Program-made: the position numbers and the translations under genes
Part shown: piece after piece, positions 1 to 64,000 of the stretch
Position numbering within the stretch: position 1 is the first letter of the stretch
Layout of the letters: every line of letters starts with the position of its first letter
Notes under the pieces: generated by a model
What the model was told of the DNA's origin: nothing
Databases searched by the model: none
What the model saw: only the letters and a program-made list of their open reading frames with translations
DNA from: Roseovarius indicus
Lineage (GTDB): Bacteria; Pseudomonadota; Alphaproteobacteria; Rhodobacterales; Rhodobacteraceae
Length of the DNA stretch: 64,000 bases
NCBI RefSeq assembly: GCF_008728195.1
Contig: NZ_CP031598.1
Location: forward strand, 2,666,001 to 2,730,000
Direction of reading: 5' to 3'

Positions 1-2
1 AG

Positions 3-698
3 TCCAACCCGAGCGGCATTCTTTCTGCGCCCGGAAAGATCAGCGATGAAACGGCAGGGCGCCTGAAAACAAGCTGGGAAGCGAACTATACCGGTGCGAA
101 CGCCGGAAAGGTTGCCGTTCTGGGTGATGGTCTGGCATTCCAGCAAATGGCCGTATCTGCAGAAGATTCCCAGATGGTCGAGCAGTTGAAATGGACGGCA
201 GAAGCTATCGCCGCAACATATCATGTTCCGCTCTACAAGATCGGCGCGGGGCCGGTTCCAACCGCCGGCAACGTCCAGACCCTGAATCTCGAGTATTACA
301 GCCAGTGCCTGCAATCGTTGATCGAGGATGCGGAGAGTCTTCTGAATGAAGGTCTCGGCCTCGACGGGCACAGCATCGGCACCGAGTTCGATACCGAAAA
401 CCTTCTGCGAATGGACAGCAAGACGCAGATGGAGACCTTGGCGCTTGGCACAGGCGCGGGGATCATCGCCCCGGACGAGGCGCGCGAGCGTGTGAACCGT
501 GGTCCGGTTCCTGGCGGCGGTATGCCCTACCTGCAGCAGCAGAACTACAGTCTCGAGGCGTTGGCCAAGAGGGACGCGCGGGAAGACCCGTGGGCTGGTC
601 CTGCCACGCCGGAGCCGCCAACTGATGAAGAGCCGGATCTACCCCCAGAAGAGCGCAGAAGCGCTATTTGGGCAGAACTGAGGAGAGCGGCCGTATGA
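3..698 (+). CDS. Phage portal protein, HK97 type (C-terminal part; 5' end outside window)
   Basis: Open reading frame 3 runs in from the left edge and ends at the TGA at 696-698, giving about 231 residues of the C-terminal half of an HK97-family portal protein, the dodecameric ring at the head vertex through which DNA is packaged and ejected. Recognisable stretches are the NPSGIL segment near the edge, AVLGDGL followed by the 'EDSQMVEQLKW' helix, 'YHVPLYKIGAG', and the 'LNLEYYSQCLQSL' stem helix. The tail is acidic and proline-rich. It overlaps the next gene by ATGA. In HK97-like phages the protease and capsid genes usually follow the portal gene directly; here they do not. Confidence 0.9.
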   Translation, partial: SNPSGILSAPGKISDETAGRLKTSWEANYTGANAGKVAVLGDGLAFQQMAVSAEDSQMVEQLKWTAEAIAATYHVPLYKIGAGPVPTAGNVQTLNLEYYSQCLQSLIEDAESLLNEGLGLDGHSIGTEFDTENLLRMDSKTQMETLALGTGAGIIAPDEARERVNRGPVPGGGMPYLQQQNYSLEALAKRDAREDPWAGPATPEPPTDEEPDLPPEERRSAIWAELRRAAV

Positions 699-1549
699 AG
701 CATTCCGAGATAAAGATGCTGGCCGAAGAAATCGGACCGGTGGTCCGTAGCCTAATAGACGACGCGACTTCCCCCCTTAAGCAGGAAATTTCCCACCTAA
801 AAGAAATCCTGTCGCAACGGTCAGAGGGTTTTTCTGATGTTTCAAAGTCGGTTGACCGTCTGGAGCAACAGTTAAACAAGGCCAAGGAATACGTAGAGGC
901 GGAAAAAAAGGCAGTAAGCGACCGTTTCGACGCTATAGAAGCTATGGAGCCGCCCAAGCCGCCGGAACTACCTGATATTGCCTCTATGGTAGCCGAAGAG
1001 GTTGCAAAATCGATTGCGAAATTACCGGAACCAAATCCTGGTATGGATGGGGCACCGGGAAAAGATGGTAAGACCGGCGAAAAGGGTGAGCCAGGCAAAG
1101 ATGGTGTCGGCCTCGCCGGTGCCTTCATTGACCGTGCCGGCGAGTTGACGGTGACGCTAACCAACGGCGAAACGCGCTCCCTTGGCGTGATCGTGGGCAA
1201 GGACGGTGCTCCGGGCAAAGATGGCGAAGACGGGATCGGGTTTGAGGACATGGATATTGTCCACGATGGAGAGCGCGGGTTTACATTCCGGTTTCAGCGC
1301 GGCGCGAAGATCGTTGAACGGGCATTCACCCTGCCGGTGATGCTCGATCGTGGCGTTTTCTCCGAAGGCAAGGGTTATGCCGCGGGCGATGTGGTCAGTT
1401 TTGGCGGTTCTATGTGGGTGGCGCAAAAAGACACAGAAGAGCGCCCCGGCGATGGCGATGGCTGGCGGCTGTCCGTCAAGAGGGGCCGCGACGGCAAGGA
1501 TGGGGTTATGAAACCCGCGCCGGAGCCCAAGACCGTAAAGGTTAAGTGA
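695..1549 (+). CDS. Collagen-like phage structural fibre protein
   Basis: 284 residues from ATG 695, which overlaps the portal stop (ATGA) and is preceded by AGGAGAG. The first ~95 residues are charged and helical with coiled-coil character. They are followed by Gly-X-Y triplets (GAPGKDG, GEPGKDG), a short beta-rich domain, more collagen triplets, and then a segment with 'YAAGDVVSFGGSMWVA' resembling small aromatic carbohydrate-binding modules. A final GRDGKDG precedes a basic tail. Coiled coil plus collagen triplets suggests a trimeric fibre. Its position among head genes suggests a head decoration or neck fibre rather than a tail fibre, but this is inference. The codons at 668 and 671 would give a longer form lacking an RBS and were not used. 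Confidence 0.75.
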   Translation: MKHSEIKMLAEEIGPVVRSLIDDATSPLKQEISHLKEILSQRSEGFSDVSKSVDRLEQQLNKAKEYVEAEKKAVSDRFDAIEAMEPPKPPELPDIASMVAEEVAKSIAKLPEPNPGMDGAPGKDGKTGEKGEPGKDGVGLAGAFIDRAGELTVTLTNGETRSLGVIVGKDGAPGKDGEDGIGFEDMDIVHDGERGFTFRFQRGAKIVERAFTLPVMLDRGVFSEGKGYAAGDVVSFGGSMWVAQKDTEERPGDGDGWRLSVKRGRDGKDGVMKPAPEPKTVKVK

Positions 1550-1875
1550 TGGTCGCGCTGGTCCAGTTGGAAGAGACGAAATTGGCGCTGCGTGTCTGGC
1601 ATGACGATGACGACATCGACCTGTCCGGTATCATCGAGGCGGCTTCGGAGGCGGTGATTGACTACCTCGACACGCGGGCGGAATCATATCTCACATTCGA
1701 CAGCGGTGGCGACATCGCCAGCGAGTCATCTGTGCCGGAGAAAATCAAGCGGGCGACCATGATTGTCTGCCAACACCTGTACGAACCAGATGACGATGCG
1801 AAAATGGGGCCGGGCGGGTTACCGCATCGCGCCGAAATGCTTCTTTACCGCCTTGCCGACCCACCGCTTGCCTGA
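1549..1875 (+). CDS. Head-tail connector protein (HK97 gp6-like)
   Basis: 108 residues from ATG 1549, joined to the previous stop as TGATG. Small, acidic and helical, with the pattern of gp6-like adaptor proteins that form the ring under the portal: an N-terminal 'LALRVWHDDDDIDLSGIIEAA' type region, a central helix with 'VIDYLD', and a C-terminal 'RATMIVCQHLYE ... LLYRLADP' region. Length is usual for the family (about 95-110). The downstream sugar-enzyme-like gene starts inside its last codons. Confidence 0.75.
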   Translation: MVALVQLEETKLALRVWHDDDDIDLSGIIEAASEAVIDYLDTRAESYLTFDSGGDIASESSVPEKIKRATMIVCQHLYEPDDDAKMGPGGLPHRAEMLLYRLADPPLA

Positions 1876-2473
1876 ATGGTGGCCCTCATGGGAGGGCGAG
1901 ACCCTCGTGATCGTTGCAAGTGGGCCGTCTGCGGGGGGTGTGCCGATTGAGATGGCGAGAGGCCGCGCCAAGGTTATCGCGATCAACAATTCTTGGGAAT
2001 TGGCGCCTTGGGCTGACATTCTGTTCGCCTGCGATGCGAAGTGGTGGGATAGGCACCAGGGCTGCCCGGATTTCGAGGGCCTGAAACTGTGTATCGAAAA
2101 GCCGGCGTGTAAAAGATGGGGAGTTGGCCACGTTACATGCATGAAGCCGGATGACCGTTTCTTTCATGAGCCGAAGGGCACAGTGGGGTGGGGCGGGAAC
2201 AGCGGCTTTCACTGCCTGAACCTTGGGGTTCAGTTCGGCGTAAAGCGAATTTTGCTGGTCGGCTATGATATGCATATCAAAAACGGGCTGCATTGGCACG
2301 GATCGCATTTGTCGGGACTGAATAACCCGACAGCCGGAAATGCCGAACGGTGGCGAAAATCGCTGGACGCTGCACACAAGGAAATTGCCAAGACAGGTGT
2401 TGAGGTTTTGAATTGCTCGCCAATTTCCGCGTTGCAGAAATATCCTAAAGCGGTCTTTGAGGACGTCATTTGA
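1868..2473 (+). CDS. Rossmann-like protein of DUF115/sialyltransferase-like type, phage accessory
   Basis: About 201 residues if translation starts at TTG 1868, overlapping the connector stop; an upstream in-frame start exists at 1763 but lies deep inside the connector gene. 'ETLVIVASGPSA' is a nucleotide-sugar or NMP-binding type glycine loop, and 'GNSGFHCLNLGVQFGVKRILLVGYDMHI' matches the second conserved block of DUF115 and CST-type sialyltransferase-fold proteins ('GDSG...A..LG...I.LLGYD'). Late residues 'LHWHG.H' could bind metal or substrate. It sits between connector and head-closure genes together with a GT-A-like gene, so the two may act on one glycan. The exact reaction is unknown. 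Confidence 0.6.
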   Translation: MPEWWPSWEGETLVIVASGPSAGGVPIEMARGRAKVIAINNSWELAPWADILFACDAKWWDRHQGCPDFEGLKLCIEKPACKRWGVGHVTCMKPDDRFFHEPKGTVGWGGNSGFHCLNLGVQFGVKRILLVGYDMHIKNGLHWHGSHLSGLNNPTAGNAERWRKSLDAAHKEIAKTGVEVLNCSPISALQKYPKAVFEDVI

Positions 2474-2508
2474 CGGGTGTTCGCGGGCATCGCAATAGGG
2501 TGAGGATC

Positions 2509-3081
2509 ATGACTGTCCTCCGCAGCGGCGGGGAATATGAAGAGTGCCACGTCGACCGGTTGAGGGAGCAATGCGAGAAACACGCTCCGGATACCGAGTT
2601 CGTCTGCCTTTCCGACATTGGCGGCACCGCGCTACTGCATGACTGGCCGGGATGGTGGGCAAAGATCGAGGTGTTCCGCTTCCAAGGGCCAATCCTTTTC
2701 GTGGATCTGGATACGACAATTCGAGGTGACTTGAGGCCAATTCTGGACGCTGCAGCCTGCCATGAATTCATCGCCTTGGAGGACTTCAACCCAAGGCTTC
2801 GGAAAATGGGGTCTGGTCTTATGGCATGGGGAGGCAGCATGTCTCACATCTACGAGACGTTTTGCGCAAACCCAGATGCGCATATGGCGAAGTGTACGAC
2901 GCGCCGGCATTTTGGGGATCAGGGTTTTATCGAGCCTCTGACGGAAGGGCGGACGTACTGGCAGGATATTCTTCCGGGATCAGTCGTGAGTTGGAAGAAG
3001 CATTGCAAGTCTGGGGTTCCAGATGATGCGAAAATCGTTTGCTTTCACGGCAAGCCTAGACCTTGGGATGTTGGCCAATGA
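2509..3081 (+). CDS. Glycosyltransferase GT-A-like protein (GT8-like), phage accessory
   Basis: 190 residues from ATG 2509, preceded by AGGGTGAGG; a TTG at 2470 overlapping the previous stop would add 13 residues. 'GPILFVDLDTTIRGDL' contains a D-x-D motif on a beta strand as in GT-A glycosyltransferases of family 8. 'FIALEDFNPRLRKMGSGLMAWGG' and a late 'GDQGFIE' fit acceptor-site and D-Q motifs seen in GT8/GT-A proteins, and 'KIVCFHGKPRPW' resembles the C-terminal 'HF.G..KPW' metal-ligand motif. It probably transfers a sugar from a nucleotide sugar; virion or host surface targets are both possible. It overlaps the head-closure gene by ATGA. Confidence 0.65.
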   Translation: MTVLRSGGEYEECHVDRLREQCEKHAPDTEFVCLSDIGGTALLHDWPGWWAKIEVFRFQGPILFVDLDTTIRGDLRPILDAAACHEFIALEDFNPRLRKMGSGLMAWGGSMSHIYETFCANPDAHMAKCTTRRHFGDQGFIEPLTEGRTYWQDILPGSVVSWKKHCKSGVPDDAKIVCFHGKPRPWDVGQ

Positions 3082-3407
3082 AGGGATCGGATCTTTTCGA
3101 GTCTGTCACTTTCGACCGGCCAACTTTCGATGCTCACGGGGTGCAAACAGGTTGGAGCGAAGGTGTCTATTCAAGCCGGGCGCACTTCCGATATTTGCGC
3201 GGTTCAGAGAGCGTTATGGCGGCGCGCTTAGATGGCAAACAGCCAGTTGTTGCGACGATCCGGCGAAGCGCGGTTGCGGAAACGATCAATAGCGAATGGG
3301 TGATGAGAGACGTCAGGCGCGGGACGACCTACAATATCCGTACCGTAGTGCCAAGTGACGACCGGAGGTTTCTGGAAATCACTGCGGAGAGCGGGGTGGC
3401 GACATGA
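3078..3407 (+). CDS. Phage head-tail joining / head closure protein
   Basis: 109 residues from ATG 3078, overlapping the previous stop as ATGA. Small beta-rich protein beginning 'MKGSDLFESVTFDRP', with 'WVMRDVRRGTTYNIRTVVPSDDRRFLEITAESG' typical of the head-tail adaptor family (SPP1 gp16-like): the strand pattern 'g..YnIr.v.p.d.r..ylei'. Its position between connector and tail-terminator genes supports this. It plugs or closes the filled head before tail docking. Confidence 0.75.
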   Translation: MKGSDLFESVTFDRPTFDAHGVQTGWSEGVYSSRAHFRYLRGSESVMAARLDGKQPVVATIRRSAVAETINSEWVMRDVRRGTTYNIRTVVPSDDRRFLEITAESGVAT

Positions 3408-3817
3408 GTGCTTCCGAGGAGGTTCAAAACCTAATCCAGACTACGCTTCGCGCCGATGCGGAAGTTGGTTCTATTGTTGGGGATAGGATTTATGATCAGG
3501 CACCGCCGGGGACCAGCCGAATCTACCCCGATATAACCTTTGGGCCTAGCGACTATGCCCCGGAAAACCTGCAGTGCCTAACATCTAGGGAGGAAACCTT
3601 TCAACTGGACTGTTGGACACGTGATCACGGCAGGCTGGCTTCGTGCCGCGTTTTGGTCGATGCGGTCAAGGATGCATTGCATAATGCGGACTTATCGCTT
3701 TCGACCAATGCGCTGGTTTTGATACAGGTTGAGCAAGTTCGAGTATTTCGCGACCCTGATGGTTTAACCGGTCATGGCGTTATCCAAGTCACGGCATCCG
3801 TTGAAGAGGCTGCTTGA
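3404..3817 (+). CDS. Tail completion / terminator protein (DUF3168-like)
   Basis: 137 residues from ATG 3404 (ATGA overlap). N-terminal 'VQNLIQTTLRADAEVGSIVGDRIYDQAPPGTSRIYPDITFG' and central 'EETFQLDCWTRDHGR...LVDAVKDALHN' are the hallmarks of DUF3168 tail terminator proteins, which cap the tail tube at the head-proximal end. Length fits the family. In Rhodobacter-type gene transfer agents the equivalent gene also lies between head closure and tail tube genes. Confidence 0.85.
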   Translation: MSASEEVQNLIQTTLRADAEVGSIVGDRIYDQAPPGTSRIYPDITFGPSDYAPENLQCLTSREETFQLDCWTRDHGRLASCRVLVDAVKDALHNADLSLSTNALVLIQVEQVRVFRDPDGLTGHGVIQVTASVEEAA

Positions 3818-4236
3818 TGGTGCAGGGGCTTTCTCAGTTCAATCGCCGTTGGACGGCAATTCCGAAAGCGGTCAGACAGGCTGCGATCGACACGCTAGAG
3901 CAGAATGCCGCCGAGATCGTTGCGGATATGAACCGGAACAAACCTCTGGTAGAGATCGAAATCGGCTGGAGCTGGGGGCAGGCACCGAATGGAGCGATGA
4001 GCCTTGGAACGGTCGGCTCGACCGAGCGGGGTTTGCTGATCACGATCTGGGCGCGCGGGGATGATTTTAGCGCGGCGTGGTTCGAATTCGGCACTGCGCC
4101 GCGCCAACACAAATCCGGAAAATCCACGGGTCAGATACAGGCCAGTCCGTTTTTCTGGCCAGTCTGGCGGGCGCGGCGGCGGCGCGTGAAGTCACGCCTT
4201 ACCCGCAACATCAACAAGGCAATCAAGAACGCTTAG
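3817..4236 (+). CDS. HK97 gp10-like tail/neck protein
   Basis: 139 residues from ATG 3817, coupled to the previous stop as TGATG. N-terminal helix 'FNRRWTAIPKAVRQAAIDTLEQNAAEIVADMNR', then a beta region with 'FEFGTAPR' and a basic C-terminal helix rich in Arg/Lys ('WRARRRRVKSRLTR'): the usual build of HK97 gp10 family proteins with the E-x-G-T motif. Order relative to the terminator gene is swapped compared with HK97, which is not rare. Its stop overlaps tail-to-tail with the stop of the inverted gene that follows. Confidence 0.8.
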   Translation: MVQGLSQFNRRWTAIPKAVRQAAIDTLEQNAAEIVADMNRNKPLVEIEIGWSWGQAPNGAMSLGTVGSTERGLLITIWARGDDFSAAWFEFGTAPRQHKSGKSTGQIQASPFFWPVWRARRRRVKSRLTRNINKAIKNA

Positions 4237-4499
4237 CGCAGGGTTTCGCATAAGTCGGAAAGCCTCTGGATATAGTCGTTGACGGAGAATCTGGCGGCCA
4301 TCGCTTCATCTTGAGCTATTTTGGCTGTCTCTCGTTGGTCTGTGCCATCAATCCGCGCATTGCGAAGACGCTGGGATGTTTCCCATAGCGCGGCCTTCGC
4401 TTCGTAAGCGTCCATTTGGAGTTTCACGCACGCTGCGTGATCCATCGCCACCGCAGGAGATGTGGCGAGAAGAGCGGCGAAAAAAGCAAGTCGGAACAT
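4233..4499 (-). CDS. Small secreted protein encoded against the tail operon (candidate moron)
   Basis: 88 residues on the minus strand from ATG at 4499, with GGAGG just upstream. Residues 1-18 form a clear signal peptide (hydrophobic core FFAALLA, then cleavage after AVA). The mature part is helical and contains two cysteines (near residues 24 and 84), so a disulfide is plausible. It is the only minus-strand gene inside the otherwise one-directional late operon: it overlaps the previous stop by 3 bases and lies 9 bases from the next start. That compact placement is typical of a phage moron expressed from its own promoter in the lysogen. Function is unknown; periplasmic superinfection exclusion is only a guess. 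Longer upstream starts lack an RBS. Confidence 0.6.
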   Translation of the reverse strand: MFRLAFFAALLATSPAVAMDHAACVKLQMDAYEAKAALWETSQRLRNARIDGTDQRETAKIAQDEAMAARFSVNDYIQRLSDLCETLR

Positions 4500-4508
4500 G
4501 GGGCCTCC

Positions 4509-4682
4509 ATGAAGATAAAGATGAATAGCGATGCTCACCATCGCATTAGCTCGGCCGTGACGCAATCGTTCAAGGCAGGGCAAACATATTCGGTGCCCAA
4601 GGCAACCGGAAATGCGCTGATCAAGCGCAAGGTGGCGGAAATGGCCACTGCCAAAGAACCGTCCAGCGAAAAGGAGAATTGA
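4509..4682 (+). CDS. Small hypothetical phage protein
   Basis: 57 residues from ATG 4509; the RBS is weak because the upstream GGGGCCTCC serves the divergent gene. An alternative start is ATG 4521. The sequence 'YSVPKATGNALIKRKVAEMATAKEP' resembles short phage proteins that often precede tail genes and carry a 'y.vp...A..Li..g.A' pattern. It ends a few bases before the tail tube gene and shares its direction, so it is probably real and co-transcribed. Function unknown. Confidence 0.5.
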   Translation: MKIKMNSDAHHRISSAVTQSFKAGQTYSVPKATGNALIKRKVAEMATAKEPSSEKEN

Positions 4683-4685
4683 GCT

Positions 4686-5129
4686 ATGGGCACGGGCAAT
4701 CAGACCACTCGACTGGTCATCCAACTGGGCGACGGGGCATCCCCGGAAGTGTTCGCCCACACATGCGGGGCAAACGCATTCGGTATCACGCTGACCAACA
4801 ATCTCGGTGAGAACACGGTTCTCGACTGCGACAGCCCTCTTGATGTGCCGGCTGCTATCGTTCGGCACCTTCAAAGCCAGGATACCAGCGCCACAATGAG
4901 CGGCATGGTGACAACGGAGGCGTGGCCGACATGGTTAGCTTGGGCCGACGATGGCGACGAGAAGAACATCAAGATTTTCCTTGATGAGAGCGCAGCGAAT
5001 AATGGTGGCTATTGGACGCTTCCCGCTTATCTCCAGACGCTAGAACTCAGCAAGGAGAACAGCGGCAAGGTGACATTCACCGCCACTATCTCGGGCGCTG
5101 GCCAGCGCGTCTGGACTGACGCAACCTGA
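4686..5129 (+). CDS. Major tail tube protein
   Basis: 147 residues starting at ATG 4686 after GGAGAATTGAGCT. 'LVIQLGDGASPEVFAHTCGANAFGITLTNN' with the later 'SGMVTTEAWPTWLAWADDG' and C-terminal 'TLELSKENSGKVTFTATISGAGQ' matches tail tube proteins of TP901-1 / gene-transfer-agent type, which polymerise into the tail tube around the tape measure. The central aspartate-rich segment (DCDSPLDVPA) is typical. It is followed directly by the tail chaperone gene (TGATG). Confidence 0.85.
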   Translation: MGTGNQTTRLVIQLGDGASPEVFAHTCGANAFGITLTNNLGENTVLDCDSPLDVPAAIVRHLQSQDTSATMSGMVTTEAWPTWLAWADDGDEKNIKIFLDESAANNGGYWTLPAYLQTLELSKENSGKVTFTATISGAGQRVWTDAT

Positions 5130-5668
5130 TGGCTGACGTGATTTTGGAGTGGGCCGGAAAAGATCGTCTTTTCCGGCTCGACTTCGGCGGCGTTCTCGAT
5201 CTGGAGGAGGCTTGCGGAAAAGACCCCATTGGCGCGATATTTCTGCGTATTTCATCCGGTAAGTTTTACGCCAGCGACATTTGGCACACGATACGGCTGG
5301 CTCTCATCGGCGGCGGTGAAAACAAGGTTGAAGCAAAGCGGCTTATGGAAAACCACTTTGATCGAACGCCATATACTGAAAACGCTTCAATTGCCGGAGA
5401 AATCCTTATCGCCCTGATGATGGGGATTGAGGATGGCGGCGCCAATGGTGAAGCCACGGAGCCGGAGCCGATCCGCTTTTCTGAGGTTTCTCAGATCTGC
5501 CGGACATTCAATATGTCGCCGCATGACCTTCGGGCGCTGACATATGCGGACTTTGTGAATCTTGTTCGCGGTTTCAACTCTTCGCAAGGCCCGAAACTTG
5601 AACCGCCGAGCGAAGAAGAATTTGAGGAAATCCTCGCGAAGTACGAGCCGGAGGCTCTTCAGAAATGA
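5129..5668 (+). CDS. Tail assembly chaperone (GTA gp10-like plus C-terminal TAC domain)
   Basis: 179 residues. The first ~100 match the alphaproteobacterial tail chaperone family: 'WAGKDRLFRLDFGGVLDLEEACG', 'IRLALIGGG', and 'ENASIAGEILIALMMG'. The last part, 'PHDLRALTYADFVNLVRGF' followed by an acidic tail, resembles the second small chaperone domain that is encoded separately or by frameshift in many phages. Here both appear in one uninterrupted frame, so no programmed frameshift is needed. Located, as expected, between tube and tape measure; it coats the tape measure during assembly. Starts overlap as TGATG with the tube stop. Confidence 0.75.
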   Translation: MADVILEWAGKDRLFRLDFGGVLDLEEACGKDPIGAIFLRISSGKFYASDIWHTIRLALIGGGENKVEAKRLMENHFDRTPYTENASIAGEILIALMMGIEDGGANGEATEPEPIRFSEVSQICRTFNMSPHDLRALTYADFVNLVRGFNSSQGPKLEPPSEEEFEEILAKYEPEALQK

Positions 5669-7929
5669 ACACAGCAGTCGAGACATCTCTTGTCCTCCGC
5701 ATGGAGGCCACGCTCGCCAAGTTCGAGAAGCAGATGGCTCGCGCGAAGAAGGCCGGCACTGATACATCAAAGGGGCTTGAGGCGCAGTTTGCCAACAGCA
5801 ACAAGAAGATGGCTCAAAGTGCCGAAACAAGCGCCATTGCCATCGGAAAAGAGATGGATCGACTGCGGGCTAAGTATGACCCGATGTTTGCGGCATCGAA
5901 GCGTTATGAGGCGGCTCTTGAGGAGTTGAATAGGGCGCAGAAGGTAGGGGCGCTCAATACCCGGCAATACGAGGACGCGCTAGAGCGATTGAACGCTGAC
6001 TATGCGCAAGCCACAAACCGGGCGCGACGGCTCGCGGGAGCGAGCGCCGATGTGGGGCGAACCACCCGAGGCATGGGTGGAGGGCTCCAGAACGTCGCCT
6101 TTCAGGTCGGCGATTTTGCGACACAGGTCGGCGCCGGAACTTCGGCTTCTGTCGCCCTCGGGCAGCAGCTTCCGCAGTTGCTTGGCGGGTTTGGCGCTTT
6201 AGGCGCCGTCATGGGGGCGGCGGTCGCGATCGGCGTCCCGCTCGCAGCCAATTTCATTGATTTGGGTGATAGCGCAGAGGGGGCGGCCGACAAGGTAGAT
6301 ACCTTGGAAGAAAGCGTGGATCGACTTGAGTCGTCCATTAAGGCTGCATCTTCGGCTGGTCGCGATGATCTTGTCGAAAGTTTCGGGGCCGTCACCTCGG
6401 CTGTGTTGGCATTGGTCGACGCTGAAAAGCAGCTTTCGCTTCTTGAGGCGGCAAAGAACCTGCGGGAGACTCGGGAGGCGCTTGCGGGGTTCACTGACGT
6501 TGGGTGGCTCGATTCCCTGCGGGGGTTTTCGGACACCGCCGAGGGGACGCTCCGCAAGGTTCAGCATGAATTCGGGCTCACAGAAGAGCAAGCTAAGCAA
6601 CTTTTGGGTGCGTTTGAGCAGTTGGCGGCTGCTGAGGGGCCAAGGAATATTGCGGATGCATTCGCGAGGGTTCGCGGTGAGCTTCTGGATGCGGTCGGCG
6701 GATACGAAAAACTTAATATGGAGCAGATCGCCTTTCTTGAGAGCCTGAAGGATGCTGAAAGGGCGGCTCGGGAAATGGCAAAGCAGCTTGATGATGCTGA
6801 AACAAACCTTCTGGACGTTGCCGAGGCGGCCTACGCCGCAGCGCGGGGTTTCGCGGCGGCGCTTCCGAATGTTGATACCTTGCTGGGCCGTGTTCAGGAT
6901 CTCGCCAAGGCGGCGTGGGATTACGCCGGTGCGATGGGCGCGGCAGAGATCCATTCCAGCGAACAGGGGCGGCGCGGTGCGAGAGACCCTCGTGAGTTCG
7001 GCGGCAGCGCCTTTGACTGGCAGGTTCGCGAAGGCACTGAGTTTCTTGATAACTACACCCCGCCCAGGTCATTGCGTTCCGGTTCTGGGCGATCGAAAAA
7101 GCGGGACGACCCTTTTGGTGCTGAGGAGGAAATTGCCGCTCTTGATCGCAAAATTCAGATGATCGGGAAAGAAACCGCCGAGATTGCGAAACTTGAAACC
7201 AAGTACGCTCTTTTGGATGAAGCCAAGCGGCGCGGAATTGACCTTGACTCGCGCCAAACGGAAACCGGCGAAACGGTTCGTGAGCAGATTGAGCGTCAGG
7301 CGGATTCAGTCGGGAAACTGACGGAGAAATATGAGCAGGCGAAGGAGCGGGCCGAGTTTTTCGATGATGCGCAACAACAACTGAAAGACGGTATTATTGA
7401 CGCTATCATCGAGGGCGAAAACCTTGCTGGCGTTCTTGAGAATTTGGCAAAAGCATTCGCCAAAGCCGCTTTGGAGGCAGCGCTATTTGGCAGTGGTCCC
7501 TTCGGTGGCTCTGGTGGTGGTCTGCTAGGCGGTTTTGTCGGTGGCATTTTCAATGCGAATGGCAATGCGATTCAAGGTGGTCGGGTCGTGCCTTTTGCGT
7601 CGGGTGGTGTCGTTTCGTCACCAACGGCCTTCCCGATGGCAGGCCGAAAAGTCGGGGTTATGGGCGAATCCGGGCCGGAGGGCATCATGCCTTTGACCAG
7701 AATGGCCAACGGAAAACTTGGCGTTCAGTCGAGAGGTGGCGGAAGCGATATGAACGTCGTGATCAACAATTACGACGCTGGCAATAATGAAATGCGTCAG
7801 ACGCACCGTCAGGGGCCGAATGGTGAGGAACTGGTCATCGACGTGGTGAACCGCGGAGTTGCGCGCGGGGACATGGATAAATCCTTCGGCAGCCGATACG
7901 GCGCCAAGTCGAAGAAGGTTTCGCGATGA
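5665..7929 (+). CDS. Tape measure protein
   Basis: 754 residues from ATG 5665 (ATGA overlap). Long and largely helical: an N-terminal coiled coil (about residues 1-125), a hydrophobic stretch near 145-200 (VGDFATQVGAG ... PLAANFIDLG), further coiled coils to about 590, then the typical glycine-rich C-terminal domain with 'PFGGSGGGLLGGFVGGIF', 'FASGGVVSSPTAFPMAG' and 'GVMGESGPEGIMPL', conserved at the end of lambda-type tape measures. It sets tail length; at about 0.15 nm per residue this suggests a tail of roughly 110 nm. That figure is an inference from the general rule, not a measurement. Confidence 0.9.
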   Translation: MNTAVETSLVLRMEATLAKFEKQMARAKKAGTDTSKGLEAQFANSNKKMAQSAETSAIAIGKEMDRLRAKYDPMFAASKRYEAALEELNRAQKVGALNTRQYEDALERLNADYAQATNRARRLAGASADVGRTTRGMGGGLQNVAFQVGDFATQVGAGTSASVALGQQLPQLLGGFGALGAVMGAAVAIGVPLAANFIDLGDSAEGAADKVDTLEESVDRLESSIKAASSAGRDDLVESFGAVTSAVLALVDAEKQLSLLEAAKNLRETREALAGFTDVGWLDSLRGFSDTAEGTLRKVQHEFGLTEEQAKQLLGAFEQLAAAEGPRNIADAFARVRGELLDAVGGYEKLNMEQIAFLESLKDAERAAREMAKQLDDAETNLLDVAEAAYAAARGFAAALPNVDTLLGRVQDLAKAAWDYAGAMGAAEIHSSEQGRRGARDPREFGGSAFDWQVREGTEFLDNYTPPRSLRSGSGRSKKRDDPFGAEEEIAALDRKIQMIGKETAEIAKLETKYALLDEAKRRGIDLDSRQTETGETVREQIERQADSVGKLTEKYEQAKERAEFFDDAQQQLKDGIIDAIIEGENLAGVLENLAKAFAKAALEAALFGSGPFGGSGGGLLGGFVGGIFNANGNAIQGGRVVPFASGGVVSSPTAFPMAGRKVGVMGESGPEGIMPLTRMANGKLGVQSRGGGSDMNVVINNYDAGNNEMRQTHRQGPNGEELVIDVVNRGVARGDMDKSFGSRYGAKSKKVSR

Positions 7930-8546
7930 GCGTCCCGTTTTGGCCCACCTCATTGCCGCAAAATCCACTTACCAGTTATGCAGGCGGGTTTGTGGATAAC
8001 CGTGCCTCATTTCAAGCGGATGCCGGCGAGCCGATGGAGCGGCCTCTAACGACAGCGGCGCCGGAAGTGTTCAACGTCACCTTTCGAGTCTTGACGCTGG
8101 ATCAGTATGCCACATTCAAAACGTGGTATGAGACCGACCTTCGGTTTGGCGTAAACCGTTTCATCTTTCGCGATCCTTTGGTTCGCAGGCCGGTCTGGTT
8201 CAAGATGCTGGGAGGTGACCCGCCATTTCAGGTCAGCGCCTCGGGTGGAAAGTACGTAAACTTGCAAGCGCGGCTAATGCGCCTTCCAGGCGTGCCGTGG
8301 TTCTCTGACTACATCCCGAGTGGTGTTTGCCGGGTGCCCTACTTCGTGGCCGACTACGCCGAGGGGGTCTACGGCATCGACGGGCAAACGGTGGCGGCTT
8401 CGGCCCTGCCGACCATTGCCGGCACCTATTGGGTGCAGCGCACGACCACGACCTCGATCACCGAGGCGCAGGAAACGCTGGTTGCGACTGATATTCCGGC
8501 AACCGCACCGGCGGGCACCACGAAAATTCTTGGGTTCGAGATATGA
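7926..8546 (+). CDS. Phage minor/distal tail protein
   Basis: 206 residues from ATG 7926, overlapping the tape measure stop by ATGA. Begins 'VPFWPTSLPQNPLTSYAGGFVDNRASFQADAG', a pattern seen in tail proteins placed right after the tape measure. 'FRDPLVRRPVWFKMLGG' and the later beta-rich half with Thr/Ala-rich end fit a tail-tip baseplate subunit. The exact family was not recognised, so the call rests on position plus the start motif. It is followed by a DUF1833-like gene. Confidence 0.65.
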   Translation: MSVPFWPTSLPQNPLTSYAGGFVDNRASFQADAGEPMERPLTTAAPEVFNVTFRVLTLDQYATFKTWYETDLRFGVNRFIFRDPLVRRPVWFKMLGGDPPFQVSASGGKYVNLQARLMRLPGVPWFSDYIPSGVCRVPYFVADYAEGVYGIDGQTVAASALPTIAGTYWVQRTTTTSITEAQETLVATDIPATAPAGTTKILGFEI

Positions 8547-9055
8547 CGGAACGCAGCGTCCCGACATCGGTGATGGCGGAACTGGAGCGCGCGGAAAGCC
8601 CCGACGCGCTGATCTGGTTCCTGACAATCACGCACCCGGACATCGGCGAGCCGATCCGCATTGTTTCGGATGTGTTCGATTACGTGCTGGGTGGCGAGAC
8701 CTACACCGCCATGCCGTTCGATGGGCGCCCGCTGACCGACAACGACCAGATGCCGGCGGCGGAGCTGGTGGTTTCCAACGTTGATCGGCGGGTCGGTTTT
8801 GCCCTGGAGCGATCGACGGAGCGAGCCATCATCGACCTTGCCGTTTATTCATCGGCGGACTTCGACTTGAGCGCCGATCCACGTACAGAAATTGGTACAG
8901 CATCGCGGGTCTATGGCTTCGGGCGGTTCGAGTTGAGCGACGTGGAGGTGACGGTGACGCAGATCCGGGGCCGGGTCACGCTGCCAGACTATACGCAGGA
9001 GCCTTGGCCCTACATGCGGGCCACTCAGGACCGGTTTCCGGGGCTGTTCGTGTGA
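8543..9055 (+). CDS. DUF1833-like minor tail protein
   Basis: 170 residues from ATG 8543 (ATGA overlap). 'LIWFLTITHPDIGEPIRIVSD...DYVLGGETYTAMPFDGRPLTDNDQMPAAELVVSNVDR' is the signature of DUF1833, which commonly sits between the distal tail and NlpC/P60 genes in lambda-like alphaproteobacterial phages and takes the position of lambda protein L / GTA gp13. Mostly beta. Function: a tail-tip scaffold subunit, inferred from context. Confidence 0.8.
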   Translation: MTERSVPTSVMAELERAESPDALIWFLTITHPDIGEPIRIVSDVFDYVLGGETYTAMPFDGRPLTDNDQMPAAELVVSNVDRRVGFALERSTERAIIDLAVYSSADFDLSADPRTEIGTASRVYGFGRFELSDVEVTVTQIRGRVTLPDYTQEPWPYMRATQDRFPGLFV

Positions 9056-9456
9056 CCTGGGCCGGGCGTTACATCGGCCTGCCGTTCATCGACGGCGGGC
9101 GCGGACCGGAGGCGGTTGATTGCTGGGGCTTGTGTAAGCTCGTGTACGCGCAGGAATTGGGCATCAACCTCCCCACCTACGGCGAGATCGGGGCCAGCGA
9201 GTTGCGCCGCGTAGCTCAAGCCATCGGCACTGGCCAGTCACAGGCAACGTGGACGCAGGCGGAGGCGCCGCAGGCGTTCGACGTGGCGGTCATGCGAAGC
9301 GGCGGCAAGTGGTTGCCCTGCCATGTCGGCGTGATGGTTGATGCTGGCACGGTCCTGCATGTCGAAAAGGCGTCGAGCGCCTGTCTCGAGCCGATCACAG
9401 GCCAGTTAATGAAACACCGGATCGTCGGGTTCTGGCGGCACAGGGGGCTTGCGTAG
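9052..9456 (+). CDS. NlpC/P60-type tail tip peptidase
   Basis: 134 residues from GTG 9052, which overlaps the previous stop (GTGA). 'GPEAVDCWGLCKLVYAQELG' holds the nucleophilic cysteine of the NlpC/P60 fold, 'KWLPCHVGVMVD' the first histidine, and 'VLHVEKASSACLEP' the later part of the site. The family cleaves peptidoglycan stem peptides, here probably helping the tail tip cross the cell wall, as lambda K and GTA gp14 do. Its stop overlaps the GTG of the tip gene (TAGTG). Confidence 0.85.
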   Translation: MTWAGRYIGLPFIDGGRGPEAVDCWGLCKLVYAQELGINLPTYGEIGASELRRVAQAIGTGQSQATWTQAEAPQAFDVAVMRSGGKWLPCHVGVMVDAGTVLHVEKASSACLEPITGQLMKHRIVGFWRHRGLA

Positions 9457-12122
9457 TGAAGACTGTCGCAATCCATCGCGATCTGTTCGCCATGCAGCCG
9501 CATGTCTTCCATCTGCCGGAGGGTATGTCACTGGCGGACATGGCCGAGCGGGTGAAGTCGCTTCCAGATGGCTGGCCGCGCCATGACGGGGATGCGATCT
9601 GCATCAACGGGCAACCCGTGCCCCGCGGCGTCTGGCACATGGTCAAGCCCAAGCCGCAAGCGGGCGGCGTGCCGATCGAAGTGACATTCCATGCCCCGCC
9701 GATGGGCGGCGGAGGCGACAACAAGAACATTCTCGGGCTTGTGGCGTCCATCGGGCTTGTCGTCCTGACCGGCGCCGTTGTGAGCGGTCAGCTATTCGGT
9801 GGCCTCACAGGGGCAACGTCCGCCGCCGCCACGACAGGCTCGCGTCTCTTGGGTGGCGCCATAGCCGCGCTTGGATCTGCGGCCCTGAGTGCCCTTGCAC
9901 CGCCCCCTGTGCCAGAGGCTAGCGCACCGGACGCACCGGAGCAGCCCGGAACGGCAGGAGCAGAGGGCAACCCGCTGTCGCCCAACATGCCGCTTTGGCG
10001 CGTGGTCGGGACGCACAGGCTGTCTCTGCCGCTCGTGACAAAGCCGCTGGTCTACTTTGAAGGGCAGGACGAGATTGTCGAGATTGTCGGCGCGCTGGCC
10101 GGGCCGCACACTCTCACAGAGCCGCGCATGGGCGGGGCGAGCCTAGATGACGTGGATGGTGTTGAATATGAGACCGTGACGGGATGGGCGGGCTACACAC
10201 CGCTCACGCTGTTCAACAGGTACGGCCGGTCGGATTCGGTGCGTAGCGAGTTGATCGGCCATACCGTCGATCAGGAAAACGGGCGCCGAATTGAAATCCC
10301 GCCGGGCGGTGAATTGGAAGACGCTCTTCCGCAGCGCAAGATGATGGCAACGGGGCAGTCCCCGGATCAGGTCTGGATCGATCTCGTGTTTCCGCAAGGC
10401 CTGTTCAACCAGGGCTCAGAGGATACCGAGTATCGGGTCGCACTTCGCGCCCGCATGAGGCTACGCGGCGAAGAGACATGGGTCGATCTGCCGGAACTGC
10501 ATTACCTCAGCTCGCAGATCGGGGAAAAGCGGTTCGCACTGCATCTGGAATGGATCGACGGCGCGCTCGATGACGCCAGCGTCTCGGGTCAATACGGCTG
10601 GGTCGAGGCCCGGATCAACTCGCCTGGGCAGAACATTGCGGTGGGGCCGACCACTGCGGATTGGGACGCAAACGGCTACTTCGACGCTGGAAGCGGGGAT
10701 GACTACATCGCCGCCGGCAATCGCGACACGACAGCGGTTAGGAACGTCATTCTGAGCGAGCACAAGGCGACGATCTACCTAGATGAAGGGACGTTCCCGA
10801 AGGGCGAGTACGAGATCGACATAAAGCGGAGCTATGCCTTCCGTGACAACGACTACAACCCGGCAACCTACAATGTCGGCGGCGGCAACCGGGATTTGTT
10901 CGGCTACCAGGGCGGCGGCGCGCCGGCCATCTTCCAGACCCGTCAAGGTATCAGCGACAAGCTTTACCTCGTGCGGTGCTCGAGCGTCTGGGATCAGCCC
11001 CCGGCACCGCTTGGGCATGCCGCGCTCTTGGCCATCAAGGCCCGCAACGTGAACCTCGACCCGGTGTCGGTGCTGGCGAGCGGCCTTGTGCGCGATTGGG
11101 ATGGTTCGGGGTGGACAAACTGGATCACGACCAGCAACCCGGCGAGCCACATTCGGGATATCTATGGCGGAACGATGAACGCCATTCCGGTGCCCGAAGA
11201 GGTTATCGACGACCCCGGAATTGTTAATTTTCGGGCGTATTGCCCGACGAAAGGTTACGAGGTCAACGCCATAATCAAGGATGCTTCGGTGGCAGGTGCT
11301 GCGCAAATCTGCGCCGGTGTGGCCTATGCCAAGACCTACCAGTCGGACGTGTTCGGGGTCACGCGCGATTATGATCGATCGGCGGAAGACCCGGTTCAAT
11401 ACTTCTCGCCGCGGAACATGGCGAATTTCTCTTGGACCAAGGGCTACCCGAAGCGTCCGGACGGGCTCCGGGTCACGTTCTACGACAAGGACAGAGAATA
11501 CAAGCAACGCCAGATCACGCACCCCGAGGGATCGGGCCTGACGGAACAGATCACCTATGACGGGCTTGTCACGGAGGCGGAGGTGCGCGCCAGGGCGCAG
11601 TACGATCTGGACGTCCTGAAATATCGCACGGCCTTCTATTCATGGGATGCCCCGGCGCTCGCGATCAAATGCCGCCGCGGCTCGCTTGTGGGGGTCAGCA
11701 CCGATTTCCTGCTCAAGTGGGCGGGCTCGGGGCGGATCACCAAGATCGAATACGATGGCAGCGGAGACGTGACGGCGATCACGCTGGACAGCGAGCCGAC
11801 ATTGCTCGGTGGGGATGATTGGGACGACCTCGACACCTTCGCCGACGACTTCGATCTCGGCCGCATCGGCAAGACCAGCGGGGCTGTCCTGCATCGTGCC
11901 GGCGGCACGGTCACGACGCACGAGTTGGACGCCACGAGCGATGGGGCGCGTCTGGTGTTCGCAGCCGCGGTTACCCCTAACGGGCTGGAGGTCGGAGATC
12001 ATGTCATCGTCGGTGATCTCGGCAATGAAATCAGGCGCCTCGTGATTCTCGATATGGCGCCGCGGGACCGTCTGACATGGACGATTACCGCAGTCGCGGA
12101 AGCCCCCGAAATCTGGAGTTGA
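9456..12122 (+). CDS. Tail tip / host-specificity protein (lambda J / GTA gp15-like)
   Basis: 888 residues from GTG 9456. An N-terminal ubiquitin-like region (residues 1-90, 'DGDAICINGQPVPRGVWHMVKPK') is followed by two hydrophobic segments around residues 90-150 (LGLVASIGLVVLTGAVV; GGAIAALGSAALSALA) of the kind found in tail tip proteins that contact membranes. 'MPLWRVVGTHRLSLPLVTKPLVYFEG' and the long beta-rich remainder are typical of the TipJ family. The C-terminus carries a short domain ending in 'EAPEIWS'. It forms the central tip that recognises the host; the fibre genes follow. Confidence 0.85.
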   Translation: MKTVAIHRDLFAMQPHVFHLPEGMSLADMAERVKSLPDGWPRHDGDAICINGQPVPRGVWHMVKPKPQAGGVPIEVTFHAPPMGGGGDNKNILGLVASIGLVVLTGAVVSGQLFGGLTGATSAAATTGSRLLGGAIAALGSAALSALAPPPVPEASAPDAPEQPGTAGAEGNPLSPNMPLWRVVGTHRLSLPLVTKPLVYFEGQDEIVEIVGALAGPHTLTEPRMGGASLDDVDGVEYETVTGWAGYTPLTLFNRYGRSDSVRSELIGHTVDQENGRRIEIPPGGELEDALPQRKMMATGQSPDQVWIDLVFPQGLFNQGSEDTEYRVALRARMRLRGEETWVDLPELHYLSSQIGEKRFALHLEWIDGALDDASVSGQYGWVEARINSPGQNIAVGPTTADWDANGYFDAGSGDDYIAAGNRDTTAVRNVILSEHKATIYLDEGTFPKGEYEIDIKRSYAFRDNDYNPATYNVGGGNRDLFGYQGGGAPAIFQTRQGISDKLYLVRCSSVWDQPPAPLGHAALLAIKARNVNLDPVSVLASGLVRDWDGSGWTNWITTSNPASHIRDIYGGTMNAIPVPEEVIDDPGIVNFRAYCPTKGYEVNAIIKDASVAGAAQICAGVAYAKTYQSDVFGVTRDYDRSAEDPVQYFSPRNMANFSWTKGYPKRPDGLRVTFYDKDREYKQRQITHPEGSGLTEQITYDGLVTEAEVRARAQYDLDVLKYRTAFYSWDAPALAIKCRRGSLVGVSTDFLLKWAGSGRITKIEYDGSGDVTAITLDSEPTLLGGDDWDDLDTFADDFDLGRIGKTSGAVLHRAGGTVTTHELDATSDGARLVFAAAVTPNGLEVGDHVIVGDLGNEIRRLVILDMAPRDRLTWTITAVAEAPEIWS

Positions 12123-12125
12123 TCT

Positions 12126-13001
12126 ATGGTTGATCGCACGGTCCCGACCTCGGCATCGCCGGGGACGTATGAGGATATGCTCGACAAGTACGCGGCGCTC
12201 TGGGCTCTCGCTTTGGCCGCCGCTGTGCTTCCCCTCACGAATGTCGGCGGGACGGCAAACGCCGTAACTGCTGACGTTGACCCGGAAATCCCGGCCGCTG
12301 GCTTTTCTGCCGGCATGGTGTTTTCGATCACGTGGGGCGCAACCAATACCTCTTCTGGCGTGACGATCGCGATTGGCAGCGAGAGTGCTGTCGATATCGT
12401 GGACGCGGACGGCACAACGCTTGAAGTTGGGCAGATCGAAGACGGGCGCACCGACGTCCTGATCTATGACGGGACCGATTTTCGCCTGCTCACTGGTGGC
12501 GCGGAGATCGATAATGGCTCCGCCTCTATCACGACTTACACCACCTCCGACACCTGGGTGAACAGCGCCGCTGAAAACACAATCGTCATGGTCGAGTTGT
12601 GGGGTGGCGGCGCCGACGGGACCACCACCAACGGGGGCGATGGCGGCGAATACAACCGGGCATTCTTCAAGGCTGGCGACCTGACCTCAACAGTTGCCAT
12701 CGGCGTTGGTGCCGGCGGCGGAAACGACAGCACTTTTGGCTCGTACCTCACGGCCCGCGGCGGACAGGGCGAAGCCCCGGCAGGCGCATGGCTTGGCGGC
12801 GCAGGCGGAGCGAATGGAGAGGGCGGCACGGACGCGATGTGGGGCGGCGGCGGCGGCTCTGGATCTGGCGGGCCTGGCGGTGGCTCCAGTGAGTACGGCG
12901 GGGCAGGGGGCTCAGCAGGCAACGACGGGGCAGCGCCCGCAGGTGGCGGCGGAGCGAACGGCTCGGGAGCCCGCGGTGAAGCCCGGATTACGGTGTTCTG
13001 A
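12126..13001 (+). CDS. Glycine-rich tail fibre / adhesin
   Basis: 291 residues from ATG 12126. The N-terminal half is beta-rich ('GTANAVTADVDPEIPAAGFSAGMVFSITWGATNTS'), the usual capsid-distal fibre attachment region. From about residue 155 the sequence becomes very glycine-rich, with runs such as GGGGGSGSGG and GGAGG alternating with short surface-exposed segments. That pattern matches polyglycine-II-type adhesin tips in which stacked glycine helices present recognition loops. It probably determines receptor binding together with the tailspike. The long minus-strand open frame across it is a composition artefact. Confidence 0.75.
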   Translation: MVDRTVPTSASPGTYEDMLDKYAALWALALAAAVLPLTNVGGTANAVTADVDPEIPAAGFSAGMVFSITWGATNTSSGVTIAIGSESAVDIVDADGTTLEVGQIEDGRTDVLIYDGTDFRLLTGGAEIDNGSASITTYTTSDTWVNSAAENTIVMVELWGGGADGTTTNGGDGGEYNRAFFKAGDLTSTVAIGVGAGGGNDSTFGSYLTARGGQGEAPAGAWLGGAGGANGEGGTDAMWGGGGGSGSGGPGGGSSEYGGAGGSAGNDGAAPAGGGGANGSGARGEARITVF

Positions 13002-13429
13002 TGGAGACGATGATGCGGAAAGCAAAAATCGAGGACGGCGTCGTCGTGAATGTCGAGGCCGTCAATCCGGACAGCATTCCGGACCACGCACGGGGATGGC
13101 CGGAATGCCCGAAATGGGTCCGTAAGGGCTGCGCCTACGACGACGAGACGTTTTCGGAGCCGGAGCCGGAGCCGGTGACGGCGGACATGATCGAAGACGA
13201 GGCCGAGCGCCGGGTGAACATGGTCGCAAGCGACCGGATGCAAGGCCGCCTGTTGGCGGAGCGCCAGGCGCTGTCCGCCAAGGCCGACAAGACATTCGAT
13301 GAGCAAGCGCGGGCCGACGAAATCGACGGAGCTTTCGCGGACATCGCGGCCATTTGGGCGGCGTCCGACGCGCTGATTGAGCAAGACCCAATCCCGCAGG
13401 ACTTCCAAGACGACAAACACTGGCCTTGA
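13001..13429 (+). CDS. Hypothetical protein between fibre genes (possible fibre chaperone)
   Basis: 142 residues; ATG 13001 overlaps the previous stop, but ATG 13013, giving 'MRKAKIEDGVVVNVEAVNPDSIPD', looks like the conserved start. The first ~50 residues are of the type found at the front of many tail-fibre assembly and related phage proteins ('a.iedG.VvNv...dp...p'). The rest is acidic and helical, with a coiled-coil-like region around residues 65-110. Its placement between two fibre genes supports a role in fibre folding or attachment, but no enzyme motif is visible. Confidence 0.6.
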   Translation: METMMRKAKIEDGVVVNVEAVNPDSIPDHARGWPECPKWVRKGCAYDDETFSEPEPEPVTADMIEDEAERRVNMVASDRMQGRLLAERQALSAKADKTFDEQARADEIDGAFADIAAIWAASDALIEQDPIPQDFQDDKHWP

Positions 13430-13437
13430 GGTAGGAA

Positions 13438-15975
13438 ATGGCAACATCGACGGTAAATGTCACCGGCACCATCACGGCGCCGGGCGGAAGCGCTCTGACC
13501 AGTGGCACCGTGTACTTCACGCTCACCAAGTGGGACGTGGACACGAACCAAGACGAGCTTCTTTGGAAATCGACGGTTTCCGCTGTCATCAACGCCAGTG
13601 GTGAAATCGACGTGGACCTTTGGCCTAACAGCCGGGGAGGTACAGCTTCTCGGTACTATGTCGAGATTGCTGGAGAGACTGTGGCGGGAAGTTTCCGTCT
13701 GCCGCTTGGGTACATTTCGATCCCTCAGGCCGGCGCGCCTCACAACCTTGAGGATCTTCTCCTGGCAGGAGAGCCAGCGCCATCGGCTGTTTATGTCGGG
13801 ATCATCACTGAGGCGCAATATGATGATATACGCACGGCAGTTGAAGAGGCCGAGTTAGCGCGCAACGACGCGCAGGAGGCCCAAGCGTTGGCGGAGGCCG
13901 CGCGCGATGCCGCCATTCTTGGTGTTCCGGATGTTTATGAAGACACGACAGCCGGCCTTGCGGGCACGTCGGACGGGGACTATTTCACCATCCCTTCGAC
14001 CGACCCCGATGGATATCTCGACCTCTATCTGAACGATGGTGGTTCCGCCGTTCTTCAGCGTTCCTACGCAACGCTGACAGGCGCAGAGATCAAGACGGCG
14101 CTGTTTGCCGAAGACAACACCAACAACTTTGACGACGACTACCGCGAAAAGCTGGACAGCGCGACCTTCAACGCCACGGTGCCGCGATTTGCGTATCTCG
14201 ATGCTAAAAAGGTGGTGGTCGATGAGGATGGCTATGTCATCGAGATCGTCCGGGACTATTACATCGAAGATGCTGACGGTGCGAGGGATCGCAACCCGGT
14301 CGATGCAATCACGCTCCCAAGGTTCGGCTTCTCGGACGCCGAAGAGGTAACGCTCGGCTCCGATGGCGAGGTGTTGCGGGTGTCTCGGACGTACACTGTC
14401 GAGACGTCAGATGGTCAGAGACAGCTCGGCTATGTCTACACGATCCCGCGCGCTGTTTACGCGGATGCGGAGGCCATTGAAGTCGGGTCCGATGGCGCCA
14501 TCGTGAAGATCGACAGGCCTTTTGTCTCGGAAACCGCCGAGGGTGTTCGCGACCGACGTCTCACGGTGGTAGTCCCGGCGTTGGGTTATCCTGACGCGGA
14601 GGCCGTGGAGGTAGACGCTGACGGAAACATCGTTGCGATCAACCGTGGCCGTGTGGACTGGCGCGGCGCCTCATATATCGGGCGCAATGCCTATCCCGAG
14701 ATGCAGTTCGACGGCACCGGAGATATCGGCTGGTACGACCCGGACGACGTGCTGCTTGTCTTTCCTATCTGGGGGCAGTCGAAAGCCAAGGGAATTAACG
14801 GCGATGCCGATGCGCTGATTTCCACGACGGCGACCTATTCAGGGTCGGCGCTCATGCCCAGCTACGGCGTCCATGTCGAGGGGCGGCGTTTCGCGGGGGT
14901 GGCCGATCTGGTCGAGACCGCCGAATATGGTTGCCGCGAGACGCCACTGTCGGCCCTGGTCAACCACTACATTCGCGACGTGAATGCGGCGGTGAGCGTA
15001 GAGCCGCAGGTGCTTGGCTTCATCGCGGCTCAAACCGCGCAGCCGTACTCGAACATCAAGCGAGGCTCGGCGGTGGGTGTCGATCTTCTGAACGGCCTTC
15101 GCGATGCGCAGCGCTACGCAGCGAGCATCGGCAAGGTTGCCATCTGCCCGTCGCTGTTCATAAACCACGGCCAGAATGCGACTGACGGGCAGGGCGGCAT
15201 TGATCGGTATATCGCGGCCATGAAGCAGGCGCAAAAATGGTTCGCGGGCGCCTGTCGCAATATTCTCGGACAGGCCGACGAGCCAACTTTCATCATGACG
15301 CAGATCGACGCGGGCAACATCCGCGACATCGGTGATGCCAATTTCTACCTGGACAGCACCAGCCGGGCGCAGCGGCTTCTGGCGCGCACTCCCGGCTTCA
15401 CGCTTGCGCTGAATGAAGGGCACCTGCCGCTCGGCACCGATGGTCTGCACTGCACAAATGAGGGGTACTACCTGCAAGGAATGTCATGGGCGCGCGCTGC
15501 GTTTCGGGAGATCAATGGGATCGGCAACCAAGCGATGATCGTGACCGACGCGCAGTGGCGCTCGACCACCATCCTCGACCTTGAGGTGCACGTGCCTGAC
15601 GAGGGCGATGTAGAAATAGATGCGTCGGACATTTCACCCGCCTTTGCTGCGTCGATCGATACACAATCGGGGATTATGGTTGCGGACAGCTCGGGGTCTA
15701 TCGCCAAGGCAAACTTTTCCGTCTCCATTATCGATCCAAGTGCAACTGGTCCCGCAAACGGGACGGTAAACGGCCGTTGGATCCGGATAACGTTTTCCAG
15801 CGCCCCGGCCGACATAGTGCAGTGGACGACATCCATGCGCGGTGACGCAAATGGGCTCGGGCGCTCGCACATTGCGTCGGTCAACACCTTCACGCCCATT
15901 CACACTTTGCCATCAGGTTTCGATGACCGCGATTGGCTCTGCGCCGATCATGGCGTCCTTCCGGCACTCACCTAA
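13438..15975 (+). CDS. Tailspike with SGNH / sialate-O-acetylesterase-like domain
   Basis: 845 residues from ATG 13438 after GAGGTAGGAA. Residues 1-100 form a beta-sandwich particle-binding region, 135-160 an Ala/Glu-rich coiled coil, and 249-420 four imperfect repeats of about 44 residues (starting at 249, 294, 337 and 380, each with the core 'P..yxDAe.v.v.sDG.iv.i.r'). Residues ~440-690 carry an SGNH-hydrolase pattern: IWGQS with Ser448, HGQN at 577-580, and DGLH with Asp668 and His671. The C-terminus is another beta domain. It probably deacetylates a host surface polysaccharide during attachment. The GQSN-type motif has Lys instead of Asn, and the usual QGE block reads GQN, so activity needs testing. 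Confidence 0.75.
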   Translation: MATSTVNVTGTITAPGGSALTSGTVYFTLTKWDVDTNQDELLWKSTVSAVINASGEIDVDLWPNSRGGTASRYYVEIAGETVAGSFRLPLGYISIPQAGAPHNLEDLLLAGEPAPSAVYVGIITEAQYDDIRTAVEEAELARNDAQEAQALAEAARDAAILGVPDVYEDTTAGLAGTSDGDYFTIPSTDPDGYLDLYLNDGGSAVLQRSYATLTGAEIKTALFAEDNTNNFDDDYREKLDSATFNATVPRFAYLDAKKVVVDEDGYVIEIVRDYYIEDADGARDRNPVDAITLPRFGFSDAEEVTLGSDGEVLRVSRTYTVETSDGQRQLGYVYTIPRAVYADAEAIEVGSDGAIVKIDRPFVSETAEGVRDRRLTVVVPALGYPDAEAVEVDADGNIVAINRGRVDWRGASYIGRNAYPEMQFDGTGDIGWYDPDDVLLVFPIWGQSKAKGINGDADALISTTATYSGSALMPSYGVHVEGRRFAGVADLVETAEYGCRETPLSALVNHYIRDVNAAVSVEPQVLGFIAAQTAQPYSNIKRGSAVGVDLLNGLRDAQRYAASIGKVAICPSLFINHGQNATDGQGGIDRYIAAMKQAQKWFAGACRNILGQADEPTFIMTQIDAGNIRDIGDANFYLDSTSRAQRLLARTPGFTLALNEGHLPLGTDGLHCTNEGYYLQGMSWARAAFREINGIGNQAMIVTDAQWRSTTILDLEVHVPDEGDVEIDASDISPAFAASIDTQSGIMVADSSGSIAKANFSVSIIDPSATGPANGTVNGRWIRITFSSAPADIVQWTTSMRGDANGLGRSHIASVNTFTPIHTLPSGFDDRDWLCADHGVLPALT

Positions 15976-15987
15976 AGGAGATCTAAG

Positions 15988-16806
15988 ATGCCGCTTCAAA
16001 CAACCACAATGACCGGCGTTCGTGGCGGGCAGACCCCTGTGCCGAACGCGCCTTCCGGCTATGTACCGCAGATCATGCAGTATGAGGCCGATCTACTAAC
16101 GGCACTCGCTGCCGATGTGGATGACATCGAGCTTTGGCTGCAAGCTGGCGGCATAAAGTCTGCGGACGTAGCTGGAGCCATTACCGAAATCGACGCGGCA
16201 GGGACCGGCACGTGGACTGCGGGCAACACGTCGCTGACACGCGATGTTCAGTCCGCCGTAATGGGCGGCCGGAAGCGCTGGAAAACGACGTCGAATAGCG
16301 CGGAGGGGTTGAGGGGGTCACTGTCCAGCAACATGAGCACTTGGGCAGGCTACACGATCATTGTGCCCTGCCTTGAGCCGATTTCGACGGCGGCCAACAA
16401 CTGCATTTTCTCGGTGGGCACGTCCGGCGCCGGGACCCGTATGACAGCTTTTGTCGTCGCCAGCGGCAATCTTTCGCTTAACAACGGAACCTCTGGATCA
16501 AGTGACTCGTTTGCCGCCGGTCTGGTTGCTGGCAACAGATACTCGGTCATGATGACGTATGACGATTCCGACGGATCGACAGATGCGTTCCTCAACAGTG
16601 CGACATCGCTCGGGGCCGGGGGTGCCGGTGCGATTGATCAGTCCCCGCCGGCTGAGACGGACGCCGGTATACTTGGTTCCGCAGACGATCTTGTAGAGAG
16701 CGAGGTCTACATGGATCAGATTATTGTTCTGCGGAAGGCGATCACCAGCACCTCTACCATCGAGGCAATCATGGCGGCCTGTGCGAATATCCGGACGTTC
16801 GCGTGA
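15988..16806 (+). CDS. Phage structural protein with LamG-like C-terminal domain
   Basis: 272 residues from ATG 15988, preceded by AAAGGAGAT. The N-terminal ~70 residues include 'SGYVPQIMQYEADLLTALAADVDD'. From about residue 95 a beta-rich region with 'FVVASGNLSLNNG', 'NRYSVMMTYDDSDGSTDAFLN', and a final helix 'STIEAIMAACANIRTFA' resembles concanavalin/LamG-type jelly-roll domains that bind carbohydrate. Being directly behind the tailspike it is probably a further fibre or a virion carbohydrate-binding protein. The family was not identified. Confidence 0.6.
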   Translation: MPLQTTTMTGVRGGQTPVPNAPSGYVPQIMQYEADLLTALAADVDDIELWLQAGGIKSADVAGAITEIDAAGTGTWTAGNTSLTRDVQSAVMGGRKRWKTTSNSAEGLRGSLSSNMSTWAGYTIIVPCLEPISTAANNCIFSVGTSGAGTRMTAFVVASGNLSLNNGTSGSSDSFAAGLVAGNRYSVMMTYDDSDGSTDAFLNSATSLGAGGAGAIDQSPPAETDAGILGSADDLVESEVYMDQIIVLRKAITSTSTIEAIMAACANIRTFA

Positions 16807-16814
16807 TGTGCGTT

Positions 16815-16841
16815 CCGGCTGCTTTAGCCTAAAGCAGCCGG
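16815..16841. terminator. Strong hairpin between fibre and lysis genes
   Basis: Perfect inverted repeat: CCGGCTGCTTTA and its complement, 12-bp arms with a 3-base loop (GCC). It lies 9 bases after the stop of the LamG-like gene and 32 bases before the first holin-like gene. There is no T-run after it, so it may act as a partial terminator, a transcript-stabilising hairpin or a processing site separating the structural block from lysis expression. Confidence 0.55.
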
Positions 16842-16873
16842 CCATCTGATCCTGAGTAACGGCAGGAGGCCGC

Positions 16874-17188
16874 ATGCTACTTCAATACCTGCGCGACCTG
16901 TTTGGAAACATGCCCGAGCAGGTCAGCGCCCTCCTGCTGTCAGGTGCTGCCGGAGCTTACGTGCGGGCCGTGTTTGCGCCAGAGGCCAGTTGGCGTCGAC
17001 GGATCTTAGAAGGCTTGGCGGGGGCCTTCAGCGCCGTCTTCCTGGGTGGGCTCGTCGGGCACGTCCTGCAGGATATCACAGGCGGCGGAACATGGGCCTA
17101 TCTCGCTGCCGGGTTCATCATGGGCGAGGGCGGTATCGCCGCGGTGCGCGGATTTCGGAAGTTCCTATTCAAGGGAGATCCCAAATGA
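16874..17188 (+). CDS. Putative holin
   Basis: 104 residues from ATG 16874 (GGCAGGAGGCCGC upstream). Two to three hydrophobic segments (VSALLLSGAAGAYVRAVFA; LAGAFSAVFLGGLVGHVL; WAYLAAGFIMGEGGIAAV) and a basic C-terminus (RGFRKFLFKGDPK) are typical of small phage holins, which form inner-membrane lesions that release the endolysin. It overlaps the next membrane protein gene (ATGA) and lies two genes before the endolysin. Confidence 0.7.
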   Translation: MLLQYLRDLFGNMPEQVSALLLSGAAGAYVRAVFAPEASWRRRILEGLAGAFSAVFLGGLVGHVLQDITGGGTWAYLAAGFIMGEGGIAAVRGFRKFLFKGDPK

Positions 17189-17463
17189 ACTGGGTACTGA
17201 TCGCAAGCAACATGACCTCAGTGTCGCTTTCTCTGGTCTGCTGGTGGCTGGCGCACCTTTATGGCAGGTGCAAGCCACCGGGGCGCAGCATCGCCGGCTG
17301 CTACGCACTGGTCGGCTTTACCGTGCTACTGACGATGCTGGTGCGCAACCTGGGCGTCGATCTGCGCCCGGTCGTGCCCTGGCTGATCGTGATTACAAAG
17401 ACGGTTCTGACCGTGACGTTTCTGTTGGTAATCGTTCGCCGGTACAAGCTCGGCGACCGGTAG
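17185..17463 (+). CDS. Small phage membrane protein, lysis cassette
   Basis: 92 residues from ATG 17185, overlapping the putative holin stop as ATGA. Three predicted membrane helices (VLIASNMTSVSLSLVCWWLA; CYALVGFTVLLTMLV; VPWLIVITKTVLTVTFLLVIV) and a short basic end. It may be a second holin, an antiholin or a membrane anchor for lysis; the sequence alone does not decide this. It ends 49 bases before the endolysin gene. Confidence 0.65.
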   Translation: MNWVLIASNMTSVSLSLVCWWLAHLYGRCKPPGRSIAGCYALVGFTVLLTMLVRNLGVDLRPVVPWLIVITKTVLTVTFLLVIVRRYKLGDR

Positions 17464-17512
17464 ACCATTTCCCGGCGGTCGCTGCCGCCCTTTCCTACCA
17501 AGGATATCTACG

Positions 17513-18124
17513 ATGCAAACTGTTGAAGATCTGGCCCGCGCCATCGTGGCGCGCGAGGGCGGATTCGTGAACGATCCGGATGATCCGGGCGGCGCCACGA
17601 ATTTCGGCGTCACCATTCACACCATGCGCCGTCTCGGCCTTGATCTCGATCGCGACGGCGATGTCGATGTCGCGGACGTGCGGCGCCTGTCGCGGTCGCA
17701 GGCCGAGGACATCTTCGTCGACCACTACTACCGCCGGCCGCGCATCGATCAGCTGCCCGAGGCGCTGCGCGCGTCGGTGTTCGATATGTATGTCAACGCC
17801 GGCGGGAACGCGGTGAAGATCCTGCAGCGCCTCTTGCGCCGGTTGGGCCACGAGATCGCCGTCGACGGCGCTATCGGGCCGCAAACCATCGGCGCGGCAA
17901 GGGCTGCGTATGAGGTCGCTCCGGAGCACCTCGCCGATGCCTACGGGATCGCCCGGCGGAATTACTACTTCCGGCTCGCCGACGCGCGCCCGGCATCGCG
18001 GAAATACGCCCGCACCCGTGCCGGCGGCAAGGGCGGCTGGATCCGGCGGGCCGAGGAGTTCATCTCGCCCCGCTATCACATGACCGAGGCCGAGTTTCAG
18101 AGGAGGGTGGCGAAATGGGGTTGA
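17513..18124 (+). CDS. Endolysin, glycoside hydrolase family 108
   Basis: 203 residues from ATG 17513. 'VAREGGFVNDPDDPGGATNFGVT' is the GH108 muramidase signature; the catalytic glutamate is in EGGF near residue 15. Residues ~45-55, 'DLDRDGDVDVADV', form an EF-hand/dockerin-like acidic loop that could bind calcium. The C-terminal half ('LRRLGHEIAVDGAIGPQTIGAAR') is the peptidoglycan-binding domain usual in this family. No signal peptide, so release needs a holin. Its end overlaps the next gene by 10 bases. Confidence 0.92.
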   Translation: MQTVEDLARAIVAREGGFVNDPDDPGGATNFGVTIHTMRRLGLDLDRDGDVDVADVRRLSRSQAEDIFVDHYYRRPRIDQLPEALRASVFDMYVNAGGNAVKILQRLLRRLGHEIAVDGAIGPQTIGAARAAYEVAPEHLADAYGIARRNYYFRLADARPASRKYARTRAGGKGGWIRRAEEFISPRYHMTEAEFQRRVAKWG

Positions 18125-18546
18125 GCGACGAAACATTCACATGCGGCTCACCTTCGCCGCGTTTCACGCCGGGACCGGATACCTGGATCCGGTGCCCGAA
18201 CGGCGACCGGGTCTGCTCGTTCTGCGGTTCGTTGCATCCGGAGGATTTCGAGCGGCTGGCAAAGGAAGCGGCCGATAAGGATAGCTCCACGTTCATCGAC
18301 CCGACCACCAAGCAGTACAAGTGGTACGTGCGCCGCGACGAAGTTCCGAACGCGAGCGCTGGCGGCATCAAGTTCTATTCGTGGCACGCCCCGACGGATG
18401 AGGTCAGGAATCGGATAAATGCCGTCCTGCCGGAGGCTGTCCGCGTTTCGCTGGTGAAGATCGATATCCGAGCGCAGGACGCACTTGAGGAAATGGCGCG
18501 GCGCGATGGCCGTCTGCCCGAGGGAGGGAACGATGGGACTGATTGA
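18115..18546 (+). CDS. Hypothetical phage protein with CxxC motif
   Basis: 143 residues from ATG 18115 (AGGAGGG upstream), starting inside the endolysin gene. The N-terminus has 'RVCSFCGSLHPEDFERLAKEA', a C-x2-C that with the earlier Cys residues (positions ~10 and 27) could form a zinc knuckle. The C-terminal half is helical and acidic. It is embedded in the lysis cassette and tightly coupled on both sides. No family recognised; comparable small CxxC proteins occur next to endolysin genes in other phages. Confidence 0.65.
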   Translation: MGLSDETFTCGSPSPRFTPGPDTWIRCPNGDRVCSFCGSLHPEDFERLAKEAADKDSSTFIDPTTKQYKWYVRRDEVPNASAGGIKFYSWHAPTDEVRNRINAVLPEAVRVSLVKIDIRAQDALEEMARRDGRLPEGGNDGTD

Positions 18547-19132
18547 AAAACTTCTATCTACCGTGTTCGGCGGTGGCCGCAACGCGATCGCCGAGACGGC
18601 CGAGGTATTTCGAGTCAACGCCGACGCCTCGGATGCGCGCGACGCGGATGTGCAGAGCGCGGCACTCGCGCAGCTTGCGGCCGAGTTCGCGCGGCCGCGT
18701 AAGGGTTTGTTCGACCGCCTGATCGACGGCTTGAACCGCGTTCCGCGGCCGGCGCTGGCGCTCGGCACGCTGGCGCTGTTCATGGCGGCGATGATCGATC
18801 CCGTCTGGTTTTCGGAACGCATGCAGGGGATCTCGCTTGTGCCGGAGCCGCTTTGGTGGCTCCTGGGCGCGATCGTCAGCTTCTACTTCGGTGCCCGGCA
18901 TCAGGCCAAGGGGCAGGAGTTCCAGCAGTCGCTGGCGGCAACCGTGGCCCGTGCGCCGAAGGTAATGCAGAACCTCGCCGCGCTCGATGCGTTGCGATCG
19001 GGTGCGGGCACGCCGCGCGTAGCCGATACCGGGACCGATGCAGAGGTCGAGTTGCAGGTAGCTGAGGGGGCCGGGGATCCAAACCCGGCGCTCGAGGCGA
19101 TCCAGCGCCACAACGGGGCGGCTGAGCGATGA
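18533..19132 (+). CDS. Holin of GTA_holin_3TM type
   Basis: 199 residues from ATG 18533 with GAGGGAGGGA upstream; the longer frame from 18485 overlaps the previous gene without an RBS. N-terminal 'MGLIEKLLSTVFGGGRNAIAETAEVFRVNAD' and the central 'RLIDGLNRVPRPALALGTLALFMAAMIDPVWFSERM' plus 'WWLLGAIVSFYFGARHQAK' match the three-transmembrane holin family known from gene transfer agents and related phages. A Glu/Ala-rich tail follows. With the 16874 gene there are thus two holin candidates around one endolysin. Confidence 0.8.
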   Translation: MGLIEKLLSTVFGGGRNAIAETAEVFRVNADASDARDADVQSAALAQLAAEFARPRKGLFDRLIDGLNRVPRPALALGTLALFMAAMIDPVWFSERMQGISLVPEPLWWLLGAIVSFYFGARHQAKGQEFQQSLAATVARAPKVMQNLAALDALRSGAGTPRVADTGTDAEVELQVAEGAGDPNPALEAIQRHNGAAER

Positions 19133-19437
19133 CTGGGCGACTGATGGCGGCAATCGCCGCGCTGGCCCTGTGGGTGCTTCTCCGCGCCGCTGCGCCGGCT
19201 TTCGCCGGCGAGTGCACGACCTACGATATCCTGTCAAAGCGCCTCGCCGAGCGTGAAGGGCAGGTGCTCGCCTTCGGCGGTCTCATTACCGACACATCGA
19301 TGTTGCAGATCTGGCGCGATGTTCGGTCGGGCCGGTGGACGGCGCTCGAGGTTCTGGTCGACGGCACGACTTGCATCGTGCGCGTCGGGGAATACTGGCA
19401 GGACTGGCATGCCGAGGCGCCCGGGGTGCCGGGATAG
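19129..19437 (+). CDS. Secreted protein of a Rhodobacteraceae periplasmic family, phage-borne
   Basis: 102 residues from ATG 19129 (ATGA overlap with the holin gene). Residues 1-26 form a signal peptide ending AFA. The mature part, 'ECTTYDILSKRLAEREGQVLAFGGLITDTSMLQIWRD...GRWTALEVLVDGTTCIVRVGEYW', resembles small periplasmic proteins widespread in Rhodobacteraceae (pattern C-x-x-[RY]-D...L...Y.E....G......e.....GsWt.....dG..C....G..W), with two conserved cysteines. Being the last gene of the lysis run, it may act in the periplasm during lysis (spanin-like role is possible) or be a moron. Function unknown. Confidence 0.7.
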   Translation: MTGRLMAAIAALALWVLLRAAAPAFAGECTTYDILSKRLAEREGQVLAFGGLITDTSMLQIWRDVRSGRWTALEVLVDGTTCIVRVGEYWQDWHAEAPGVPG

Positions 19438-19630
19438 GAATGGCAATAGGCTTGACTAGCAATGGAGAATCGCAAGATGAATGATGAAGAGCTCGTATTA
19501 ATTTGGCCGATGCGTGGAACGGAACCGGCCTTCGGGATCACTGATGACGTCGATCTATGCACCCGTCTCAACATTCCCTTTAAGCCATCCAGCGCGGGGC
19601 AGGGTGACGAGGTCGTTTGGCCTTGGGAAG

Positions 19631-20167
19631 ATGGTCAAGGTGAAATACGATCCGATGCTTCCCAACAGCATGTGCTATTGGAATGTAAATAAGCTTGTAA
19701 AATCCGAAGGCGGCAAACTGCTGTTCTGCTGGCAAATCTTGCAATGGCCAGGACTTTACGTGGAAGCACACCATCATGCGATTTGGCAATCATCGCAGGG
19801 TAAGCTGATTGATATTACTACAAAGGACCCGAGCGATCATCGACTATTTTCGGTCGTAATTTTGGATACATCAAACGCAATTGACATCACGTGGCCGCCG
19901 AACATTGAAAACAGGTACGTAAAACTCAAAGAATGTCCGGAGGTCGACGAGTACATTGCCGCAAACCATGAGCAAATTCGGCACCGGCAAAGGATGACTG
20001 AGACTGCAAAGCGCCTTGGTTGTCAATTTGACCCCGAAAGAGGGATTTCGGGCAAGAAATCGTCGGAGAAAGCTCTTAAAGGCGAGATTGAGGAAGAGAG
20101 GCGGCTGCAAATTAGGATGGGTGACGCTATTAAAGCGTGCGCTGCGATTGATCGAAAAACCGTATAG
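19631..20167 (+). CDS. Hypothetical protein, AT-richer accessory gene
   Basis: 178 residues if started at ATG 19631; the same frame is open from 19514, and a different short frame (19462-19692) is open just before it, so the true 5' end is unclear and a frameshifted remnant cannot be excluded. 'MCYWNVNKLVKSEGGKLLFCWQILQWPGLYVEAHHHAIW' followed by 'GKLIDITTKDP' resembles proteins with a conserved 'GG....GW.iWe.Pg...EaefHaVW....G.l.D.TP' core found in mobile regions. The C-terminus is a charged helix. GC is visibly lower than in the phage genes upstream, suggesting separate acquisition. No function known to me. Confidence 0.55.
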   Translation: MVKVKYDPMLPNSMCYWNVNKLVKSEGGKLLFCWQILQWPGLYVEAHHHAIWQSSQGKLIDITTKDPSDHRLFSVVILDTSNAIDITWPPNIENRYVKLKECPEVDEYIAANHEQIRHRQRMTETAKRLGCQFDPERGISGKKSSEKALKGEIEEERRLQIRMGDAIKACAAIDRKTV

Positions 20168-20267
20168 TCAGGCTTGGTCTGAAGATCCCATTTTACCTTG
20201 GACCGAAAGAATCTCTCCAGCAGCGTGGTTGATGGTTGGCATCGGGACCGTCCTCTACTGGGTTGGT

Positions 20268-21116
20268 TTAGGCGGCCACGCGGAAGCCTGCCGCATTGCG
20301 GTGCCCGCCGCCGCCGTTGTCTTTGGCAATCTCAGATACGTCCATCCGATCATCCATTGAGCGCAGCGAGTACGTCACGCCGTCATAGGTTCTGACCACG
20401 CACGCGGCGAAAGGTGCTTCCGGGTTGCGGTTAAGCAGCTCGTGCGCGACTTCGGAAACAAAGTCATAGGAGCAGGCTGCAACAGGCACCCGATGTCCGG
20501 CGACATCTTCCTCGAAGGCCGTGTCGCAGATGTTGCTGACGATCATGTCGACATAGCGACGAATGGCGACGCCCTCATTTGCAAGCCGCTCGGCTGTGAA
20601 CATGTCCCACAGCTCAAAGTCGCGCGGCATGGAGCGGATCGCGATGCAGATTTCCTTGGTTCCTCTAAGGTCGAACCGCCATAGGTCGCGATCCTCGACG
20701 GCAGCGAACCAGTCTGGCATTGGCTCGTTACCAAAGCAGTATTCCCAAGCGAGACGGCACCCTGATTTTTCCATGTCAAAACAGACGCCAACGCCTGACA
20801 TCATGCGGTCCGCATAGCGCTTCTCAAACGGGCCGCCCGCGCATTCCAATTTCATGAAGCCCTCCAATTCGGCTTCGGCGGTCTTATGGTGATCGAGAAC
20901 GATGACCCGTTTGGCCGCGTCGGCAATCTCGTTCATGACATCTTTCTTGAATGAGAAATCCACGATGAGCACGTCTTTCCCGGTCACGTCGGGAGTGTCC
21001 TGGCCATACTGGCAAGGCACGTACTCCACGGCATCACCGAACCGCTTCCACACGGCATAGGCGGCGGCAAAGCCATCGTCGCAATTGGCGTGATAAATAC
21101 AAACGTCTGGTGTCAT
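20268..21116 (-). CDS. DHH/DHHA1 family phosphoesterase
   Basis: 282 residues on the minus strand from ATG at 21116. Motif I 'YHANCDDGFAAAYAV' (His9, Asp13, Asp14), motif II 'LIVDFS' (Asp53), the DHH triad at residues 75-77 (LDHHKTAE), and the DHHA1 motif GGGGHRNAAGF at 268-278 are all present. The family are metal-dependent phosphodiesterases cleaving short RNAs, pAp, pyrophosphate or cyclic dinucleotides; this small version resembles nano-RNase/oligonucleotide phosphodiesterase types found in phages. Being in a prophage accessory region it may salvage nucleotides or remove host signal nucleotides; the latter is inference. It shares direction with the short gene upstream. Confidence 0.85.
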   Translation of the reverse strand: MTPDVCIYHANCDDGFAAAYAVWKRFGDAVEYVPCQYGQDTPDVTGKDVLIVDFSFKKDVMNEIADAAKRVIVLDHHKTAEAELEGFMKLECAGGPFEKRYADRMMSGVGVCFDMEKSGCRLAWEYCFGNEPMPDWFAAVEDRDLWRFDLRGTKEICIAIRSMPRDFELWDMFTAERLANEGVAIRRYVDMIVSNICDTAFEEDVAGHRVPVAACSYDFVSEVAHELLNRNPEAPFAACVVRTYDGVTYSLRSMDDRMDVSEIAKDNGGGGHRNAAGFRVAA

Positions 21117-21129
21117 TTCGGATCGGTCC

Positions 21130-21312
21130 TTATCTGGCTTCCGTTTCGGGATCGTAGTAATCCACAGTGATGCGTGCACAGCGGTTATCGGCCATCGTAA
21201 CTCCGCCGTAGACAATAGGATCCTGCGGGATGTCACCCGCCTCAACCGACCGAACGGCACGGAAGAGCGTTTCTTTCAGCGCTCGCATGATCTGATCCTT
21301 GTTATCTGCCAT
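21130..21312 (-). CDS. Small hypothetical phage protein upstream of the DHH gene
   Basis: 60 residues on the minus strand from ATG at 21312, with AAGGA about 10 bases upstream. The frame stays open to 21378 but those codons overlap the operator-like region. Helical N-terminus 'DNKDQIMRALKETLFRAVRSVEAG', then 'VMADNRCARITVDYYDPETEAR'-type strand. Ends 13 bases before the DHH phosphoesterase start, so the two are probably one transcript from the divergent promoter region at 21.3-21.45 kb. Function unknown. Confidence 0.55.
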   Translation of the reverse strand: MADNKDQIMRALKETLFRAVRSVEAGDIPQDPIVYGGVTMADNRCARITVDYYDPETEAR

Positions 21313-21334
21313 GTCTTTCGGTCCTTTCTTGGTT

Positions 21335-21433
21335 TCAACATTTTCAACACGAATATTGAGAATTGTCAACATATGCAAATCATAAAGTCAGCAGAAATGT
21401 TGACTATATCCAGAACGTGTGTTGAAGTGTTGA
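21335..21433. promoter_or_regulatory. Divergent control region with six TGTTGA/TCAACA hexamers
   Basis: Between the minus-strand DHH operon and the plus-strand gene at 21459 there are three TCAACA copies (21335, 21344, 21366) followed by three TGTTGA copies (21398, 21420, 21428), so the two halves mirror each other. The region is AT-rich against its surroundings. TTGACA reads on the minus strand across 21366-21372 and TTGACT on the plus strand at 21399, both usable as -35 boxes. This looks like a repressor or activator binding array controlling both directions; the binding protein is unknown. Confidence 0.5.
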
Positions 21434-21458
21434 GAATTCACGGGCATACCCCGTCCTC

Positions 21459-21926
21459 ATGCGTGTTGGATATGGCTACAAGTGCACCGATAACGATTTC
21501 GCCGCTGCCGATGTCGAGACCATCTGGATCGACCACCCTGGTAGTGAGCGGATGGAGCGTACTGTCATGCTGCAGCACGGTTTGCGCGAGGGCGATACGC
21601 TGGTTTTGCTGCGCGCCAGCGATCTGGGCGTTGGCGGTGAGCTGCCGAATATCCGCCGAGAGTTGGAGCGCAGGAACGTGAAGGTCGAAACGGTTCCTAC
21701 TGACGCGAAACAGGAAAAGCCAAAGCGGCCGGTCGGAAACCCCGGCAAGTTTCATCTGTCAGACGAGGACATGCCGAAAGCGGAAAAGCTCTGGCATGGG
21801 CTACAGTGGAGCGGGCCTTATGTCCTGCGCCGCGTGCGAGAAATGAGCGGCTTCAAGGGAACGGATAGGCAGTTGCGGAACGCGCTCAACTATCGGTTCG
21901 GGCCGCGTGATAAGAACCAAGACTAG
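21459..21926 (+). CDS. Serine-recombinase-like N-domain protein with catalytic Ser replaced
   Basis: 155 residues from ATG 21459. The first ~80 residues follow the resolvase N-domain pattern: 'MRVGYGYKCTDND' lines up with the usual 'YaRvSTdDq', with Cys at the nucleophile position, and 'LREGDTLVLLRASDLGVGGELPNIRRELERRNVKVE' with 'l.pGDtLvv.rlDRLgRs...l...l...gv.'. The second catalytic arginine region reads ASDLGVGG, so activity as a recombinase is unlikely. A basic linker and a small helical C-terminal domain follow ('GPYVLRRVREMSGFKGTDRQLRNALNYRFG'), possibly HTH. It may be a DNA-binding regulator derived from a resolvase. Start follows the divergent control region. Confidence 0.6.
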   Translation: MRVGYGYKCTDNDFAAADVETIWIDHPGSERMERTVMLQHGLREGDTLVLLRASDLGVGGELPNIRRELERRNVKVETVPTDAKQEKPKRPVGNPGKFHLSDEDMPKAEKLWHGLQWSGPYVLRRVREMSGFKGTDRQLRNALNYRFGPRDKNQD

Positions 21927-22102
21927 GAGGCCACATGAAGCGCATAGCAATCGCAGGATCAATGGCTGCCGCTCTGGCCCAGATGGTGACTGACCACCCG
22001 CCGGAGGTCGAGATACCTAAGCGGAAGCCGAGCGGAAAGGACCGCTCCAAAGTCAAAGCCGCGCGCAAGCAGCGACGCAAGAACAAACCCAAGTAGAGGA
22101 GG
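21925..22102 (+). repeat. 178-bp perfect direct repeat, copy 1
   Basis: Identical base for base to 22662-22839 (offset 737). It includes the AGGAGG ribosome binding site, a full 53-codon gene and the following AGGAGG. Flanking bases differ immediately at both ends, so the repeat edges are sharp. Confidence 0.95.
21935..22096 (+). CDS. 53-residue basic protein, copy 1
   Basis: ATG 21935 with AGGAGG 5 bases upstream; ends TAG 22094-22096. The protein starts with a short hydrophobic/helical segment ('MKRIAIAGSMAAALAQMV') and ends in a very basic tail rich in Lys and Arg ('KAARKQRRKNKPK'). Such tails bind nucleic acid or act as localisation handles. It is present twice with no base change, which suggests a recent duplication or gene conversion. 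Function unknown. Confidence 0.6.
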   Translation: MKRIAIAGSMAAALAQMVTDHPPEVEIPKRKPSGKDRSKVKAARKQRRKNKPK

Positions 22103-22109
22103 CCGACCG

Positions 22110-22313
22110 ATGGCAAGTGTCGAGGCTATTAACAGGTCACTGCGCATCATTCTTCTTGATGATGGAAAGACTTATCCCATTACCAACTGGTTCGACATCA
22201 ACGGTGATGATTGTGACCCGGACGAAGCGGAGTTCGCCGTCGCCGGGCCGGACAGCAATGGAAAGTGGTACACGATTGAACTTGGCGCATACAGCTTTTT
22301 GGGAGTGCATTGA
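22110..22313 (+). CDS. Small hypothetical phage protein
   Basis: 67 residues from ATG 22110, 13 bases after the copy 1 stop with AGGAGG before it. 'INRSLRIILLDDGKTYPITNWFDINGDDCDPDEAEFAVAGPDSNGKWYTIEL' is a compact beta-rich sequence with an acidic loop. Similar short proteins are common in the early regions of alphaproteobacterial siphophages. It ends where the next gene starts (TGATG). Function unknown. Confidence 0.55.
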   Translation: MASVEAINRSLRIILLDDGKTYPITNWFDINGDDCDPDEAEFAVAGPDSNGKWYTIELGAYSFLGVH

Positions 22314-22657
22314 TGTCTGTCTGGCCTGAAATCACAGCGCCAGCGATGTACGATGATCCAGCGCCGGGATGGAAAGACCCCGGCTTGCCTGACTTCGCCT
22401 TGATCCACGCGGTTGCCCGCAAGCTGGGCTACGTGATCGGGCTGCACGGGTCGATGAGGCGGGACTGCGACCTTGTAGCGGTTCCTTGGACCTTTGCTGC
22501 CGGGTCAGACGAGTACCTAGTTGACGCTCTCTGCACTTGCCTGAGTGGCCGGGTGATCGGAGAACCAGAAGAAAAGCCGCACGGGCGACGTGCATGGATA
22601 ATTCAGGTGGACGGGTGGGTGAAGAACATCGACCTGTCCGTAATGCCGAGAGTGTAA
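22313..22657 (+). CDS. Phage protein with nucleotidyltransferase-like pattern
   Basis: 114 residues from ATG 22313, coupled to the previous stop. 'GYVIGLHGSMRRDCDLVAVPWT' resembles the 'hGS.aR.lDLvavPW' block of a phage family with a minimal nucleotidyltransferase-like fold (G-S then D-x-D), followed by 'LVDALCTCLSG' and a C-terminal 'HGRRAWIIQV' strand. Transferase activity is not established for this family. It lies between the two copies of the 178-bp repeat and could be lost with its neighbour by recombination. Confidence 0.6.
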   Translation: MSVWPEITAPAMYDDPAPGWKDPGLPDFALIHAVARKLGYVIGLHGSMRRDCDLVAVPWTFAAGSDEYLVDALCTCLSGRVIGEPEEKPHGRRAWIIQVDGWVKNIDLSVMPRV

Positions 22658-22661
22658 CAGA

Positions 22662-22839
22662 AGGAGGCCACATGAAGCGCATAGCAATCGCAGGATCAAT
22701 GGCTGCCGCTCTGGCCCAGATGGTGACTGACCACCCGCCGGAGGTCGAGATACCTAAGCGGAAGCCGAGCGGAAAGGACCGCTCCAAAGTCAAAGCCGCG
22801 CGCAAGCAGCGACGCAAGAACAAACCCAAGTAGAGGAGG
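22662..22839 (+). repeat. 178-bp perfect direct repeat, copy 2
   Basis: Second copy of 21925-22102, same orientation. The two copies bracket the genes at 22110 and 22313. Confidence 0.95.
22672..22833 (+). CDS. 53-residue basic protein, copy 2
   Basis: Identical in DNA and protein to the gene at 21935, including the AGGAGG site. After its stop the sequence changes to a GC-rich inverted pair (GTGCCACGCG ... CGCGTGGCAC at 22840-22868) that may terminate this transcript before the oppositely transcribed tRNA genes. Confidence 0.6.
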   Translation: MKRIAIAGSMAAALAQMVTDHPPEVEIPKRKPSGKDRSKVKAARKQRRKNKPK

Positions 22840-22868
22840 GTGCCACGCGCTCATTTCCCCGCGTGGCA
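22840..22868 (+). terminator. Hairpin after the repeat copy 2 gene
   Basis: GTGCCACGCG and CGCGTGGCAC form a 10-bp stem around a short loop (ctcatttcc), followed by TTTCCCG. It lies 6 bases after the last plus-strand phage gene and faces the minus-strand tRNA cluster, so it is a plausible terminator. Confidence 0.6.
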
Positions 22869-22940
22869 CTTTCCCGATTTCACCAATGAAATCAGGCGTC
22901 CAAATTTGGTCTGGTAGGCCCGGAGGGACTCGCAGGGTGG

Positions 22941-23014
22941 TGGTTGCCCCTCGTGGATTCGAACCACGGTTTCCTGACTCAAAATCAGGCGTCCTGCCGC
23001 TAGACGAAGGGGCA
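22941..23014 (-). tRNA. tRNA-Gln (anticodon TTG)
   Basis: On the minus strand the sequence folds as a cloverleaf: acceptor TGCCCCT/AGGGGCA, anticodon stem CCTGA/TCAGG with loop TTTTGAG giving anticodon TTG, and T-arm CGTGG/CCACG with loop TTCGAAT. The CCA end is encoded. The D-arm part (TTCGTCTAG) looks more like that of a Glu tRNA. Last gene of a three-tRNA cluster; one base separates it from tRNA-Asn. Confidence 0.9.
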
Positions 23015-23015
23015 A

Positions 23016-23091
23016 TGGCAGCCTAGGCAGGGCTCGAACCTGCGACCCACAGATTAACAATCCGTCGCTCTGCCAACTGAGCTACTAGGCT
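23016..23091 (-). tRNA. tRNA-Asn (anticodon GTT)
   Basis: Minus-strand cloverleaf with perfect acceptor stem AGCCTAG/CTAGGCT, discriminator G, encoded CCA, and anticodon loop TTGTTAA giving GTT. One base (23015) separates its CCA from the 5' end of tRNA-Gln and one base (23092) separates it from tRNA-Trp. Confidence 0.92.
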
Positions 23092-23092
23092 A

Positions 23093-23166
23093 TGGCATAG
23101 GCGGATGGAGTCGAACCAACATCTTCGGGTTTGGAAGCCGATGTTCTACCGTTGAACTACGCCCAC
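23093..23166 (-). tRNA. tRNA-Trp (anticodon CCA)
   Basis: Minus-strand cloverleaf: acceptor GTGGGCG/CGCCTAT (two G-T pairs), D-stem GTTC/GAAC, anticodon stem TCGGC/CCCGA with a C-C mismatch at the loop-closing pair, loop TTCCAAA giving CCA, T-loop TTCGACT, discriminator G, encoded CCA. Reading the loop one base earlier would give a Gly TCC anticodon but then no anticodon stem forms. First gene of the cluster in transcription order. Confidence 0.8.
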
Positions 23167-23434
23167 ACAAAGGGCGCGCGAAAGCACCCCTTGGTTAGAG
23201 GTAATTTCGCCAGTTCTGTCGGTCAGTGTACATCATGCCGCCCTTATACCCCACCTCGCAGCACATGCAAAGAACTTTCGGCCGTTCGCCCAGCTTTCAG
23301 CGCTTTTGGGCGCCCTAAAACGGACCTAAAACCTGAACAAATAGAGGAAATCGCGCGAACATCCGCCCTGACGCTGCCCTCCGAAGGCAGAGGTCTCAAG
23401 TGGGCCTGGAGGGATCGCACACCTGTTTCAAGAT

Positions 23435-23905
23435 TCACGCTTCGTTTTCGCTTTGTCTTTGAAATGCAGGGGGTTTCCAAAATTCTGGCGAAGCCTTCAG
23501 GTCTAGTGTGGCGGGGTCTTCGCCGTTCAGCTTGCCGTCGCGTTGCTCCACGTACCACTTGTACCGTGGATATTCAAGTTTCTCGCGAACCGGCGGCAGG
23601 CGCTTCCGATTGAATTCCGGCCATTCATCGTGGATCGCTATATCCTCGGCCAATTCAGCCAAGGCCCGCGTCGGGAAAACCTCCACAGTCATCGTCAATG
23701 AATAGGCGTAGAATTCATCGCACCTCCAATGCGCCCGATCTCTTTCCATCAAATCATTCGTGATGCCGACATACAGCAATTCGTCATCCGCGCCAAAATA
23801 CCTGTACAGGCAGGTGGCGCTTTCATACCTATGGTCATCTAGGTATCGCGCGTCGGCCCGCAAGTAGTCGCACAAATCGGTCGGTTTCTCAGGCTCTTCT
23901 TTCAT
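23435..23905 (-). CDS. GIY-YIG nuclease-domain protein
   Basis: 156 residues on the minus strand. The GIY-YIG core is visible: 'CLYRYFG' (residues 32-38), 'LLYVGIT' (43-49), an arginine and His in 'ERDRAHW' (54-60), a glutamate in 'LAELAEDIAIHDEWPEFN' (82-99) and Asn99 at the end of the fold. Other family members cut DNA or RNA with one metal ion; small stand-alone forms are often phage-borne homing-type or repair-like nucleases. The C-terminal 55 residues are charged and of unknown fold. It is transcribed toward the tRNA cluster and is the last recognisable gene of the prophage accessory region. Confidence 0.75.
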   Translation of the reverse strand: MKEEPEKPTDLCDYLRADARYLDDHRYESATCLYRYFGADDELLYVGITNDLMERDRAHWRCDEFYAYSLTMTVEVFPTRALAELAEDIAIHDEWPEFNRKRLPPVREKLEYPRYKWYVEQRDGKLNGEDPATLDLKASPEFWKPPAFQRQSENEA

Positions 23906-24983
23906 AAATCCCTCACGTACTCTCGTAAGTATTTCACATTCCTATATTATCAGATGCCGACCTTGGGCACCAGGTTTCCTCCCAATCTCAATTGCTCCGA
24001 TGCTCCTGCAACCTCGCCCGTCGTTTCGGCCGAGGGTTGGATGTCAGGCTGTCTTGGAACGTCTGACGACAGTGAAGGGTGGCCGAACCGGGCGACTGGC
24101 TCTCTCTTGACCTTGCAAGGTGTTGCCCCCGTGGCCGGGGCCGCGTCGCTTCGCGAAGGTCATCTGAAGGCCCGGGGCAATTTCGGAAACGCTGACGGCC
24201 CGCCATAACCTGCCTTGCCGGTTTAGGTGTCTGGCTGAACGTGTCCGAAATGTGGCGGAGGCTTGGGCGCGTGCATGTGCCAAGGCCGCGGTTCGGGATT
24301 ATTGCGCCATGATTCGCCCCACGCCCCGCTATATTTGCCATTGAATTGGAAACAGTTTGCCCGGAATCGAGAAACTGATAACGCTCATGCGGCGTAAACG
24401 CCTGTCGTTTGACGATTTTTGGCGCCGGCCGAACTTGGGCAGGCGCGCCCGTCAATTGTATTTTTTTTCGAAACATATTCACGGCTTGACGATCTTGGCA
24501 GAGGTGGCGGCGACGCGGAAAGTTCGCAATGAAATATGGGTTTCGATCGATCCGATGTCGGCTTTTTCCGCGTTGGCCGTGCCAAGCATTGTGCCGAAAT
24601 ACGGAAACAATGACCTTTGGGACGCGGGGCGTTTGTGCCCGCCTTTTGCCACATTTCCGCCGGAATTACGGCACCTCTCGGACAAAAATGACTTTATTCA
24701 AATACGCCCGATCAGTAGCTTCATACTTGCCTGACTGGGGGGCGAAGATTTGGCTAGGGGCGGCCGACCTTGTGTCACGAGTGATATGCGTGACGTGTCG
24801 AGGGTCTGGTCGAACGGGTCTGTTTCTGACCATGGCTCACGCGATACGCCTTCCGGAGTGGAGGTATGTATGGCTGACCGGCACGTTCTCGCATGTGTGA
24901 GTAAGTGAAGTGCGAGTGCCGGGCAATCTGTCCGGATGTTTGAAGGTTAACGAGTAGCAAGTGCTGGTCTAAAAGGAGACAAC
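23906..24983. other. Gene-poor stretch, probable right end of the prophage
   Basis: No frame here has a convincing start, codon pattern or recognisable motif; the longest (24357-24734 plus, 23988-24482 minus) look like chance frames. Composition shifts from phage-like to host-like across it. A good RBS (AAAGGAG) appears only at 24973 for the Hint gene. The prophage attachment site is likely inside this stretch, but its partner lies outside the window so it cannot be placed. Confidence 0.4.
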
Positions 24984-25661
24984 ATGCCGTCGATCGAGAA
25001 CCCCGCAAGCCAGAACGCCGCCATCGCGGCCCTTGGCACCAGCGAGCAGGCAGAGTTGCCCATCGAGAACGTCGTTCCCTGCTTCACCCCCGGTACCGTC
25101 ATTGCCACGCCTTCGGGCGAGAAACGGGTCGAGGATCTGCAACTCGGCGACCGGGTCCTGACACGCGACAATGGTCTGCAGGAAATCCGCTGGATCGGAT
25201 CCTGCCGCCTTGGCGCCGAGGATCTTCGCAAAGCGCCCTCCCTTCGTCCGGTCCTGATCCGGTCGGGGGCGCTGGATCATGGGCTGCCCGAGGCCGACAT
25301 CATGGTCAGCCCGTGGCATAATGTCCTGATCCAGAACGACAAAACGGCGCAGTTCTTCGAAGACAGTGAAGTTCTGTCCGCCGCCGGGCACCTGACGGGG
25401 CTCGACGGGGTGGATGTGGTAGACGTGGCCCAGGTCACGTATATCCACTTCATGTTCGACCAGCACCAGGTGGTGCTTTCCAACGGCTTCTGGACCGAAA
25501 GCTTCCGGCCCGACGAACGGGTCATGGCAAGCCTCGGCTCTCGCCAGCGCCGCCAGATTTTCGAGTTGTTCCCCGATCTTCGCGACACCGCGGGGCGCAA
25601 GGCCTACCAGGCCGCGCGCCGTGCGTTGACCGAAGCGGAAAGCCGTCTCCTGTTGAAGTGA
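24984..25661 (+). CDS. Hint (hedgehog/intein) domain protein
   Basis: 225 residues from ATG 24984 with AAAAGGAGAC upstream. After a ~32-residue leader, 'PCFTPGTVIATPSGEKRVEDLQLGDRVLTRDNGLQEIRWIG' is the start of a Hint_2 module: Cys33 would be the self-splicing or cleaving nucleophile. 'VSPWHNVLI' and 'YIHFMFDQHQVVLSNGFWTESFRP' match later blocks of this family, common in Rhodobacteraceae, where it usually forms the C-terminus of large secreted or calcium-binding proteins. Here it stands almost alone, with no extein-like partner. The C-terminus is a charged helix. Autoprocessing of the short leader is possible. Confidence 0.85.
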   Translation: MPSIENPASQNAAIAALGTSEQAELPIENVVPCFTPGTVIATPSGEKRVEDLQLGDRVLTRDNGLQEIRWIGSCRLGAEDLRKAPSLRPVLIRSGALDHGLPEADIMVSPWHNVLIQNDKTAQFFEDSEVLSAAGHLTGLDGVDVVDVAQVTYIHFMFDQHQVVLSNGFWTESFRPDERVMASLGSRQRRQIFELFPDLRDTAGRKAYQAARRALTEAESRLLLK

Positions 25662-25678
25662 GTACGAGTGTTGCAGCT

Positions 25679-25705
25679 GGCCGGGTTGTCCTTTGACGCC
25701 CGGCC
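25679..25705 (+). terminator. Hairpin behind the Hint gene
   Basis: GGCCGGG and CCCGGCC pair around a 13-base loop, 18 bases after the Hint stop. No T-run follows directly; the stronger candidate is the next hairpin. Confidence 0.4.
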
Positions 25706-25748
25706 TCATTGAAATCGGTGCGGGGGCAACGTCCGGTTTCGAAGGCGG

Positions 25749-25772
25749 CAATCCCGGCGCAAGCCGGGATTG
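25749..25772. terminator. Bidirectional rho-independent terminator
   Basis: CAATCCCGGC and GCCGGGATTG form a perfect 10-bp stem with a GCAA tetraloop, followed on the plus strand by TTCGTTTT. It lies between the converging Hint gene and the MobA-like gene, where a two-way terminator is expected. Confidence 0.85.
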
Positions 25773-25779
25773 TTCGTTT

Positions 25780-26406
25780 TCAGGGGGAGGGTTTTTTGCG
25801 CCGTTCACGCCACGCGGACCAGTCTTCCGGGGTATCGAGGTCGGTTGTGGCACGGCGACCGGGCAGGGCAATACGCGTGACCTTCTCCGAGGCCAGCACC
25901 GGCTTGGCGCCCTCGTCGCCGTGCAGTCCCGAGAGGCGCTGAAACAGGCGGGCGGGCAGGATCACGGGATGGCCCGGCTTGCCTGTCGCGTCGGTCGCCC
26001 TGAACACGGATTTCGGCTCTTTTTCAGAGGCCTGTAGCAGCTTTTTCAGGTCGTCTAGCGTGAGCTCCGGCAAATCCGCCAGCAGGATCATCAACCCCTG
26101 CGCCCCCTGCGCCGCTGCCCATGTCGCGCCGGCCCGTATCGAGGCAGAGATCCCCTCGGCCGCATCCGGCACGACTATCTGAGATAGCCCCTCAAGACCT
26201 GAAACCGCGTTGGCGCGTGCCGGGCGGTCTGCGGCCAGCGTCACGAGCACAGGATAGCGCGTTGCAAGTGCGAGCATTGCTTGACGGCGCAGCAACGGCT
26301 GGCCATCGACAACCTCCAGCAGTTTGTCACGCCCCTGCATGCGCGAGGAGCGGCCCGCCGCAGGGATCAGGATGCAATGCCCGCTCATCGCCGGGTCCGG
26401 CAGCAT
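25780..26406 (-). CDS. MobA-like nucleotidyltransferase (molybdenum-cofactor cytidylyltransferase type)
   Basis: 208 residues from ATG 26406, or 202 from ATG 26388 ('MSGHCILIPAAGRSSRMQG'), which looks like the conserved start. 'ILIPAAGRSSRMQGRDKLLE' is the nucleotide-binding loop of MobA/MocA-type transferases, 'LMILLADLPELT' carries the metal-binding aspartate, and 'GKPGHPVILPARLF' is the typical substrate loop. The family transfers CMP or GMP to molybdopterin, or acts near xanthine/CO dehydrogenase genes. No molybdoenzyme gene is adjacent, so the precise substrate is open. Confidence 0.85.
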   Translation of the reverse strand: MLPDPAMSGHCILIPAAGRSSRMQGRDKLLEVVDGQPLLRRQAMLALATRYPVLVTLAADRPARANAVSGLEGLSQIVVPDAAEGISASIRAGATWAAAQGAQGLMILLADLPELTLDDLKKLLQASEKEPKSVFRATDATGKPGHPVILPARLFQRLSGLHGDEGAKPVLASEKVTRIALPGRRATTDLDTPEDWSAWRERRKKPSP

Positions 26407-26503
26407 GTGAGACTTTGCAGAACGATGAAAATCATGGTGATCCCCTGCCTTTCACCGTTCCACAAATACTCCCGCCGGAGGCGTCCTGCCAGAGCGTATG
26501 GCG

Positions 26504-28921
26504 CTACATCCGAAACCTTTCGCCTTCCGGGTCAAAGAGCGGTTCGGTGATCAGCCGGGCAGGGCACATCTTGCCCAGGATCTCGATCTCGGCCTCGAGC
26601 CCATCCTTGGCAAGCGCGCGCGGGATAAGGGCCAGCGCGATCGATTTTTCCGCGTGGTGCGAATAGCCGCCCGAGGTGCAAAATCCCTGAACGGCGCCGT
26701 CGATCCAGATCGGCTCATAGGCATGCGGGTCGGCATCCTCCGCATCGACCTCGAACACAACCAACTGGCGCTCCGGCCCCTTGTTTTTCTCGTCTTCCGC
26801 CGCTGCGCGCCCAATGAAATCGGTGTTCTTCGTGAAGCTGATGAACCGGTCCATCCCTGTCTCGCCGGGGGTGTAGTCGGGTGAGAATTCCGACAGCCAA
26901 GAGCCGAAGAACCGGTCGAGCCGCAGCGACATCATCGCCCGCATCCCGAAGGGCTTCATGCCGTGCTTCTGGCCTTCTTCCCAGAGGGTTTTCCAGAGCG
27001 ACCTCTGGGCCATCGGATCGCAGTAGATCTCGTAGCCCAGATCGCCCGTATAGCTGACCCGCTGGATCAGACAGTCGACCATGCCCACGGTGGCGCGGCG
27101 GAGGTCCATGAAGCGCATGTCGGCGACAGTGTCCCGGGTGCAGGCGGTCAGCACGTCGCGCGCCTTGGGGCCGGCGATCTGGAAGCCGTTGAGGCGGTCG
27201 GAGATGTTTTCAACCCGCACGCCGTCGGCCTCGTTCTGTTCGAACCAGCGCATGTGGAAGGCCTGGGCGCCATAGGAGGCGGTGAGCTGGAAGGCTTCCG
27301 GCCCAAGGCAGGAGACGGTGAAATCACCGATCAGCCGGCCCTTGGGCGACAGCATCGGGGTGAGCGAGACGCGGCCCTGTTTGGGGATGCGCCCGGCCAT
27401 GATCCGGTCGAGCCAGTCGCGGGCATTGGGGCCGGTGACGAGGTACTTTCCGAAGTTGTGAACCTCGTTGATTCCAACGGCTTCGCGGACGGCCTTCACC
27501 TCGCGCTTGGTGGCCTCCCAGGCGTTGGAGCGGCGGAAAGAGGGCGTCTCGAAACGCGGCTCGTCGCCCTCGGCGAAGTAGTTCACCACCTCGAGCCCGT
27601 ATTGGTGGCCCCAGACCGCGCCCATGCTGTCGAAGATGTCGTACATCGGCGTGGTGTTCAGCGGGCGGGCGGCGGGAAGTTCTTCGTTCGGATAGGAGAC
27701 CGAGAATCTTTTCTGATAGTTTTCAATGACTTTCGGAAGGGTGTAGCCCTTGTTGATCCAGTCGCCGTAGCGGGCCACGTCCATGGCAGAGACGTCGCGT
27801 TCGCATTCGCCCTCGATCATCCACTGCGCGAGCATGAGGCCGACGCCGCCGCCCTGGCTGAATCCGGCCATCACGCCGCAGGCGGACCAGTAGTTGCGCA
27901 GGCCCGGCACGGGGCCGACAAGGGGGTTGCCGTCGGGGGCGAAGGTGAAGGGGCCGTGGATGACGGACTTCACCCCGGCGCGTTCGAGGGCGGGGAAGCG
28001 TTTGTAAGCGAAATCAATGGATTGTTCGATCTTGTCAAGGTTGTCGGGGAGCAGCTCGTGGCCGAAATCCCAGGACGTTCCGTCGACGGCCCAGGGCTTG
28101 CAGGGCTGTTCGTAGAAGCCGATGCAGAGGCCGCGGCCTTCTTGGCGGAGGTAGCTTTCGCCGGCGGGGTCCATGACGTGGGGGTGTTCGCCGCCGGCGT
28201 CGATGATCTCGGCGATCTCGGGGACTTCCTCGGTCACGACATACTGGTGTTCCATGGGGTGGAGCGGCAGGTAAACCCCTGACATCGCTGCAACTTCCCG
28301 GGCCCAGAGGCCGCCGGCATTGACCACGTGCTCGGCGTCGATGGTGCCTTTCTCAGTGACAATTTGCCACGTCCCGTCGGATTTCTGGTTTGTTTCCAGC
28401 ACCTTGCAATGCGTCTCGATGGTGGCGCCGGCCATGCGGGCGGCCTTGGCGTAGGCGTGGGTGGTGCCGGACGGATCGAGGTGGCCGTCGAGCGGATCGT
28501 AGAGGGCGCCGAGGATGCCGTCGGTGTTGGTGACGGGGGCGATCTTGCGGATTTCCTCGGGCGAAACGATCTCGGTTTCGAGGCCCATGTAGCGGTGCTT
28601 GGCCCGCTCGGCGAGGAGCATGTCGAAGCGGTCGCGGTTGTCGGCGAGGGTGACGCCGCCCACGTGATGGAGCCCGCAGGAGAGGCCGGTGATTTCCTCC
28701 AACTCCTTGTAAAGCTTGATCGTATAGCCCTGAAGGGCGGCCATGTTGGTGTCGCCGTTGAGGGTGTGAAAGCCGCCGGCGGCATGCCAGGTGGAGCCGG
28801 AGGTGAGCTCGGACCGCTCGATCAGCATGACATCGGACCAGCCCAGCTTGGTGAGGTGGTAGAGAACGCTGCAGCCGACGACTCCGCCGCCGATAATCGC
28901 CACGCGGGTGGTGGTTTTCAT
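26504..28921 (-). CDS. Dimethylglycine/sarcosine dehydrogenase-like FAD-GcvT fusion, paralogue 1
   Basis: 805 residues. The N-terminal DAO domain has the dinucleotide loop GGGVVGCS (11-18) and 'STWHAAG' with His46, the position of covalent FAD attachment in dimethylglycine dehydrogenase. The C-terminal ~400 residues form a GcvT-like folate-binding domain ('FGKYLVTGPNARDWLDRIMAGRIP', 'ISDRLNGFQIAGPKARDVL', 'VSYTGDLGYEIYCDP'), which would pass the methyl carbon to tetrahydrofolate. Probably cytosolic, part of glycine-betaine/dimethylglycine or related methylamine breakdown, typical for marine Rhodobacteraceae. A close paralogue lies at 31460-33889 in opposite orientation. Substrate cannot be fixed from sequence. 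Confidence 0.85.
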   Translation of the reverse strand: MKTTTRVAIIGGGVVGCSVLYHLTKLGWSDVMLIERSELTSGSTWHAAGGFHTLNGDTNMAALQGYTIKLYKELEEITGLSCGLHHVGGVTLADNRDRFDMLLAERAKHRYMGLETEIVSPEEIRKIAPVTNTDGILGALYDPLDGHLDPSGTTHAYAKAARMAGATIETHCKVLETNQKSDGTWQIVTEKGTIDAEHVVNAGGLWAREVAAMSGVYLPLHPMEHQYVVTEEVPEIAEIIDAGGEHPHVMDPAGESYLRQEGRGLCIGFYEQPCKPWAVDGTSWDFGHELLPDNLDKIEQSIDFAYKRFPALERAGVKSVIHGPFTFAPDGNPLVGPVPGLRNYWSACGVMAGFSQGGGVGLMLAQWMIEGECERDVSAMDVARYGDWINKGYTLPKVIENYQKRFSVSYPNEELPAARPLNTTPMYDIFDSMGAVWGHQYGLEVVNYFAEGDEPRFETPSFRRSNAWEATKREVKAVREAVGINEVHNFGKYLVTGPNARDWLDRIMAGRIPKQGRVSLTPMLSPKGRLIGDFTVSCLGPEAFQLTASYGAQAFHMRWFEQNEADGVRVENISDRLNGFQIAGPKARDVLTACTRDTVADMRFMDLRRATVGMVDCLIQRVSYTGDLGYEIYCDPMAQRSLWKTLWEEGQKHGMKPFGMRAMMSLRLDRFFGSWLSEFSPDYTPGETGMDRFISFTKNTDFIGRAAAEDEKNKGPERQLVVFEVDAEDADPHAYEPIWIDGAVQGFCTSGGYSHHAEKSIALALIPRALAKDGLEAEIEILGKMCPARLITEPLFDPEGERFRM

Positions 28922-29326
28922 GTGTGACTCCCTGCTTTTACGGTGGCCCTACACTGTCGTCTGACGCGGATCGGGCATGTCCGTTTGCGACAGATCGTGT
29001 CGGTAACCGATTCGAAGGTTAACGGCCATGATTTGCAGGGAAACCGACGTCGGTATCACGTCGGTATTACGTCGGTATTACGTCGGTATCGGGTCAGTGG
29101 AGGCCGGGTGTTAATGTGTCGCGCGATGGGGGGAGGGGCGAGATGTTGTTTCGGGCGCAACGGGGGGGTGGGGTGTGGTATTGGTTTCTCGAAGGCGACA
29201 CCGTTTTGCGACGCAAGGCGTCTATCGAACTGCGAGTAACAGCGACGTTCCCTCTTAGAATAGATCTTTAATCTTTGCCGGTGCGTAGACGTCAAAATAA
29301 CTTTGGGGTGGGAGCGATTTTCAATG
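28922..29326. other. Intergenic stretch between FAD-GcvT gene and ATPase-TOPRIM gene
   Basis: No credible coding frame. Contains the 11-bp tandem repeats and, toward 29.2-29.3 kb, the transition from GC-rich host sequence to the AT-richer island. The promoter of the FAD-GcvT gene must lie here; no clear -35/-10 pair was recognised. Confidence 0.5.
29047..29090. repeat. Four tandem 11-bp repeats (ACGTCGGTATY)
   Basis: Four head-to-tail copies, ACGTCGGTATC, ..TT, ..TT, ..TC, with no spacers. The 11-bp period is close to one DNA turn, so repeated protein contacts on one face are possible. It lies 126 bases upstream of the minus-strand FAD-GcvT gene and behind the ATPase-TOPRIM gene. Confidence 0.85.
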
Positions 29327-30934
29327 TCATTGCCGATCGAAAATACATTTCTCAAGTTCACGAAATACAGGCATTTCAGCGCTAATGTATTTAGAGAGTT
29401 CGACTTTAAAAACGTCAGCATTGATACTGCTCTTGATGTTGCAAAAGTTCTTGATGTGCTGCACGTAATCCTTGAGGTTCTGGTCGCTAATATTCGTGAC
29501 AAGCTTGTCATACGCTTCTTCAGAAAATGTTAGTCCTTCGCCTTCACAGTAGGCTTTCAATACATCCTTGTCGAAAAGGTAGTTTTCAATTTCCCACCGC
29601 GTAAGCACTCTGTGGTTTGGGGAATTGGTTCTCAGATAAATTTGTCGATCTTTTTCGTCCATGTACTTGCCCGAACCAACGTCCCGGTCTTTTAGTACCA
29701 GGATGTCCACGGTAGGGAACACTTTGCTGAGAACTGCTAGCGCAATTGCACTCCTCTGATCGGGTTCAGTATTTCCCCCGCTTGAAGTGAAAAAAGCATC
29801 AGGATGCGATTCAGCAAAAATATTGTTGAAAACCTGTGCGTCCAACCCTCGTTCTCGTCCACCTACGCCGGGTTCAGCCCGCCCTTCACAGTATATGATC
29901 GTTTTTGGACTGACCAGTAGCGCCATGTCGTCTAACGCGACTGAAAAAAGTTCCCGCCAAGTACCTGCCCCGACTTTCATTGGTGTCAGAACACAAGGTT
30001 CGGCAGCTAAGTTGTACTCGGGTCTAAAATAGATGATCTGGCACTGGCTATACATTTTCGTCTGTAGTGCGCGCAGAAAGCCAATACTGTGCGTAGTAAG
30101 CCAAATTTGGCAGTCTGGTCCTACAAGCCGGTCAATTTCTGTTAGCAAATTGCCTTGAATTGCCGTGTTGATGTGTAGTTCGGGCTCATCGATTAGGAAG
30201 ATTGAGTCGTTGTAATCGTTTTTTCGCAAATACAGGTCGAGCAGCAAATCGACCACTTCTTTTTCCCCTGATGACAAGACATTAAATTCAAAGTCTTTAG
30301 GGTGATCCGGCTTACTAAAGTACAGTGTGCCTTTGTCACCTTCGACGTTTCCCAGATTGGATATCTCTAGGTCTACGCAATTCTGGATCGAGCGATTTAG
30401 TTCCCCAATTATTTTACTCTTTGCTTCACTTGGCTTGATATCATTCTCGTCGAGATAAGAATTATACAAGGCATACAAGCGTCGATAGTTATCTTCCATT
30501 TTTGCATCCAAACTGGATGCGTCGCCTGCGCCATAGGAGTTAAGACTAATCTTTTCCACGGCGCGGGTTTCTTTGATTTTGAGCGTGCTGTTGTAGCGAT
30601 ATGGGCTTCGGAACGAGAATATGGTGTTAGATCTGCCTGCGCTTGATCTGGCGTTATGGACCTCATTGAATGAACCCTCTGTAAAGCGAATATCTATATC
30701 CTGCCAACTAACGTTTGTTTCCTTCATTGAATGGTAGGTAGGATCGCGTTGCTGAGGTTTTCCTATCCTTTGATGGGCGTTTGCGTGATACAATAAACCG
30801 TCGAGAACGCTACTTTTGCCGCATCCATTCGGTCCCACCAAAGCTACAATTCGAGCAGGTTCTTCACCCAAATCTATTGTTAGATCGTGGAAACGTTTGT
30901 AACCGTTTCGAAAATGGATTTTTGTAATGCGCAT
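29327..30934 (-). CDS. AAA ATPase fused to TOPRIM/DUF4435-like domain (OLD/PARIS-type defence candidate)
   Basis: 535 residues on the minus strand. ABC-type ATPase core: Walker A GPNGCGKS (34-41), signature LSSGEKE (220-226), Walker B IFLIDEPE (245-252), switch histidine LTTHS (279-283). The second domain has Glu350 in 'IIYCEGRAE' and the acidic pair in VLKDRD (413-418), as in TOPRIM nucleases, and 'LTRWEIENYLF' (444-454), a motif typical of DUF4435, the AriB nuclease of PARIS. OLD and PARIS proteins sense phage functions and cleave nucleic acid; a fused single-gene form fits both. Base composition is clearly AT-richer than the genes on both sides, indicating transfer. No partner gene is adjacent. 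Assignment to a named system is inference. Confidence 0.8.
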   Translation of the reverse strand: MRITKIHFRNGYKRFHDLTIDLGEEPARIVALVGPNGCGKSSVLDGLLYHANAHQRIGKPQQRDPTYHSMKETNVSWQDIDIRFTEGSFNEVHNARSSAGRSNTIFSFRSPYRYNSTLKIKETRAVEKISLNSYGAGDASSLDAKMEDNYRRLYALYNSYLDENDIKPSEAKSKIIGELNRSIQNCVDLEISNLGNVEGDKGTLYFSKPDHPKDFEFNVLSSGEKEVVDLLLDLYLRKNDYNDSIFLIDEPELHINTAIQGNLLTEIDRLVGPDCQIWLTTHSIGFLRALQTKMYSQCQIIYFRPEYNLAAEPCVLTPMKVGAGTWRELFSVALDDMALLVSPKTIIYCEGRAEPGVGGRERGLDAQVFNNIFAESHPDAFFTSSGGNTEPDQRSAIALAVLSKVFPTVDILVLKDRDVGSGKYMDEKDRQIYLRTNSPNHRVLTRWEIENYLFDKDVLKAYCEGEGLTFSEEAYDKLVTNISDQNLKDYVQHIKNFCNIKSSINADVFKVELSKYISAEMPVFRELEKCIFDRQ

Positions 30935-31459
30935 GACGATGCATCTATTCGTTGAGTAGGCTTGTCTAACTTTCTAACACGATTGAAAAACTCGTAAAGT
31001 ACGTCACTAACAAACTGCTGAGAACTCAGAAACTAAAGTGTAATCTTACCTCCTGCCGCGAACCGTGATTATTCCCGTGCCAAGCCGCGCATCGTCGGGC
31101 CGTGGTGCGGCGATCCAACCTCCGTGGGGCAGTGCTTTATGCCTGCCAAGTCCCTCCGACCTCGGAGCGTTGCGCTGGTGGTAGCCAAATCGCCGTGCCG
31201 GGGGGCGGCCCACCTCTCGGCGATTGCTTTGCAATCGCCTGCCGGCCAGCGGGCGATGCGCGGCGGCCTTCGGCCTTGATTCCGCGCGGGTGTGCGCCTC
31301 GGGCGTGGCCACACCCCACCCCTGCCGCAAACCGTAATTCCCTGACGCAAAACGAAACGACAATGGCCCCCGACCGACGAATGATGTCGGGAACCGGCAT
31401 TCATGGCGCCCGCAAACGGTGTCAGGCTGGCCGCTGAAACCAGGTTCAAGGGACGATAC
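30935..31459. other. Intergenic region with dispersed repeat, between defence candidate and second FAD-GcvT gene
   Basis: Divergent promoters for the minus-strand ATPase gene and the plus-strand FAD-GcvT gene must lie here. The first ~130 bases are AT-rich and probably hold the ATPase promoter. From 31081 the sequence is GC-rich repeat. No protein gene supported; short frames across it on both strands reflect the repeat. Confidence 0.5.
31081..31287 (+). repeat. Dispersed intergenic repeat, copy A
   Basis: Shares 33 identical bases with copy B at its left end (31081-31113; CAAGCCGCGCATCGTCGGGC...), then a diverged centre with conserved blocks (AAATCGCCGTGCCG), and a nearly identical right end (GATGCGCGGCGG...TTGATTCCGCGC). 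The left block can fold (GCCGCGC/GTGCGGC). Copy A has about 43 extra bases including a perfect hairpin GGCGATTGC/GCAATCGCC at 31219-31239. Confidence 0.8.
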
Positions 31460-33889
31460 ATGAAAACCCATGCTCAGGCTGTCGTGATCGGCGGCGGCGT
31501 TATCGGATGCTCCATCCTCTATCACCTCACCAAGCTGGGGTGGACGGACGTGGTTCTGCTGGAGCGGGACGAGCTGACGAGCGGCTCGACCTGGCACGCG
31601 GCGGCGAACATCCACGGGCTGCATGACAGTGCCAATATCTCCCGGCTGCAGCATTACACGATGAACCTCTACAAGCAGCTTGAGGAGGAGACGGGGCAGA
31701 GCTGTGGCGTGTTCCAGCCCGGGAGCCTCTACCTCGCGCAGACGGAGAACAGGGAGCATCAGCTCAAGCTGCAGGCGGCGAAGGCGAAGCTTTACGGGAT
31801 GAACTTCTTCGAGATCAGCCGGGAGGAGGCGGAGGAGAAGCATCCGCTGGTGAATTTCGACGGCATCCGCTGCATCATGTGGGAGCCGGACGGGGGGAAC
31901 GTGGACCCGTCGGGCGTGACCAATGCCTATGCGGTGGGGGCGCGGCAGAAGGGGGCCGAGATTTACCGGTTCACGCCGGTGACGGGGACGGTTCAGAAGC
32001 CCGACGGAAGCTGGGTGGTGGAGATGCCGAAGGGGAATATCGAGACGGAGTGGGTGATCAATGCGGCCGGGCTCTGGGGCCGGGAGGTGGCGAAGCTGGC
32101 CGGCATCGAGGTGCCGCTGCAGCCGACGGAGCACCAGTATTTCGTGACCGAGACCATGCCGGAGATCGAGGAGATGGGGCGGCGGTTGCCGTCGGTCGCG
32201 GATCGGGATGGCGAGTATTACCTGCGGCAGGAAGGCAAGGGCTTGCTGATCGGGGCCTATGAGAGGGACATGCGGTTCTGGGCGGAGGATGGGACGCCGC
32301 TCGATTTCGCGCATGACCTGTTTCCCGATGACCTCGAGCGGATCATGGAGAACGTGATGCGGGCGATGGACCGGGTGCCGGCGGCGGCGGAGGCCGGGGT
32401 GAAGCGGGTGATCAACGGGCCGATGATCTGGTCGCCGGATTCGAACGTGATCCTGGGCCCGGTGCCGGAGCTGAAGAATTACTTCATGTGCGGGGGGATC
32501 ATTCCCGGGTTCTCGCAATCGGCCGGGATGGGCCTGATGGTGGCGCAGTGGATCGTGGAGGGGGAGATGCAGTATGACATGTTCCCCTGGGATATCGCGC
32601 GGTTCGGCCTGTGGGCGAATGACCGGAAGTTCGTGATGGCGAAGGTGGAGGATGTGTATACGCATCGGTTTGCCATTCACTATCCGAACGAGGAGCGGGC
32701 GGCGGGGCGGCCGTTGCGGACGAGGCCGGTTTACGGGTTGCAGAAGGAGATGGGGGCGGTGTTTGGCCTCAACTACGGGTGGGAGCATCCGCAGTGGTTC
32801 GCGGGCGAGCCGGGGGCGAAGGATACGAACGGGTTCGTGCGGCAGAACTGGTGGGGGCCTGTTGGCGAGGAATGCCGGATGCTGAGGGAAAGGGCCGGGA
32901 TCATCGATATCTCGAACTTCGCCAAGTACCGGGTGAAGGGGCCGGGGGCGGAGGACTGGCTGAACGCGGTGTTTGCGAACAAAATGCCGAAGTCTGTCGG
33001 GCGGTCGTGCCTGACGCCGCTGATTTCCAAGCGCGGCGGGATTGCCGGGGATGCGACGGTGACACGGGTCGAGGAGGACGAGTTCTGGGTCGTGTCATCG
33101 GGGATGGCGGAGCGCTATCAGAAACGGTTCTACGACATGGTGCCGCTGCCCGAGGGGACCACGTTCGAGAGCATGACCGAGGCGATGTGCGGGTTCAACG
33201 TGGCGGGGCCGAAGTCGCGCGAGATATTGCAGCGGATGACGAACACGTCGCTGGCGACCGAGGATTTCCCGTTCATGCGGTCGAAGATGATCGACATTGC
33301 GGGCGTGCGGTGCCTGGCGCTTCGGGTGAGCTTTACGGGCGATCTGGGCTGGGAGCTGCACTGCAAGACGGAGGACCAGGAGAAGCTTTACCGGGCGCTT
33401 CTGGACGCCGCGAAGGAGTTTGGCGGCGGGCCGGTGGGCGCGCGGGCGCTGATGTCGATGCGGATCGAGAAGGGGTATGGCTCGTGGAGCCGGGAATACT
33501 CGCCCGAATACTATCCGCACGAGGTGGGGCTGGGGCCGCTCTGCAAGATGCAGAAGGACTTCCTCAACAAGGACGCGGCCCAGAAGGTGATGGCCGAGCC
33601 CACCCGCGAGACGCTGGTGCTGGTGCATATCGACGAAGAGGCGGTGACGGCCTCGAACGCCGATGCCACCGGGGGCGAGCCGATCTTCAAGGATGGCAAG
33701 GGGATCGGGCGGGTCACGTCGGGGACCTATGGCTATACCGTGGGGATGTCACTGGCGCTTGGGTATATCAAGAGCGGCACGGCAGCGCCCGGCGACGAGG
33801 TCGAGGTGATGGTGCTGGGACAGCCGCACAAGGGGCGGATCCTTGAGGAACCGCCGTTTGACCCGAAGGGGGAGAAGCTGCGGGCTTGA
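31460..33889 (+). CDS. Dimethylglycine/sarcosine dehydrogenase-like FAD-GcvT fusion, paralogue 2
   Basis: 809 residues from ATG 31460 (AAGGGACG upstream). Same build as the gene at 26504: GGGVIGCS loop, STWHAAA with His46, FAD-domain end 'IIPGFSQSAGMGLMVAQWIVEGE', then a GcvT-type folate-binding half ('FAKYRVKGPGAEDWLNAVFANKMP', 'MCGFNVAGPKSREIL', 'VSFTGDLGWELHCKT', 'GARALMSMRIEKGYGSW'). The two proteins differ after the flavin motif (ANIHG versus GGFHT), which suggests different substrates. It points away from paralogue 1, with the AT-rich ATPase gene between them. Confidence 0.85.
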   Translation: MKTHAQAVVIGGGVIGCSILYHLTKLGWTDVVLLERDELTSGSTWHAAANIHGLHDSANISRLQHYTMNLYKQLEEETGQSCGVFQPGSLYLAQTENREHQLKLQAAKAKLYGMNFFEISREEAEEKHPLVNFDGIRCIMWEPDGGNVDPSGVTNAYAVGARQKGAEIYRFTPVTGTVQKPDGSWVVEMPKGNIETEWVINAAGLWGREVAKLAGIEVPLQPTEHQYFVTETMPEIEEMGRRLPSVADRDGEYYLRQEGKGLLIGAYERDMRFWAEDGTPLDFAHDLFPDDLERIMENVMRAMDRVPAAAEAGVKRVINGPMIWSPDSNVILGPVPELKNYFMCGGIIPGFSQSAGMGLMVAQWIVEGEMQYDMFPWDIARFGLWANDRKFVMAKVEDVYTHRFAIHYPNEERAAGRPLRTRPVYGLQKEMGAVFGLNYGWEHPQWFAGEPGAKDTNGFVRQNWWGPVGEECRMLRERAGIIDISNFAKYRVKGPGAEDWLNAVFANKMPKSVGRSCLTPLISKRGGIAGDATVTRVEEDEFWVVSSGMAERYQKRFYDMVPLPEGTTFESMTEAMCGFNVAGPKSREILQRMTNTSLATEDFPFMRSKMIDIAGVRCLALRVSFTGDLGWELHCKTEDQEKLYRALLDAAKEFGGGPVGARALMSMRIEKGYGSWSREYSPEYYPHEVGLGPLCKMQKDFLNKDAAQKVMAEPTRETLVLVHIDEEAVTASNADATGGEPIFKDGKGIGRVTSGTYGYTVGMSLALGYIKSGTAAPGDEVEVMVLGQPHKGRILEEPPFDPKGEKLRA

Positions 33890-33993
33890 GGGGTTGAGTT
33901 AGGGAAATGGATGCGGGTCGGGGGAGACCCCGGCCTGTTTGGGGTGGCTGCAGGGACAAGTCTGCCGCTGGATTGAACGGAAACAGCGGCAGA

Positions 33994-34917
33994 CTAATTC
34001 GGTCTGTGAATCCAGATTGTTGTCTTGGACAGCACGTCCACCTGAACTAGCCCATTGATCTTGAAGTTTCGCTGGAACCAATCTCGTAGTTCCCGGCCTC
34101 CCATTATTCGGGGCGTGTTGTTGGTATTTGCAGTTCGGTTCACACGCCCCTGGACGGATTCTCTGCCGGCACCAAGCCGGATTTCGATGAGTGCACCATC
34201 CCTCGCGAAAAGGCTTTCATAGGCAACAATTACGTTGAAGAACCCTTGGTCATAGTAAGTTTTGTGGAGCGTGAACTCGAACCGATCACCACTTTGCTCG
34301 AATGCCTTCGGATTGGCAGTGTCTAGATTCATATCCGGAGGCTCCAGATCGAGGGCCGCATTCGCTGATTTCGGCTTCTCGGGCGACGCCGTGCGCGAAG
34401 CAATCTGTCTGCCGTTCCAAGGTGGCCTAAGTTTAGTGATAAGATCATCTTCAAGGCCCGCAGCCATATTGATTTTGAATTCGCCGACTTGAAGCTGACC
34501 TCGGTCAGCCAGCGCCCAGATTTCCACCAGCCCGCCGTTGCAGAGAGCCTCTCGGATGTTCGCGTTATTCTTGATGTTCGTCGACTGAGTTGGGTCGGGG
34601 TATTTGTAGTTGTACATCCGGTTCCTCAGTGCCCGACCAGTCTTGCCGATATACAAAACGTCGTCATTGGAAATGAAAGCGTAAAGAACTCGCTCGGCAT
34701 TTGCCAAATTCGTCAATTCGAAGTCGATTTGGTCTTTGACCAACACCCATCGTCCGATTTTCTCAAAGCCGATGTCAGCAAGTCGCTTCATGTCACGCCA
34801 CCAGATGTTTCCGATTTCCAGAGTGGTATCAAAGTCTATCAAGTTTTTTGCACCTTGGTAGCTGGCGATACCACTTTGATGGAAAAGGTTCGAAAAGTGC
34901 GACGGTTGGCAATTCAT
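33994..34917 (-). CDS. GIY-YIG nuclease-domain protein with unknown C-terminal domain
   Basis: 307 residues on the minus strand; the inner ATG giving 'MKRLADIGFEKIGRW' is an alternative start 42 residues in. GIY-YIG core: VLYAF (77-81), VLYIGKT (87-93), Arg97/Arg100, then 'YKYPDPTQSTNIKNNANIREAL', Glu156 and 'PPWNG' with Asn168, similar to restriction-enzyme-like GIY-YIG proteins. Residues ~200-305 form a second, beta-rich domain ('FNVIVAYESLFARDGALIEIRLG', 'LVQVDVLSKTTIWIHRP') that could read DNA. No methyltransferase is beside it, so it may act alone or be a modification-dependent enzyme. AT-richer than neighbours and preceded by repeat copy B, as in the ATPase-TOPRIM locus. Confidence 0.7.
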   Translation of the reverse strand: MNCQPSHFSNLFHQSGIASYQGAKNLIDFDTTLEIGNIWWRDMKRLADIGFEKIGRWVLVKDQIDFELTNLANAERVLYAFISNDDVLYIGKTGRALRNRMYNYKYPDPTQSTNIKNNANIREALCNGGLVEIWALADRGQLQVGEFKINMAAGLEDDLITKLRPPWNGRQIASRTASPEKPKSANAALDLEPPDMNLDTANPKAFEQSGDRFEFTLHKTYYDQGFFNVIVAYESLFARDGALIEIRLGAGRESVQGRVNRTANTNNTPRIMGGRELRDWFQRNFKINGLVQVDVLSKTTIWIHRPN

Positions 34918-35279
34918 GCAGAGGCTTTTTCAGATGTTGTAGGTTTCTGGCTTGAAGGGAGCGTATGAACGTCGCCGGTGACAAGCCGCGCATCGTCGGG
35001 CCGTGGTGCGGCGAACCGACGTCTGTGAGGGGCAGTTTATGGCTGCCGGACGTCCATCCTTCGCGCGTGGCGCTCCATCTGCGAAATCGCCGTGCCGTCG
35101 GGGCGGCCCCCCGATGCGCGGCGGGCTTCGCCCTTGATTCCGCGCAGGGGGATGCAATGACCGTCGGGGATGTAGCCGGTGCCGCCAATCCACCCTGCAA
35201 AAAATTCCCCGATCCCCCCGATCTTTTGACCTGCCTGAGCGTTCTTCTACGTAAGGGACCACCTTGGAGGAGCACGAGC
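34918..35279. other. Intergenic region with repeat copy B
   Basis: Holds repeat copy B and the divergent start regions of the GIY-YIG gene (left) and the YihY gene (right, GGAGGAG at 35267). No further gene is supported. Confidence 0.5.
34982..35145 (+). repeat. Dispersed intergenic repeat, copy B
   Basis: Counterpart of copy A: left 33 bases identical (34982-35014), conserved centre block AAATCGCCGTGCCG, right end GATGCGCGGCGG..TTGATTCCGCGC. It lies 65 bases from the start of the GIY-YIG gene, on the same side as copy A lies to the ATPase gene. Frames through it are open by chance and extend the following gene artificially. Confidence 0.8.
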
Positions 35280-36260
35280 ATGCCAACCAAACCCCGGGGC
35301 CAGGCGGCCACTCATCCGGTCGAGATACCGCGGCGCGGGTGGTGGGATATCTGCCGGAGGCTGATTGCCGGCATTCCCGCCGATCACCTGTCGGTGGTCG
35401 CGGCCGGCGTGGCGTTCTTCGGGCTGCTGGCGATCTTTCCGGCCGTGGTGGCGCTGATTTCCATCGCGGGCGTTCTGCTCGACCCGGCGGATGTGGCGAG
35501 CCAGCTGGAGGTGTATGTCACGATGCTGCCGCAGGAGGCGGCGGCGATCATCGAGGACCAGATCCTGAAGGTCACCGGCGGCGACGAGAAGGCCACGGGC
35601 TTTGCCGCGATCCTGGGTCTCCTGCTGGCGATCTATGGCGCGACGCGGGGGATGATGACGCTGATGGAGGGGATGAACATCGCCTATGGCGAGCGGGAAA
35701 CGCGGGGCTTCGTCAGGCTTTATGCCACCGGCGTGGCGCTGACGGTGGTGATCATCGTGGGGCTCTTGACGGCGCTTGTCTTCATGATCGTGCTGCCGGC
35801 GGTGGTCGGGTTCCTGGGCCTGTCGGGGGCCATGGAGACGGCGATCACCTGGCTGCAATGGCCCGTGCTGGCGGTGCTGGCGATCCTGGGGCTGGCGGTG
35901 CTCTACCGGTTCGGGCCGGCGCGCACGCCGGCGCGGTGGCGGTGGATCAGCCCCGGCGCGGTGGTGGCCATGATCCTGTGGATGATCGGCACGATCGGGT
36001 TCTCGCTCTACACCCAGAATTTCGCCAGCTACAACGAGACCTATGGCACGCTGGGCGGGGTGATCATCCTGCTGACATGGCTGTGGCTGTCGTCGTTCAT
36101 CGTGCTGGCCGGGGCGAAGCTGAACGCCGAGATCGAGCACCAGACGCGGCGCGACACCACCACCGGGCCGCCGAAACCCGAGGGGGAACGCGGGGCGATC
36201 AAGGCGGATACCTATCCCGAGGGGCTGGGGCCTGCGGTATTGAACGACCGGGAGCGCTGA
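35280..36260 (+). CDS. YihY/BrkB family inner-membrane protein
   Basis: 326 residues from ATG 35280 with TTGGAGGAG upstream; the frame is open to 34965 only because it runs through the repeat. Six hydrophobic segments and the family marks 'LSVVAAGVAFFGLLAIFPAVVALIS', 'YGATRGMMTLMEGMNIAYGERETRGF', 'NETYGTLGGVIILLTWLWLSSFIVLAGAKLNAEIE'. YihY/BrkB proteins are membrane proteins of unsettled function, once misnamed RNase BN. The C-terminus is charged and cytosolic. Confidence 0.9.
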   Translation: MPTKPRGQAATHPVEIPRRGWWDICRRLIAGIPADHLSVVAAGVAFFGLLAIFPAVVALISIAGVLLDPADVASQLEVYVTMLPQEAAAIIEDQILKVTGGDEKATGFAAILGLLLAIYGATRGMMTLMEGMNIAYGERETRGFVRLYATGVALTVVIIVGLLTALVFMIVLPAVVGFLGLSGAMETAITWLQWPVLAVLAILGLAVLYRFGPARTPARWRWISPGAVVAMILWMIGTIGFSLYTQNFASYNETYGTLGGVIILLTWLWLSSFIVLAGAKLNAEIEHQTRRDTTTGPPKPEGERGAIKADTYPEGLGPAVLNDRER

Positions 36261-36374
36261 AGGGAGGCGCGGTATCGGTCGGGGCGTCACGAGAAAGTGT
36301 AAATTTTCGTAGACAGGTGCGGGCCGGGAATTCACCATGGGCAATGGTATCCAGCGTACCGTGGGGAGCTCGTG

Positions 36375-36728
36375 ATGTCAGACCATGACCACCTGATGGA
36401 CCTGTTTCAACGCTACGAGGCGGCTTTGCAGAGCGGGGATTCGGGCGCTTGCGCCGCCTGTTATGCCGAGGATGCCGAATACGTGGCCAGCGCCATGGCG
36501 CCGGTGCGGGGGCGGGCGGCGATCCGGGATCTGCATGACGAGCTGTTTCTGGTCGGCGTGAAGAAGTGGTCGCTGCATGTGCGCAGTATCACGGTATCGG
36601 GGTGGATGGCCTATTCGCGCCAGGCGGTGCTGTCGGACGGCACCGGCTCGGACGTTATGCTGGTGGCGGTGAAGGGCACCGATGGCGTCTGGCTGATCCA
36701 GGCGGAGGCGGAGATCCCGCGGCGGTAG
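36375..36728 (+). CDS. SnoaL/DUF4440-like NTF2-fold protein
   Basis: 117 residues from ATG 36375 (GGGGAGCTCGTG upstream). 'MDLFQRYEAALQSGDSGACAACYAEDAEYV' followed by 'PVRGRAAIRDLHDELF' and 'VLSDGTGSDVMLVAVKGTDGVWLIQAEAEIP' is the typical cone-shaped NTF2-like fold used by ketosteroid isomerases, SnoaL cyclases and many proteins of unknown role. No catalytic pair is certain. It converges on the cyclase gene with only 9 bases between stops. Confidence 0.75.
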   Translation: MSDHDHLMDLFQRYEAALQSGDSGACAACYAEDAEYVASAMAPVRGRAAIRDLHDELFLVGVKKWSLHVRSITVSGWMAYSRQAVLSDGTGSDVMLVAVKGTDGVWLIQAEAEIPRR

Positions 36729-36737
36729 GTCAGGCGG

Positions 36738-37991
36738 CTAGTAGCTGTAGCAGGTCATCTTGCCGATGCCGCGCAGGTCGACCTCGCGGCTGGGCAGGTC
36801 GCCGATATCGGGCCGGATGCGATTGTAGGTGATTTTCGAGAGCAGCATTTCGCCGGGATCGGCCGCGGTCTGGATGCGGCTGGCGATGTTGACGGTGTTG
36901 CCCCAGTAATCATAGGCCCAGCGCCGCGAGCCGATGACGCCGCCGATGATGGAGCCGGTATGCACCCCGATGCGCAGCTCGAGGGGGATATCGAGGGCAT
37001 CGCCGATCGCCTTCGTGGAGTCCTGCCAGAGCATGCCGCATTCGATGGCGCGAAAGGCCGCGTCCTTGCCCGAGGTGGAGGGAGAGACGGCCATGTAGCA
37101 GTCGCCGATGATCTTCACCTTGTCGATCTTGTGGGCGTCGGTGGCGGAATCGAAGGCGCCGAACAGCTTGTCGAGCACCTCGAGCAGGTGTTCGGGGCCC
37201 AGCTGGTTGGTCAGGCCGGTGAAGCCATGGATATCGGCGAAGATCACGGTGGCCTCGCCGATCGGTTCGGCGATGGGCGGCGTGCGGGTTTTCAGGGCGG
37301 TGACGATCCGTTCGGGGATCAGCTCGTGCAGCATGCTTTCGGTGCGGGCGCGTTCGTGGTCGAGCTTGACGTTGAACTGGTAGACCAGCCGCACGAACCA
37401 TTCGCGCCAGTAGCCGAGAAACGCGCTGAGCAGGAACATCGAGGCGATGTGATAGCTGTAGGCATAGAATTCGGTGTCTTGCAGGGCACCGTCATGGGCG
37501 GCGAACCAGAGGAACACGCCGGTGACGAGGACCCCCGTCCAGAGCGCGATTTCGAAACGGACCCCGGAAATCAGGAAGAGCAGCAGGATGACGAACACGT
37601 AGTTGATGATGCCGGCGCCCGATGTCAGGCCGAGCCCGCCATCCCGGTCGAGAAGCAGCAGGGCCCAGAACAGCCCCGCCGACCCGATCAGGATGATAAC
37701 GGAGAACAGCAGCTCCAGGTAGGCGCGGACGAAGCGGACGAAGGTCAGGGCGAGGGCCAGCGCGATACAGGGCAGAACGACAAAGCCCCGGACGTAGTTC
37801 GCGCGCAGGGATTCGGTGGCGTAGAGATAGCGGTCGACGGCGATATCGCTAATCAGGACAATGAAGGTCAGGCCCAGGGCGACCTGAAGCTGGGGCACGA
37901 AGCGTTCGACGTAATCCCGGGCGAATTCCTTTTCGAGGCGATCATCGGCGAACCGCAGCAGCAGGCGATTTATGAGATTACCCATTCGCAT
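36738..37991 (-). CDS. Membrane-bound class III adenylate/guanylate cyclase
   Basis: 417 residues from ATG 37991 (frame open to 38054). N-terminal region with six membrane helices (about residues 35-210), then a linker helix and a C-terminal class III catalytic domain. 'VIFADIHGFTGLTNQ' holds the first metal aspartate, 'KIDKVKIIGDCYMAV' the purine-recognition Lys and second metal Asp, and 'WAYDYWGNTVNIASRIQ' the transition-state Asn and Arg. With Lys in the first purine position and Asp in 'YDYWG', ATP is the more likely substrate. The layout resembles bacterial membrane cyclases that sense an unknown signal through the N-terminal helices. Confidence 0.88.
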   Translation of the reverse strand: MRMGNLINRLLLRFADDRLEKEFARDYVERFVPQLQVALGLTFIVLISDIAVDRYLYATESLRANYVRGFVVLPCIALALALTFVRFVRAYLELLFSVIILIGSAGLFWALLLLDRDGGLGLTSGAGIINYVFVILLLFLISGVRFEIALWTGVLVTGVFLWFAAHDGALQDTEFYAYSYHIASMFLLSAFLGYWREWFVRLVYQFNVKLDHERARTESMLHELIPERIVTALKTRTPPIAEPIGEATVIFADIHGFTGLTNQLGPEHLLEVLDKLFGAFDSATDAHKIDKVKIIGDCYMAVSPSTSGKDAAFRAIECGMLWQDSTKAIGDALDIPLELRIGVHTGSIIGGVIGSRRWAYDYWGNTVNIASRIQTAADPGEMLLSKITYNRIRPDIGDLPSREVDLRGIGKMTCYSY

Positions 37992-38183
37992 GGGCAGGGC
38001 GGACCCGCGGCGCACGGGGGCTGTCGGGTAACAACAGGGCGTGTCGGTCAACACGGGGCAAGGCGGGACCTTCCGTGACTGGCATACTGTTACGGGTTTC
38101 CGTAGCGTAAGGCCGGAAGGCGATTTCGTCGAGCCGCATTCTTCTGCTGGGTGCAGCCAAGGCGGCGCGGCAGACCAGCGGCG

Positions 38184-38203
38184 CGCCCCGGCGGGCCGGG
38201 GCG
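38184..38203 (-). terminator. GC-rich hairpin behind malate synthase
   Basis: CGCCCCGG and CCGGGGCG form an 8-bp stem with a CGGG loop, 13 bases after the stop of the minus-strand malate synthase gene. No T-run follows, so termination is likely but not certain. Confidence 0.45.
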
Positions 38204-38215
38204 TGCCCCGAAAGG

Positions 38216-40363
38216 TCAGGAGGCTTGCGACGCCTTCAATTCCAGCCGGCGTTGGTGGAGGACCGGTTCGGTATAGCCCGAGGGTTGTTCGCGGCCCTTG
38301 AAGACGAGGTCGCAGGCGGCCTGGAAGGCGATGCCGTCGAAATCGGGGGCCATCGGCCGGTAGGCGGGGTCGTCGGCGTTCTGGCGGTCGACCACCTCGG
38401 CCATCTTCTTCATGGCGGCCATCGCCGCGTCATGGCTGATGACGCCGTGATGCAGCCAGTTGGCGATGTGTTGCGAGCTGATCCGACAGGTGGCGCGGTC
38501 TTCCATGAGGCCCACGTCGTTGATGTCGGGCACCTTGGAGCAGCCGACGCCCTGGTCGACCCAGCGGACGACATAGCCGAGGATGCCCTGGGCGTTGTTC
38601 TCGACCTCCTTGACGATCTGTTCGTCGGACCACTTGCGGTAGCTGGCGGTGGGGATGTCGAGCAGCGTGTCGACGAAGGCGCGGCGGCCGCCGGCCTTGA
38701 GCTGATCCTGTACGGCGAAGACGTCGACCATGTGGTAATGCAGGGCGTGCAGCGTGGCGGCGGTGGGCGAGGGCACCCAGGCGCAGTTGGCGCCGGATTT
38801 GGGGTGCTCGATCTTCTGTTCCATCATCGCGGCCATCTTGTCGGGCATGGCCCACATGCCCTTGCCGATCTGGGCCTTGCCGGAAAGGCCGCATTCGAGG
38901 CCGATATCGACATTCTGGTTCTCGTAGCCGCCGATCCAGGCCTTGCGCTTGATGAAATCCTTCCGGCTGAAGGGGCCGGCTTCCATGCTGGTGTGGATCT
39001 CGTCGCCGGTGCGGTCGAGGAAGCCGGTGTTGATGAAGGCGACGCGGTGCTTGGCGGCGCGGATGCATTCCTTGAGGTTGACGGAGGTGCGGCGTTCCTC
39101 GTCCATCACGCCGATCTTGACGGTGTATTGCGGCAGGCCGAGGAAGGTTTCGACACGGGTGAAGATCTCGTCGGTGAAGGCGACCTCGTCGGGGCCGTGC
39201 ATCTTGGGTTTGACGATGTAGATCGAGCCGTGCACGGAGTTGCCGCTGTCGCGGGTGAGGTCGTGCATGCCGATGAGCGTGGTGATCGCGGCATCCATCA
39301 GGCCCTCGGGGATCTCGTTGCCCTGGGCGTCGAGGATGGCGGGGTTGGTCATCAGGTGGCCGACGTTGCGGATCCACATCAGCGCGCGGCCCTTGAGGGT
39401 CAGCGCGCTGCCGTCGGGGGCGGTGAAGCTTCGGTCGTCGGCGAGGCGTCGGGTGAGGGACTTGCCGCCCTTGTCGAGCTTGGCTTCCAGCGTGCCCTGC
39501 ATCAGGCCCAGCCAGTTGGAATAGGCGAGCACCTTGTCCTCGGCATCGACGCAGGCGACGGAATCCTCGCAATCCATGATGGCCGAGACGGCGCTTTCGA
39601 TGCGGACATCGGCCAGCAGCGCCTGATCGCGGCAGCCGATGAAATGGGCGCGGTCGAAGATCAGTTCGACATGCAGGCCGTTGTTGCGCAGCAGGATCGC
39701 GTCGGGCGCTTTGGGGTTGCCGCGGTAGCCGGCGAATTTCGAGGGGTCGGCGAGGGGGCGGTCATCGACAAGCAGGGCGCCGTCCTGCACGTGGTAACGG
39801 CGGACATCGGCGTGGCTGGTGCCGTCGAGGGGGAAGAAGCTGTCGAGGAAGACGCGGGCGCGGGCCACGACCCGGGCGCCGCGGCCGCGATCATAGCCGC
39901 CCGGGGGCGGGGGCGTGCCCATGGCGTCGGTGCCGTAGAGCGCATCGTAGAGGCTGCCCCAGCGGGCGTTCGCGGCGTTGAGCGCGTAGCGCGCGTTGGT
40001 GATCGGCACGACGAGCTGGGGGCCGGGGACGAGGGCGATCTCGGGGTCGATATTGGTGGTTTCGATCTCGAAATCGGGGCCGTCTTCGACGAGGTAACCG
40101 ATCTCGGAGAGGAATTGCTTGTAGGCCTCGTGGTCGTGCGGCTGGTTGCGGTGGCGGATGTGCCACTCGTCGATCTGGCTTTGCAGCTCGTCGCGCCGGT
40201 CGAGAAAGGCCTTGTTCTTCGGCGCGAGGTCGGTGACGAGGGCGGCGAAGCCGGACCAGAAGTCATCGGCCGCGACTCCGGTGCCCGGCAGGGCTTTGTC
40301 CTCGACGAACCGGGCCAGTTCGGCGGCCACCTGCAGGCCATGCTTTTCGATACGTTCCACCAC
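38216..40363 (-). CDS. glcB: Malate synthase G
   Basis: 715 residues from GTG 40363, chosen because GGAGGAG lies 7 bases upstream; the ATG at 40411 has none. Condenses glyoxylate and acetyl-CoA to malate in the glyoxylate/ethylmalonyl-CoA routes. The single-chain length (~720) and sequences '[30 protein letters not shown]', '[15 protein letters not shown]', '[16 protein letters not shown]', '[17 protein letters not shown]', '[22 protein letters not shown]', '[19 protein letters not shown]' are those of isoform G, with the catalytic Arg, Glu, Asp and Cys-rich C-terminal domain region intact. Stands alone; no glc genes beside it. Confidence 0.95.
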
Positions 40364-40756
40364 GTTGCGCTCCTCCGCTTGTCCTCCGCTCGGGCATACA
40401 ATGGCATGCAAATAGGACCGGGCCCAATGGAAAAATTGTCGGGACGGGGCGATCTGGTTAGGGAAAGGGATCGCTTTATGGTGACCAAGGGGAGCCCCGC
40501 TCGGGCCGGTGCGCTTCGATGCCGAGATATCGCGCCTTCGGGCTTGGGGTCAAACGCGTGTCAGCCGTGAGGGTTTTGATGACCCGCGCCGAGCAAAAAA
40601 CAATTATCGTCACATGGGGCGACGTTCCAACGGCGGCGATAAACTATGCCGATCATGCTTGGAAGATCGAATCGGCGTCCCGTCGCATCGGTGCTTGGCA
40701 GTCGATTGCTTGAAACCTTGTTTATGGATAACCTCTCATTGCCAGAGAGGTGCCCA
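40364..40756. other. Intergenic region upstream of malate synthase
   Basis: Divergent start region of malate synthase (left) and the small protein at 40757 (right). Short frames here (for example 40519-40713) have no RBS or family look. No terminator or riboswitch was recognised. Confidence 0.4.
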
Positions 40757-41065
40757 ATGACTTTCGATCAGGCAATGTTCAATATCTACAAGCGCGCGAA
40801 AGAGGAGGCAGGATACCCCGCCAATATCTTTCTTCGCATGATCACTGAAAGGGGCGGGCTGGCAACCGCAAAGACACTCATTAATTCTCCGCAGCCAAGC
40901 GACGGTTATACCGCTCTTTACGAACTTGGTCGTCTCGACTTGACCGTTGAGGCGATGGTGCTCGAAACACGAGAGTGGCAGGAGCTCTTCACGGCTGATG
41001 AGTTGAAGCGCGCTCGCCGCCGATTGAACCAATACGGCTACCAAGTACGTGAGCCGCACCCCTGA
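40757..41065 (+). CDS. Conserved hypothetical protein (AT-richer, accessory)
   Basis: 102 residues from ATG 40757. 'MFNIYKRAKEEAGYPANIFLRMITERGGLATAKTLINSPQPSDGYTALYELGRLDLTVEAMVLETREWQELFTADELKRARRRLNQYGY' matches a widespread family of small helical proteins, often in accessory islands, with the invariant 'GYtaL.e..RLDLTvEa.v....w..LF...e...A..RL..ygY' core. Function not known to me. Base composition is lower in GC than the genes on both sides. It ends 52 bases before the converging CorC-type gene. Confidence 0.7.
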   Translation: MTFDQAMFNIYKRAKEEAGYPANIFLRMITERGGLATAKTLINSPQPSDGYTALYELGRLDLTVEAMVLETREWQELFTADELKRARRRLNQYGYQVREPHP

Positions 41066-41117
41066 GCGTAAAAGCGCGACTTGCGTTGGTTCCGCGTGCG
41101 GCTTCGACCCACCGCCT

Positions 41118-42425
41118 CTACAACTTCCGGATCTTCAGCTTGGTGATGCGGTTGCCGTCCTTGGCCATGACCTCGAAGCGGAAGCCGTGGAGGTTGAAGA
41201 CCTGGTTCACCTCGGGGATGATCTGGGCCTCGTGGATGACGAGGCCGGCGACGGTGTTGGCCTCGTCGTCGGGGAGGTTCCAGTCGGTGGCGCGGTTGAG
41301 GTCGCGGAGCGTCATGGCGCCGTCGACGAGGAACTGGTTGTCGTCGCTGCGGCGGATCGGGTGGTCGGCGTCGGGGTCGAACTCGTCGGCGATCTCGCCC
41401 ACGATTTCCTCGAGGATGTCTTCCAGGGTGATCAGGCCCTGCAGGACGCCGTATTCGTCGACCACCAGCGCGAAATGGGTGCGCAGGCGCAGGAACTGGC
41501 GCATCTGGTCGTCGAGCGTGGTGGTTTCGGGCACGAAATAGGGCTTCATCGCCACGTCGGTGATGTCGAAATTCTTCAGCACCTCGTCCGACAGGCCGCC
41601 TTCGGTCACCAGCTTGTACATGGCGCGCAGGAGGTCCTTGGCGTGGACGACGCCGATGATGTTGTCGGGGTCGTCGCGGTAGACGGGCAGGCGGGTGTGG
41701 CTGCTTTTGAGGCACTGGTCGAGGATCGCCTGCGGCTCGAGCTCGGCGTCGATCATCTCGATGCCGGAGCGGTGGAGCATGATCTCTTCCACCGCGCGGT
41801 CGCCGAGGTCGAGCGCGCCGAGGATACGGTCGCGGTCTTCCTTTTCGACGACGCCTTCGGAATGGCCGAGATAGAGCGCGCCGGCGATTTCCTCGCGCAC
41901 GGCGAGGATGTGGCTGTCGGGGTCGATCTTGACGCCGAAGAGGCTGAGGACCATGCGCACGAAGACGCGGACCGCCGAGACGACGGGGGAGAAGATGGAG
42001 ATGACCAGCGTGATGATGGGCGCGGTGCGGGCGGCCGCGGCCTCGGCGTTGGTGATGGCGTAGGTCTTGGGCAGCACCTCGGCGAAGATCAGCACGAGGA
42101 GGGTCATCACGAGGGTCGCGAGTGCCACGCCGCTTTCTCCGAAGATGCGGGTGAAGAGTGCCGTGGCGAGCGAGGCCGCGAGGATGTTGACGAGGTTGTT
42201 GCCCAGCAGGACGGAGCCGATCAGGCGTTCATTGTCCTCGGTGATCTCGAGCGCCTTGGCGGCGCCCTTTTCGCCCTTGTCCGCGCGGGCGCGCAGCTTG
42301 CCGCGGGAGGCGGCCGTGAGGGCCGTTTCACTGCCCGAAAAGAAGGCCGAGAGGACGAGGAGGGCGAGGATAGACGTGCCCGTGATCCAGAAGGCGGCGT
42401 CGAGCAGCGAAGATGAGGGTTCCAT
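41118..42425 (-). CDS. CNNM/CorC-HlyC family transporter (DUF21, CBS pair, CorC domain)
   Basis: 435 residues. N-terminal DUF21 domain with four hydrophobic segments ('LALLVLSAFFSGSETALTAASRGKLRA', 'GNNLVNILAASLATALF', 'VLIFAEVLPKTYAI'), a CBS pair ('IMLHRSGIEMIDAE... SHTRLPVYRDDPDNIIGVVHAKDLL'), and a C-terminal CorC/HlyC domain ('FALVVDEYGVLQGLITLEDILEEIVGEI'). Related proteins export magnesium (MpfA/CNNM). All three domains are complete. It is the last gene of the minus-strand block with xerD upstream. Confidence 0.92.
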   Translation of the reverse strand: MEPSSSLLDAAFWITGTSILALLVLSAFFSGSETALTAASRGKLRARADKGEKGAAKALEITEDNERLIGSVLLGNNLVNILAASLATALFTRIFGESGVALATLVMTLLVLIFAEVLPKTYAITNAEAAAARTAPIITLVISIFSPVVSAVRVFVRMVLSLFGVKIDPDSHILAVREEIAGALYLGHSEGVVEKEDRDRILGALDLGDRAVEEIMLHRSGIEMIDAELEPQAILDQCLKSSHTRLPVYRDDPDNIIGVVHAKDLLRAMYKLVTEGGLSDEVLKNFDITDVAMKPYFVPETTTLDDQMRQFLRLRTHFALVVDEYGVLQGLITLEDILEEIVGEIADEFDPDADHPIRRSDDNQFLVDGAMTLRDLNRATDWNLPDDEANTVAGLVIHEAQIIPEVNQVFNLHGFRFEVMAKDGNRITKLKIRKL

Positions 42426-42518
42426 TCAGGTCGTTTTCCTTAAAGCCTCTCGGGTTATGGGGTTTTGGCGGACAGCGTTCAAGGGATCATCGGGTCGCAA
42501 TGTACGCCATGGTGCGGT

Positions 42519-43487
42519 TTAGTCGCCTGCCGGGGGCTCCCCCTTGGTGCGGGCGGCGGCGGCCTTGGCCAGCGGGTGGTGGTCTTCGACCAGTGACCGG
42601 AGGCGTTCGTCGAGCACGTGGGTGTAGATCTCGGTCGTGGCGACATCGGCGTGGCCCAGCAGCACCTGGATGGCGCGCAGGTCGGCGCCGTGGGCCAGCA
42701 GATGGGTGGCGAAGGCGTGGCGCAGCGTGTGGGGCGTGACCTTGGCCGGAGAGACGCCGCCGGCGACGGCCATTTCCTTGACCAGCAGGTAGAACCGGTT
42801 GCGGGTGAGGTGGCCGAGCTTGCCGCGCGAGGGGAAGAGGAAGGCGGAGGCGGGTTTGCCCTCGGCGCGGGCGGCATCTTCGGCGCGGTCGCGGAGGGCG
42901 AGCCAGTCGGTGAGCGCGGTGCGGGCGGGGGCGGAGAGGGGGACCATGCGTTCCTTGCCGCCCTTGCCGCGGACGAGCAGCATTTCCGGGTCGCCGCGCG
43001 CCGCCGAGACCGGCAGCGAGACCAGTTCGGTGACGCGCATGCCGGTGGCGTAGAGCAGTTCCATCAGGCAGGTGTTGCGGGCCCGGTCGGGGTCATTCCG
43101 GCCGACGCGGCGGGCGGCGTCGAGCAGGTGGTCGACATCGGATTCCGACAGGGTTTTCGGCAGGCGTTGGGAGCGGCCCGGCCCCTTGATGCGGGCGGCG
43201 GGGTTGTCCTCGCGCAGGCGTTCCTCGAAGGCGAAGACATAAAGCTGGCGGATGGCCGAGAGGCGGCGGGCGCGGGTGGCGGTGGCCAGCCCCTGGGCGT
43301 CGAGGTCGACGAGGTATGTTTCGATGTCGGTTTGCGTGGCGCTGTCGAGGCCGAGGGATTTGCGGTCGAGCCAGCCGGTGAAATCGTCGAGGTCGCGGCG
43401 GTAGGCGGCGAGCGTGTTGGCCGCTGCCCCCAGCTCCGCCGCGCGCGCTTCGAGAAAGGGCTCGATCCAGCCGCGGCCGGGGGTCAT
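42519..43487 (-). CDS. xerD: Tyrosine recombinase XerD
   Basis: 322 residues. N-terminal SAM-like domain ('FLEARAAELGAAANTLAAYRRDLDDFTGWL') and catalytic domain with the full tyrosine-recombinase set: Arg in 'YATGMRVTEL', Lys in 'RGKGGKERMVPL', 'HTLRHAFATHLL', His in 'VLLGHADVATTEIYTHV' and the nucleophilic Tyr in EIYTHV. Length and sequence fit chromosomal XerD, which with XerC resolves dimers at dif; it is not a prophage integrase. Overlaps the upstream TPR-like gene by 4 bases. Confidence 0.93.
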   Translation of the reverse strand: MTPGRGWIEPFLEARAAELGAAANTLAAYRRDLDDFTGWLDRKSLGLDSATQTDIETYLVDLDAQGLATATRARRLSAIRQLYVFAFEERLREDNPAARIKGPGRSQRLPKTLSESDVDHLLDAARRVGRNDPDRARNTCLMELLYATGMRVTELVSLPVSAARGDPEMLLVRGKGGKERMVPLSAPARTALTDWLALRDRAEDAARAEGKPASAFLFPSRGKLGHLTRNRFYLLVKEMAVAGGVSPAKVTPHTLRHAFATHLLAHGADLRAIQVLLGHADVATTEIYTHVLDERLRSLVEDHHPLAKAAAARTKGEPPAGD

Positions 43488-45010
43488 CCCGCCTCCGACA
43501 GGAGGAGGATCTGGAGGGCCGCCTGGCGGGCCACGTCTTCCAGCCCGACGATGCGGAGCGTGGCGAGCGAGGATTCCAGGTCGCGCATCTGGCCCGGCCG
43601 GGTGGATTGAAGCTGCATGGCGGCCGCGAGGATGGCCTGGCCGAGGCGGCCCTCGTTCAGGGGGCCGGCATGGTCGGGGGGCACCTCGGTGGCGGCGAAG
43701 GCGCGGGCGATGGCGGATTCGGTGCCGGCGGCGGCGCCGGCCTCGTCGGGTGCGCCCTTGGCGACCCCGGCGAGGAAGTCGAGGCGGCGGGTCCGGGGGC
43801 CCGTGGCCCGGGCGGCGCTTTCGTAGACCGGCGAGAGCAGCGCGATCTCGTGGGCGAGATCGGCGGCGGCGGGCAGGTCGAGCGCGGCGAGCCGTTCGCC
43901 GTAGAGCGTGGCGAAGACGACGGCGAGGTCGTTGGCGCGCATCAGGCGCCAGACCTCGGGCAGCTCTTCGGCTATGGCCTTGGGGTCGTTCGATTCGAGC
44001 GCCGCGTCGAATTCCTGCACCGCGCGGACCCGTTCCCAGACCCCGCCCGATGCGGCGGGCCGCCGGTCGGTATAGAGGCCGAGCAGGCGGTTGGCGGGCA
44101 GGGCGCCGGTGCGGGCGAGGCGTTCGGCCGCCTCGACCTCGGCCTTCCAGCCCATGGTGCCGCGCAGGTCGGCCACGGCATATTCCCGCGGCAGGTTGCG
44201 GGTGGGCAGGGGCATGCCGCTGGCCTCGTAGAGGCGGAACAGCAGCGGGGTCATGGTGCGGGGCGGCGGCATCTCGTTCGCCTCGGCGAACTCGGGGTCG
44301 AGGAACTGGGCCAGCAGCGCCGATTCGTGGGCGTCGAGCGCGCCGATGGCGTTGGCGGTGTCGTAGGTGAGGGCCGCGGTCGACCAGTCGCCGGCGCGGG
44401 CGATGCAGAAGATCCGCTTGGCGTAGCTGTCCGACAGGTCGGGGGTGTCGGCGAGGGCGCGGCAGGCGTCATCCTCGGTGCCCTTCAGAAGCGCGAGGTC
44501 GAGCCACGCGTCGAAGAGGAGCGGGGTGTCGGCCCCCGCGCGCTCCACCAGTGCCAGCGCCGCGTCGACCGCGCCGTATTTGCGCAGCGCGTCGAGCCGG
44601 GCGCGCAGGAAGCGGGCATTCTCGGCGGCGTCGGCGGGCGGTTCGGCTTCGGCCAGCAGCAGCGTGTAGTAGAGCGCCTGGATCGCCGGCAGGGGCGTGT
44701 CGCCCAGCCGCGACATCTGGGCCACGATCGTGTCGGTGGCGCTGGCCTGCCAGAGCGAGGCGGGCAGGCCCGTGGTGCTGGAGGGCAGCAGGCCCACCGC
44801 GTCGGGCTGCACGTCGTCGAGCGCCATGACGGTGACGTCGGGCACGGTGACGCCTTCGGTCACCGGCGGGTTCACCAGCGGTTGCAGCAGCGGCTGGGCC
44901 ACGCTGACCGGGGCCGGCTGGTTGAGCCAGTCGATGGCCGAAAGCGGCTCCTCCGCCAGCGCCAGCCCCGGTGTCAGCAGGACGGCGAGGGAGAGGCTAT
45001 TCGGTCTCAA
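43484..45010 (-). CDS. Secreted TPR-like helical solenoid protein
   Basis: 508 residues; the frame starts at TTG 45010 inside the 3' end of the small membrane protein gene. A signal peptide (LSLAVLLTPGLALAEE) is followed by a proline-rich segment and then a long Ala/Leu-rich helical region with hairpins of TPR/Sel1-like size. No catalytic motif is seen. The gene lies between xerD and the aroK region, the same arrangement as in many Rhodobacteraceae, so it is a conserved lineage protein, probably periplasmic. Function unknown. Confidence 0.75.
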   Translation of the reverse strand: MRPNSLSLAVLLTPGLALAEEPLSAIDWLNQPAPVSVAQPLLQPLVNPPVTEGVTVPDVTVMALDDVQPDAVGLLPSSTTGLPASLWQASATDTIVAQMSRLGDTPLPAIQALYYTLLLAEAEPPADAAENARFLRARLDALRKYGAVDAALALVERAGADTPLLFDAWLDLALLKGTEDDACRALADTPDLSDSYAKRIFCIARAGDWSTAALTYDTANAIGALDAHESALLAQFLDPEFAEANEMPPPRTMTPLLFRLYEASGMPLPTRNLPREYAVADLRGTMGWKAEVEAAERLARTGALPANRLLGLYTDRRPAASGGVWERVRAVQEFDAALESNDPKAIAEELPEVWRLMRANDLAVVFATLYGERLAALDLPAAADLAHEIALLSPVYESAARATGPRTRRLDFLAGVAKGAPDEAGAAAGTESAIARAFAATEVPPDHAGPLNEGRLGQAILAAAMQLQSTRPGQMRDLESSLATLRIVGLEDVARQAALQILLLSEAG

Positions 45011-45146
45011 GAATGATTTCCTGACGTATCTCTTCCTCGGGCGGAGAAAAATCCGCGCCGAAGAACGGCCCGATATAGGCGTAGGCCACGAGGGCCAGGA
45101 AGGCCAACACGGCCAGGTAGAAAAGCCACTTGATCAGGCGCGCCAT
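44997..45146 (-). CDS. 49-residue single-span membrane protein
   Basis: Minus-strand ATG at 45146, stop at 44997-44999. One membrane helix (residues 5-27, 'IKWLFYLAVLAFLALVAYAYIG') preceded by a basic start and followed by an acidic tail ('FSPPEEEIRQEI'). Overlaps the start of the TPR-like gene by 14 bases and would be co-transcribed with it. Short proteins of this type are found at this place next to aroK in related bacteria. Missed by length-limited gene finding. Confidence 0.75.
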   Translation of the reverse strand: MARLIKWLFYLAVLAFLALVAYAYIGPFFGADFSPPEEEIRQEIILETE

Positions 45147-45218
45147 TTTGCCTCTTGCTCGTAGGTCTGTTCGTTGTCGACTTTATAGCTGGCCTTTTGA
45201 ACAAGATCACGTCATTCA

Positions 45219-45818
45219 GTGCAAACGATTTGGTTATTGGCAGGGGAGCGCCGAGCATTGGCCGCCGTAAGGCATTGGAAACTACACAAGACCGTGGTTC
45301 TGGTGGGTATGATGGGGGCTGGCAAGACCGCGGTCGGAAAAGCGCTTGCCGCGCGGCTGGAGGTTCCTTTCCTCGATTCGGATGCCGAGATCGAGCAGGC
45401 GGCGAACATGTCGATTGCCGAGATTTTCGCCCGTGACGGCGAATCCTTTTTCCGGGACCGCGAGACGCAGGTGATCAACCGGCTGTTGGAAAACCGGCGG
45501 GGGATCCTGTCGACCGGGGGTGGCGCGTTCCTGTCGGAGCGGAACCGGGCGCTGATTTCGGAAAAGGGCGTGTCGGTGTGGCTGGATGCCGAGTTGCCGC
45601 TGTTGTGGAACCGGGTAAAACACAAGGATACCAGGCCGTTACTGCGCACGGATAAACCTCATGCCACGCTGAAGGCGCTCTATGAGGCGCGTGTGCCTGT
45701 TTATGCGACGGCCGATCTTTCGGTGAAGGCGCGGTCGGATTATGCCATCGAGACGATGGCCGGCAAGGTGGTGGAAACGTTGCTGACGCGGCCGGATGTG
45801 CTGGAGGAGATCGAATGA
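45219..45818 (+). CDS. aroK: Shikimate kinase
   Basis: 199 residues from GTG 45219; TTG 45258 (after GGGGAG) is an alternative that gives the usual family length. 'VLVGMMGAGKTAVGKALA' is the Walker A loop, 'LDSDAEIEQAANMSIAEIF' carries the shikimate-binding Asp, 'FRDRETQVI' the binding Arg, 'STGGGAF' the GGG motif, and 'DTRPLL' the lid arginine. Phosphorylates shikimate in aromatic amino acid synthesis. Overlaps aroB by ATGA. Confidence 0.93.
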   Translation: MQTIWLLAGERRALAAVRHWKLHKTVVLVGMMGAGKTAVGKALAARLEVPFLDSDAEIEQAANMSIAEIFARDGESFFRDRETQVINRLLENRRGILSTGGGAFLSERNRALISEKGVSVWLDAELPLLWNRVKHKDTRPLLRTDKPHATLKALYEARVPVYATADLSVKARSDYAIETMAGKVVETLLTRPDVLEEIE

Positions 45819-46927
45819 CCGAGATCGTGCATGTGCCCCTGGGCGAGCGGGCCTATGACGTTCACGTTGGCCCCGGTTTGCTGGCGCGGTCGGGGGCGTT
45901 GGTGGGGCCGTTGCTGGCGCGGAAGCGGGTGGCGATCGTCACGGATGAGAACGTGGGGCCGCTGCATTTGAAGGCATTGGAGGCCGGTCTGGCGGCGGAG
46001 GGGATTTCCGCCGTTTCGCTGACATTGCCGGCCGGGGAGAGCACGAAAGGCTGGCCGCAGTTCGAGCGGACGGTGGAATGGCTGCTGGAGCAGAAGGTGG
46101 AGCGGCGCGACGTGGTCGTGGCGTTGGGCGGGGGCGTGATCGGCGATCTGGTGGGCTTCGCGGCGGCCGTGCTGCGGCGGGGCGTGCGGTTCGTGCAGGT
46201 GCCGACGAGCCTGCTGGCGCAGGTCGACAGTTCGGTGGGCGGCAAGACCGGGATCAACGCGCCGCAGGGCAAGAACCTGATCGGGGCGTTTCACCAGCCA
46301 TCGCTGGTTCTGGCGGATACGGACGTGTTGTCGACGCTGACGGAGCGGGATTACCTGGCAGGCTATGGCGAGGTTGTCAAATACGGGCTGTTGGGGGATT
46401 CGGAGTTCTTTCAATGGCTTGAGACGCAAGGTTCATCTGCTGCCGGCGGGGATCAGGCGGCAAGGATTCACGCGGTGCGGCGATCGGTCGAGATGAAGGC
46501 CGAGATTGTCGTGCGGGACGAGACGGAACAGGGCGACCGGGCGTTGCTCAATCTAGGCCATACCTTCTGTCATGCGCTGGAGGCGGCGACGGGGTATTCC
46601 GACCGGCTGTTGCATGGCGAAGGGGTGGCGATTGGCTGTGCCTTGGCGTTCGAGCTGTCGTCGCGCATGGGACTGTGTTCGCAGGAGGAACCGAGCCGGG
46701 TTCGTGCGCATTTGCGCGACATGAAGATGAAGGTCGATCTGTCTGATATTCCGGGGGAATTGCCGGATGCGAATGGGTTGCTCGACCTGATGGCGCAGGA
46801 CAAGAAGGTGGTGGATGGCAAGCTGCGGTTCATCCTTGCGCGCGGGATCGGGGACGCCTTTGTGACCTCGGGCGTGGACCGCGACATGGTGCGCGGGCTG
46901 TTGCAGGAGGCGCTCGACGCGCGTTAG
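45815..46927 (+). CDS. aroB: 3-dehydroquinate synthase
   Basis: 370 residues from ATG 45815. '[61 protein letters not shown]' is the NAD- and substrate-binding core of AroB, with the metal ligands Glu in 'GYGEVVKYG', His in '[11 protein letters not shown]' and His in '[10 protein letters not shown]'. Converts DAHP to 3-dehydroquinate, the second step of the shikimate pathway. Operon with aroK. Its stop overlaps the arsH stop from the other strand. Confidence 0.95.
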
Positions 46928-47652
46928 CCGCCGGTGGCTTTCGGCATGTTTACCCGTTTCGACAGGTCTTCCAGGCTTTCCACCCGTTCGGAGTAGCGGT
47001 CGGTGAGATAGCCGCTCTGACCGCGGGTCAGCAGGGTGAATTTCATCAGCTCTTCCATCACGTCGACGAGGCGGTTGTAGAACGGGCCGGGTTTCATGCG
47101 GCCGTTTTCGTCGAACTCGTCCCAGGCTTTCGCGACCGAGGACTGGTTGGGGATGGTGAGAAGGCGCATCCAGCGGCCGAGGATGCGCAACTGGTTGACC
47201 GCGTTGAAGCTTTGCGAGCCGCCGGAGACCTGCATCACCGCCAGCGTTTTACCTTGCGTGGGGCGGATGCCGCCGATGGGGGCCAGCGGGATCCAGTCCA
47301 CTTGCGTTTTCATGATGCCGGTCATGGAGCCGTGGCGTTCGGGGGTGGACCAGACCATGCCCTCGGACCACATGACGAGGTCGCGTAGCTCGGCCACCTT
47401 GGGATGCGTGGTGTCGGCGTCGTCGGGCAGCGGCAGGCCAGAGGGGTTGAAGGTGCGGCACTCGGCGCCGAGGCGGGTGAGGATGCGGGCGGCTTCCTCG
47501 GCGGCGAAGCGGGAATAGGAATGTTTGCGCAGGGATCCGTAGAGGAGGAGGATGCGGGGCGCGTGGGTGGGGTGCTCGGATGGGAAAAGTTTTATCTCGT
47601 CAATGGGTTCGAAGGCGGAGCTCACGAGGTTCGGGGTGGTATTGTCAGGCAA
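46924..47652 (-). CDS. arsH: ArsH, NADPH-dependent FMN reductase / organoarsenical oxidase
   Basis: 242 residues on the minus strand. '[26 protein letters not shown]' is the FMN phosphate loop (G-S-L-R-x-x-S-x-S) and '[23 protein letters not shown]' with '[25 protein letters not shown]' are signature blocks of ArsH, which oxidises trivalent organoarsenicals. Last gene of the ars operon, overlapping the arsC stop by 8 bases. Confidence 0.92.
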
Positions 47653-48067
47653 GGCGGGTTCCTTCGGTGGTCAGGATGAGCTCTCCGTCTTCCTTGGTGT
47701 AGGGGCCCTGGGGCCAGGTTTCCAGCAGGTCGAGCACGGTTTCCGAGGGGCGGCAGAGGCGGACGCCCTTGGGGGTGCAAACGATGGGTCGGTTCACGAG
47801 CACGGGGTAGGTGAGCATGGCGTCGAGGAGGGTATCGTCACTGACCGCAGGGTCGAGGAGGCCCAGCTCCTCGGCCGGGGATTTTGTGGTGCGCAGCGCG
47901 GTGCGCGGGGTGAGGCCGGCCGCGGCGAAGAGGGCGAGGAGCTGCGGGCGGGTCCAGCCGGTCTCGAGGTAGTCGATGACGGTTGGGTCATAGCCTGCGT
48001 CGCGGATGATCTGCAGGACGTTGCGCGACGTCCCGCAGGCGGTGTTGTGGTGGATGACGACGGCCAT
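47645..48067 (-). CDS. arsC: Arsenate reductase, glutaredoxin-coupled type
   Basis: 140 residues from ATG 48067. '[30 protein letters not shown]' contains the catalytic Cys (residue 11) with the C-x3-R loop of thioredoxin-fold ArsC; '[24 protein letters not shown]' holds the conserved Arg residues. Uses glutathione/glutaredoxin to reduce arsenate to arsenite. It lies between acr3 and arsH. The operon also holds an LMW-phosphatase-type ArsC, so two unrelated arsenate reductases are present. Confidence 0.92.
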
Positions 48068-48072
48068 GGCGG

Positions 48073-49116
48073 TCAGGCGAACTTCGCACGCGTGCGGTTG
48101 GCGAAGGCCACGAGCGAGAGCATCACGGGCACCTCGACCAGCACGCCCACCACGGTGGCCAGGGCTGCGCCGGAGTTGAGGCCGAAGAGGCTGATGGCCA
48201 CGGCGACGGCCAGTTCGAAGAAGTTCGAGGTGCCGATCATCGCGCAGGGGGCGGCGATGCGGTGCGGCACGCGCAGGGCGTAGGCCGCGCCATAGGCCAG
48301 CGCGAAAATGCCGTAGCTCTGGATCAGGATCGGCACCGCGATGAGGGCGATGACGAAGGGGTTGGCGAGGATCAGCTCGCCCTGAAGCCCGAAGAGGATG
48401 ACCACGGTGGCGATGAGGCCGATGATTGACCACGGTTTGATGCGGGCGGTGAAGGCGTCGATCGCCTGTTTCGAGCCGAGGATGCGGCGGGTGAGAAGGC
48501 CCGCGGCGAGCGGCAGGACCACGTAAAGGATGGTGGCGGTGACGAGCGTCTGCCACGGCACGGTGATGTCGGTGACGCCGAGGAGGAAGGCCACGATGGG
48601 GGCGAAGGCGAAGACCATGATGATGTCGTTCACCGAGACCTGGATGAGGGTGTAGGTGGCGTCGCCCCGGGTGAGCTGAGACCAGACGAAGACCATGGCG
48701 GTGCAGGGGGCGGCGCCCAGCAGGATGAGGCCGGCGGTGTATTGCGCGGCGTCTTGCGGCGAAATCCACGGCGCGAAGATGTACTCGAAGAAGAGGACGG
48801 CTAGGAAGGCCATGGTGAAGGGCTTGATCAGCCAGTTGACGATGAGCGTGACGATCAGGCCCTTGGGCTGTCTGGCGACGCCCGAGATGGTGCTGAAGTC
48901 GACGCCGACCATCATCGGGTAGATCATCGCCCAGATCAGGACGGCGACGACGAGGTTGACCGAGGCGACCTCGGCCGATGCGACGGCCTCGACGAGGCCG
49001 GGGGCGATGGCGCCGATGGCGATGCCGAGGATGATGGCGAGCGCGATCCAGACGGAGAGGTAGCGTTCGAAGACGCCAAGGCCGCTGTCCTTGGCGGAGA
49101 ATTCTGTGTCGGTCAT
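48073..49116 (-). CDS. acr3: Arsenite efflux transporter Acr3
   Basis: 347 residues with ten hydrophobic segments. '[44 protein letters not shown]' and '[40 protein letters not shown]' contain the Cys in 'APCTAMV' and the Glu/Asp region needed for As(III) export in the Acr3 (BASS) family. The frame is complete. Follows the LMW-type arsC in the operon. Confidence 0.94.
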
Positions 49117-49132
49117 GTCGGATCCTTGGCGG

Positions 49133-49648
49133 TCAGGCGGGGGTTGTGTCGTTCTGGGTCTGGCCGATGCGGTCGAGCTCTTTCTGGAGGGAGAGCCGGT
49201 CGAGCTGGGCTATGGGCAGGTTGACGAAGATCGAGATGCGGTTGCGGAGCATCCGGTAAGCATCTGAAAAGGCGAAGGCAATCTCGGCCTCGGTGCCGGT
49301 GGCGGCGGCCGGGTCGGGGACGCCCCAATGGGCGCTCATCGGCTGGCCGGGCCAGATGGGGCAGGGCTCGGACGCGGCCTGATCGCAGACGGTGAAGACG
49401 AAATCCATCTGCGGGGCGTCGGGCGTTGCGAATTCTTCCCAGCTTTTGGAACGGATGGCGGAGGTGTCGTGGTTGAGGTGCTGCAGGAGGGCGATGGTGC
49501 GCGGGTGGGGCGCGTCTTTCGGCTGGGAGCCGGCGGAGAAGCCGCGGAATTTGCCGAGGCCCTCGCGTTCGATGATGGCTTCGGCCATGAGCGAGCGGGC
49601 GGAATTGCCGGTGCAGAGGAAAAGGACATTCTTGCGATCGTCGGGCAT
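49133..49648 (-). CDS. arsC: Arsenate reductase, low-molecular-weight phosphatase type
   Basis: 171 residues from ATG 49648 (AGGAGG upstream); the longer frame to 49726 enters the arsR end and lacks an RBS. '[20 protein letters not shown]' is the C-x5-R P-loop of the LMW-PTPase superfamily, and '[22 protein letters not shown]' supplies the later cysteines for thioredoxin-coupled arsenate reduction. Downstream of arsR by 14 bases in the same operon. Confidence 0.9.
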
Positions 49649-49662
49649 TGGAGGGGCCTCCT

Positions 49663-49995
49663 TTAGCAGGCGCAGGCGAGTTTGGAGATCAGGGGCTGGC
49701 AGAGGTCGGGGTTTCCGCCGCAGCAATCCTCGAGCAGGAAGCCCAAGAGGCCGCGCGTGCCGTCGAGATCGGCGAAGTAGCGGATCGAGCGGCCTTGCCG
49801 TTCATTCCGGACGAGGCCGGCCTGATGGAGGACGGAAAGGTTGGCGGACATGGTGTTCTGGCGGACGCCGAGCGCGTCGGAGATTTCGCCGGCGGCCATG
49901 CCGGTTTCGCCCGCCTTGAGGAGCAGGCGGAAGACGTCGAGCCTTGTGGGCTGGGACAGGGCCGAGAAGGCGGTGAGGGCGTGAGTCTTATCCAT
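49663..49995 (-). CDS. arsR: ArsR family metalloregulator
   Basis: 110 residues from ATG 49995. Winged helix 'LSQPTRLDVFRLLLKAGETGMAAGEISDALGVRQNTMSANLSVLHQAGLVRNERQGRSIRYF', then a C-terminal Cys cluster ('DCCGGNPDLCQ' and 'ACAC'), a probable As(III) site. First gene of the operon and its own repressor by family rule. The start codon lies inside the palindromic operator and has no clear Shine-Dalgarno, so translation may be leaderless. Confidence 0.92.
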   Translation of the reverse strand: MDKTHALTAFSALSQPTRLDVFRLLLKAGETGMAAGEISDALGVRQNTMSANLSVLHQAGLVRNERQGRSIRYFADLDGTRGLLGFLLEDCCGGNPDLCQPLISKLACAC

Positions 49996-50017
49996 ATATC
50001 AGGAAGTATTGATATAT
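49994..50017. promoter_or_regulatory. Palindromic ArsR operator
   Basis: ATATATCA and TGATATAT, perfect 8-bp arms with an 8-base spacer (GGAAGTAT), overlapping the arsR start codon. Its placement at the head of the operon and the symmetric AT-rich form fit an ArsR dimer site. Derepression by arsenite is expected for the family. Confidence 0.7.
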
Positions 50018-50047
50018 TGGAGGTGAGTCAACGGAGATGTTTAGGGG

Positions 50048-50185
50048 CGTTTTCCGCGCGGAAAACGGGGCCGGAAAATGCGTATTTTCCGGGCTCGGAA
50101 TTTGTGGAAATTCCGAGTGGCGGTGGTGGGCGTGGGGGCGTTTTCTTGAAAAGAAAACGGGTCGGAATTTTTTGAAAATTCCGAC
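50048..50185. repeat. Row of five hairpins between tyrS and arsR
   Basis: Five consecutive inverted repeats: 50048-50067 (CGTTTTCC/GGAAAACG), 50071-50092 (CCGGAAAA/TTTTCCGG), 50094-50117 (CTCGGAATTT/AAATTCCGAG), 50139-50159 (CGTTTTCTT/AAGAAAACG), and 50161-50185 (GTCGGAATTTT/AAAATTCCGAC). They alternate between GTTTTC and CGGAATTT types, as if a two-hairpin unit were repeated. Nearest role: termination behind the minus-strand tyrS gene (stop at 50197). Confidence 0.85.
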
Positions 50186-50196
50186 ACCGTCACTGG

Positions 50197-51447
50197 TTAG
50201 CCGGCGATCTTCACCAAGGCGTGGCGCTTCTTGCCGGCGGAAAGCTTGAGGTCTCCCGCAAACTCGTCGGGTGTCATCAGGCGCGGCTCTTTCACCACCT
50301 CGTCATTGATGCTGGCGCCGCCGCTGGCGAAGAGGCGCTTGGCTTCCTTGCCGGAGGGGCTGAGCCCGGCCTTCACGAAGAGCGCCGTGTTGGCGATGCC
50401 CTCGCCGATATCGGCAGCGGTGAGCGTCACGGTGGGCAGGTCGTCACCCACGCCGCCCTTTTCGAACACCTCGCGCGAGGTGGCCTCTGCGGCCTGTGCC
50501 GCCTCGGCCCCGTGCAGCAGGGTCGTCACCTCGTTGGCGAGGATGATCTTGGCGTCGTTGATCTCGGACCCGGCCAGCGCGCCCAGCCGCTCGCATTCCT
50601 CGATCGGCAGCTCGGTGTAGAGCTTGAGGAAGCGGCCCACGTCGGCATCCATCGTGTTCCGCCAGAACTGCCAGAACTGGTAGGGCGAGCACATCTCGGC
50701 ATTGAGCCAGATCGCGCCATCGGCGCTTTTTCCCATCTTGCGGCCGTCGGCCGTGGTCAGGAGCGGCGAGGTGAGGCCGAAGACCTCGGTGTCGATCACC
50801 CGGCGGGTGAGGTCGATGCCGTTGACGATGTTGCCCCACTGATCCGAGCCGCCCATCTGGAGCAGGCAGCCGTAGCGGCGGTTCAGCTCGAGGAAGTCGT
50901 AGGCCTGCAGGATCATGTAGTTGAATTCGAGGAAGCTGAGCGACTGTTCGCGGTCGAGCCGGGATTTCACCGATTCGAAGCTGAGCATCCGGTTGACCGA
51001 GAAATACCGGCCGATATCCCGCAGGAAGGGGATGTATTTCAGGTCGCTGAGCCACTCGTCGTTGTTGAGCATCAGCGCGCCGGTGGGGCTGTCGTTGTAG
51101 TCGACATAAGCCGCGAAGACCTGCTGGATGCCGTCGATATTGGCCTGGATGGCGGCATCGTCGAGCAGCGGGCGTTCGTCGGCGCGGAAGGAGGGGTCGC
51201 CCACCTTGGTGGTGCCGCCGCCCATCAGGGTCAGCGGCTTGCCGCCGGTCTTCTGCAGCCAGCGCAGCATCATGATCTGGATGAGCGAGCCCACGTGAAG
51301 CGAGCGCGCGGTCGCGTCGAAGCCGATATAGGCCGGCACCACGCCCGCACTCAGCGCCTCGTCGAGGCCCTGGTAATCGGTGCAGTCGGCGAGGAAGCCG
51401 CGCTCGATCATGATGGTCATGAAGTCCGATTTGGGGTGGTAGGTCAT
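50197..51447 (-). CDS. tyrS: Tyrosyl-tRNA synthetase
   Basis: 416 residues from ATG 51447; the frame remains open to 52167 but only opposite anmK. '[17 protein letters not shown]' is the HIGH-type motif, '[19 protein letters not shown]' the tyrosine-site block, and '[18 protein letters not shown]' the KMSKS-type loop (KMGKS). The C-terminal S4-like RNA-binding domain is present ('[21 protein letters not shown]'). Attaches tyrosine to tRNA-Tyr. Divergent from anmK. Confidence 0.95.
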
Positions 51448-51510
51448 ATGGCTTGTTCCCGGGTTTTTCGCGCGGCATGTATAGGCATGGTTCGGGCGAA
51501 GGAAAAGAGC

Positions 51511-52614
51511 ATGTTGAAGGCGGGGCGCATATGGGCGCTCGGGGCGATGTCGGGAACGTCGCTTGACGGGGTCGACGCGGCGATGGTCGAGACCGATGGC
51601 GAGGAGATCTTTGCCTTCGGGGCGTCGGATTACCGGGGCTATTCGGAGGGCGAGCAGGCGGTTCTGGCGGGGGCGTTGGGCAAGTGGCCGGGCGAGGATG
51701 TGGCCGAGGCCGAGGCGGTGGTGCAGATGGCCCATGCCGAGCTGTTGTCGCGGTTCGAGGGGGCGCAGCTGGTGGGGTTTCACGGGCAGACGCTGGCGCA
51801 TGAGCCGCGGGAGCGGGGGACGTATCAGATCGGCGATGGCGCCGCGCTGTCGGAGGCGTTGGGCGTGCCGGTGGTGTGGGATTTTCGCAGCGCTGATGTT
51901 GAATTGGGCGGCGAGGGGGCGCCGCTGGCGCCGTTCTTTCATTTTGCCTGTGCGAAGTGGATCGGGGCGGAGCGGCCCTTGTGTTTCCTGAACCTCGGGG
52001 GCGTGGGGAACCTGACATGGGTAGACCCGCGCAAGGACAGGCCGGAGGCGGAGGGGGCTTTGCTGGCGTTTGACACCGGTCCCGCGAATGCGCCGATCAA
52101 TGACGTGATGATGCGGCGGCGGGGGCTGCCCTATGACAAGGATGGCGCGCTGGCGCGGCGGGGGCATGTGGAGGACGGGGCGCTGGAGTTGTTCCTTGAC
52201 GACGCGTATTTCTCAAGAATGCCGCCCAAGTCTCTGGACCGTAACGAATTTTCCGACATGATCGGATTGGTGAACGAGTTGAGCGATGCCGATGCGGTGG
52301 CGACGCTGACGGGGATGAGTGCCGCCGCGGTGCTGCGGGGTATGGAGCATTGCCCGGAGCCGCCCGAGCGCTTGCTTGTCACGGGTGGCGGGCGGCATAA
52401 TCCGGTGCTAATGGAAATGTTGCGGGTGGCGCTGGATTGCCCGGTGGAGCCGGTCGAGGCGGCCGGGCTTGACGGGGACATGCTGGAGGCGCAGGCGTTT
52501 GCCTATCTCGCGGTGCGCGTGGCAAGGGGGCGGCCGACCTCGGGCCCGGGCACGACGGGGGTGCGCGCGGCGGTGTGCGGCGGCACGATCAGCCGGCCGG
52601 AGGGCACGGATTAG
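51511..52614 (+). CDS. anmK: Anhydro-N-acetylmuramic acid kinase
   Basis: 367 residues from ATG 51511 (GGAAAAGAG upstream; ATG 51487 is possible). '[19 protein letters not shown]' is the ATP-site P-loop, '[13 protein letters not shown]' and '[25 protein letters not shown]' the substrate block, '[11 protein letters not shown]' and '[14 protein letters not shown]' the catalytic region, '[16 protein letters not shown]' the adenosine part. Phosphorylates and opens anhydroMurNAc during cell-wall recycling. Pairs divergently with tyrS, as in many alphaproteobacteria. Confidence 0.95.
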
Positions 52615-52632
52615 CCGGTCGAAGGGGACGGG

Positions 52633-53373
52633 ATGACGTATGAACTCGATCAGGGGGCCGGGGCGGGGCTGCGGCTGGGGTTGATCCTGCTGAGCACGGA
52701 CGAGACGCTGGAATACGAGGCGCGGCAGGTGCTGGCGGGGCGGGAGGTGAACCTTCTGCACACGCGCATTCCGGCAAGGGCGGATGTGACGCCCGAGGAC
52801 CTGGCGACCATGGCGGGCGAGATGACGGCGACCGCGGCACTGTTGCCGCAGGGGCTGGACGGGGTGGCCTATGCCTGTACGTCGGGCGCGACGATCATCG
52901 GGTCGGAAAGGGTCGAGGCGTTGGTGCAGATGGCGCATCCGGGCGTGCCGGTGACCAATCCGCTGAGTTCGGTGGTGGCCGCGTTGGGTGAACTGGGGAT
53001 GAGCCGGATCGCGATGGTGACGCCCTACGTGGAAGAGGTGACCGGGCCGATGCGCGAGGCGCTGGCGGCGCATGGTGTCGAGACGGTGAGCGACTTCAGT
53101 TTCGGCCAGAAGGAAGACCGGACGGTGGCGCGGATCACCGAGGCGAGCACGCGGCGGGCGATTGTCGAGGCGGCACGGAAGCCGGGGGTGGAGGCGGTGT
53201 TCACCAGTTGCACCAATCTGCGGACCTTCGGGATCCTCGATGCGGCCGAGGCGGAGCTGGGTATTCCGGTGATCAGCTCGAATTCCGCACTGCTGTGGCG
53301 GCTTCTGACGCTGGCGGGGCAGCCGGCGGTTGGCTGGGGGCCGGGGCGGTTGTTCGGCCGCGAAGCTGCGTGA
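52633..53373 (+). CDS. Asp/Glu racemase-superfamily protein, maleate isomerase / AMDase-like
   Basis: 246 residues from ATG 52633 (AAGGGGACGGG upstream). Two-domain racemase-type fold with 'AYACTSGATIIGSERV' (first cysteine, residue ~82) and 'AVFTSCTNLRTFGILDAAEAELGIPVISSNSALLWRLLTLAG' (second cysteine, residue ~197), the paired Cys site of maleate cis-trans isomerases and arylmalonate decarboxylases. In related bacteria similar genes accompany ectoine or nicotinate breakdown, but those genes are not here, so the substrate is open. Its end overlaps no other gene; the acyltransferase starts 10 bases later. Confidence 0.8.
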   Translation: MTYELDQGAGAGLRLGLILLSTDETLEYEARQVLAGREVNLLHTRIPARADVTPEDLATMAGEMTATAALLPQGLDGVAYACTSGATIIGSERVEALVQMAHPGVPVTNPLSSVVAALGELGMSRIAMVTPYVEEVTGPMREALAAHGVETVSDFSFGQKEDRTVARITEASTRRAIVEAARKPGVEAVFTSCTNLRTFGILDAAEAELGIPVISSNSALLWRLLTLAGQPAVGWGPGRLFGREAA

Positions 53374-53383
53374 GATTACCGAG

Positions 53384-55333
53384 ATGAGCGATCTGGCCTA
53401 CCGCAGGGAACTCGACGGCGTGCGCGCCATTGCCGTCTTGAGCGTGGTGCTGTTCCATGTCGGGTATCCGGACATGACGGGCGGCTTCGTGGGCGTCGAT
53501 ATCTTCTTCGTGCTGTCGGGCTACCTGATCTGCGGGCAGACCTACATGCGGCTGGAGGCGGGCACCTATTCGGTGACCGAGTTCTTTGCGCGGCGGATCC
53601 GGCGGCTGTCGACGGCCTATGCCTTGTGTTTCCTGGTGACGGCGCTTCTGGCGAACGCGTTCTTCCTGCGCTCGGAGATGGGCGTGGTGGCGGATGGGTT
53701 CCTGGGGTCGATCACCTTCACGAACAACTACAACCTTTTGAATTCGGTTGGATATTTCTCGACGCCCGCGCATGAGAACCCGTTTCTGCACACCTGGTCG
53801 CTGTCGATTGAGGAGCAGTTCTATATCGTGCTGCCGATGCTCATTTTGCTGACGCGCCGCAACCGGGTGACGTTTGCGTGGCTGCTGAGTGTGCTGTTCG
53901 TGGTGTCGCTGGCGCTGACGCTGTTTTCGGGGGATCTGATCTATGACCGGGAGGAGCGGTTTTTCGCGTCGAGCTTCCGGGTGTGGGAGCTGGCGGCGGG
54001 CGGCTTGATCTTCCTCGTGACCTATCACAGGCTCATTCCGGCGAAGCTGCCGCTCATGCCGCTGGTGGGGCTGGCGCTGGTGGTGGTGCCGGTGAAGTTT
54101 CTCGATGCGAGCTACCTGTATCCCGGGTGGGCGACGGTGTTGCCCGTGTTGGGGACGGTGGTGCTGATCGCGTTCGCGGCGCCTGGGCATAGCTGGGTGG
54201 CAAAAGCGCTGGCGGTGCGGCCGATGGCCTATATCGGGCGGATTTCCTATGGGACGTACCTGTGGCACTGGCCGGTGATCGTGGGGGCGCTGTACTATGG
54301 CGTGACGCTGACCGACGAGATCCGGGCGGTGCTGGTGCTGGTTTCGCTGGCGCTGGGGGCGGTGTCGTATCATTTCGTCGAGATGCCGGTGCGGCGGATT
54401 TCGGTGCGGGGTGAAGGGAAAAAGCGGCTCTACATGCTGTTCGCCGGGCAGGCTTTGGTGCTGCTCGGGCTGGCGGTTTACCTGATGTACCAGCCCGGCA
54501 AGGCGGGCGCGGGCGAGGATGCGCGGCTGGAGGCGTTGAAGGCCGAGGTGATGAATGTGCACCCGGGGTGGGATGCGTGCTGGGGGCAGGACAGCCCCGA
54601 GACGTTCTGCACGCTGGGGGTCGAGGGCGAAGAGCCTGCTTACGTGCTCTGGGGTGACAGCATGGCGAATTCGGCTTTCGAGGCGTTCGATGCTTATGGC
54701 GAAGAGCATGACCAAGCGGGCTACATGATCACCAAGGCGGCCTGTGCGCCGCTTTCGGGGGCCGGGACGAAGCCGGATTGCATTGCCTTCAATGACCGGA
54801 TTTTCGAGTACCTGGAGAGCGCGCCGCCTATGGATGTGTTTCTCTTCGCGCGGTGGTCGTTCTATGCGGAAGGTTATGGGCATCGCGGTGACCGGTCGGG
54901 GCAGGTGGCGTTGCTGGGGCCGGATGGCAGTGCGGCGGAGGAGAATTTCCCGCTGTTCGCCGAGAGCCTGAGCGCGGCGGTCGCACGGGTGGCGGAGAAG
55001 CACCGGGTGATCGTGATCAACCATGTGCCGGAATTTCCGACATCGGTGCCGAAATCCATGCTGCGGACGATGCGGTTCGGGTCGGAGCCGCTGAACCTGA
55101 CGGTGGAACAGTTCGAAAGCCGGACGGGGCGGACGGTGGAGGCCGTGCGGCAAGCCGCGGAGGAAAACGGGGCGGTGCATGTCGCGCCGGCGGAGCTTTT
55201 CTGTAACGATACGGTCTGTCACCATGAGGTGGAGGACGTGCCGCTCTTTATCGACAACGTGCACCTGGGGCCGCGGGGGAACGACCTGTTGCTGCAGGCG
55301 GTGGATGCGGCGCTTGAGACGGAGGGCCAGTGA
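53384..55333 (+). CDS. Acyltransferase 3 (OafA-type) with SGNH C-terminal domain
   Basis: 649 residues from ATG 53384. The first ~370 residues form the ten-helix acyltransferase-3 domain: 'YRRELDGVRAIAVLSVVLFHVG' with the catalytic His, 'GGFVGVDIFFVLSGYLI', 'FFARRIRRL' with the R-x10-H-type Arg motif, 'HTWSLSIEEQFYIVLP'. Residues ~400-645 are a periplasmic SGNH-like domain: 'YVLWGDSMANSAFEAF' with its Ser, and 'LFIDNVHLGPRGNDLLLQAV' with the D-x-x-H pair. O-acetylates a surface polysaccharide or LPS. Confidence 0.9.
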   Translation: MSDLAYRRELDGVRAIAVLSVVLFHVGYPDMTGGFVGVDIFFVLSGYLICGQTYMRLEAGTYSVTEFFARRIRRLSTAYALCFLVTALLANAFFLRSEMGVVADGFLGSITFTNNYNLLNSVGYFSTPAHENPFLHTWSLSIEEQFYIVLPMLILLTRRNRVTFAWLLSVLFVVSLALTLFSGDLIYDREERFFASSFRVWELAAGGLIFLVTYHRLIPAKLPLMPLVGLALVVVPVKFLDASYLYPGWATVLPVLGTVVLIAFAAPGHSWVAKALAVRPMAYIGRISYGTYLWHWPVIVGALYYGVTLTDEIRAVLVLVSLALGAVSYHFVEMPVRRISVRGEGKKRLYMLFAGQALVLLGLAVYLMYQPGKAGAGEDARLEALKAEVMNVHPGWDACWGQDSPETFCTLGVEGEEPAYVLWGDSMANSAFEAFDAYGEEHDQAGYMITKAACAPLSGAGTKPDCIAFNDRIFEYLESAPPMDVFLFARWSFYAEGYGHRGDRSGQVALLGPDGSAAEENFPLFAESLSAAVARVAEKHRVIVINHVPEFPTSVPKSMLRTMRFGSEPLNLTVEQFESRTGRTVEAVRQAAEENGAVHVAPAELFCNDTVCHHEVEDVPLFIDNVHLGPRGNDLLLQAVDAALETEGQ

Positions 55334-56475
55334 TGCGTGACGACAAACCTCTCGATCCGGCGACGATTGCCGCGCGGGCGGCCGGGGCCGTGGATGGCGA
55401 GCATGGCGGCGTGGTGCCGGGCGTGCAGCCGGCGACGACGTTCCGGCGGGATGAGAGCTATGCGCTCATGTCGGGCGGCAGCTATGGGCGGGATCACAAT
55501 GCCACGGTGTTGCAGGCCGAGGAGGTGCTGCGGCAGCTGGAAGGCGCGGCGGAGACGCGGCTGTTCCCGTCGGGGATGGCGGCGGTGGCGGCACTGTTCC
55601 GGACCTTGCCGGATGGCGCGCGGGTGGTCATGCAATCGGGCATCTACTGGGGTGTGACGGCCTGGGTCAGGGAGTTCTGCGCGCGGCGGAATATCCGGCT
55701 GGAGGAGGTCGACGCGGCCGACCCGCTGGCCATCCGCAAGGCGCTGGTGGAGAAGGCGGACCTGGTGTGGATCGAGGTGCCGTCGAACCCGTGGCTTCGG
55801 GTGTCGGATATCGGGGCGATTGCCAAGCTGACCCATGACCGGGGCGGGCTGCTGGCGGTGGACGGGACGGCGGCGACGCCGGTTCTGACGCGGGTGTTGG
55901 AGCTGGGCGCCGATATCTCGATGCATTCGGGAACGAAGGCGATCAACGGGCATTCGGATGTTCTGGCGGGCGTGTTGTCGTGCCGGGATGCCGGGACGGT
56001 GACATGGCGGGCGATCTGTGCCGACCGGCAGGCGGCCGGCGCGATCCTGGGGCCGTTCGAGGCGTGGCTGCTGATGCGGGGGATGCGGACGCTGCCCCTG
56101 CGGATGGAGCGGATGTGCCGGAGCGCACAGGTGCTGGCCGAGGAATTGGCGGCGCATGAATGCGTGGAGCGGGTGCTGTACCCCGGCTTGCCGGATCATC
56201 CGTCGCACGGGCTGGCGGCGGCGCAGATGAAAGGTGGCTTCGGCTACCTGATGTCGGTGCTGGTGAAGGGCGGCGCCGAGGAGGCGCTGGCGGTGGCGGG
56301 GCGGATGCGGCTCATCCATCGGGCGACGTCGCTGGGCGGGGTGGAGAGCCTTGTCGAGCACCGGGCGACGATCGAGCCGCATACGGGCATCCCCGGCAAC
56401 CTGCTGCGGCTGTCGGTGGGGATCGAGGATGCGGGCGACCTGATGGCGGATCTCGACCAGGCGCTGCGGGGGTAG
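55333..56475 (+). CDS. PLP-dependent Cys/Met metabolism enzyme (trans-sulfuration family)
   Basis: 380 residues from ATG 55333, coupled to the acyltransferase stop (TGATG). 'GVQPATTFRRDESYAL...YGRDHNATVLQAEEVLRQLEGAAETRLFPSGMAAVAALF' and 'LVWIEVPSNPWLRVSDIGAIAKL' and 'ADISMHSGTKAINGHSDVLAGVL' give the PLP-binding Lys in SGTKAINGHSD. Enzymes of this group do gamma- or beta-elimination/replacement (cystathionine synthase or lyase, methionine lyase). The exact reaction is not fixed by these residues. Confidence 0.88.
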   Translation: MRDDKPLDPATIAARAAGAVDGEHGGVVPGVQPATTFRRDESYALMSGGSYGRDHNATVLQAEEVLRQLEGAAETRLFPSGMAAVAALFRTLPDGARVVMQSGIYWGVTAWVREFCARRNIRLEEVDAADPLAIRKALVEKADLVWIEVPSNPWLRVSDIGAIAKLTHDRGGLLAVDGTAATPVLTRVLELGADISMHSGTKAINGHSDVLAGVLSCRDAGTVTWRAICADRQAAGAILGPFEAWLLMRGMRTLPLRMERMCRSAQVLAEELAAHECVERVLYPGLPDHPSHGLAAAQMKGGFGYLMSVLVKGGAEEALAVAGRMRLIHRATSLGGVESLVEHRATIEPHTGIPGNLLRLSVGIEDAGDLMADLDQALRG

Positions 56476-57024
56476 GGGCCGTCCTACCCGGCTCGCATAT
56501 TATCTATTTGATACATTGAAATGGGCGCTACCGGGCGGCGCACCCGCGCGTATCCTTTCAAAATGACTGAAATCAGCGGCTGTGATTCTAGGTTGCTCGA
56601 CCACCTTAAGTTGAGGTGATCGCTTATTGTCTCCAAATGATAATCAATGGCGGCGGAATTGTGGCATTCGATACGGCTTTCTGGTGGGCCGGCGCCCGTT
56701 GAAGGCGAATTTTTTTCGAGGCCTCCCGGCGACCGGGTTGCGGCCCCTGGGCCGAGGAAAGGATCAGGCCAAGTCGTTAAGAATTAACCAAAATTGTGCG
56801 GATTCGTACTGTTCAACGCCTGAACCATCTTGGAAATAACTCTCAATTTGAAAGTCATGGAGCGACCAAATCTTTCAATTTCAGCGTCTTTTTTTTGCTT
56901 AATGTTTTGCTGAGTATCAGATTGTGACGTAATAATGGCTCCGGGATGGCTCGAATGTGGCGATTTTAAGGCTGCTGGGGGAGCCGCTCGTCAATTTTGA
57001 CCAGACACCTTTGGGGGGTGACCA
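56476..57024. other. AT-rich regulatory region upstream of the curli locus
   Basis: About 550 bases without a supported gene (the frame 56627-56839 has no RBS or motif). The second half is AT-rich with T-runs (56888-56897) and contains the promoter of the first curlin gene, which has GGGGGGTGACCA before its ATG. No palindromic operator was recognised, and no csgD-like regulator is nearby. Confidence 0.5.
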
Positions 57025-57702
57025 ATGAAACGTATTCTTGCTTCTGCCGCGCTTTGCGCGGCCCTGTCGACTGTTGCCTACGCGGATAACAACGAGATCT
57101 TCGTGACGCAGTCGGGTAACAACAACCAGATCGGCAACGCTGCGCATCCTGCCACGCAGACGGGCATCTACAACGACATGACGTTCACTCAGAGCGGCAG
57201 TGACAACGTCATCGGCGCATCGAGCAACCCTGCACGGTTGCAGGGCGCCATCCAGGACGGCGACGATCATGTCATGGACGTGACCCAGCCGGGCCACCGC
57301 AACCAGGCCATCCGGCTTGAGCAGGATGGCGGCAACCACAGCGACATGTTCATTCGCCAGAGCGGCAATGACAACACGCTGGGCTTCATTCGCCAGAACG
57401 GCGACAAGCACCTCGCCGACATCACGCAGAGCGGCAACAACAACAGCGGCAACGCACGCCAGGTGGGCCGCGACAACGTTCTGATGGCGCGCCAGAGCGG
57501 CAACGCCAACGATTTCCTGATCCTCTCGGGGGATTTCGGCGTGAACGGCCGCCCGGGCGCCTGCACCAGCTGTGACGTGACCCTGATCCAGTCGGGCAAC
57601 TCGAACTACAGCAACGTCTGGCAGCAAGGCAACAACCAGATGGCCAGCATCACCCAGAGCGGCAACAACAACACCGCCTACACCAAGCAGTCGCCGAACT
57701 GA
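57025..57702 (+). CDS. Curlin-repeat amyloid subunit 1 (CsgA/CsgB-like)
   Basis: 225 residues. Signal peptide 1-20 ending VAYA, then 'DNNEIFVTQSGNNNQIGN' and about seven curlin repeats with the Q-x-G-x2-N core (QSGNNN, QSGSDN, QPGHRN, QDGGNH, QSGNDN, QNGDKH, QSGNNN, and so on), which build the cross-beta core of curli fibres. Near the C-terminus the repeats are broken by 'SGDFGVNGRPGACTSCDVTLIQSGN', a CxxC segment absent from E. coli CsgA. It has the longest 5' region of the four and is probably the first cistron. Confidence 0.92.
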   Translation: MKRILASAALCAALSTVAYADNNEIFVTQSGNNNQIGNAAHPATQTGIYNDMTFTQSGSDNVIGASSNPARLQGAIQDGDDHVMDVTQPGHRNQAIRLEQDGGNHSDMFIRQSGNDNTLGFIRQNGDKHLADITQSGNNNSGNARQVGRDNVLMARQSGNANDFLILSGDFGVNGRPGACTSCDVTLIQSGNSNYSNVWQQGNNQMASITQSGNNNTAYTKQSPN

Positions 57703-57728
57703 GACCCGGTTTCCGGCTTTACCGAGGT

Positions 57729-57748
57729 GTCCGGGCCGGCCCCCGGAC
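57729..57748 (+). repeat. Intercistronic hairpin between curlin genes 1 and 2
   Basis: GTCCGGG/CCCGGAC, 7-bp arms around CCGGCC, 27 bases after the stop. Same sequence family as the hairpins at 58470 and 59234. No T-run follows. Confidence 0.75.
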
Positions 57749-57785
57749 CGGATGCCGCCAACCCTTTCAAACTTGAGGAAATGAC

Positions 57786-58445
57786 ATGAAGCTTTTTGCA
57801 ACAGCAGCAGCCCTCGCAGCCCTTGTCGGCACCGCCGCCCTGGCAGACAACAACGAACTTTTCGTGACCCAGTCGGGCAACAACAACGTGATCGGCAATG
57901 CCGACCAGCCGGCCACGCAGATCGGCACGCAGAACGACGCGACCTTCGTTCAGAGCGGCAATGACAACTCGATCGGCGATGTCGGCCCGAACGTGGCCAA
58001 CATGGGGCAGCGCGGCTTCAAGCACACGCTGGAAATCCGTCAGTCGGGTAACCGCAACAAGACGATCCGCTACACCCAGACCGGCGAGAAGAACGACATG
58101 TCGATCCGCCAGACCGGCAATGACAACCAGCTTCAGCTGGTCATGCAGCGGGGCGAGAACAACGACGCCGACGTGGTGCAGAGCGGCAACGACAACCGCG
58201 GCTTCGCCGTGCAGGTCGGCAAATCGAACGTGCTCGACGTGGTCCAGGGCGGCCACCGGAACGATTTCGACATCAACTCGGGTGATTTCGGGCCGTCGAA
58301 CGGGTGCATCTCGTGCGACGTGGTCCTGCGCCAGCCGGGCAACGACAACTACGCCAACGTGCTGCAGTCGGGCACCAACCAGATGGCCAATATCAGCCAG
58401 AGCGGTCTCAACAACACGGTCTACTCGTCGCAGTCGGCAAACTAA
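57786..58445 (+). CDS. Curlin-repeat amyloid subunit 2
   Basis: 219 residues from ATG 57786 (TTGAGGAAATGAC upstream). Signal peptide 1-20 (ending ALA), 'DNNELFVTQSGNNNVIGNADQPATQ', then curlin repeats (QSGNDN, QRGFKH, QSGNRN, QTGEKN, QTGNDN, QRGENN, QSGNDN) and the CxxC segment 'SGDFGPSNGCISCDVVLRQPGN', followed by two final repeats ending 'YSSQSAN'. Exported subunit of the curli-type fibre. Confidence 0.93.
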   Translation: MKLFATAAALAALVGTAALADNNELFVTQSGNNNVIGNADQPATQIGTQNDATFVQSGNDNSIGDVGPNVANMGQRGFKHTLEIRQSGNRNKTIRYTQTGEKNDMSIRQTGNDNQLQLVMQRGENNDADVVQSGNDNRGFAVQVGKSNVLDVVQGGHRNDFDINSGDFGPSNGCISCDVVLRQPGNDNYANVLQSGTNQMANISQSGLNNTVYSSQSAN

Positions 58446-58469
58446 TCCGGCCGCCGGATATCAAGCAGC

Positions 58470-58498
58470 CTGTCCGGGCCGATGCCCGGCCCGGACAG
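58470..58498 (+). repeat. Intercistronic hairpin between curlin genes 2 and 3
   Basis: CTGTCCGGGCC/GGCCCGGACAG, perfect 11-bp arms, loop GATGCCC. Same position relative to the stop and the next RBS as its two relatives. Confidence 0.85.
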
Positions 58499-58527
58499 AT
58501 CCAACACTGGAAAATTGAGGAAACAAC

Positions 58528-59205
58528 ATGAAACTCCTTGCAACTGTAGCCACCGTCGCCGCGCTTCTCGGCACGGCCGGCCTCGCCGACAACAACGAGC
58601 TCTTCGTGACGCAGGCGGGCAACGACAACTTCGTCGGTGATGCCAACAACCCTGTCGAACAGAACGGCACCTCGAACTACATGGACATCAGCCAGACCGG
58701 CAACGGCAACACCGTCGGGTCGCGGGCGACGTCGGAACCGGCGCTGCCGACATGGCCTGGCGCAACCCAGACCGGCTCGGACCACGAGATGACCATCGTG
58801 CAATCGGGGCACCGCAACAAGGCCGAGCTACTTCAGCAGCGCGGCGGCAACAAGAACACGATGGAAATCCGTCAGAGCGGCAATGACAACCGCATCGTCA
58901 ACGCCCACCAGTACGGTGACAAGAACACGTTCGACGTGCGCCAGAGCGGCAACGAGAACTATGGCAACTCGCTGCAGGTCGGTGACCAGAACATCATCGA
59001 GGTGCGCACGAGCGGTCACCGCAACACTTATGACCTGAATCAGGGCAGCTTCTCGGCCAATGCCTGCACCAAGTGCGACATCGAGCTGATCCAGGGCGGC
59101 AACGACAACGCCGCCAATGTGTATCAACAGGATCTGAACCAGATGGCCAGCATCAGCCAGAGCGGCAACGGCAACACGGTCTACACGTCGCAGGCGGCTA
59201 ACTGA
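58528..59205 (+). CDS. Curlin-repeat amyloid subunit 3
   Basis: 225 residues from ATG 58528. Signal peptide ending GLA, 'DNNELFVTQAGNDNFVGDANNPVEQ', repeats with an insertion around residues 65-80 ('RATSEPALPTWPGATQ'), then QSGHRN, QRGGNK, QSGNDN, QYGDKN, QSGNEN, QVGDQN and others, and the CxxC segment 'QGSFSANACTKCDIELIQGGN'. The C-terminal 100 residues are very close to subunit 4, indicating recent duplication. Confidence 0.93.
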   Translation: MKLLATVATVAALLGTAGLADNNELFVTQAGNDNFVGDANNPVEQNGTSNYMDISQTGNGNTVGSRATSEPALPTWPGATQTGSDHEMTIVQSGHRNKAELLQQRGGNKNTMEIRQSGNDNRIVNAHQYGDKNTFDVRQSGNENYGNSLQVGDQNIIEVRTSGHRNTYDLNQGSFSANACTKCDIELIQGGNDNAANVYQQDLNQMASISQSGNGNTVYTSQAAN

Positions 59206-59233
59206 GGCTGCAGAGTCTCAATCAGAAGCGAAA

Positions 59234-59258
59234 ATTCGGGCCGAAGCCCGGCCCGAAT
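59234..59258 (+). repeat. Intercistronic hairpin between curlin genes 3 and 4
   Basis: ATTCGGGCC/GGCCCGAAT, perfect 9-bp arms, loop GAAGCCC, almost the same loop as at 58481-58487. Confidence 0.85.
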
Positions 59259-59291
59259 GACACCCACATTTGTAAATGGTAGGAAATTAAC

Positions 59292-59930
59292 ATGAAGCTT
59301 TTCGCAACAGTGACCGCGCTTGCCGCACTCCTGGGAACGGCCAGCCTTGCCGACAACAACGAGATTTTCGTGGCCCAGTCAGGCAACAACAACAACATCG
59401 GTACGGCGGCCGACCCGCTGGAACAGGTCGGCACGCAGAACTTGATCGACGTCACTCAGAGCGGCAACGAGAACACGGTCGCGAAGGCCCGTCAGGCAGG
59501 CGCCCAACACGACATGAACGTCGTGCAGTCGGGTAACCGCAACCTGTTCCAGAACGTCCGCCAGCGGGGCGGCGACAACAACGAGATGGTCATCCGTCAG
59601 AGCGGCAACGACAACCGCATCGTCAACGCCAACCAGTTCGGTAACAGCAACTTGCTTGATGTGCGCCAGGGCGGCAACGACAACTATGGCCACTCGCTTC
59701 AGAAGGGCGACCAGAACACCATGGTCGTGCGCACCAACGGTCACCGCAACGAATACAGGATGGCCCAGGGCAGCTTCAACGCGAATGACTGCACGGGGTG
59801 CGACATCGAGCTGACCCAGGGCGGCAACGACAACCTGGCCAACGTGTATCAGATGGATCTGAACCAGATGGCCAGCATCAACCAGAGCGGCAACGGCAAC
59901 ACGGTTTACACCAGCCAGAGCGCAAACTGA
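59292..59930 (+). CDS. Curlin-repeat amyloid subunit 4
   Basis: 212 residues from ATG 59292 (GGTAGGAAATTAAC upstream). Signal peptide ending SLA, 'DNNEIFVAQSGNNNNIGTAADPLEQ', then curlin repeats (QSGNEN, QAGAQH, QSGNRN, QRGGDN, QSGNDN, QFGNSN, QGGNDN, QKGDQN), the CxxC segment 'QGSFNANDCTGCDIELTQGGN', and two final repeats ending 'YTSQSAN'. Followed directly by the terminator. Confidence 0.93.
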   Translation: MKLFATVTALAALLGTASLADNNEIFVAQSGNNNNIGTAADPLEQVGTQNLIDVTQSGNENTVAKARQAGAQHDMNVVQSGNRNLFQNVRQRGGDNNEMVIRQSGNDNRIVNANQFGNSNLLDVRQGGNDNYGHSLQKGDQNTMVVRTNGHRNEYRMAQGSFNANDCTGCDIELTQGGNDNLANVYQMDLNQMASINQSGNGNTVYTSQSAN

Positions 59931-59936
59931 GACCGG

Positions 59937-59978
59937 GGCGCGCGCGATCTTTCGCAGGGTCACGCGCGCCTTGTTTAT
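59937..59978 (+). terminator. Terminator behind the curlin subunit genes
   Basis: GGCGCGCG (59937-59944) pairs with CGCGCGCC (59963-59970) around an 18-base loop and is followed by TTGTTTATT. It separates the subunit genes from the accessory genes, allowing different expression levels. Confidence 0.7.
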
Positions 59979-60040
59979 TCTGTATCGTTTTGGCACATTG
60001 AGTCGCGTGCCTGAGCGATTTTACGGAGCCATTTCGAGAA

Positions 60041-60418
60041 GTGATACATCTCATCCGCCTTCTTTTCCTGACCGGGCTTTTGAGTGTCGCTTCGATAGGG
60101 AGTGCCCAGGGTTTGACACAGCTTGCCTGCCGGGTCGTTGTCGAGAAGAACGATGATCTCGTGTCGGTCTACGCGCTGGCGCAGGTCAGCCAGCCGGTCA
60201 CCGTGGATTATTCCCTCGAGACAACCAAGATCAGCGCTTCGGGGACCGGGACCACCGTGCAATCCGGCACGCAGGACATGCAGGTGGGCAAGACGCAGGT
60301 CCTGTCGCAGGTCACCTACCGGCTGGAACCCGATGGCTGGCTGGAATTCGGCCTCGAGGTCACCGACCGGCTGACCGGGGCCAGATGCGAGTCGAGCGAG
60401 GCGGTCAGCCCAATCTGA
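60041..60418 (+). CDS. csgH: CsgH-like curli assembly protein / amyloid inhibitor
   Basis: 125 residues from GTG 60041. Signal peptide 1-23 (ending SAQ), mature part beta-rich: 'CRVVVEKNDDLVSVYALAQVSQPVTVDYSLETTKISASGTGTTVQSGTQDM..GKTQVLSQVTYRL'. That is the immunoglobulin-like CsgC/CsgH fold, in which the S-G-x-S..Q-S-G block is characteristic of the alphaproteobacterial CsgH. It holds curli subunits unfolded in the periplasm. Two cysteines (about residues 30 and 116) may form a disulfide. Confidence 0.85.
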   Translation: MIHLIRLLFLTGLLSVASIGSAQGLTQLACRVVVEKNDDLVSVYALAQVSQPVTVDYSLETTKISASGTGTTVQSGTQDMQVGKTQVLSQVTYRLEPDGWLEFGLEVTDRLTGARCESSEAVSPI

Positions 60419-60430
60419 AGGAGTGTCGAC

Positions 60431-61015
60431 GTGAACTTTACGGATTTCGTTACAGGGCTCAGGGGAGCTGCCGCCGCGGCGATGCTCGCCGCCATCACGC
60501 TTGCCGCGCCAGACCCGGCCGCGGCCCAGAACGCGGAGGTCACGGTCGAACAGGTCCGGCCCGGCACGGCGGGCGATACGGCCGGCTACTACCAGGACAC
60601 CACCGGCGCCGGGGACGACACCGGCGATTATGTGCCCACGCAGCTTATCACCGGCGGCGCGCGGCTGACCGTGGGCTCGACCAACCTGTCGAGCATCAAC
60701 CAGGCCGGCAACAGCAATTTCGCGAGCGTCAACATCAGCGGCATCGGCAACCTGACGCTCCAGGACCAGCGCGGCGCGTTCAACAGCTCGGAGCTGGACG
60801 TGATCGGCTCGCGCAACCGCGTGCTGGTGGAGCAGCGGGGGGTCGGCCTGCAGTCGGACATCAATCTCACCGGTGCGGAAGGCAAGACCGTTGTGCATTT
60901 GCAACGGGGGCGCGCAAGTTCGCGCAGTGTCGACCCGATCGACATAGGGAATCAGGGCGCAGCCGTTGTGTTTGTTTTAGATACACCAAGAGGTCGTCGA
61001 ATAGTCACCAAATAG
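60431..61015 (+). CDS. Divergent curlin-repeat protein (possible nucleator, CsgB-like)
   Basis: 194 residues from GTG 60431 with AAGGAGTG upstream. A long signal peptide (about 1-34, ending AAAQ), a ~50-residue spacer rich in Thr/Gly/Asp, and then only a few curlin-type strands: 'SSINQAGNSNFASVNISGIGNLTLQDQRGAFNSSELDVIGSRNRVLVEQRG'. The end is basic ('VLDTPRGRRIVTK'), as in the membrane-anchoring last repeat of CsgB. It could be the nucleator or a minor subunit; the basic tail favours the first. Confidence 0.7.
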   Translation: MNFTDFVTGLRGAAAAAMLAAITLAAPDPAAAQNAEVTVEQVRPGTAGDTAGYYQDTTGAGDDTGDYVPTQLITGGARLTVGSTNLSSINQAGNSNFASVNISGIGNLTLQDQRGAFNSSELDVIGSRNRVLVEQRGVGLQSDINLTGAEGKTVVHLQRGRASSRSVDPIDIGNQGAAVVFVLDTPRGRRIVTK

Positions 61016-61096
61016 CCATTTCACCCCATTATCAGCCTTGCGGTGACTTGCAATTTGAGACACGCCGTGCGACTTCGCGACATGGGGAGACATGGA

Positions 61097-61510
61097 ATGA
61101 GATACTTTGTGACTTTGTTGGCCTGCGCCATCTGCGGGCACGCAGCGGCGGGCGACCTCGTGTACCAGCCGATCAACCCGTCCTTCGGGGGCAACCCGCT
61201 GAACAGCTCGCACCTGTACCAGGGCGCGGACATTCAGAACCAGTACATCGACGACGGCAGCCGGTTCGATGACCTCTTCGAGGAACCGTCCCTGGCGGAA
61301 GAATTCGCAGAAGCGATCCGCAACGGCATGATCTCGATCGCGGCCGGGGAGCTGATCGATTCCATCGTGCTTCAGGAGAACCCGACCGGCACCATGGAGC
61401 TTGACGGCGCGATGGTGAGCTGGGTCACGCAGGGCGACCGGGTGGTGATCACCGTCAATGACGGCGTGTCGACCCAGACGCTCGATATCCCCGTTCCGGT
61501 GATCAACTGA
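61097..61510 (+). CDS. csgF: Curli assembly protein CsgF
   Basis: 137 residues from ATG 61097. Signal peptide (FVTLLACAICGHAAAG), then 'DLVYQPINPSFGGNPLNSSHLYQGADIQNQY', the defining N-terminal segment of CsgF, which inserts in the CsgG channel as a second constriction; the rest ('FAEAIRNGMISIAAGELIDSIVLQENP...GRVVITVNDG'-type region) is the extracellular neck and head. It couples secretion to nucleation at the cell surface. Confidence 0.92.
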   Translation: MRYFVTLLACAICGHAAAGDLVYQPINPSFGGNPLNSSHLYQGADIQNQYIDDGSRFDDLFEEPSLAEEFAEAIRNGMISIAAGELIDSIVLQENPTGTMELDGAMVSWVTQGDRVVITVNDGVSTQTLDIPVPVIN

Positions 61511-61536
61511 TTTCAAGAAGGCAGAGGGCCACGGAT

Positions 61537-62667
61537 TTGAATACAGGTATGTTTCGAAAACAGGCGCGACTGGCCCTGGCGGTGATGCTTGCGGGCACGC
61601 TGATGGGATGTGCGGGCAAGGACCCGTTCGAACCGGGCCGCAATGACGTGCCCGCGCGGATCCTGCCGGAGACGCAGACGAGCGCGGCACTGAAGGGCCT
61701 GCCGGCGCCGAAGCGCAAGATGACGCTGGCGGTCTACGAATTTCCCGACCTGACGGGTCAGCACAAGCCGAGCGAGAATTTCGCGGAATTCTCGCGGGCG
61801 GTGACGCAGGGCGCGGACGCGATCCTTGTGGATGTGCTCACCAAAGCCGGTCGTGGCGAGTGGTTCGACGTGGTCGAGCGGCGGGGCCTGACCAATATCC
61901 TGCGCGAGCGGCAGATCATTCAGGCCACCCGGCAGGAACACGAGGGCGAGGAGGCCAAGCCGCTGAACCCGCTGACCTTTGCCGGGGTTCTGATCGAGGG
62001 CGGTGTCGTCGCCTATGAATCGAACCTGCGGACCGGCGGGCTGGGCGCGCGCTATCTCGGGATCGGCGGGCACACCGAGTATCGCGAGGATTACGTGACC
62101 GTGAACCTGCGGCTTGTGAGTGTCAGCAGCGGCCGTGTGCTGCACAGTGTCACGACGACCAAGCAGGTCTATTCGACGCTGGTGCAGGCCAATGTCTTCC
62201 GCTTCGTGTCGAGCGATGCGCTGCTGGAGATCGACGCGGGCTATACCCGGAATTCGCCGCCGCAATTCGCGTTGCGCGAGGCCATCGAGCTTGGCGTCTT
62301 CGCCATGGTGCTGGAAGGCCGCGAGCAAGGGCTGTGGGATTTCAAGAACCCGGCCCGGGGCGTGCAGGCGATGCAGACCTACATTCAACGCAACCCGAAC
62401 CTGGCCGATGGCGACACGCCCGTGGTGGTGTCGCGGGACGACCGGGCGTCGGCCTTCGACCCGATCCCGTTGGCGCAGGTCGACGAGCGCTGGCTGGATC
62501 AGCCCGACATGGGCGAAAGCCGCGCCTCGCTTGCCGCGGTGCGGCCGGTGGCGCGGGGCAACCGGATGGCCGATACCGATGTGCCGGACGCAGAGGCCGA
62601 TACCGATACGCCGGACGAGATCGTCGAGATTACCGAAGCCGGGGTCGACCTGGCCGAGCTGCGCTGA
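61537..62667 (+). CDS. csgG: Curli secretion channel CsgG
   Basis: 376 residues from TTG 61537 (ATG 61549 possible). Lipobox LMGC with lipidated Cys at about residue 25. 'KMTLAVYEFPDLTGQHKPS' opens the periplasmic domain, 'ADAILVDVLTKAGRGEWFDVVERRGLTNILRERQIIQATRQ' and 'LTFAGVLIEGGVVAYESNLRTGGLGARYLGIGGHTEYREDYVTVNLRLVSVSSGRVLHSVTTTKQVYST' form the nine-fold 36-strand barrel region. An acidic C-terminal extension (about residues 335-376) goes beyond E. coli CsgG. No csgE follows. Confidence 0.95.
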   Translation: MNTGMFRKQARLALAVMLAGTLMGCAGKDPFEPGRNDVPARILPETQTSAALKGLPAPKRKMTLAVYEFPDLTGQHKPSENFAEFSRAVTQGADAILVDVLTKAGRGEWFDVVERRGLTNILRERQIIQATRQEHEGEEAKPLNPLTFAGVLIEGGVVAYESNLRTGGLGARYLGIGGHTEYREDYVTVNLRLVSVSSGRVLHSVTTTKQVYSTLVQANVFRFVSSDALLEIDAGYTRNSPPQFALREAIELGVFAMVLEGREQGLWDFKNPARGVQAMQTYIQRNPNLADGDTPVVVSRDDRASAFDPIPLAQVDERWLDQPDMGESRASLAAVRPVARGNRMADTDVPDAEADTDTPDEIVEITEAGVDLAELR

Positions 62668-62709
62668 CCGGCGCAGCCGTTGCGGGTGGGGCGCCTTGCG
62701 GCGCCCCGT

Positions 62710-63954
62710 TCAGTCGTCCTTGATCTGTTCCATCGCCCAGCCGACGCTGAAGCCGTGCAGGATGGTCGACAGCAGGATGACGAGGCCGACAAGGGTCCAG
62801 AGCTCGTCCTTGTTGGCGAAATCCATGTGGCTTCCCGCGTAGCAGAGGTAATAGATCGAGCCGATGCCGCGCACGCCGTAAAGGGAAATCACGGCGCGGT
62901 CGCGATAGGCCAGACGGCTTCCGAGCAGGCCGATCCAGCCCGACAGCGGGCGCACCACGAGGATCAGCAGCAGCGCGAAGATCACGTGGACCCAGGTGAG
63001 ATCGGCGAAGAGGAGGGGCAGGATGGTGCCGAGCGCCACCAGCAGCACGGCGGTCAGGGCGTGTTCGATCGATTCCGAGAAATCGTGCAGGCGGCGGTGG
63101 AAGTGGTGATCCTGCTCGACGCGGCGTAGGGTCAGGCCCATGACGGCGACGGCGATGAAGCCGTAGCCTTCGACCAGTTCGGTCGAGCCGTAGCAGAGCA
63201 GCACGCCCGCCAGCGCGACCACGCCGGAGCCGGTTTCGGCCAGCACCGCGTTGCGGGGCACCGAGAAGAGCACATAGCCCAGCACCCGCGCCCCGGCCCA
63301 GCCCATCGCCCCGCCGACGGCGATGCGGTAGACCACGTCGAGCGCCAGCCAGTCGAAGACCAGCAGGCCCGGCGTCACGGTTTCGGCGGCGACGAGAAGC
63401 CCGAGATAGACGAAGGGGAAGGCGAGCCCGTCATTGAGGCCGGCCTCGGTGGTGAGGGTGAACCGAACGGGGTGCTCGACGCCTTCCTGCGGCGGGCCGA
63501 CCTGGACGTCGGCCGCGAGCACGGGGTCGGTTGGGGCCAGGACGGCCCCGAGCAGGATGGCGCCGGCGACGGTGAGCCCTTCGAACCCGATGCCGAGCAG
63601 CGCGACGGCAAGGATGGTGAGCGGCATGGCGATGCCAAGCATGCGGAAGGTCGGTGTCCATCTTCTCCAGGGGCGGAGCGCGTCGATCCGCATGCCCGTG
63701 CCGAAGAGGGCGATGATGACGGTCAGCTCGCTGACCAGTTCCCAGATGCGCGGCGCCTCGCGCGGGTCGGGCAGGGTGGGCAGGTTCGGCACCAGCAGCG
63801 CCGCGCCCGTGCCGAAGAGGATCATCAGCGGGGCCGAGGCCGGTTCGCGGTCGGAGAAGAGCCGCGGCAGCCACTGGGCGACGATCACGATGGCACCGAC
63901 CACCACGAGGGCGATATGGTAGGAGTTCAGGGCGAAGAAGGAGTCCGGTTGCAC
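62710..63954 (-). CDS. CPA1-type Na+/H+ (cation:proton) antiporter
   Basis: 414 residues, complete on the minus strand, converging on csgG. Twelve or so hydrophobic segments. 'ILLGAVLAPTDPVLAADVQVGPP' is the CPA1 motif with the unwound-helix Thr-Asp, and 'LTTEAGLNDGLAFPFVYLGLL' carries the ion-binding Asn-Asp pair of electroneutral/electrogenic exchangers. 'VISLYGVRGIGSIYYL' contains the conserved Arg. A role in pH or sodium homeostasis in seawater is expected. Not functionally linked to curli as far as seen. Confidence 0.92.
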   Translation of the reverse strand: MQPDSFFALNSYHIALVVVGAIVIVAQWLPRLFSDREPASAPLMILFGTGAALLVPNLPTLPDPREAPRIWELVSELTVIIALFGTGMRIDALRPWRRWTPTFRMLGIAMPLTILAVALLGIGFEGLTVAGAILLGAVLAPTDPVLAADVQVGPPQEGVEHPVRFTLTTEAGLNDGLAFPFVYLGLLVAAETVTPGLLVFDWLALDVVYRIAVGGAMGWAGARVLGYVLFSVPRNAVLAETGSGVVALAGVLLCYGSTELVEGYGFIAVAVMGLTLRRVEQDHHFHRRLHDFSESIEHALTAVLLVALGTILPLLFADLTWVHVIFALLLILVVRPLSGWIGLLGSRLAYRDRAVISLYGVRGIGSIYYLCYAGSHMDFANKDELWTLVGLVILLSTILHGFSVGWAMEQIKDD

Positions 63955-64000
63955 GGGCTGTCAGGTCCTTTCAGGTATGGCCGTGGCGCGGGCGGGCGGC

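Follow-up and report, generated by a model that had tools for sequence, protein, structure and literature searches.

Curli are the textbook functional amyloid. The curli system of Escherichia coli (CsgA and CsgB) shares with the locus described here the curlin repeats, a predicted beta-solenoid fold, the genes csgF and csgG and a chaperone gene, and up to 30 CsgA-like copies per genome have been reported (PMC10192328). E. coli CsgA is devoid of cysteine; the engineered CsgA-CC likewise carries a Cys pair within a curlin, but this pair is man-made and distant, and in its oxidised form the protein stays soluble in vitro (PMC7264389). The class D (degenerate) curlins of Sleutel et al. 2023, which include Roseovarius indicus A0A0T5PAS6, have insertions in arcs or strands and eight repeats in common with the curlins studied here, and in the available text of that account cysteines are mentioned only as engineered mutants (PMC10192328). 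Judged by description and not by sequence, A0A0T5PAS6 may belong to the CxxC clade defined below. FapC of Pseudomonas is likewise a secreted functional amyloid with a CxxC, for which disulfides have been suggested, but it belongs to another repeat family with another exporter, and according to the available parts of the two reports its CxxC is C-terminal, outside the fibre core and absent from the P. entomophila and P. putida sequences (PMC3684753, PMC6173800). A search of the open-licence PMC literature, supplements excluded, found no curlin reported to have a native Cys pair.

Here, we describe four consecutive CxxC-bearing curlins in a 64,000-nucleotide stretch of the genome (the window) of R. 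indicus, which belongs to a bacterial group with many marine members. They are a new variant of the curli subunit and not a new system, with the CxxC of FapC as a published precedent. Compared with E. coli, the subunits have a CxxC within an enlarged arc, csgH takes the place of csgC, and the genome gave no match to CsgE. In general searches of Pfam and NCBIfam the matches of these curlins were to curlin families, and their neighbours are csg genes.

The csg locus of the window

The genes lie on the plus strand in the order four curlins, csgH, csgB-like curlin, csgF and csgG:

57025..57702, + strand: curlin 1, 225 aa, CTSC; PF07012 E 1.7e-15; model pLDDT 88.2, pTM 0.86
57786..58445, + strand: curlin 2, 219 aa, CISC; PF07012 E 5e-18
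58528..59205, + strand: curlin 3, 225 aa, CTKC; PF07012 E 1.1e-13; model pLDDT 90.2, pTM 0.87
59292..59930, + strand: curlin 4, 212 aa, CTGC; PF07012 E 7.1e-13; tree partner curlin 3
60041..60418, + strand: csgH, curli assembly chaperone; NF041112 E 1.7e-13, 50.4 bits against a cut-off of 35
60431..61015, + strand: csgB-like curlin without Cys; PF07012 E 3.9e-6, 27.1 bits against a cut-off of 20.7
61043..61510, + strand: csgF; PF10614 E 1.3e-20
61537..62667, + strand: csgG, outer-membrane curlin exporter; PF03783 E 3.3e-58

Curlins 1 to 4 all scored above the cut-off of PF07012 (Curlin_rpt; E 7.1e-13 to 5e-18), and curlins 2, 3 and 4 are 55, 50 and 49% identical to curlin 1, respectively. By eye, the curlins have a hydrophobic N-terminal leader. 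The genes are likely to form one operon, since the spacers within the locus measure only 12-110 bases. Repeats and operon position suggest that curlins 1 to 4 are the major subunits, and the best explanation of the arrangement is that they are the predicted subunits of a curli fibre, exported via the adjoining CsgG, whose gene is the sole PF03783 match genome-wide. The csgH product gave no match to the Pfam CsgH model at E 0.1. CsgE (PF10627) had no match in the genome while the E. coli control was positive, and this protein has been reported absent in Alphaproteobacteria (PMC3521004, in the part available).

Stem-loops were located between the curlin genes and behind the last of them:

57729..57748, + strand: 7-bp stem-loop in spacer 1/2 (spacer fold z -1.33, weak)
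58470..58498, + strand: 12-bp perfect stem-loop in spacer 2/3 (z -4.48)
59234..59258, + strand: 10-bp perfect stem-loop in spacer 3/4 (z -2.17)
59937..59970, + strand: 11-bp stem-loop 3' of curlin 4 (spacer z -3.79)

A sigma-70 promoter scan found no promoter, and Rfam at gathering scores returned three tRNAs only, near 23 kb of the window.

Anatomy and predicted structure of the CxxC segment

The curlin repeat N-x-psi-x-psi-x-Q-x-G-x-x (PF07012) is present in all four proteins. When parsed by eye into half repeats of 11 residues, using the motif given in the available text of PMC10192328, each curlin has eight repeats, and the CxxC is found in an enlarged beta-arc between repeats 6 and 7. The half repeat preceding it runs from strand through enlarged arc to C-x-x-C, and the second Cys occupies the kernel Asn slot that opens the next strand. 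The segments, each comprising strand, expanded arc, CxxC and next strand, are:

57508..57591, + strand: curlin 1, CTSC at residues 180-183, CxxC codons 57562-57573
58260..58334, + strand: curlin 2, CISC at residues 174-177, CxxC codons 58305-58316
59023..59094, + strand: curlin 3, CTKC at residues 180-183, CxxC codons 59065-59076
59748..59819, + strand: curlin 4, CTGC at residues 167-170, CxxC codons 59790-59801

The consensus proposed in the initial annotation for a CxxC in each of four consecutive curlins thus matched in all four, and every mature protein has one CxxC and zero further Cys. The same annotation had called the segment an insertion: the repeat pattern is indeed broken, and the break can be refined to an arc that is longer by 6-10 residues, with 17-21 residues from Asn to the second Cys in curlins 1 to 4 against 11 normally. 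One additional Cys is located in the leader of curlin 1.

AlphaFold2 returned confident beta-solenoids for curlins 3 and 1 (pLDDT 90.2 and 88.2), and each subunit is predicted to be an 8-rung beta-solenoid. In the model of curlin 3 the strand 163-169 begins at the second Cys (residue 163), and in that of curlin 1 it is the first Cys that opens the strand 160-170. Confidence is lower around the arc and the first Cys: this block, with a mean pLDDT of 76 in curlin 3 and 56 in curlin 1, belongs to the less reliable regions of both models. Foldseek against the PDB gave no match at E <= 0.001, and neither curlin entry was among the best 50 matches listed in either of two structure searches.

Conservation within the CxxC clade

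Relatives were gathered by three protein searches and one genome scan, the reach of the latter being limited by its use of a single N-terminal peptide pattern; among its nine loci only that of Epibacterium sp. Ofav1-8 (L040) had the CxxC. The resulting clade has 22 full-length rows: 16 from databases, four from the window and two from Epibacterium. These amount to about 15 distinct rows because near-identical pairs are included (P0001/W3, P0002/W4, P0003/W1, Epi1/P0008, Epi2/P0010, P0011/P0012 and P0114/P0115), P0001 and P0002 being flagged as the window's own proteins. Two fragments, P0014 (136 aa) and P0016 (118 aa), which match the N-terminal part of curlin 2 and stop or turn unrelated before the CxxC segment, were left out before counting. 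The clade was well separated in every search: its members scored at least 189 bits in the first against 83 for the next full-length protein; the lowest complete member scored 199 bits in the second, followed at 154 bits by P0116, a 498-aa protein from Calditrichia without CxxC; and a profile built from the clade gave 276 bits against 165 for the next protein in the third.

All 22 rows have exactly two mature Cys, arranged as CxxC. The distance from the second Cys to the next Gln is six residues throughout, the same as the usual Asn-Gln distance, and the second Cys is always positioned 41-46 residues from the C-terminus, with about two repeats remaining. The distance between the last Asn and the second Cys, on the other hand, ranges from 17 to 33 residues, against 11 normally. 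Pairwise identity within the clade has a median of 49% and a minimum of 34%, and of 181 gap-free columns 37 are invariant: N, Q or G fill 35 of these and the CxxC cysteines the other two. The suggestion that conservation across diverged copies implies a function is therefore strengthened, as random loss of the cysteines was looked for and seen in none of the 22 full-length rows; this conservation points to selection.

In the tree, curlin 2 grouped with three foreign proteins (support 97/99), whereas curlins 3 and 4 came together (87/80) inside a set with an Epibacterium copy (92/83); the position of curlin 1 was not settled. These groupings indicate that at least part of the duplication took place before these lineages diverged.

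The second Cys is followed by D in 18 rows, by E in two, by V in one and by Y in one. Attachment of c-type heme was rejected as a candidate, with CxxCH in 0/22 rows and never H after the second Cys. A zinc finger was also rejected, the PDB profile matches to CTCF (E 0.84 and 0.92) being at chance level.

Distribution and the csg loci of congeners

The CxxC clade is rare. Outside the R. indicus genome, searches of 393 other family genomes (E <= 1e-20), 389 genomes of the order (1e-15) and 384 genomes of the class (1e-20) gave no clade match. The three samples partly share their genomes, no more than seven first-look candidates per genome were scored among the matches listed, and Epibacterium, a known carrier, was missed by the family sample. 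At E <= 0.001, matches were found in 7 of 60 relatives including R. indicus itself, those in the other genomes being weak. Annotated plasmid records yielded eight weak curlin matches, seven in Rhizobium and one in Aureimonas, with 33.5-37.2% identity.

A CsgG-family match was present in 11 of 60 genomes of the genus, R. indicus included, although some were weak. In four of five congener csg loci (L061-L065), two to three curlins of 329-512 aa are adjacent, so the four neighbouring subunit genes highlighted by the initial annotation are real but not unusual. With start positions roughly set, 17 of the 18 curlin-like ORFs in these loci lack Cys beyond residue 25; the exception, a 244-aa ORF in L061, has two adjacent Cys at 45-46, which may precede the real start. 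Absence of the segment from closely related loci had been named as an argument against a conserved role, and it is found here in a weak form, but these congeners have another type of curlin and another CsgG. Since the CsgG of the window is closer to that of Epibacterium (71% identity) than to those of the five congeners (38-47%), the window locus is a distinct csg lineage, whose patchy distribution would reflect horizontal transfer or differential loss. The Epibacterium locus has the same downstream gene order as the window.

Cysteine pairs in other curlins

Among 251 listed homologues from outside the clade, many of which are related and not independent, 187 have no mature Cys, 50 have an even count and 14 an odd count. 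R. indicus itself has a second curlin locus (L009), which holds CsgH (PF21112, NF041112), a 120-aa curlin and a curlin in which QSGRCN and QSGNCN are spaced by exactly 22 residues. Used as query, the latter matched in 33 of 198 family genomes, its own included. In the 30 loci kept, both aligned positions were Cys in 10 (query included), a single one in none and neither in 20. The frequency of the pair is biased, as the query that was used to find these loci itself carried it; what is informative is that the spacing recurs exactly at several places and that the two Cys occur together or not at all. The 35 curlin-like ORFs of these loci comprised 14 with a 22-spaced pair, at 52 and 30 residues from the C-terminus in 10, at 118 and 96 in three and at 64 and 42 in one; the rest were one with a 24-spaced pair, one with a single Cys and 19 without Cys. 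A congener (L011) also has a short curlin whose Cys lie 52 and 30 residues before the end, outside its examined csg locus. The chance of two random Cys falling 22 residues apart is about 1-1.6%.

The short curlins (L066-L086 and L011, besides the one in R. indicus) thus resemble the window curlins in having paired Cys at a mostly fixed C-terminal distance, but differ in that the pair is no CxxC and spans adjacent rungs: 22 residues equal one rung, so the two Cys would stack. As 20 of the 30 loci do without the pair, such clips would be dispensable in related curlins. Clusters of Cys-bearing curlins at 40% identity were discarded because the repeats merged different pair types, and a general rule that curlin Cys lie near subunit ends is not claimed, as several groups break it.

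Discussion

We favour the reading that the CxxC is a local, intramolecular disulfide clip on an arc of the solenoid, to which we assign a probability of roughly 0.55. The arc between rungs 6 and 7 would be enlarged into a loop, with the CxxC at its downstream foot and the second Cys in the position from which the kernel Asn usually locks the arc. The disulfide would form once the chain has left the cytoplasm, either through oxidation of the DsbA/DsbB type or extracellularly; the DsbB (PF02600) and Thioredoxin_4 (PF13462, DsbA-like) families are found in the genome, and the periplasm is therefore probably oxidising. With its Cys only three residues apart, an oxidised chain would stay extended and should pass CsgG. 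The clip would replace the lost hydrogen bonds of the Asn, anchor the loop where rung 7 starts and stabilise the last two rungs of each subunit, near the joint between subunits. The oxidation state itself, the timing, the passage and the effect on stability are all inferred. The even-Cys bias and the both-or-none behaviour of the 22-spaced pair support a local clip, and both kinds of pair are compatible with local disulfides that would secure one arc or link two rungs.

Of the functions initially suggested for the CxxC, disulfide formation is thus retained, but as a local clip and not as a cross-link between fibres. Intermolecular disulfides joining neighbouring subunits or fibres are somewhat unlikely. 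The arcs would form the narrow edges of the fibre, and published proposals are in keeping with such bonds: intermolecular bonds for the FapC CxxC (PMC3684753), which a further report judges unable to pair within the strand, proposing polymerisation or inter-fibre stabilisation instead (PMC6173800), and disulfide joining of the amyloid-like sheath protein of M. hungatei (PMC10593813). However, a local bond is the better match for two Cys that lie three residues from each other within a single arc and are both present in every row, and also for the mostly even Cys counts of other curlins and the joint retention or loss of the 22-spaced pair. A redox switch, in which reduced subunits are assembled or exported and oxidised ones held back (or the reverse) so that biofilm is tied to oxygen or sulfide, seems distinctly unlikely. 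CsgA-CC does work as a switch in vitro (PMC7264389) and a redox-active CxC is known from CsgC of E. coli (PMC3173608), but the engineered pair spans the protein, and a three-residue bridge cannot separate distant rungs. Moreover, none of the eight proteins encoded in the csg locus was assigned to an oxidoreductase family, and by eye the sole other Cys pair in the locus is that of CsgH, with the usual family spacing (PMC4838910, in the part available).

CxxC motifs are common metal half-sites. Binding of zinc, iron or copper, on one pair alone or together with that of a second fibre, could profit from a lateral contact that unites two pairs, but is very unlikely here: the metal option of the initial annotation found no supporting ligand, the two Cys being the only invariant residues besides N, Q and G, an Asp follows the pair in 18 of 22 rows, and with one pair per subunit the sites would be far apart within a fibre. 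Finally, the CxxC could be mere baggage inherited by a recent gene family, in line with the rarity of the clade, its several near-identical rows and the related curlins without such pairs. This we consider very unlikely, as both Cys are invariant at a median identity of 49% and a minimum of 34% while the length of the loop varies.

For the local disulfide clip, the E. coli mutants call for some caution. The single change A63C in CsgA already gives white colonies, like the double mutant (PMC7264389, in the part available), so the effect in vivo cannot be ascribed to the disulfide alone, nor does it show that only distant disulfides harm curli. This control and the both-or-none pattern pull in opposite directions. 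The curlins of the five congener csg loci do without a Cys pair, an observation that runs against the clip, as do the 20 loci without the 22-spaced pair, the lower model confidence around the arc and the view published for FapC.

Tentatively, curlins of Rhodobacterales-type bacteria may have evolved native covalent clips repeatedly and often near the subunit end, as the CxxC arc clip and the one-rung Cys ladder of the short curlins. If true, the stability or growth of the fibre would depend on oxidation, an ingredient that is missing from the E. coli model, and bacteria would tune an amyloid by means of native disulfides. CxxC curlins offer a natural system for studying redox effects on functional amyloid, and sturdier or switchable curli materials may be possible.

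Cysteine pairs in other curlins

The genome that carries the window has a second curli locus, near which neither csgG nor csgF was seen:

C1:4036000-4052000, second curli locus (L009), curlin at 8807-9448 within the locus

Its curlin has two cysteines exactly 22 residues, or one rung of the solenoid, apart, and the same spacing recurs in some short curlins from other genera (L066-L086, among the loci found with this cysteine-bearing query) and in a congener (L011). In 10 of the 14 curlins with this spacing, the two cysteines stand 52 and 30 residues before the C-terminus, and across 30 loci the aligned positions have cysteine at both or at neither.

Cysteines are arranged differently in further database homologues. 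P0034, P0148, P0190 and their relatives form another curlin group with two or three local pairs (e.g. C-x11-C, CxxC and CxxxC), each pair apparently flanking an arc. P0231 (412 aa) has 16 cysteines beyond residue 25, several in CxC or CxxC. P0126, P0168, P0198 and P0259 have an N-terminal Cys-x7-Cys, inside a PPGxPC...GNPC stretch.

Loops and spacers of the window curlins

By eye, repeats 1 and 2 of curlin 1 (57085-57345) and its counterparts seem to have their second strand broken by loops, whose length differs among the paralogues; the CxxC is constant. Every curlin gene of the window is followed by a spacer with a GC-rich stem-loop:

57729-57748, after curlin 1
58470-58498, after curlin 2
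59234-59258, after curlin 3
59937-59970, after curlin 4

Upstream of the Epibacterium curli locus (L040) lie:

L040 230-4266, - strand, two long ORFs, which may, as an impression only, be connected with a secretion system

Folding gave z of -1.33 to -4.48 for the window curlin spacers and of -2.90 and -2.04 for the two Epibacterium spacers. The spacer stem-loops are possibly elements that set subunit ratios.
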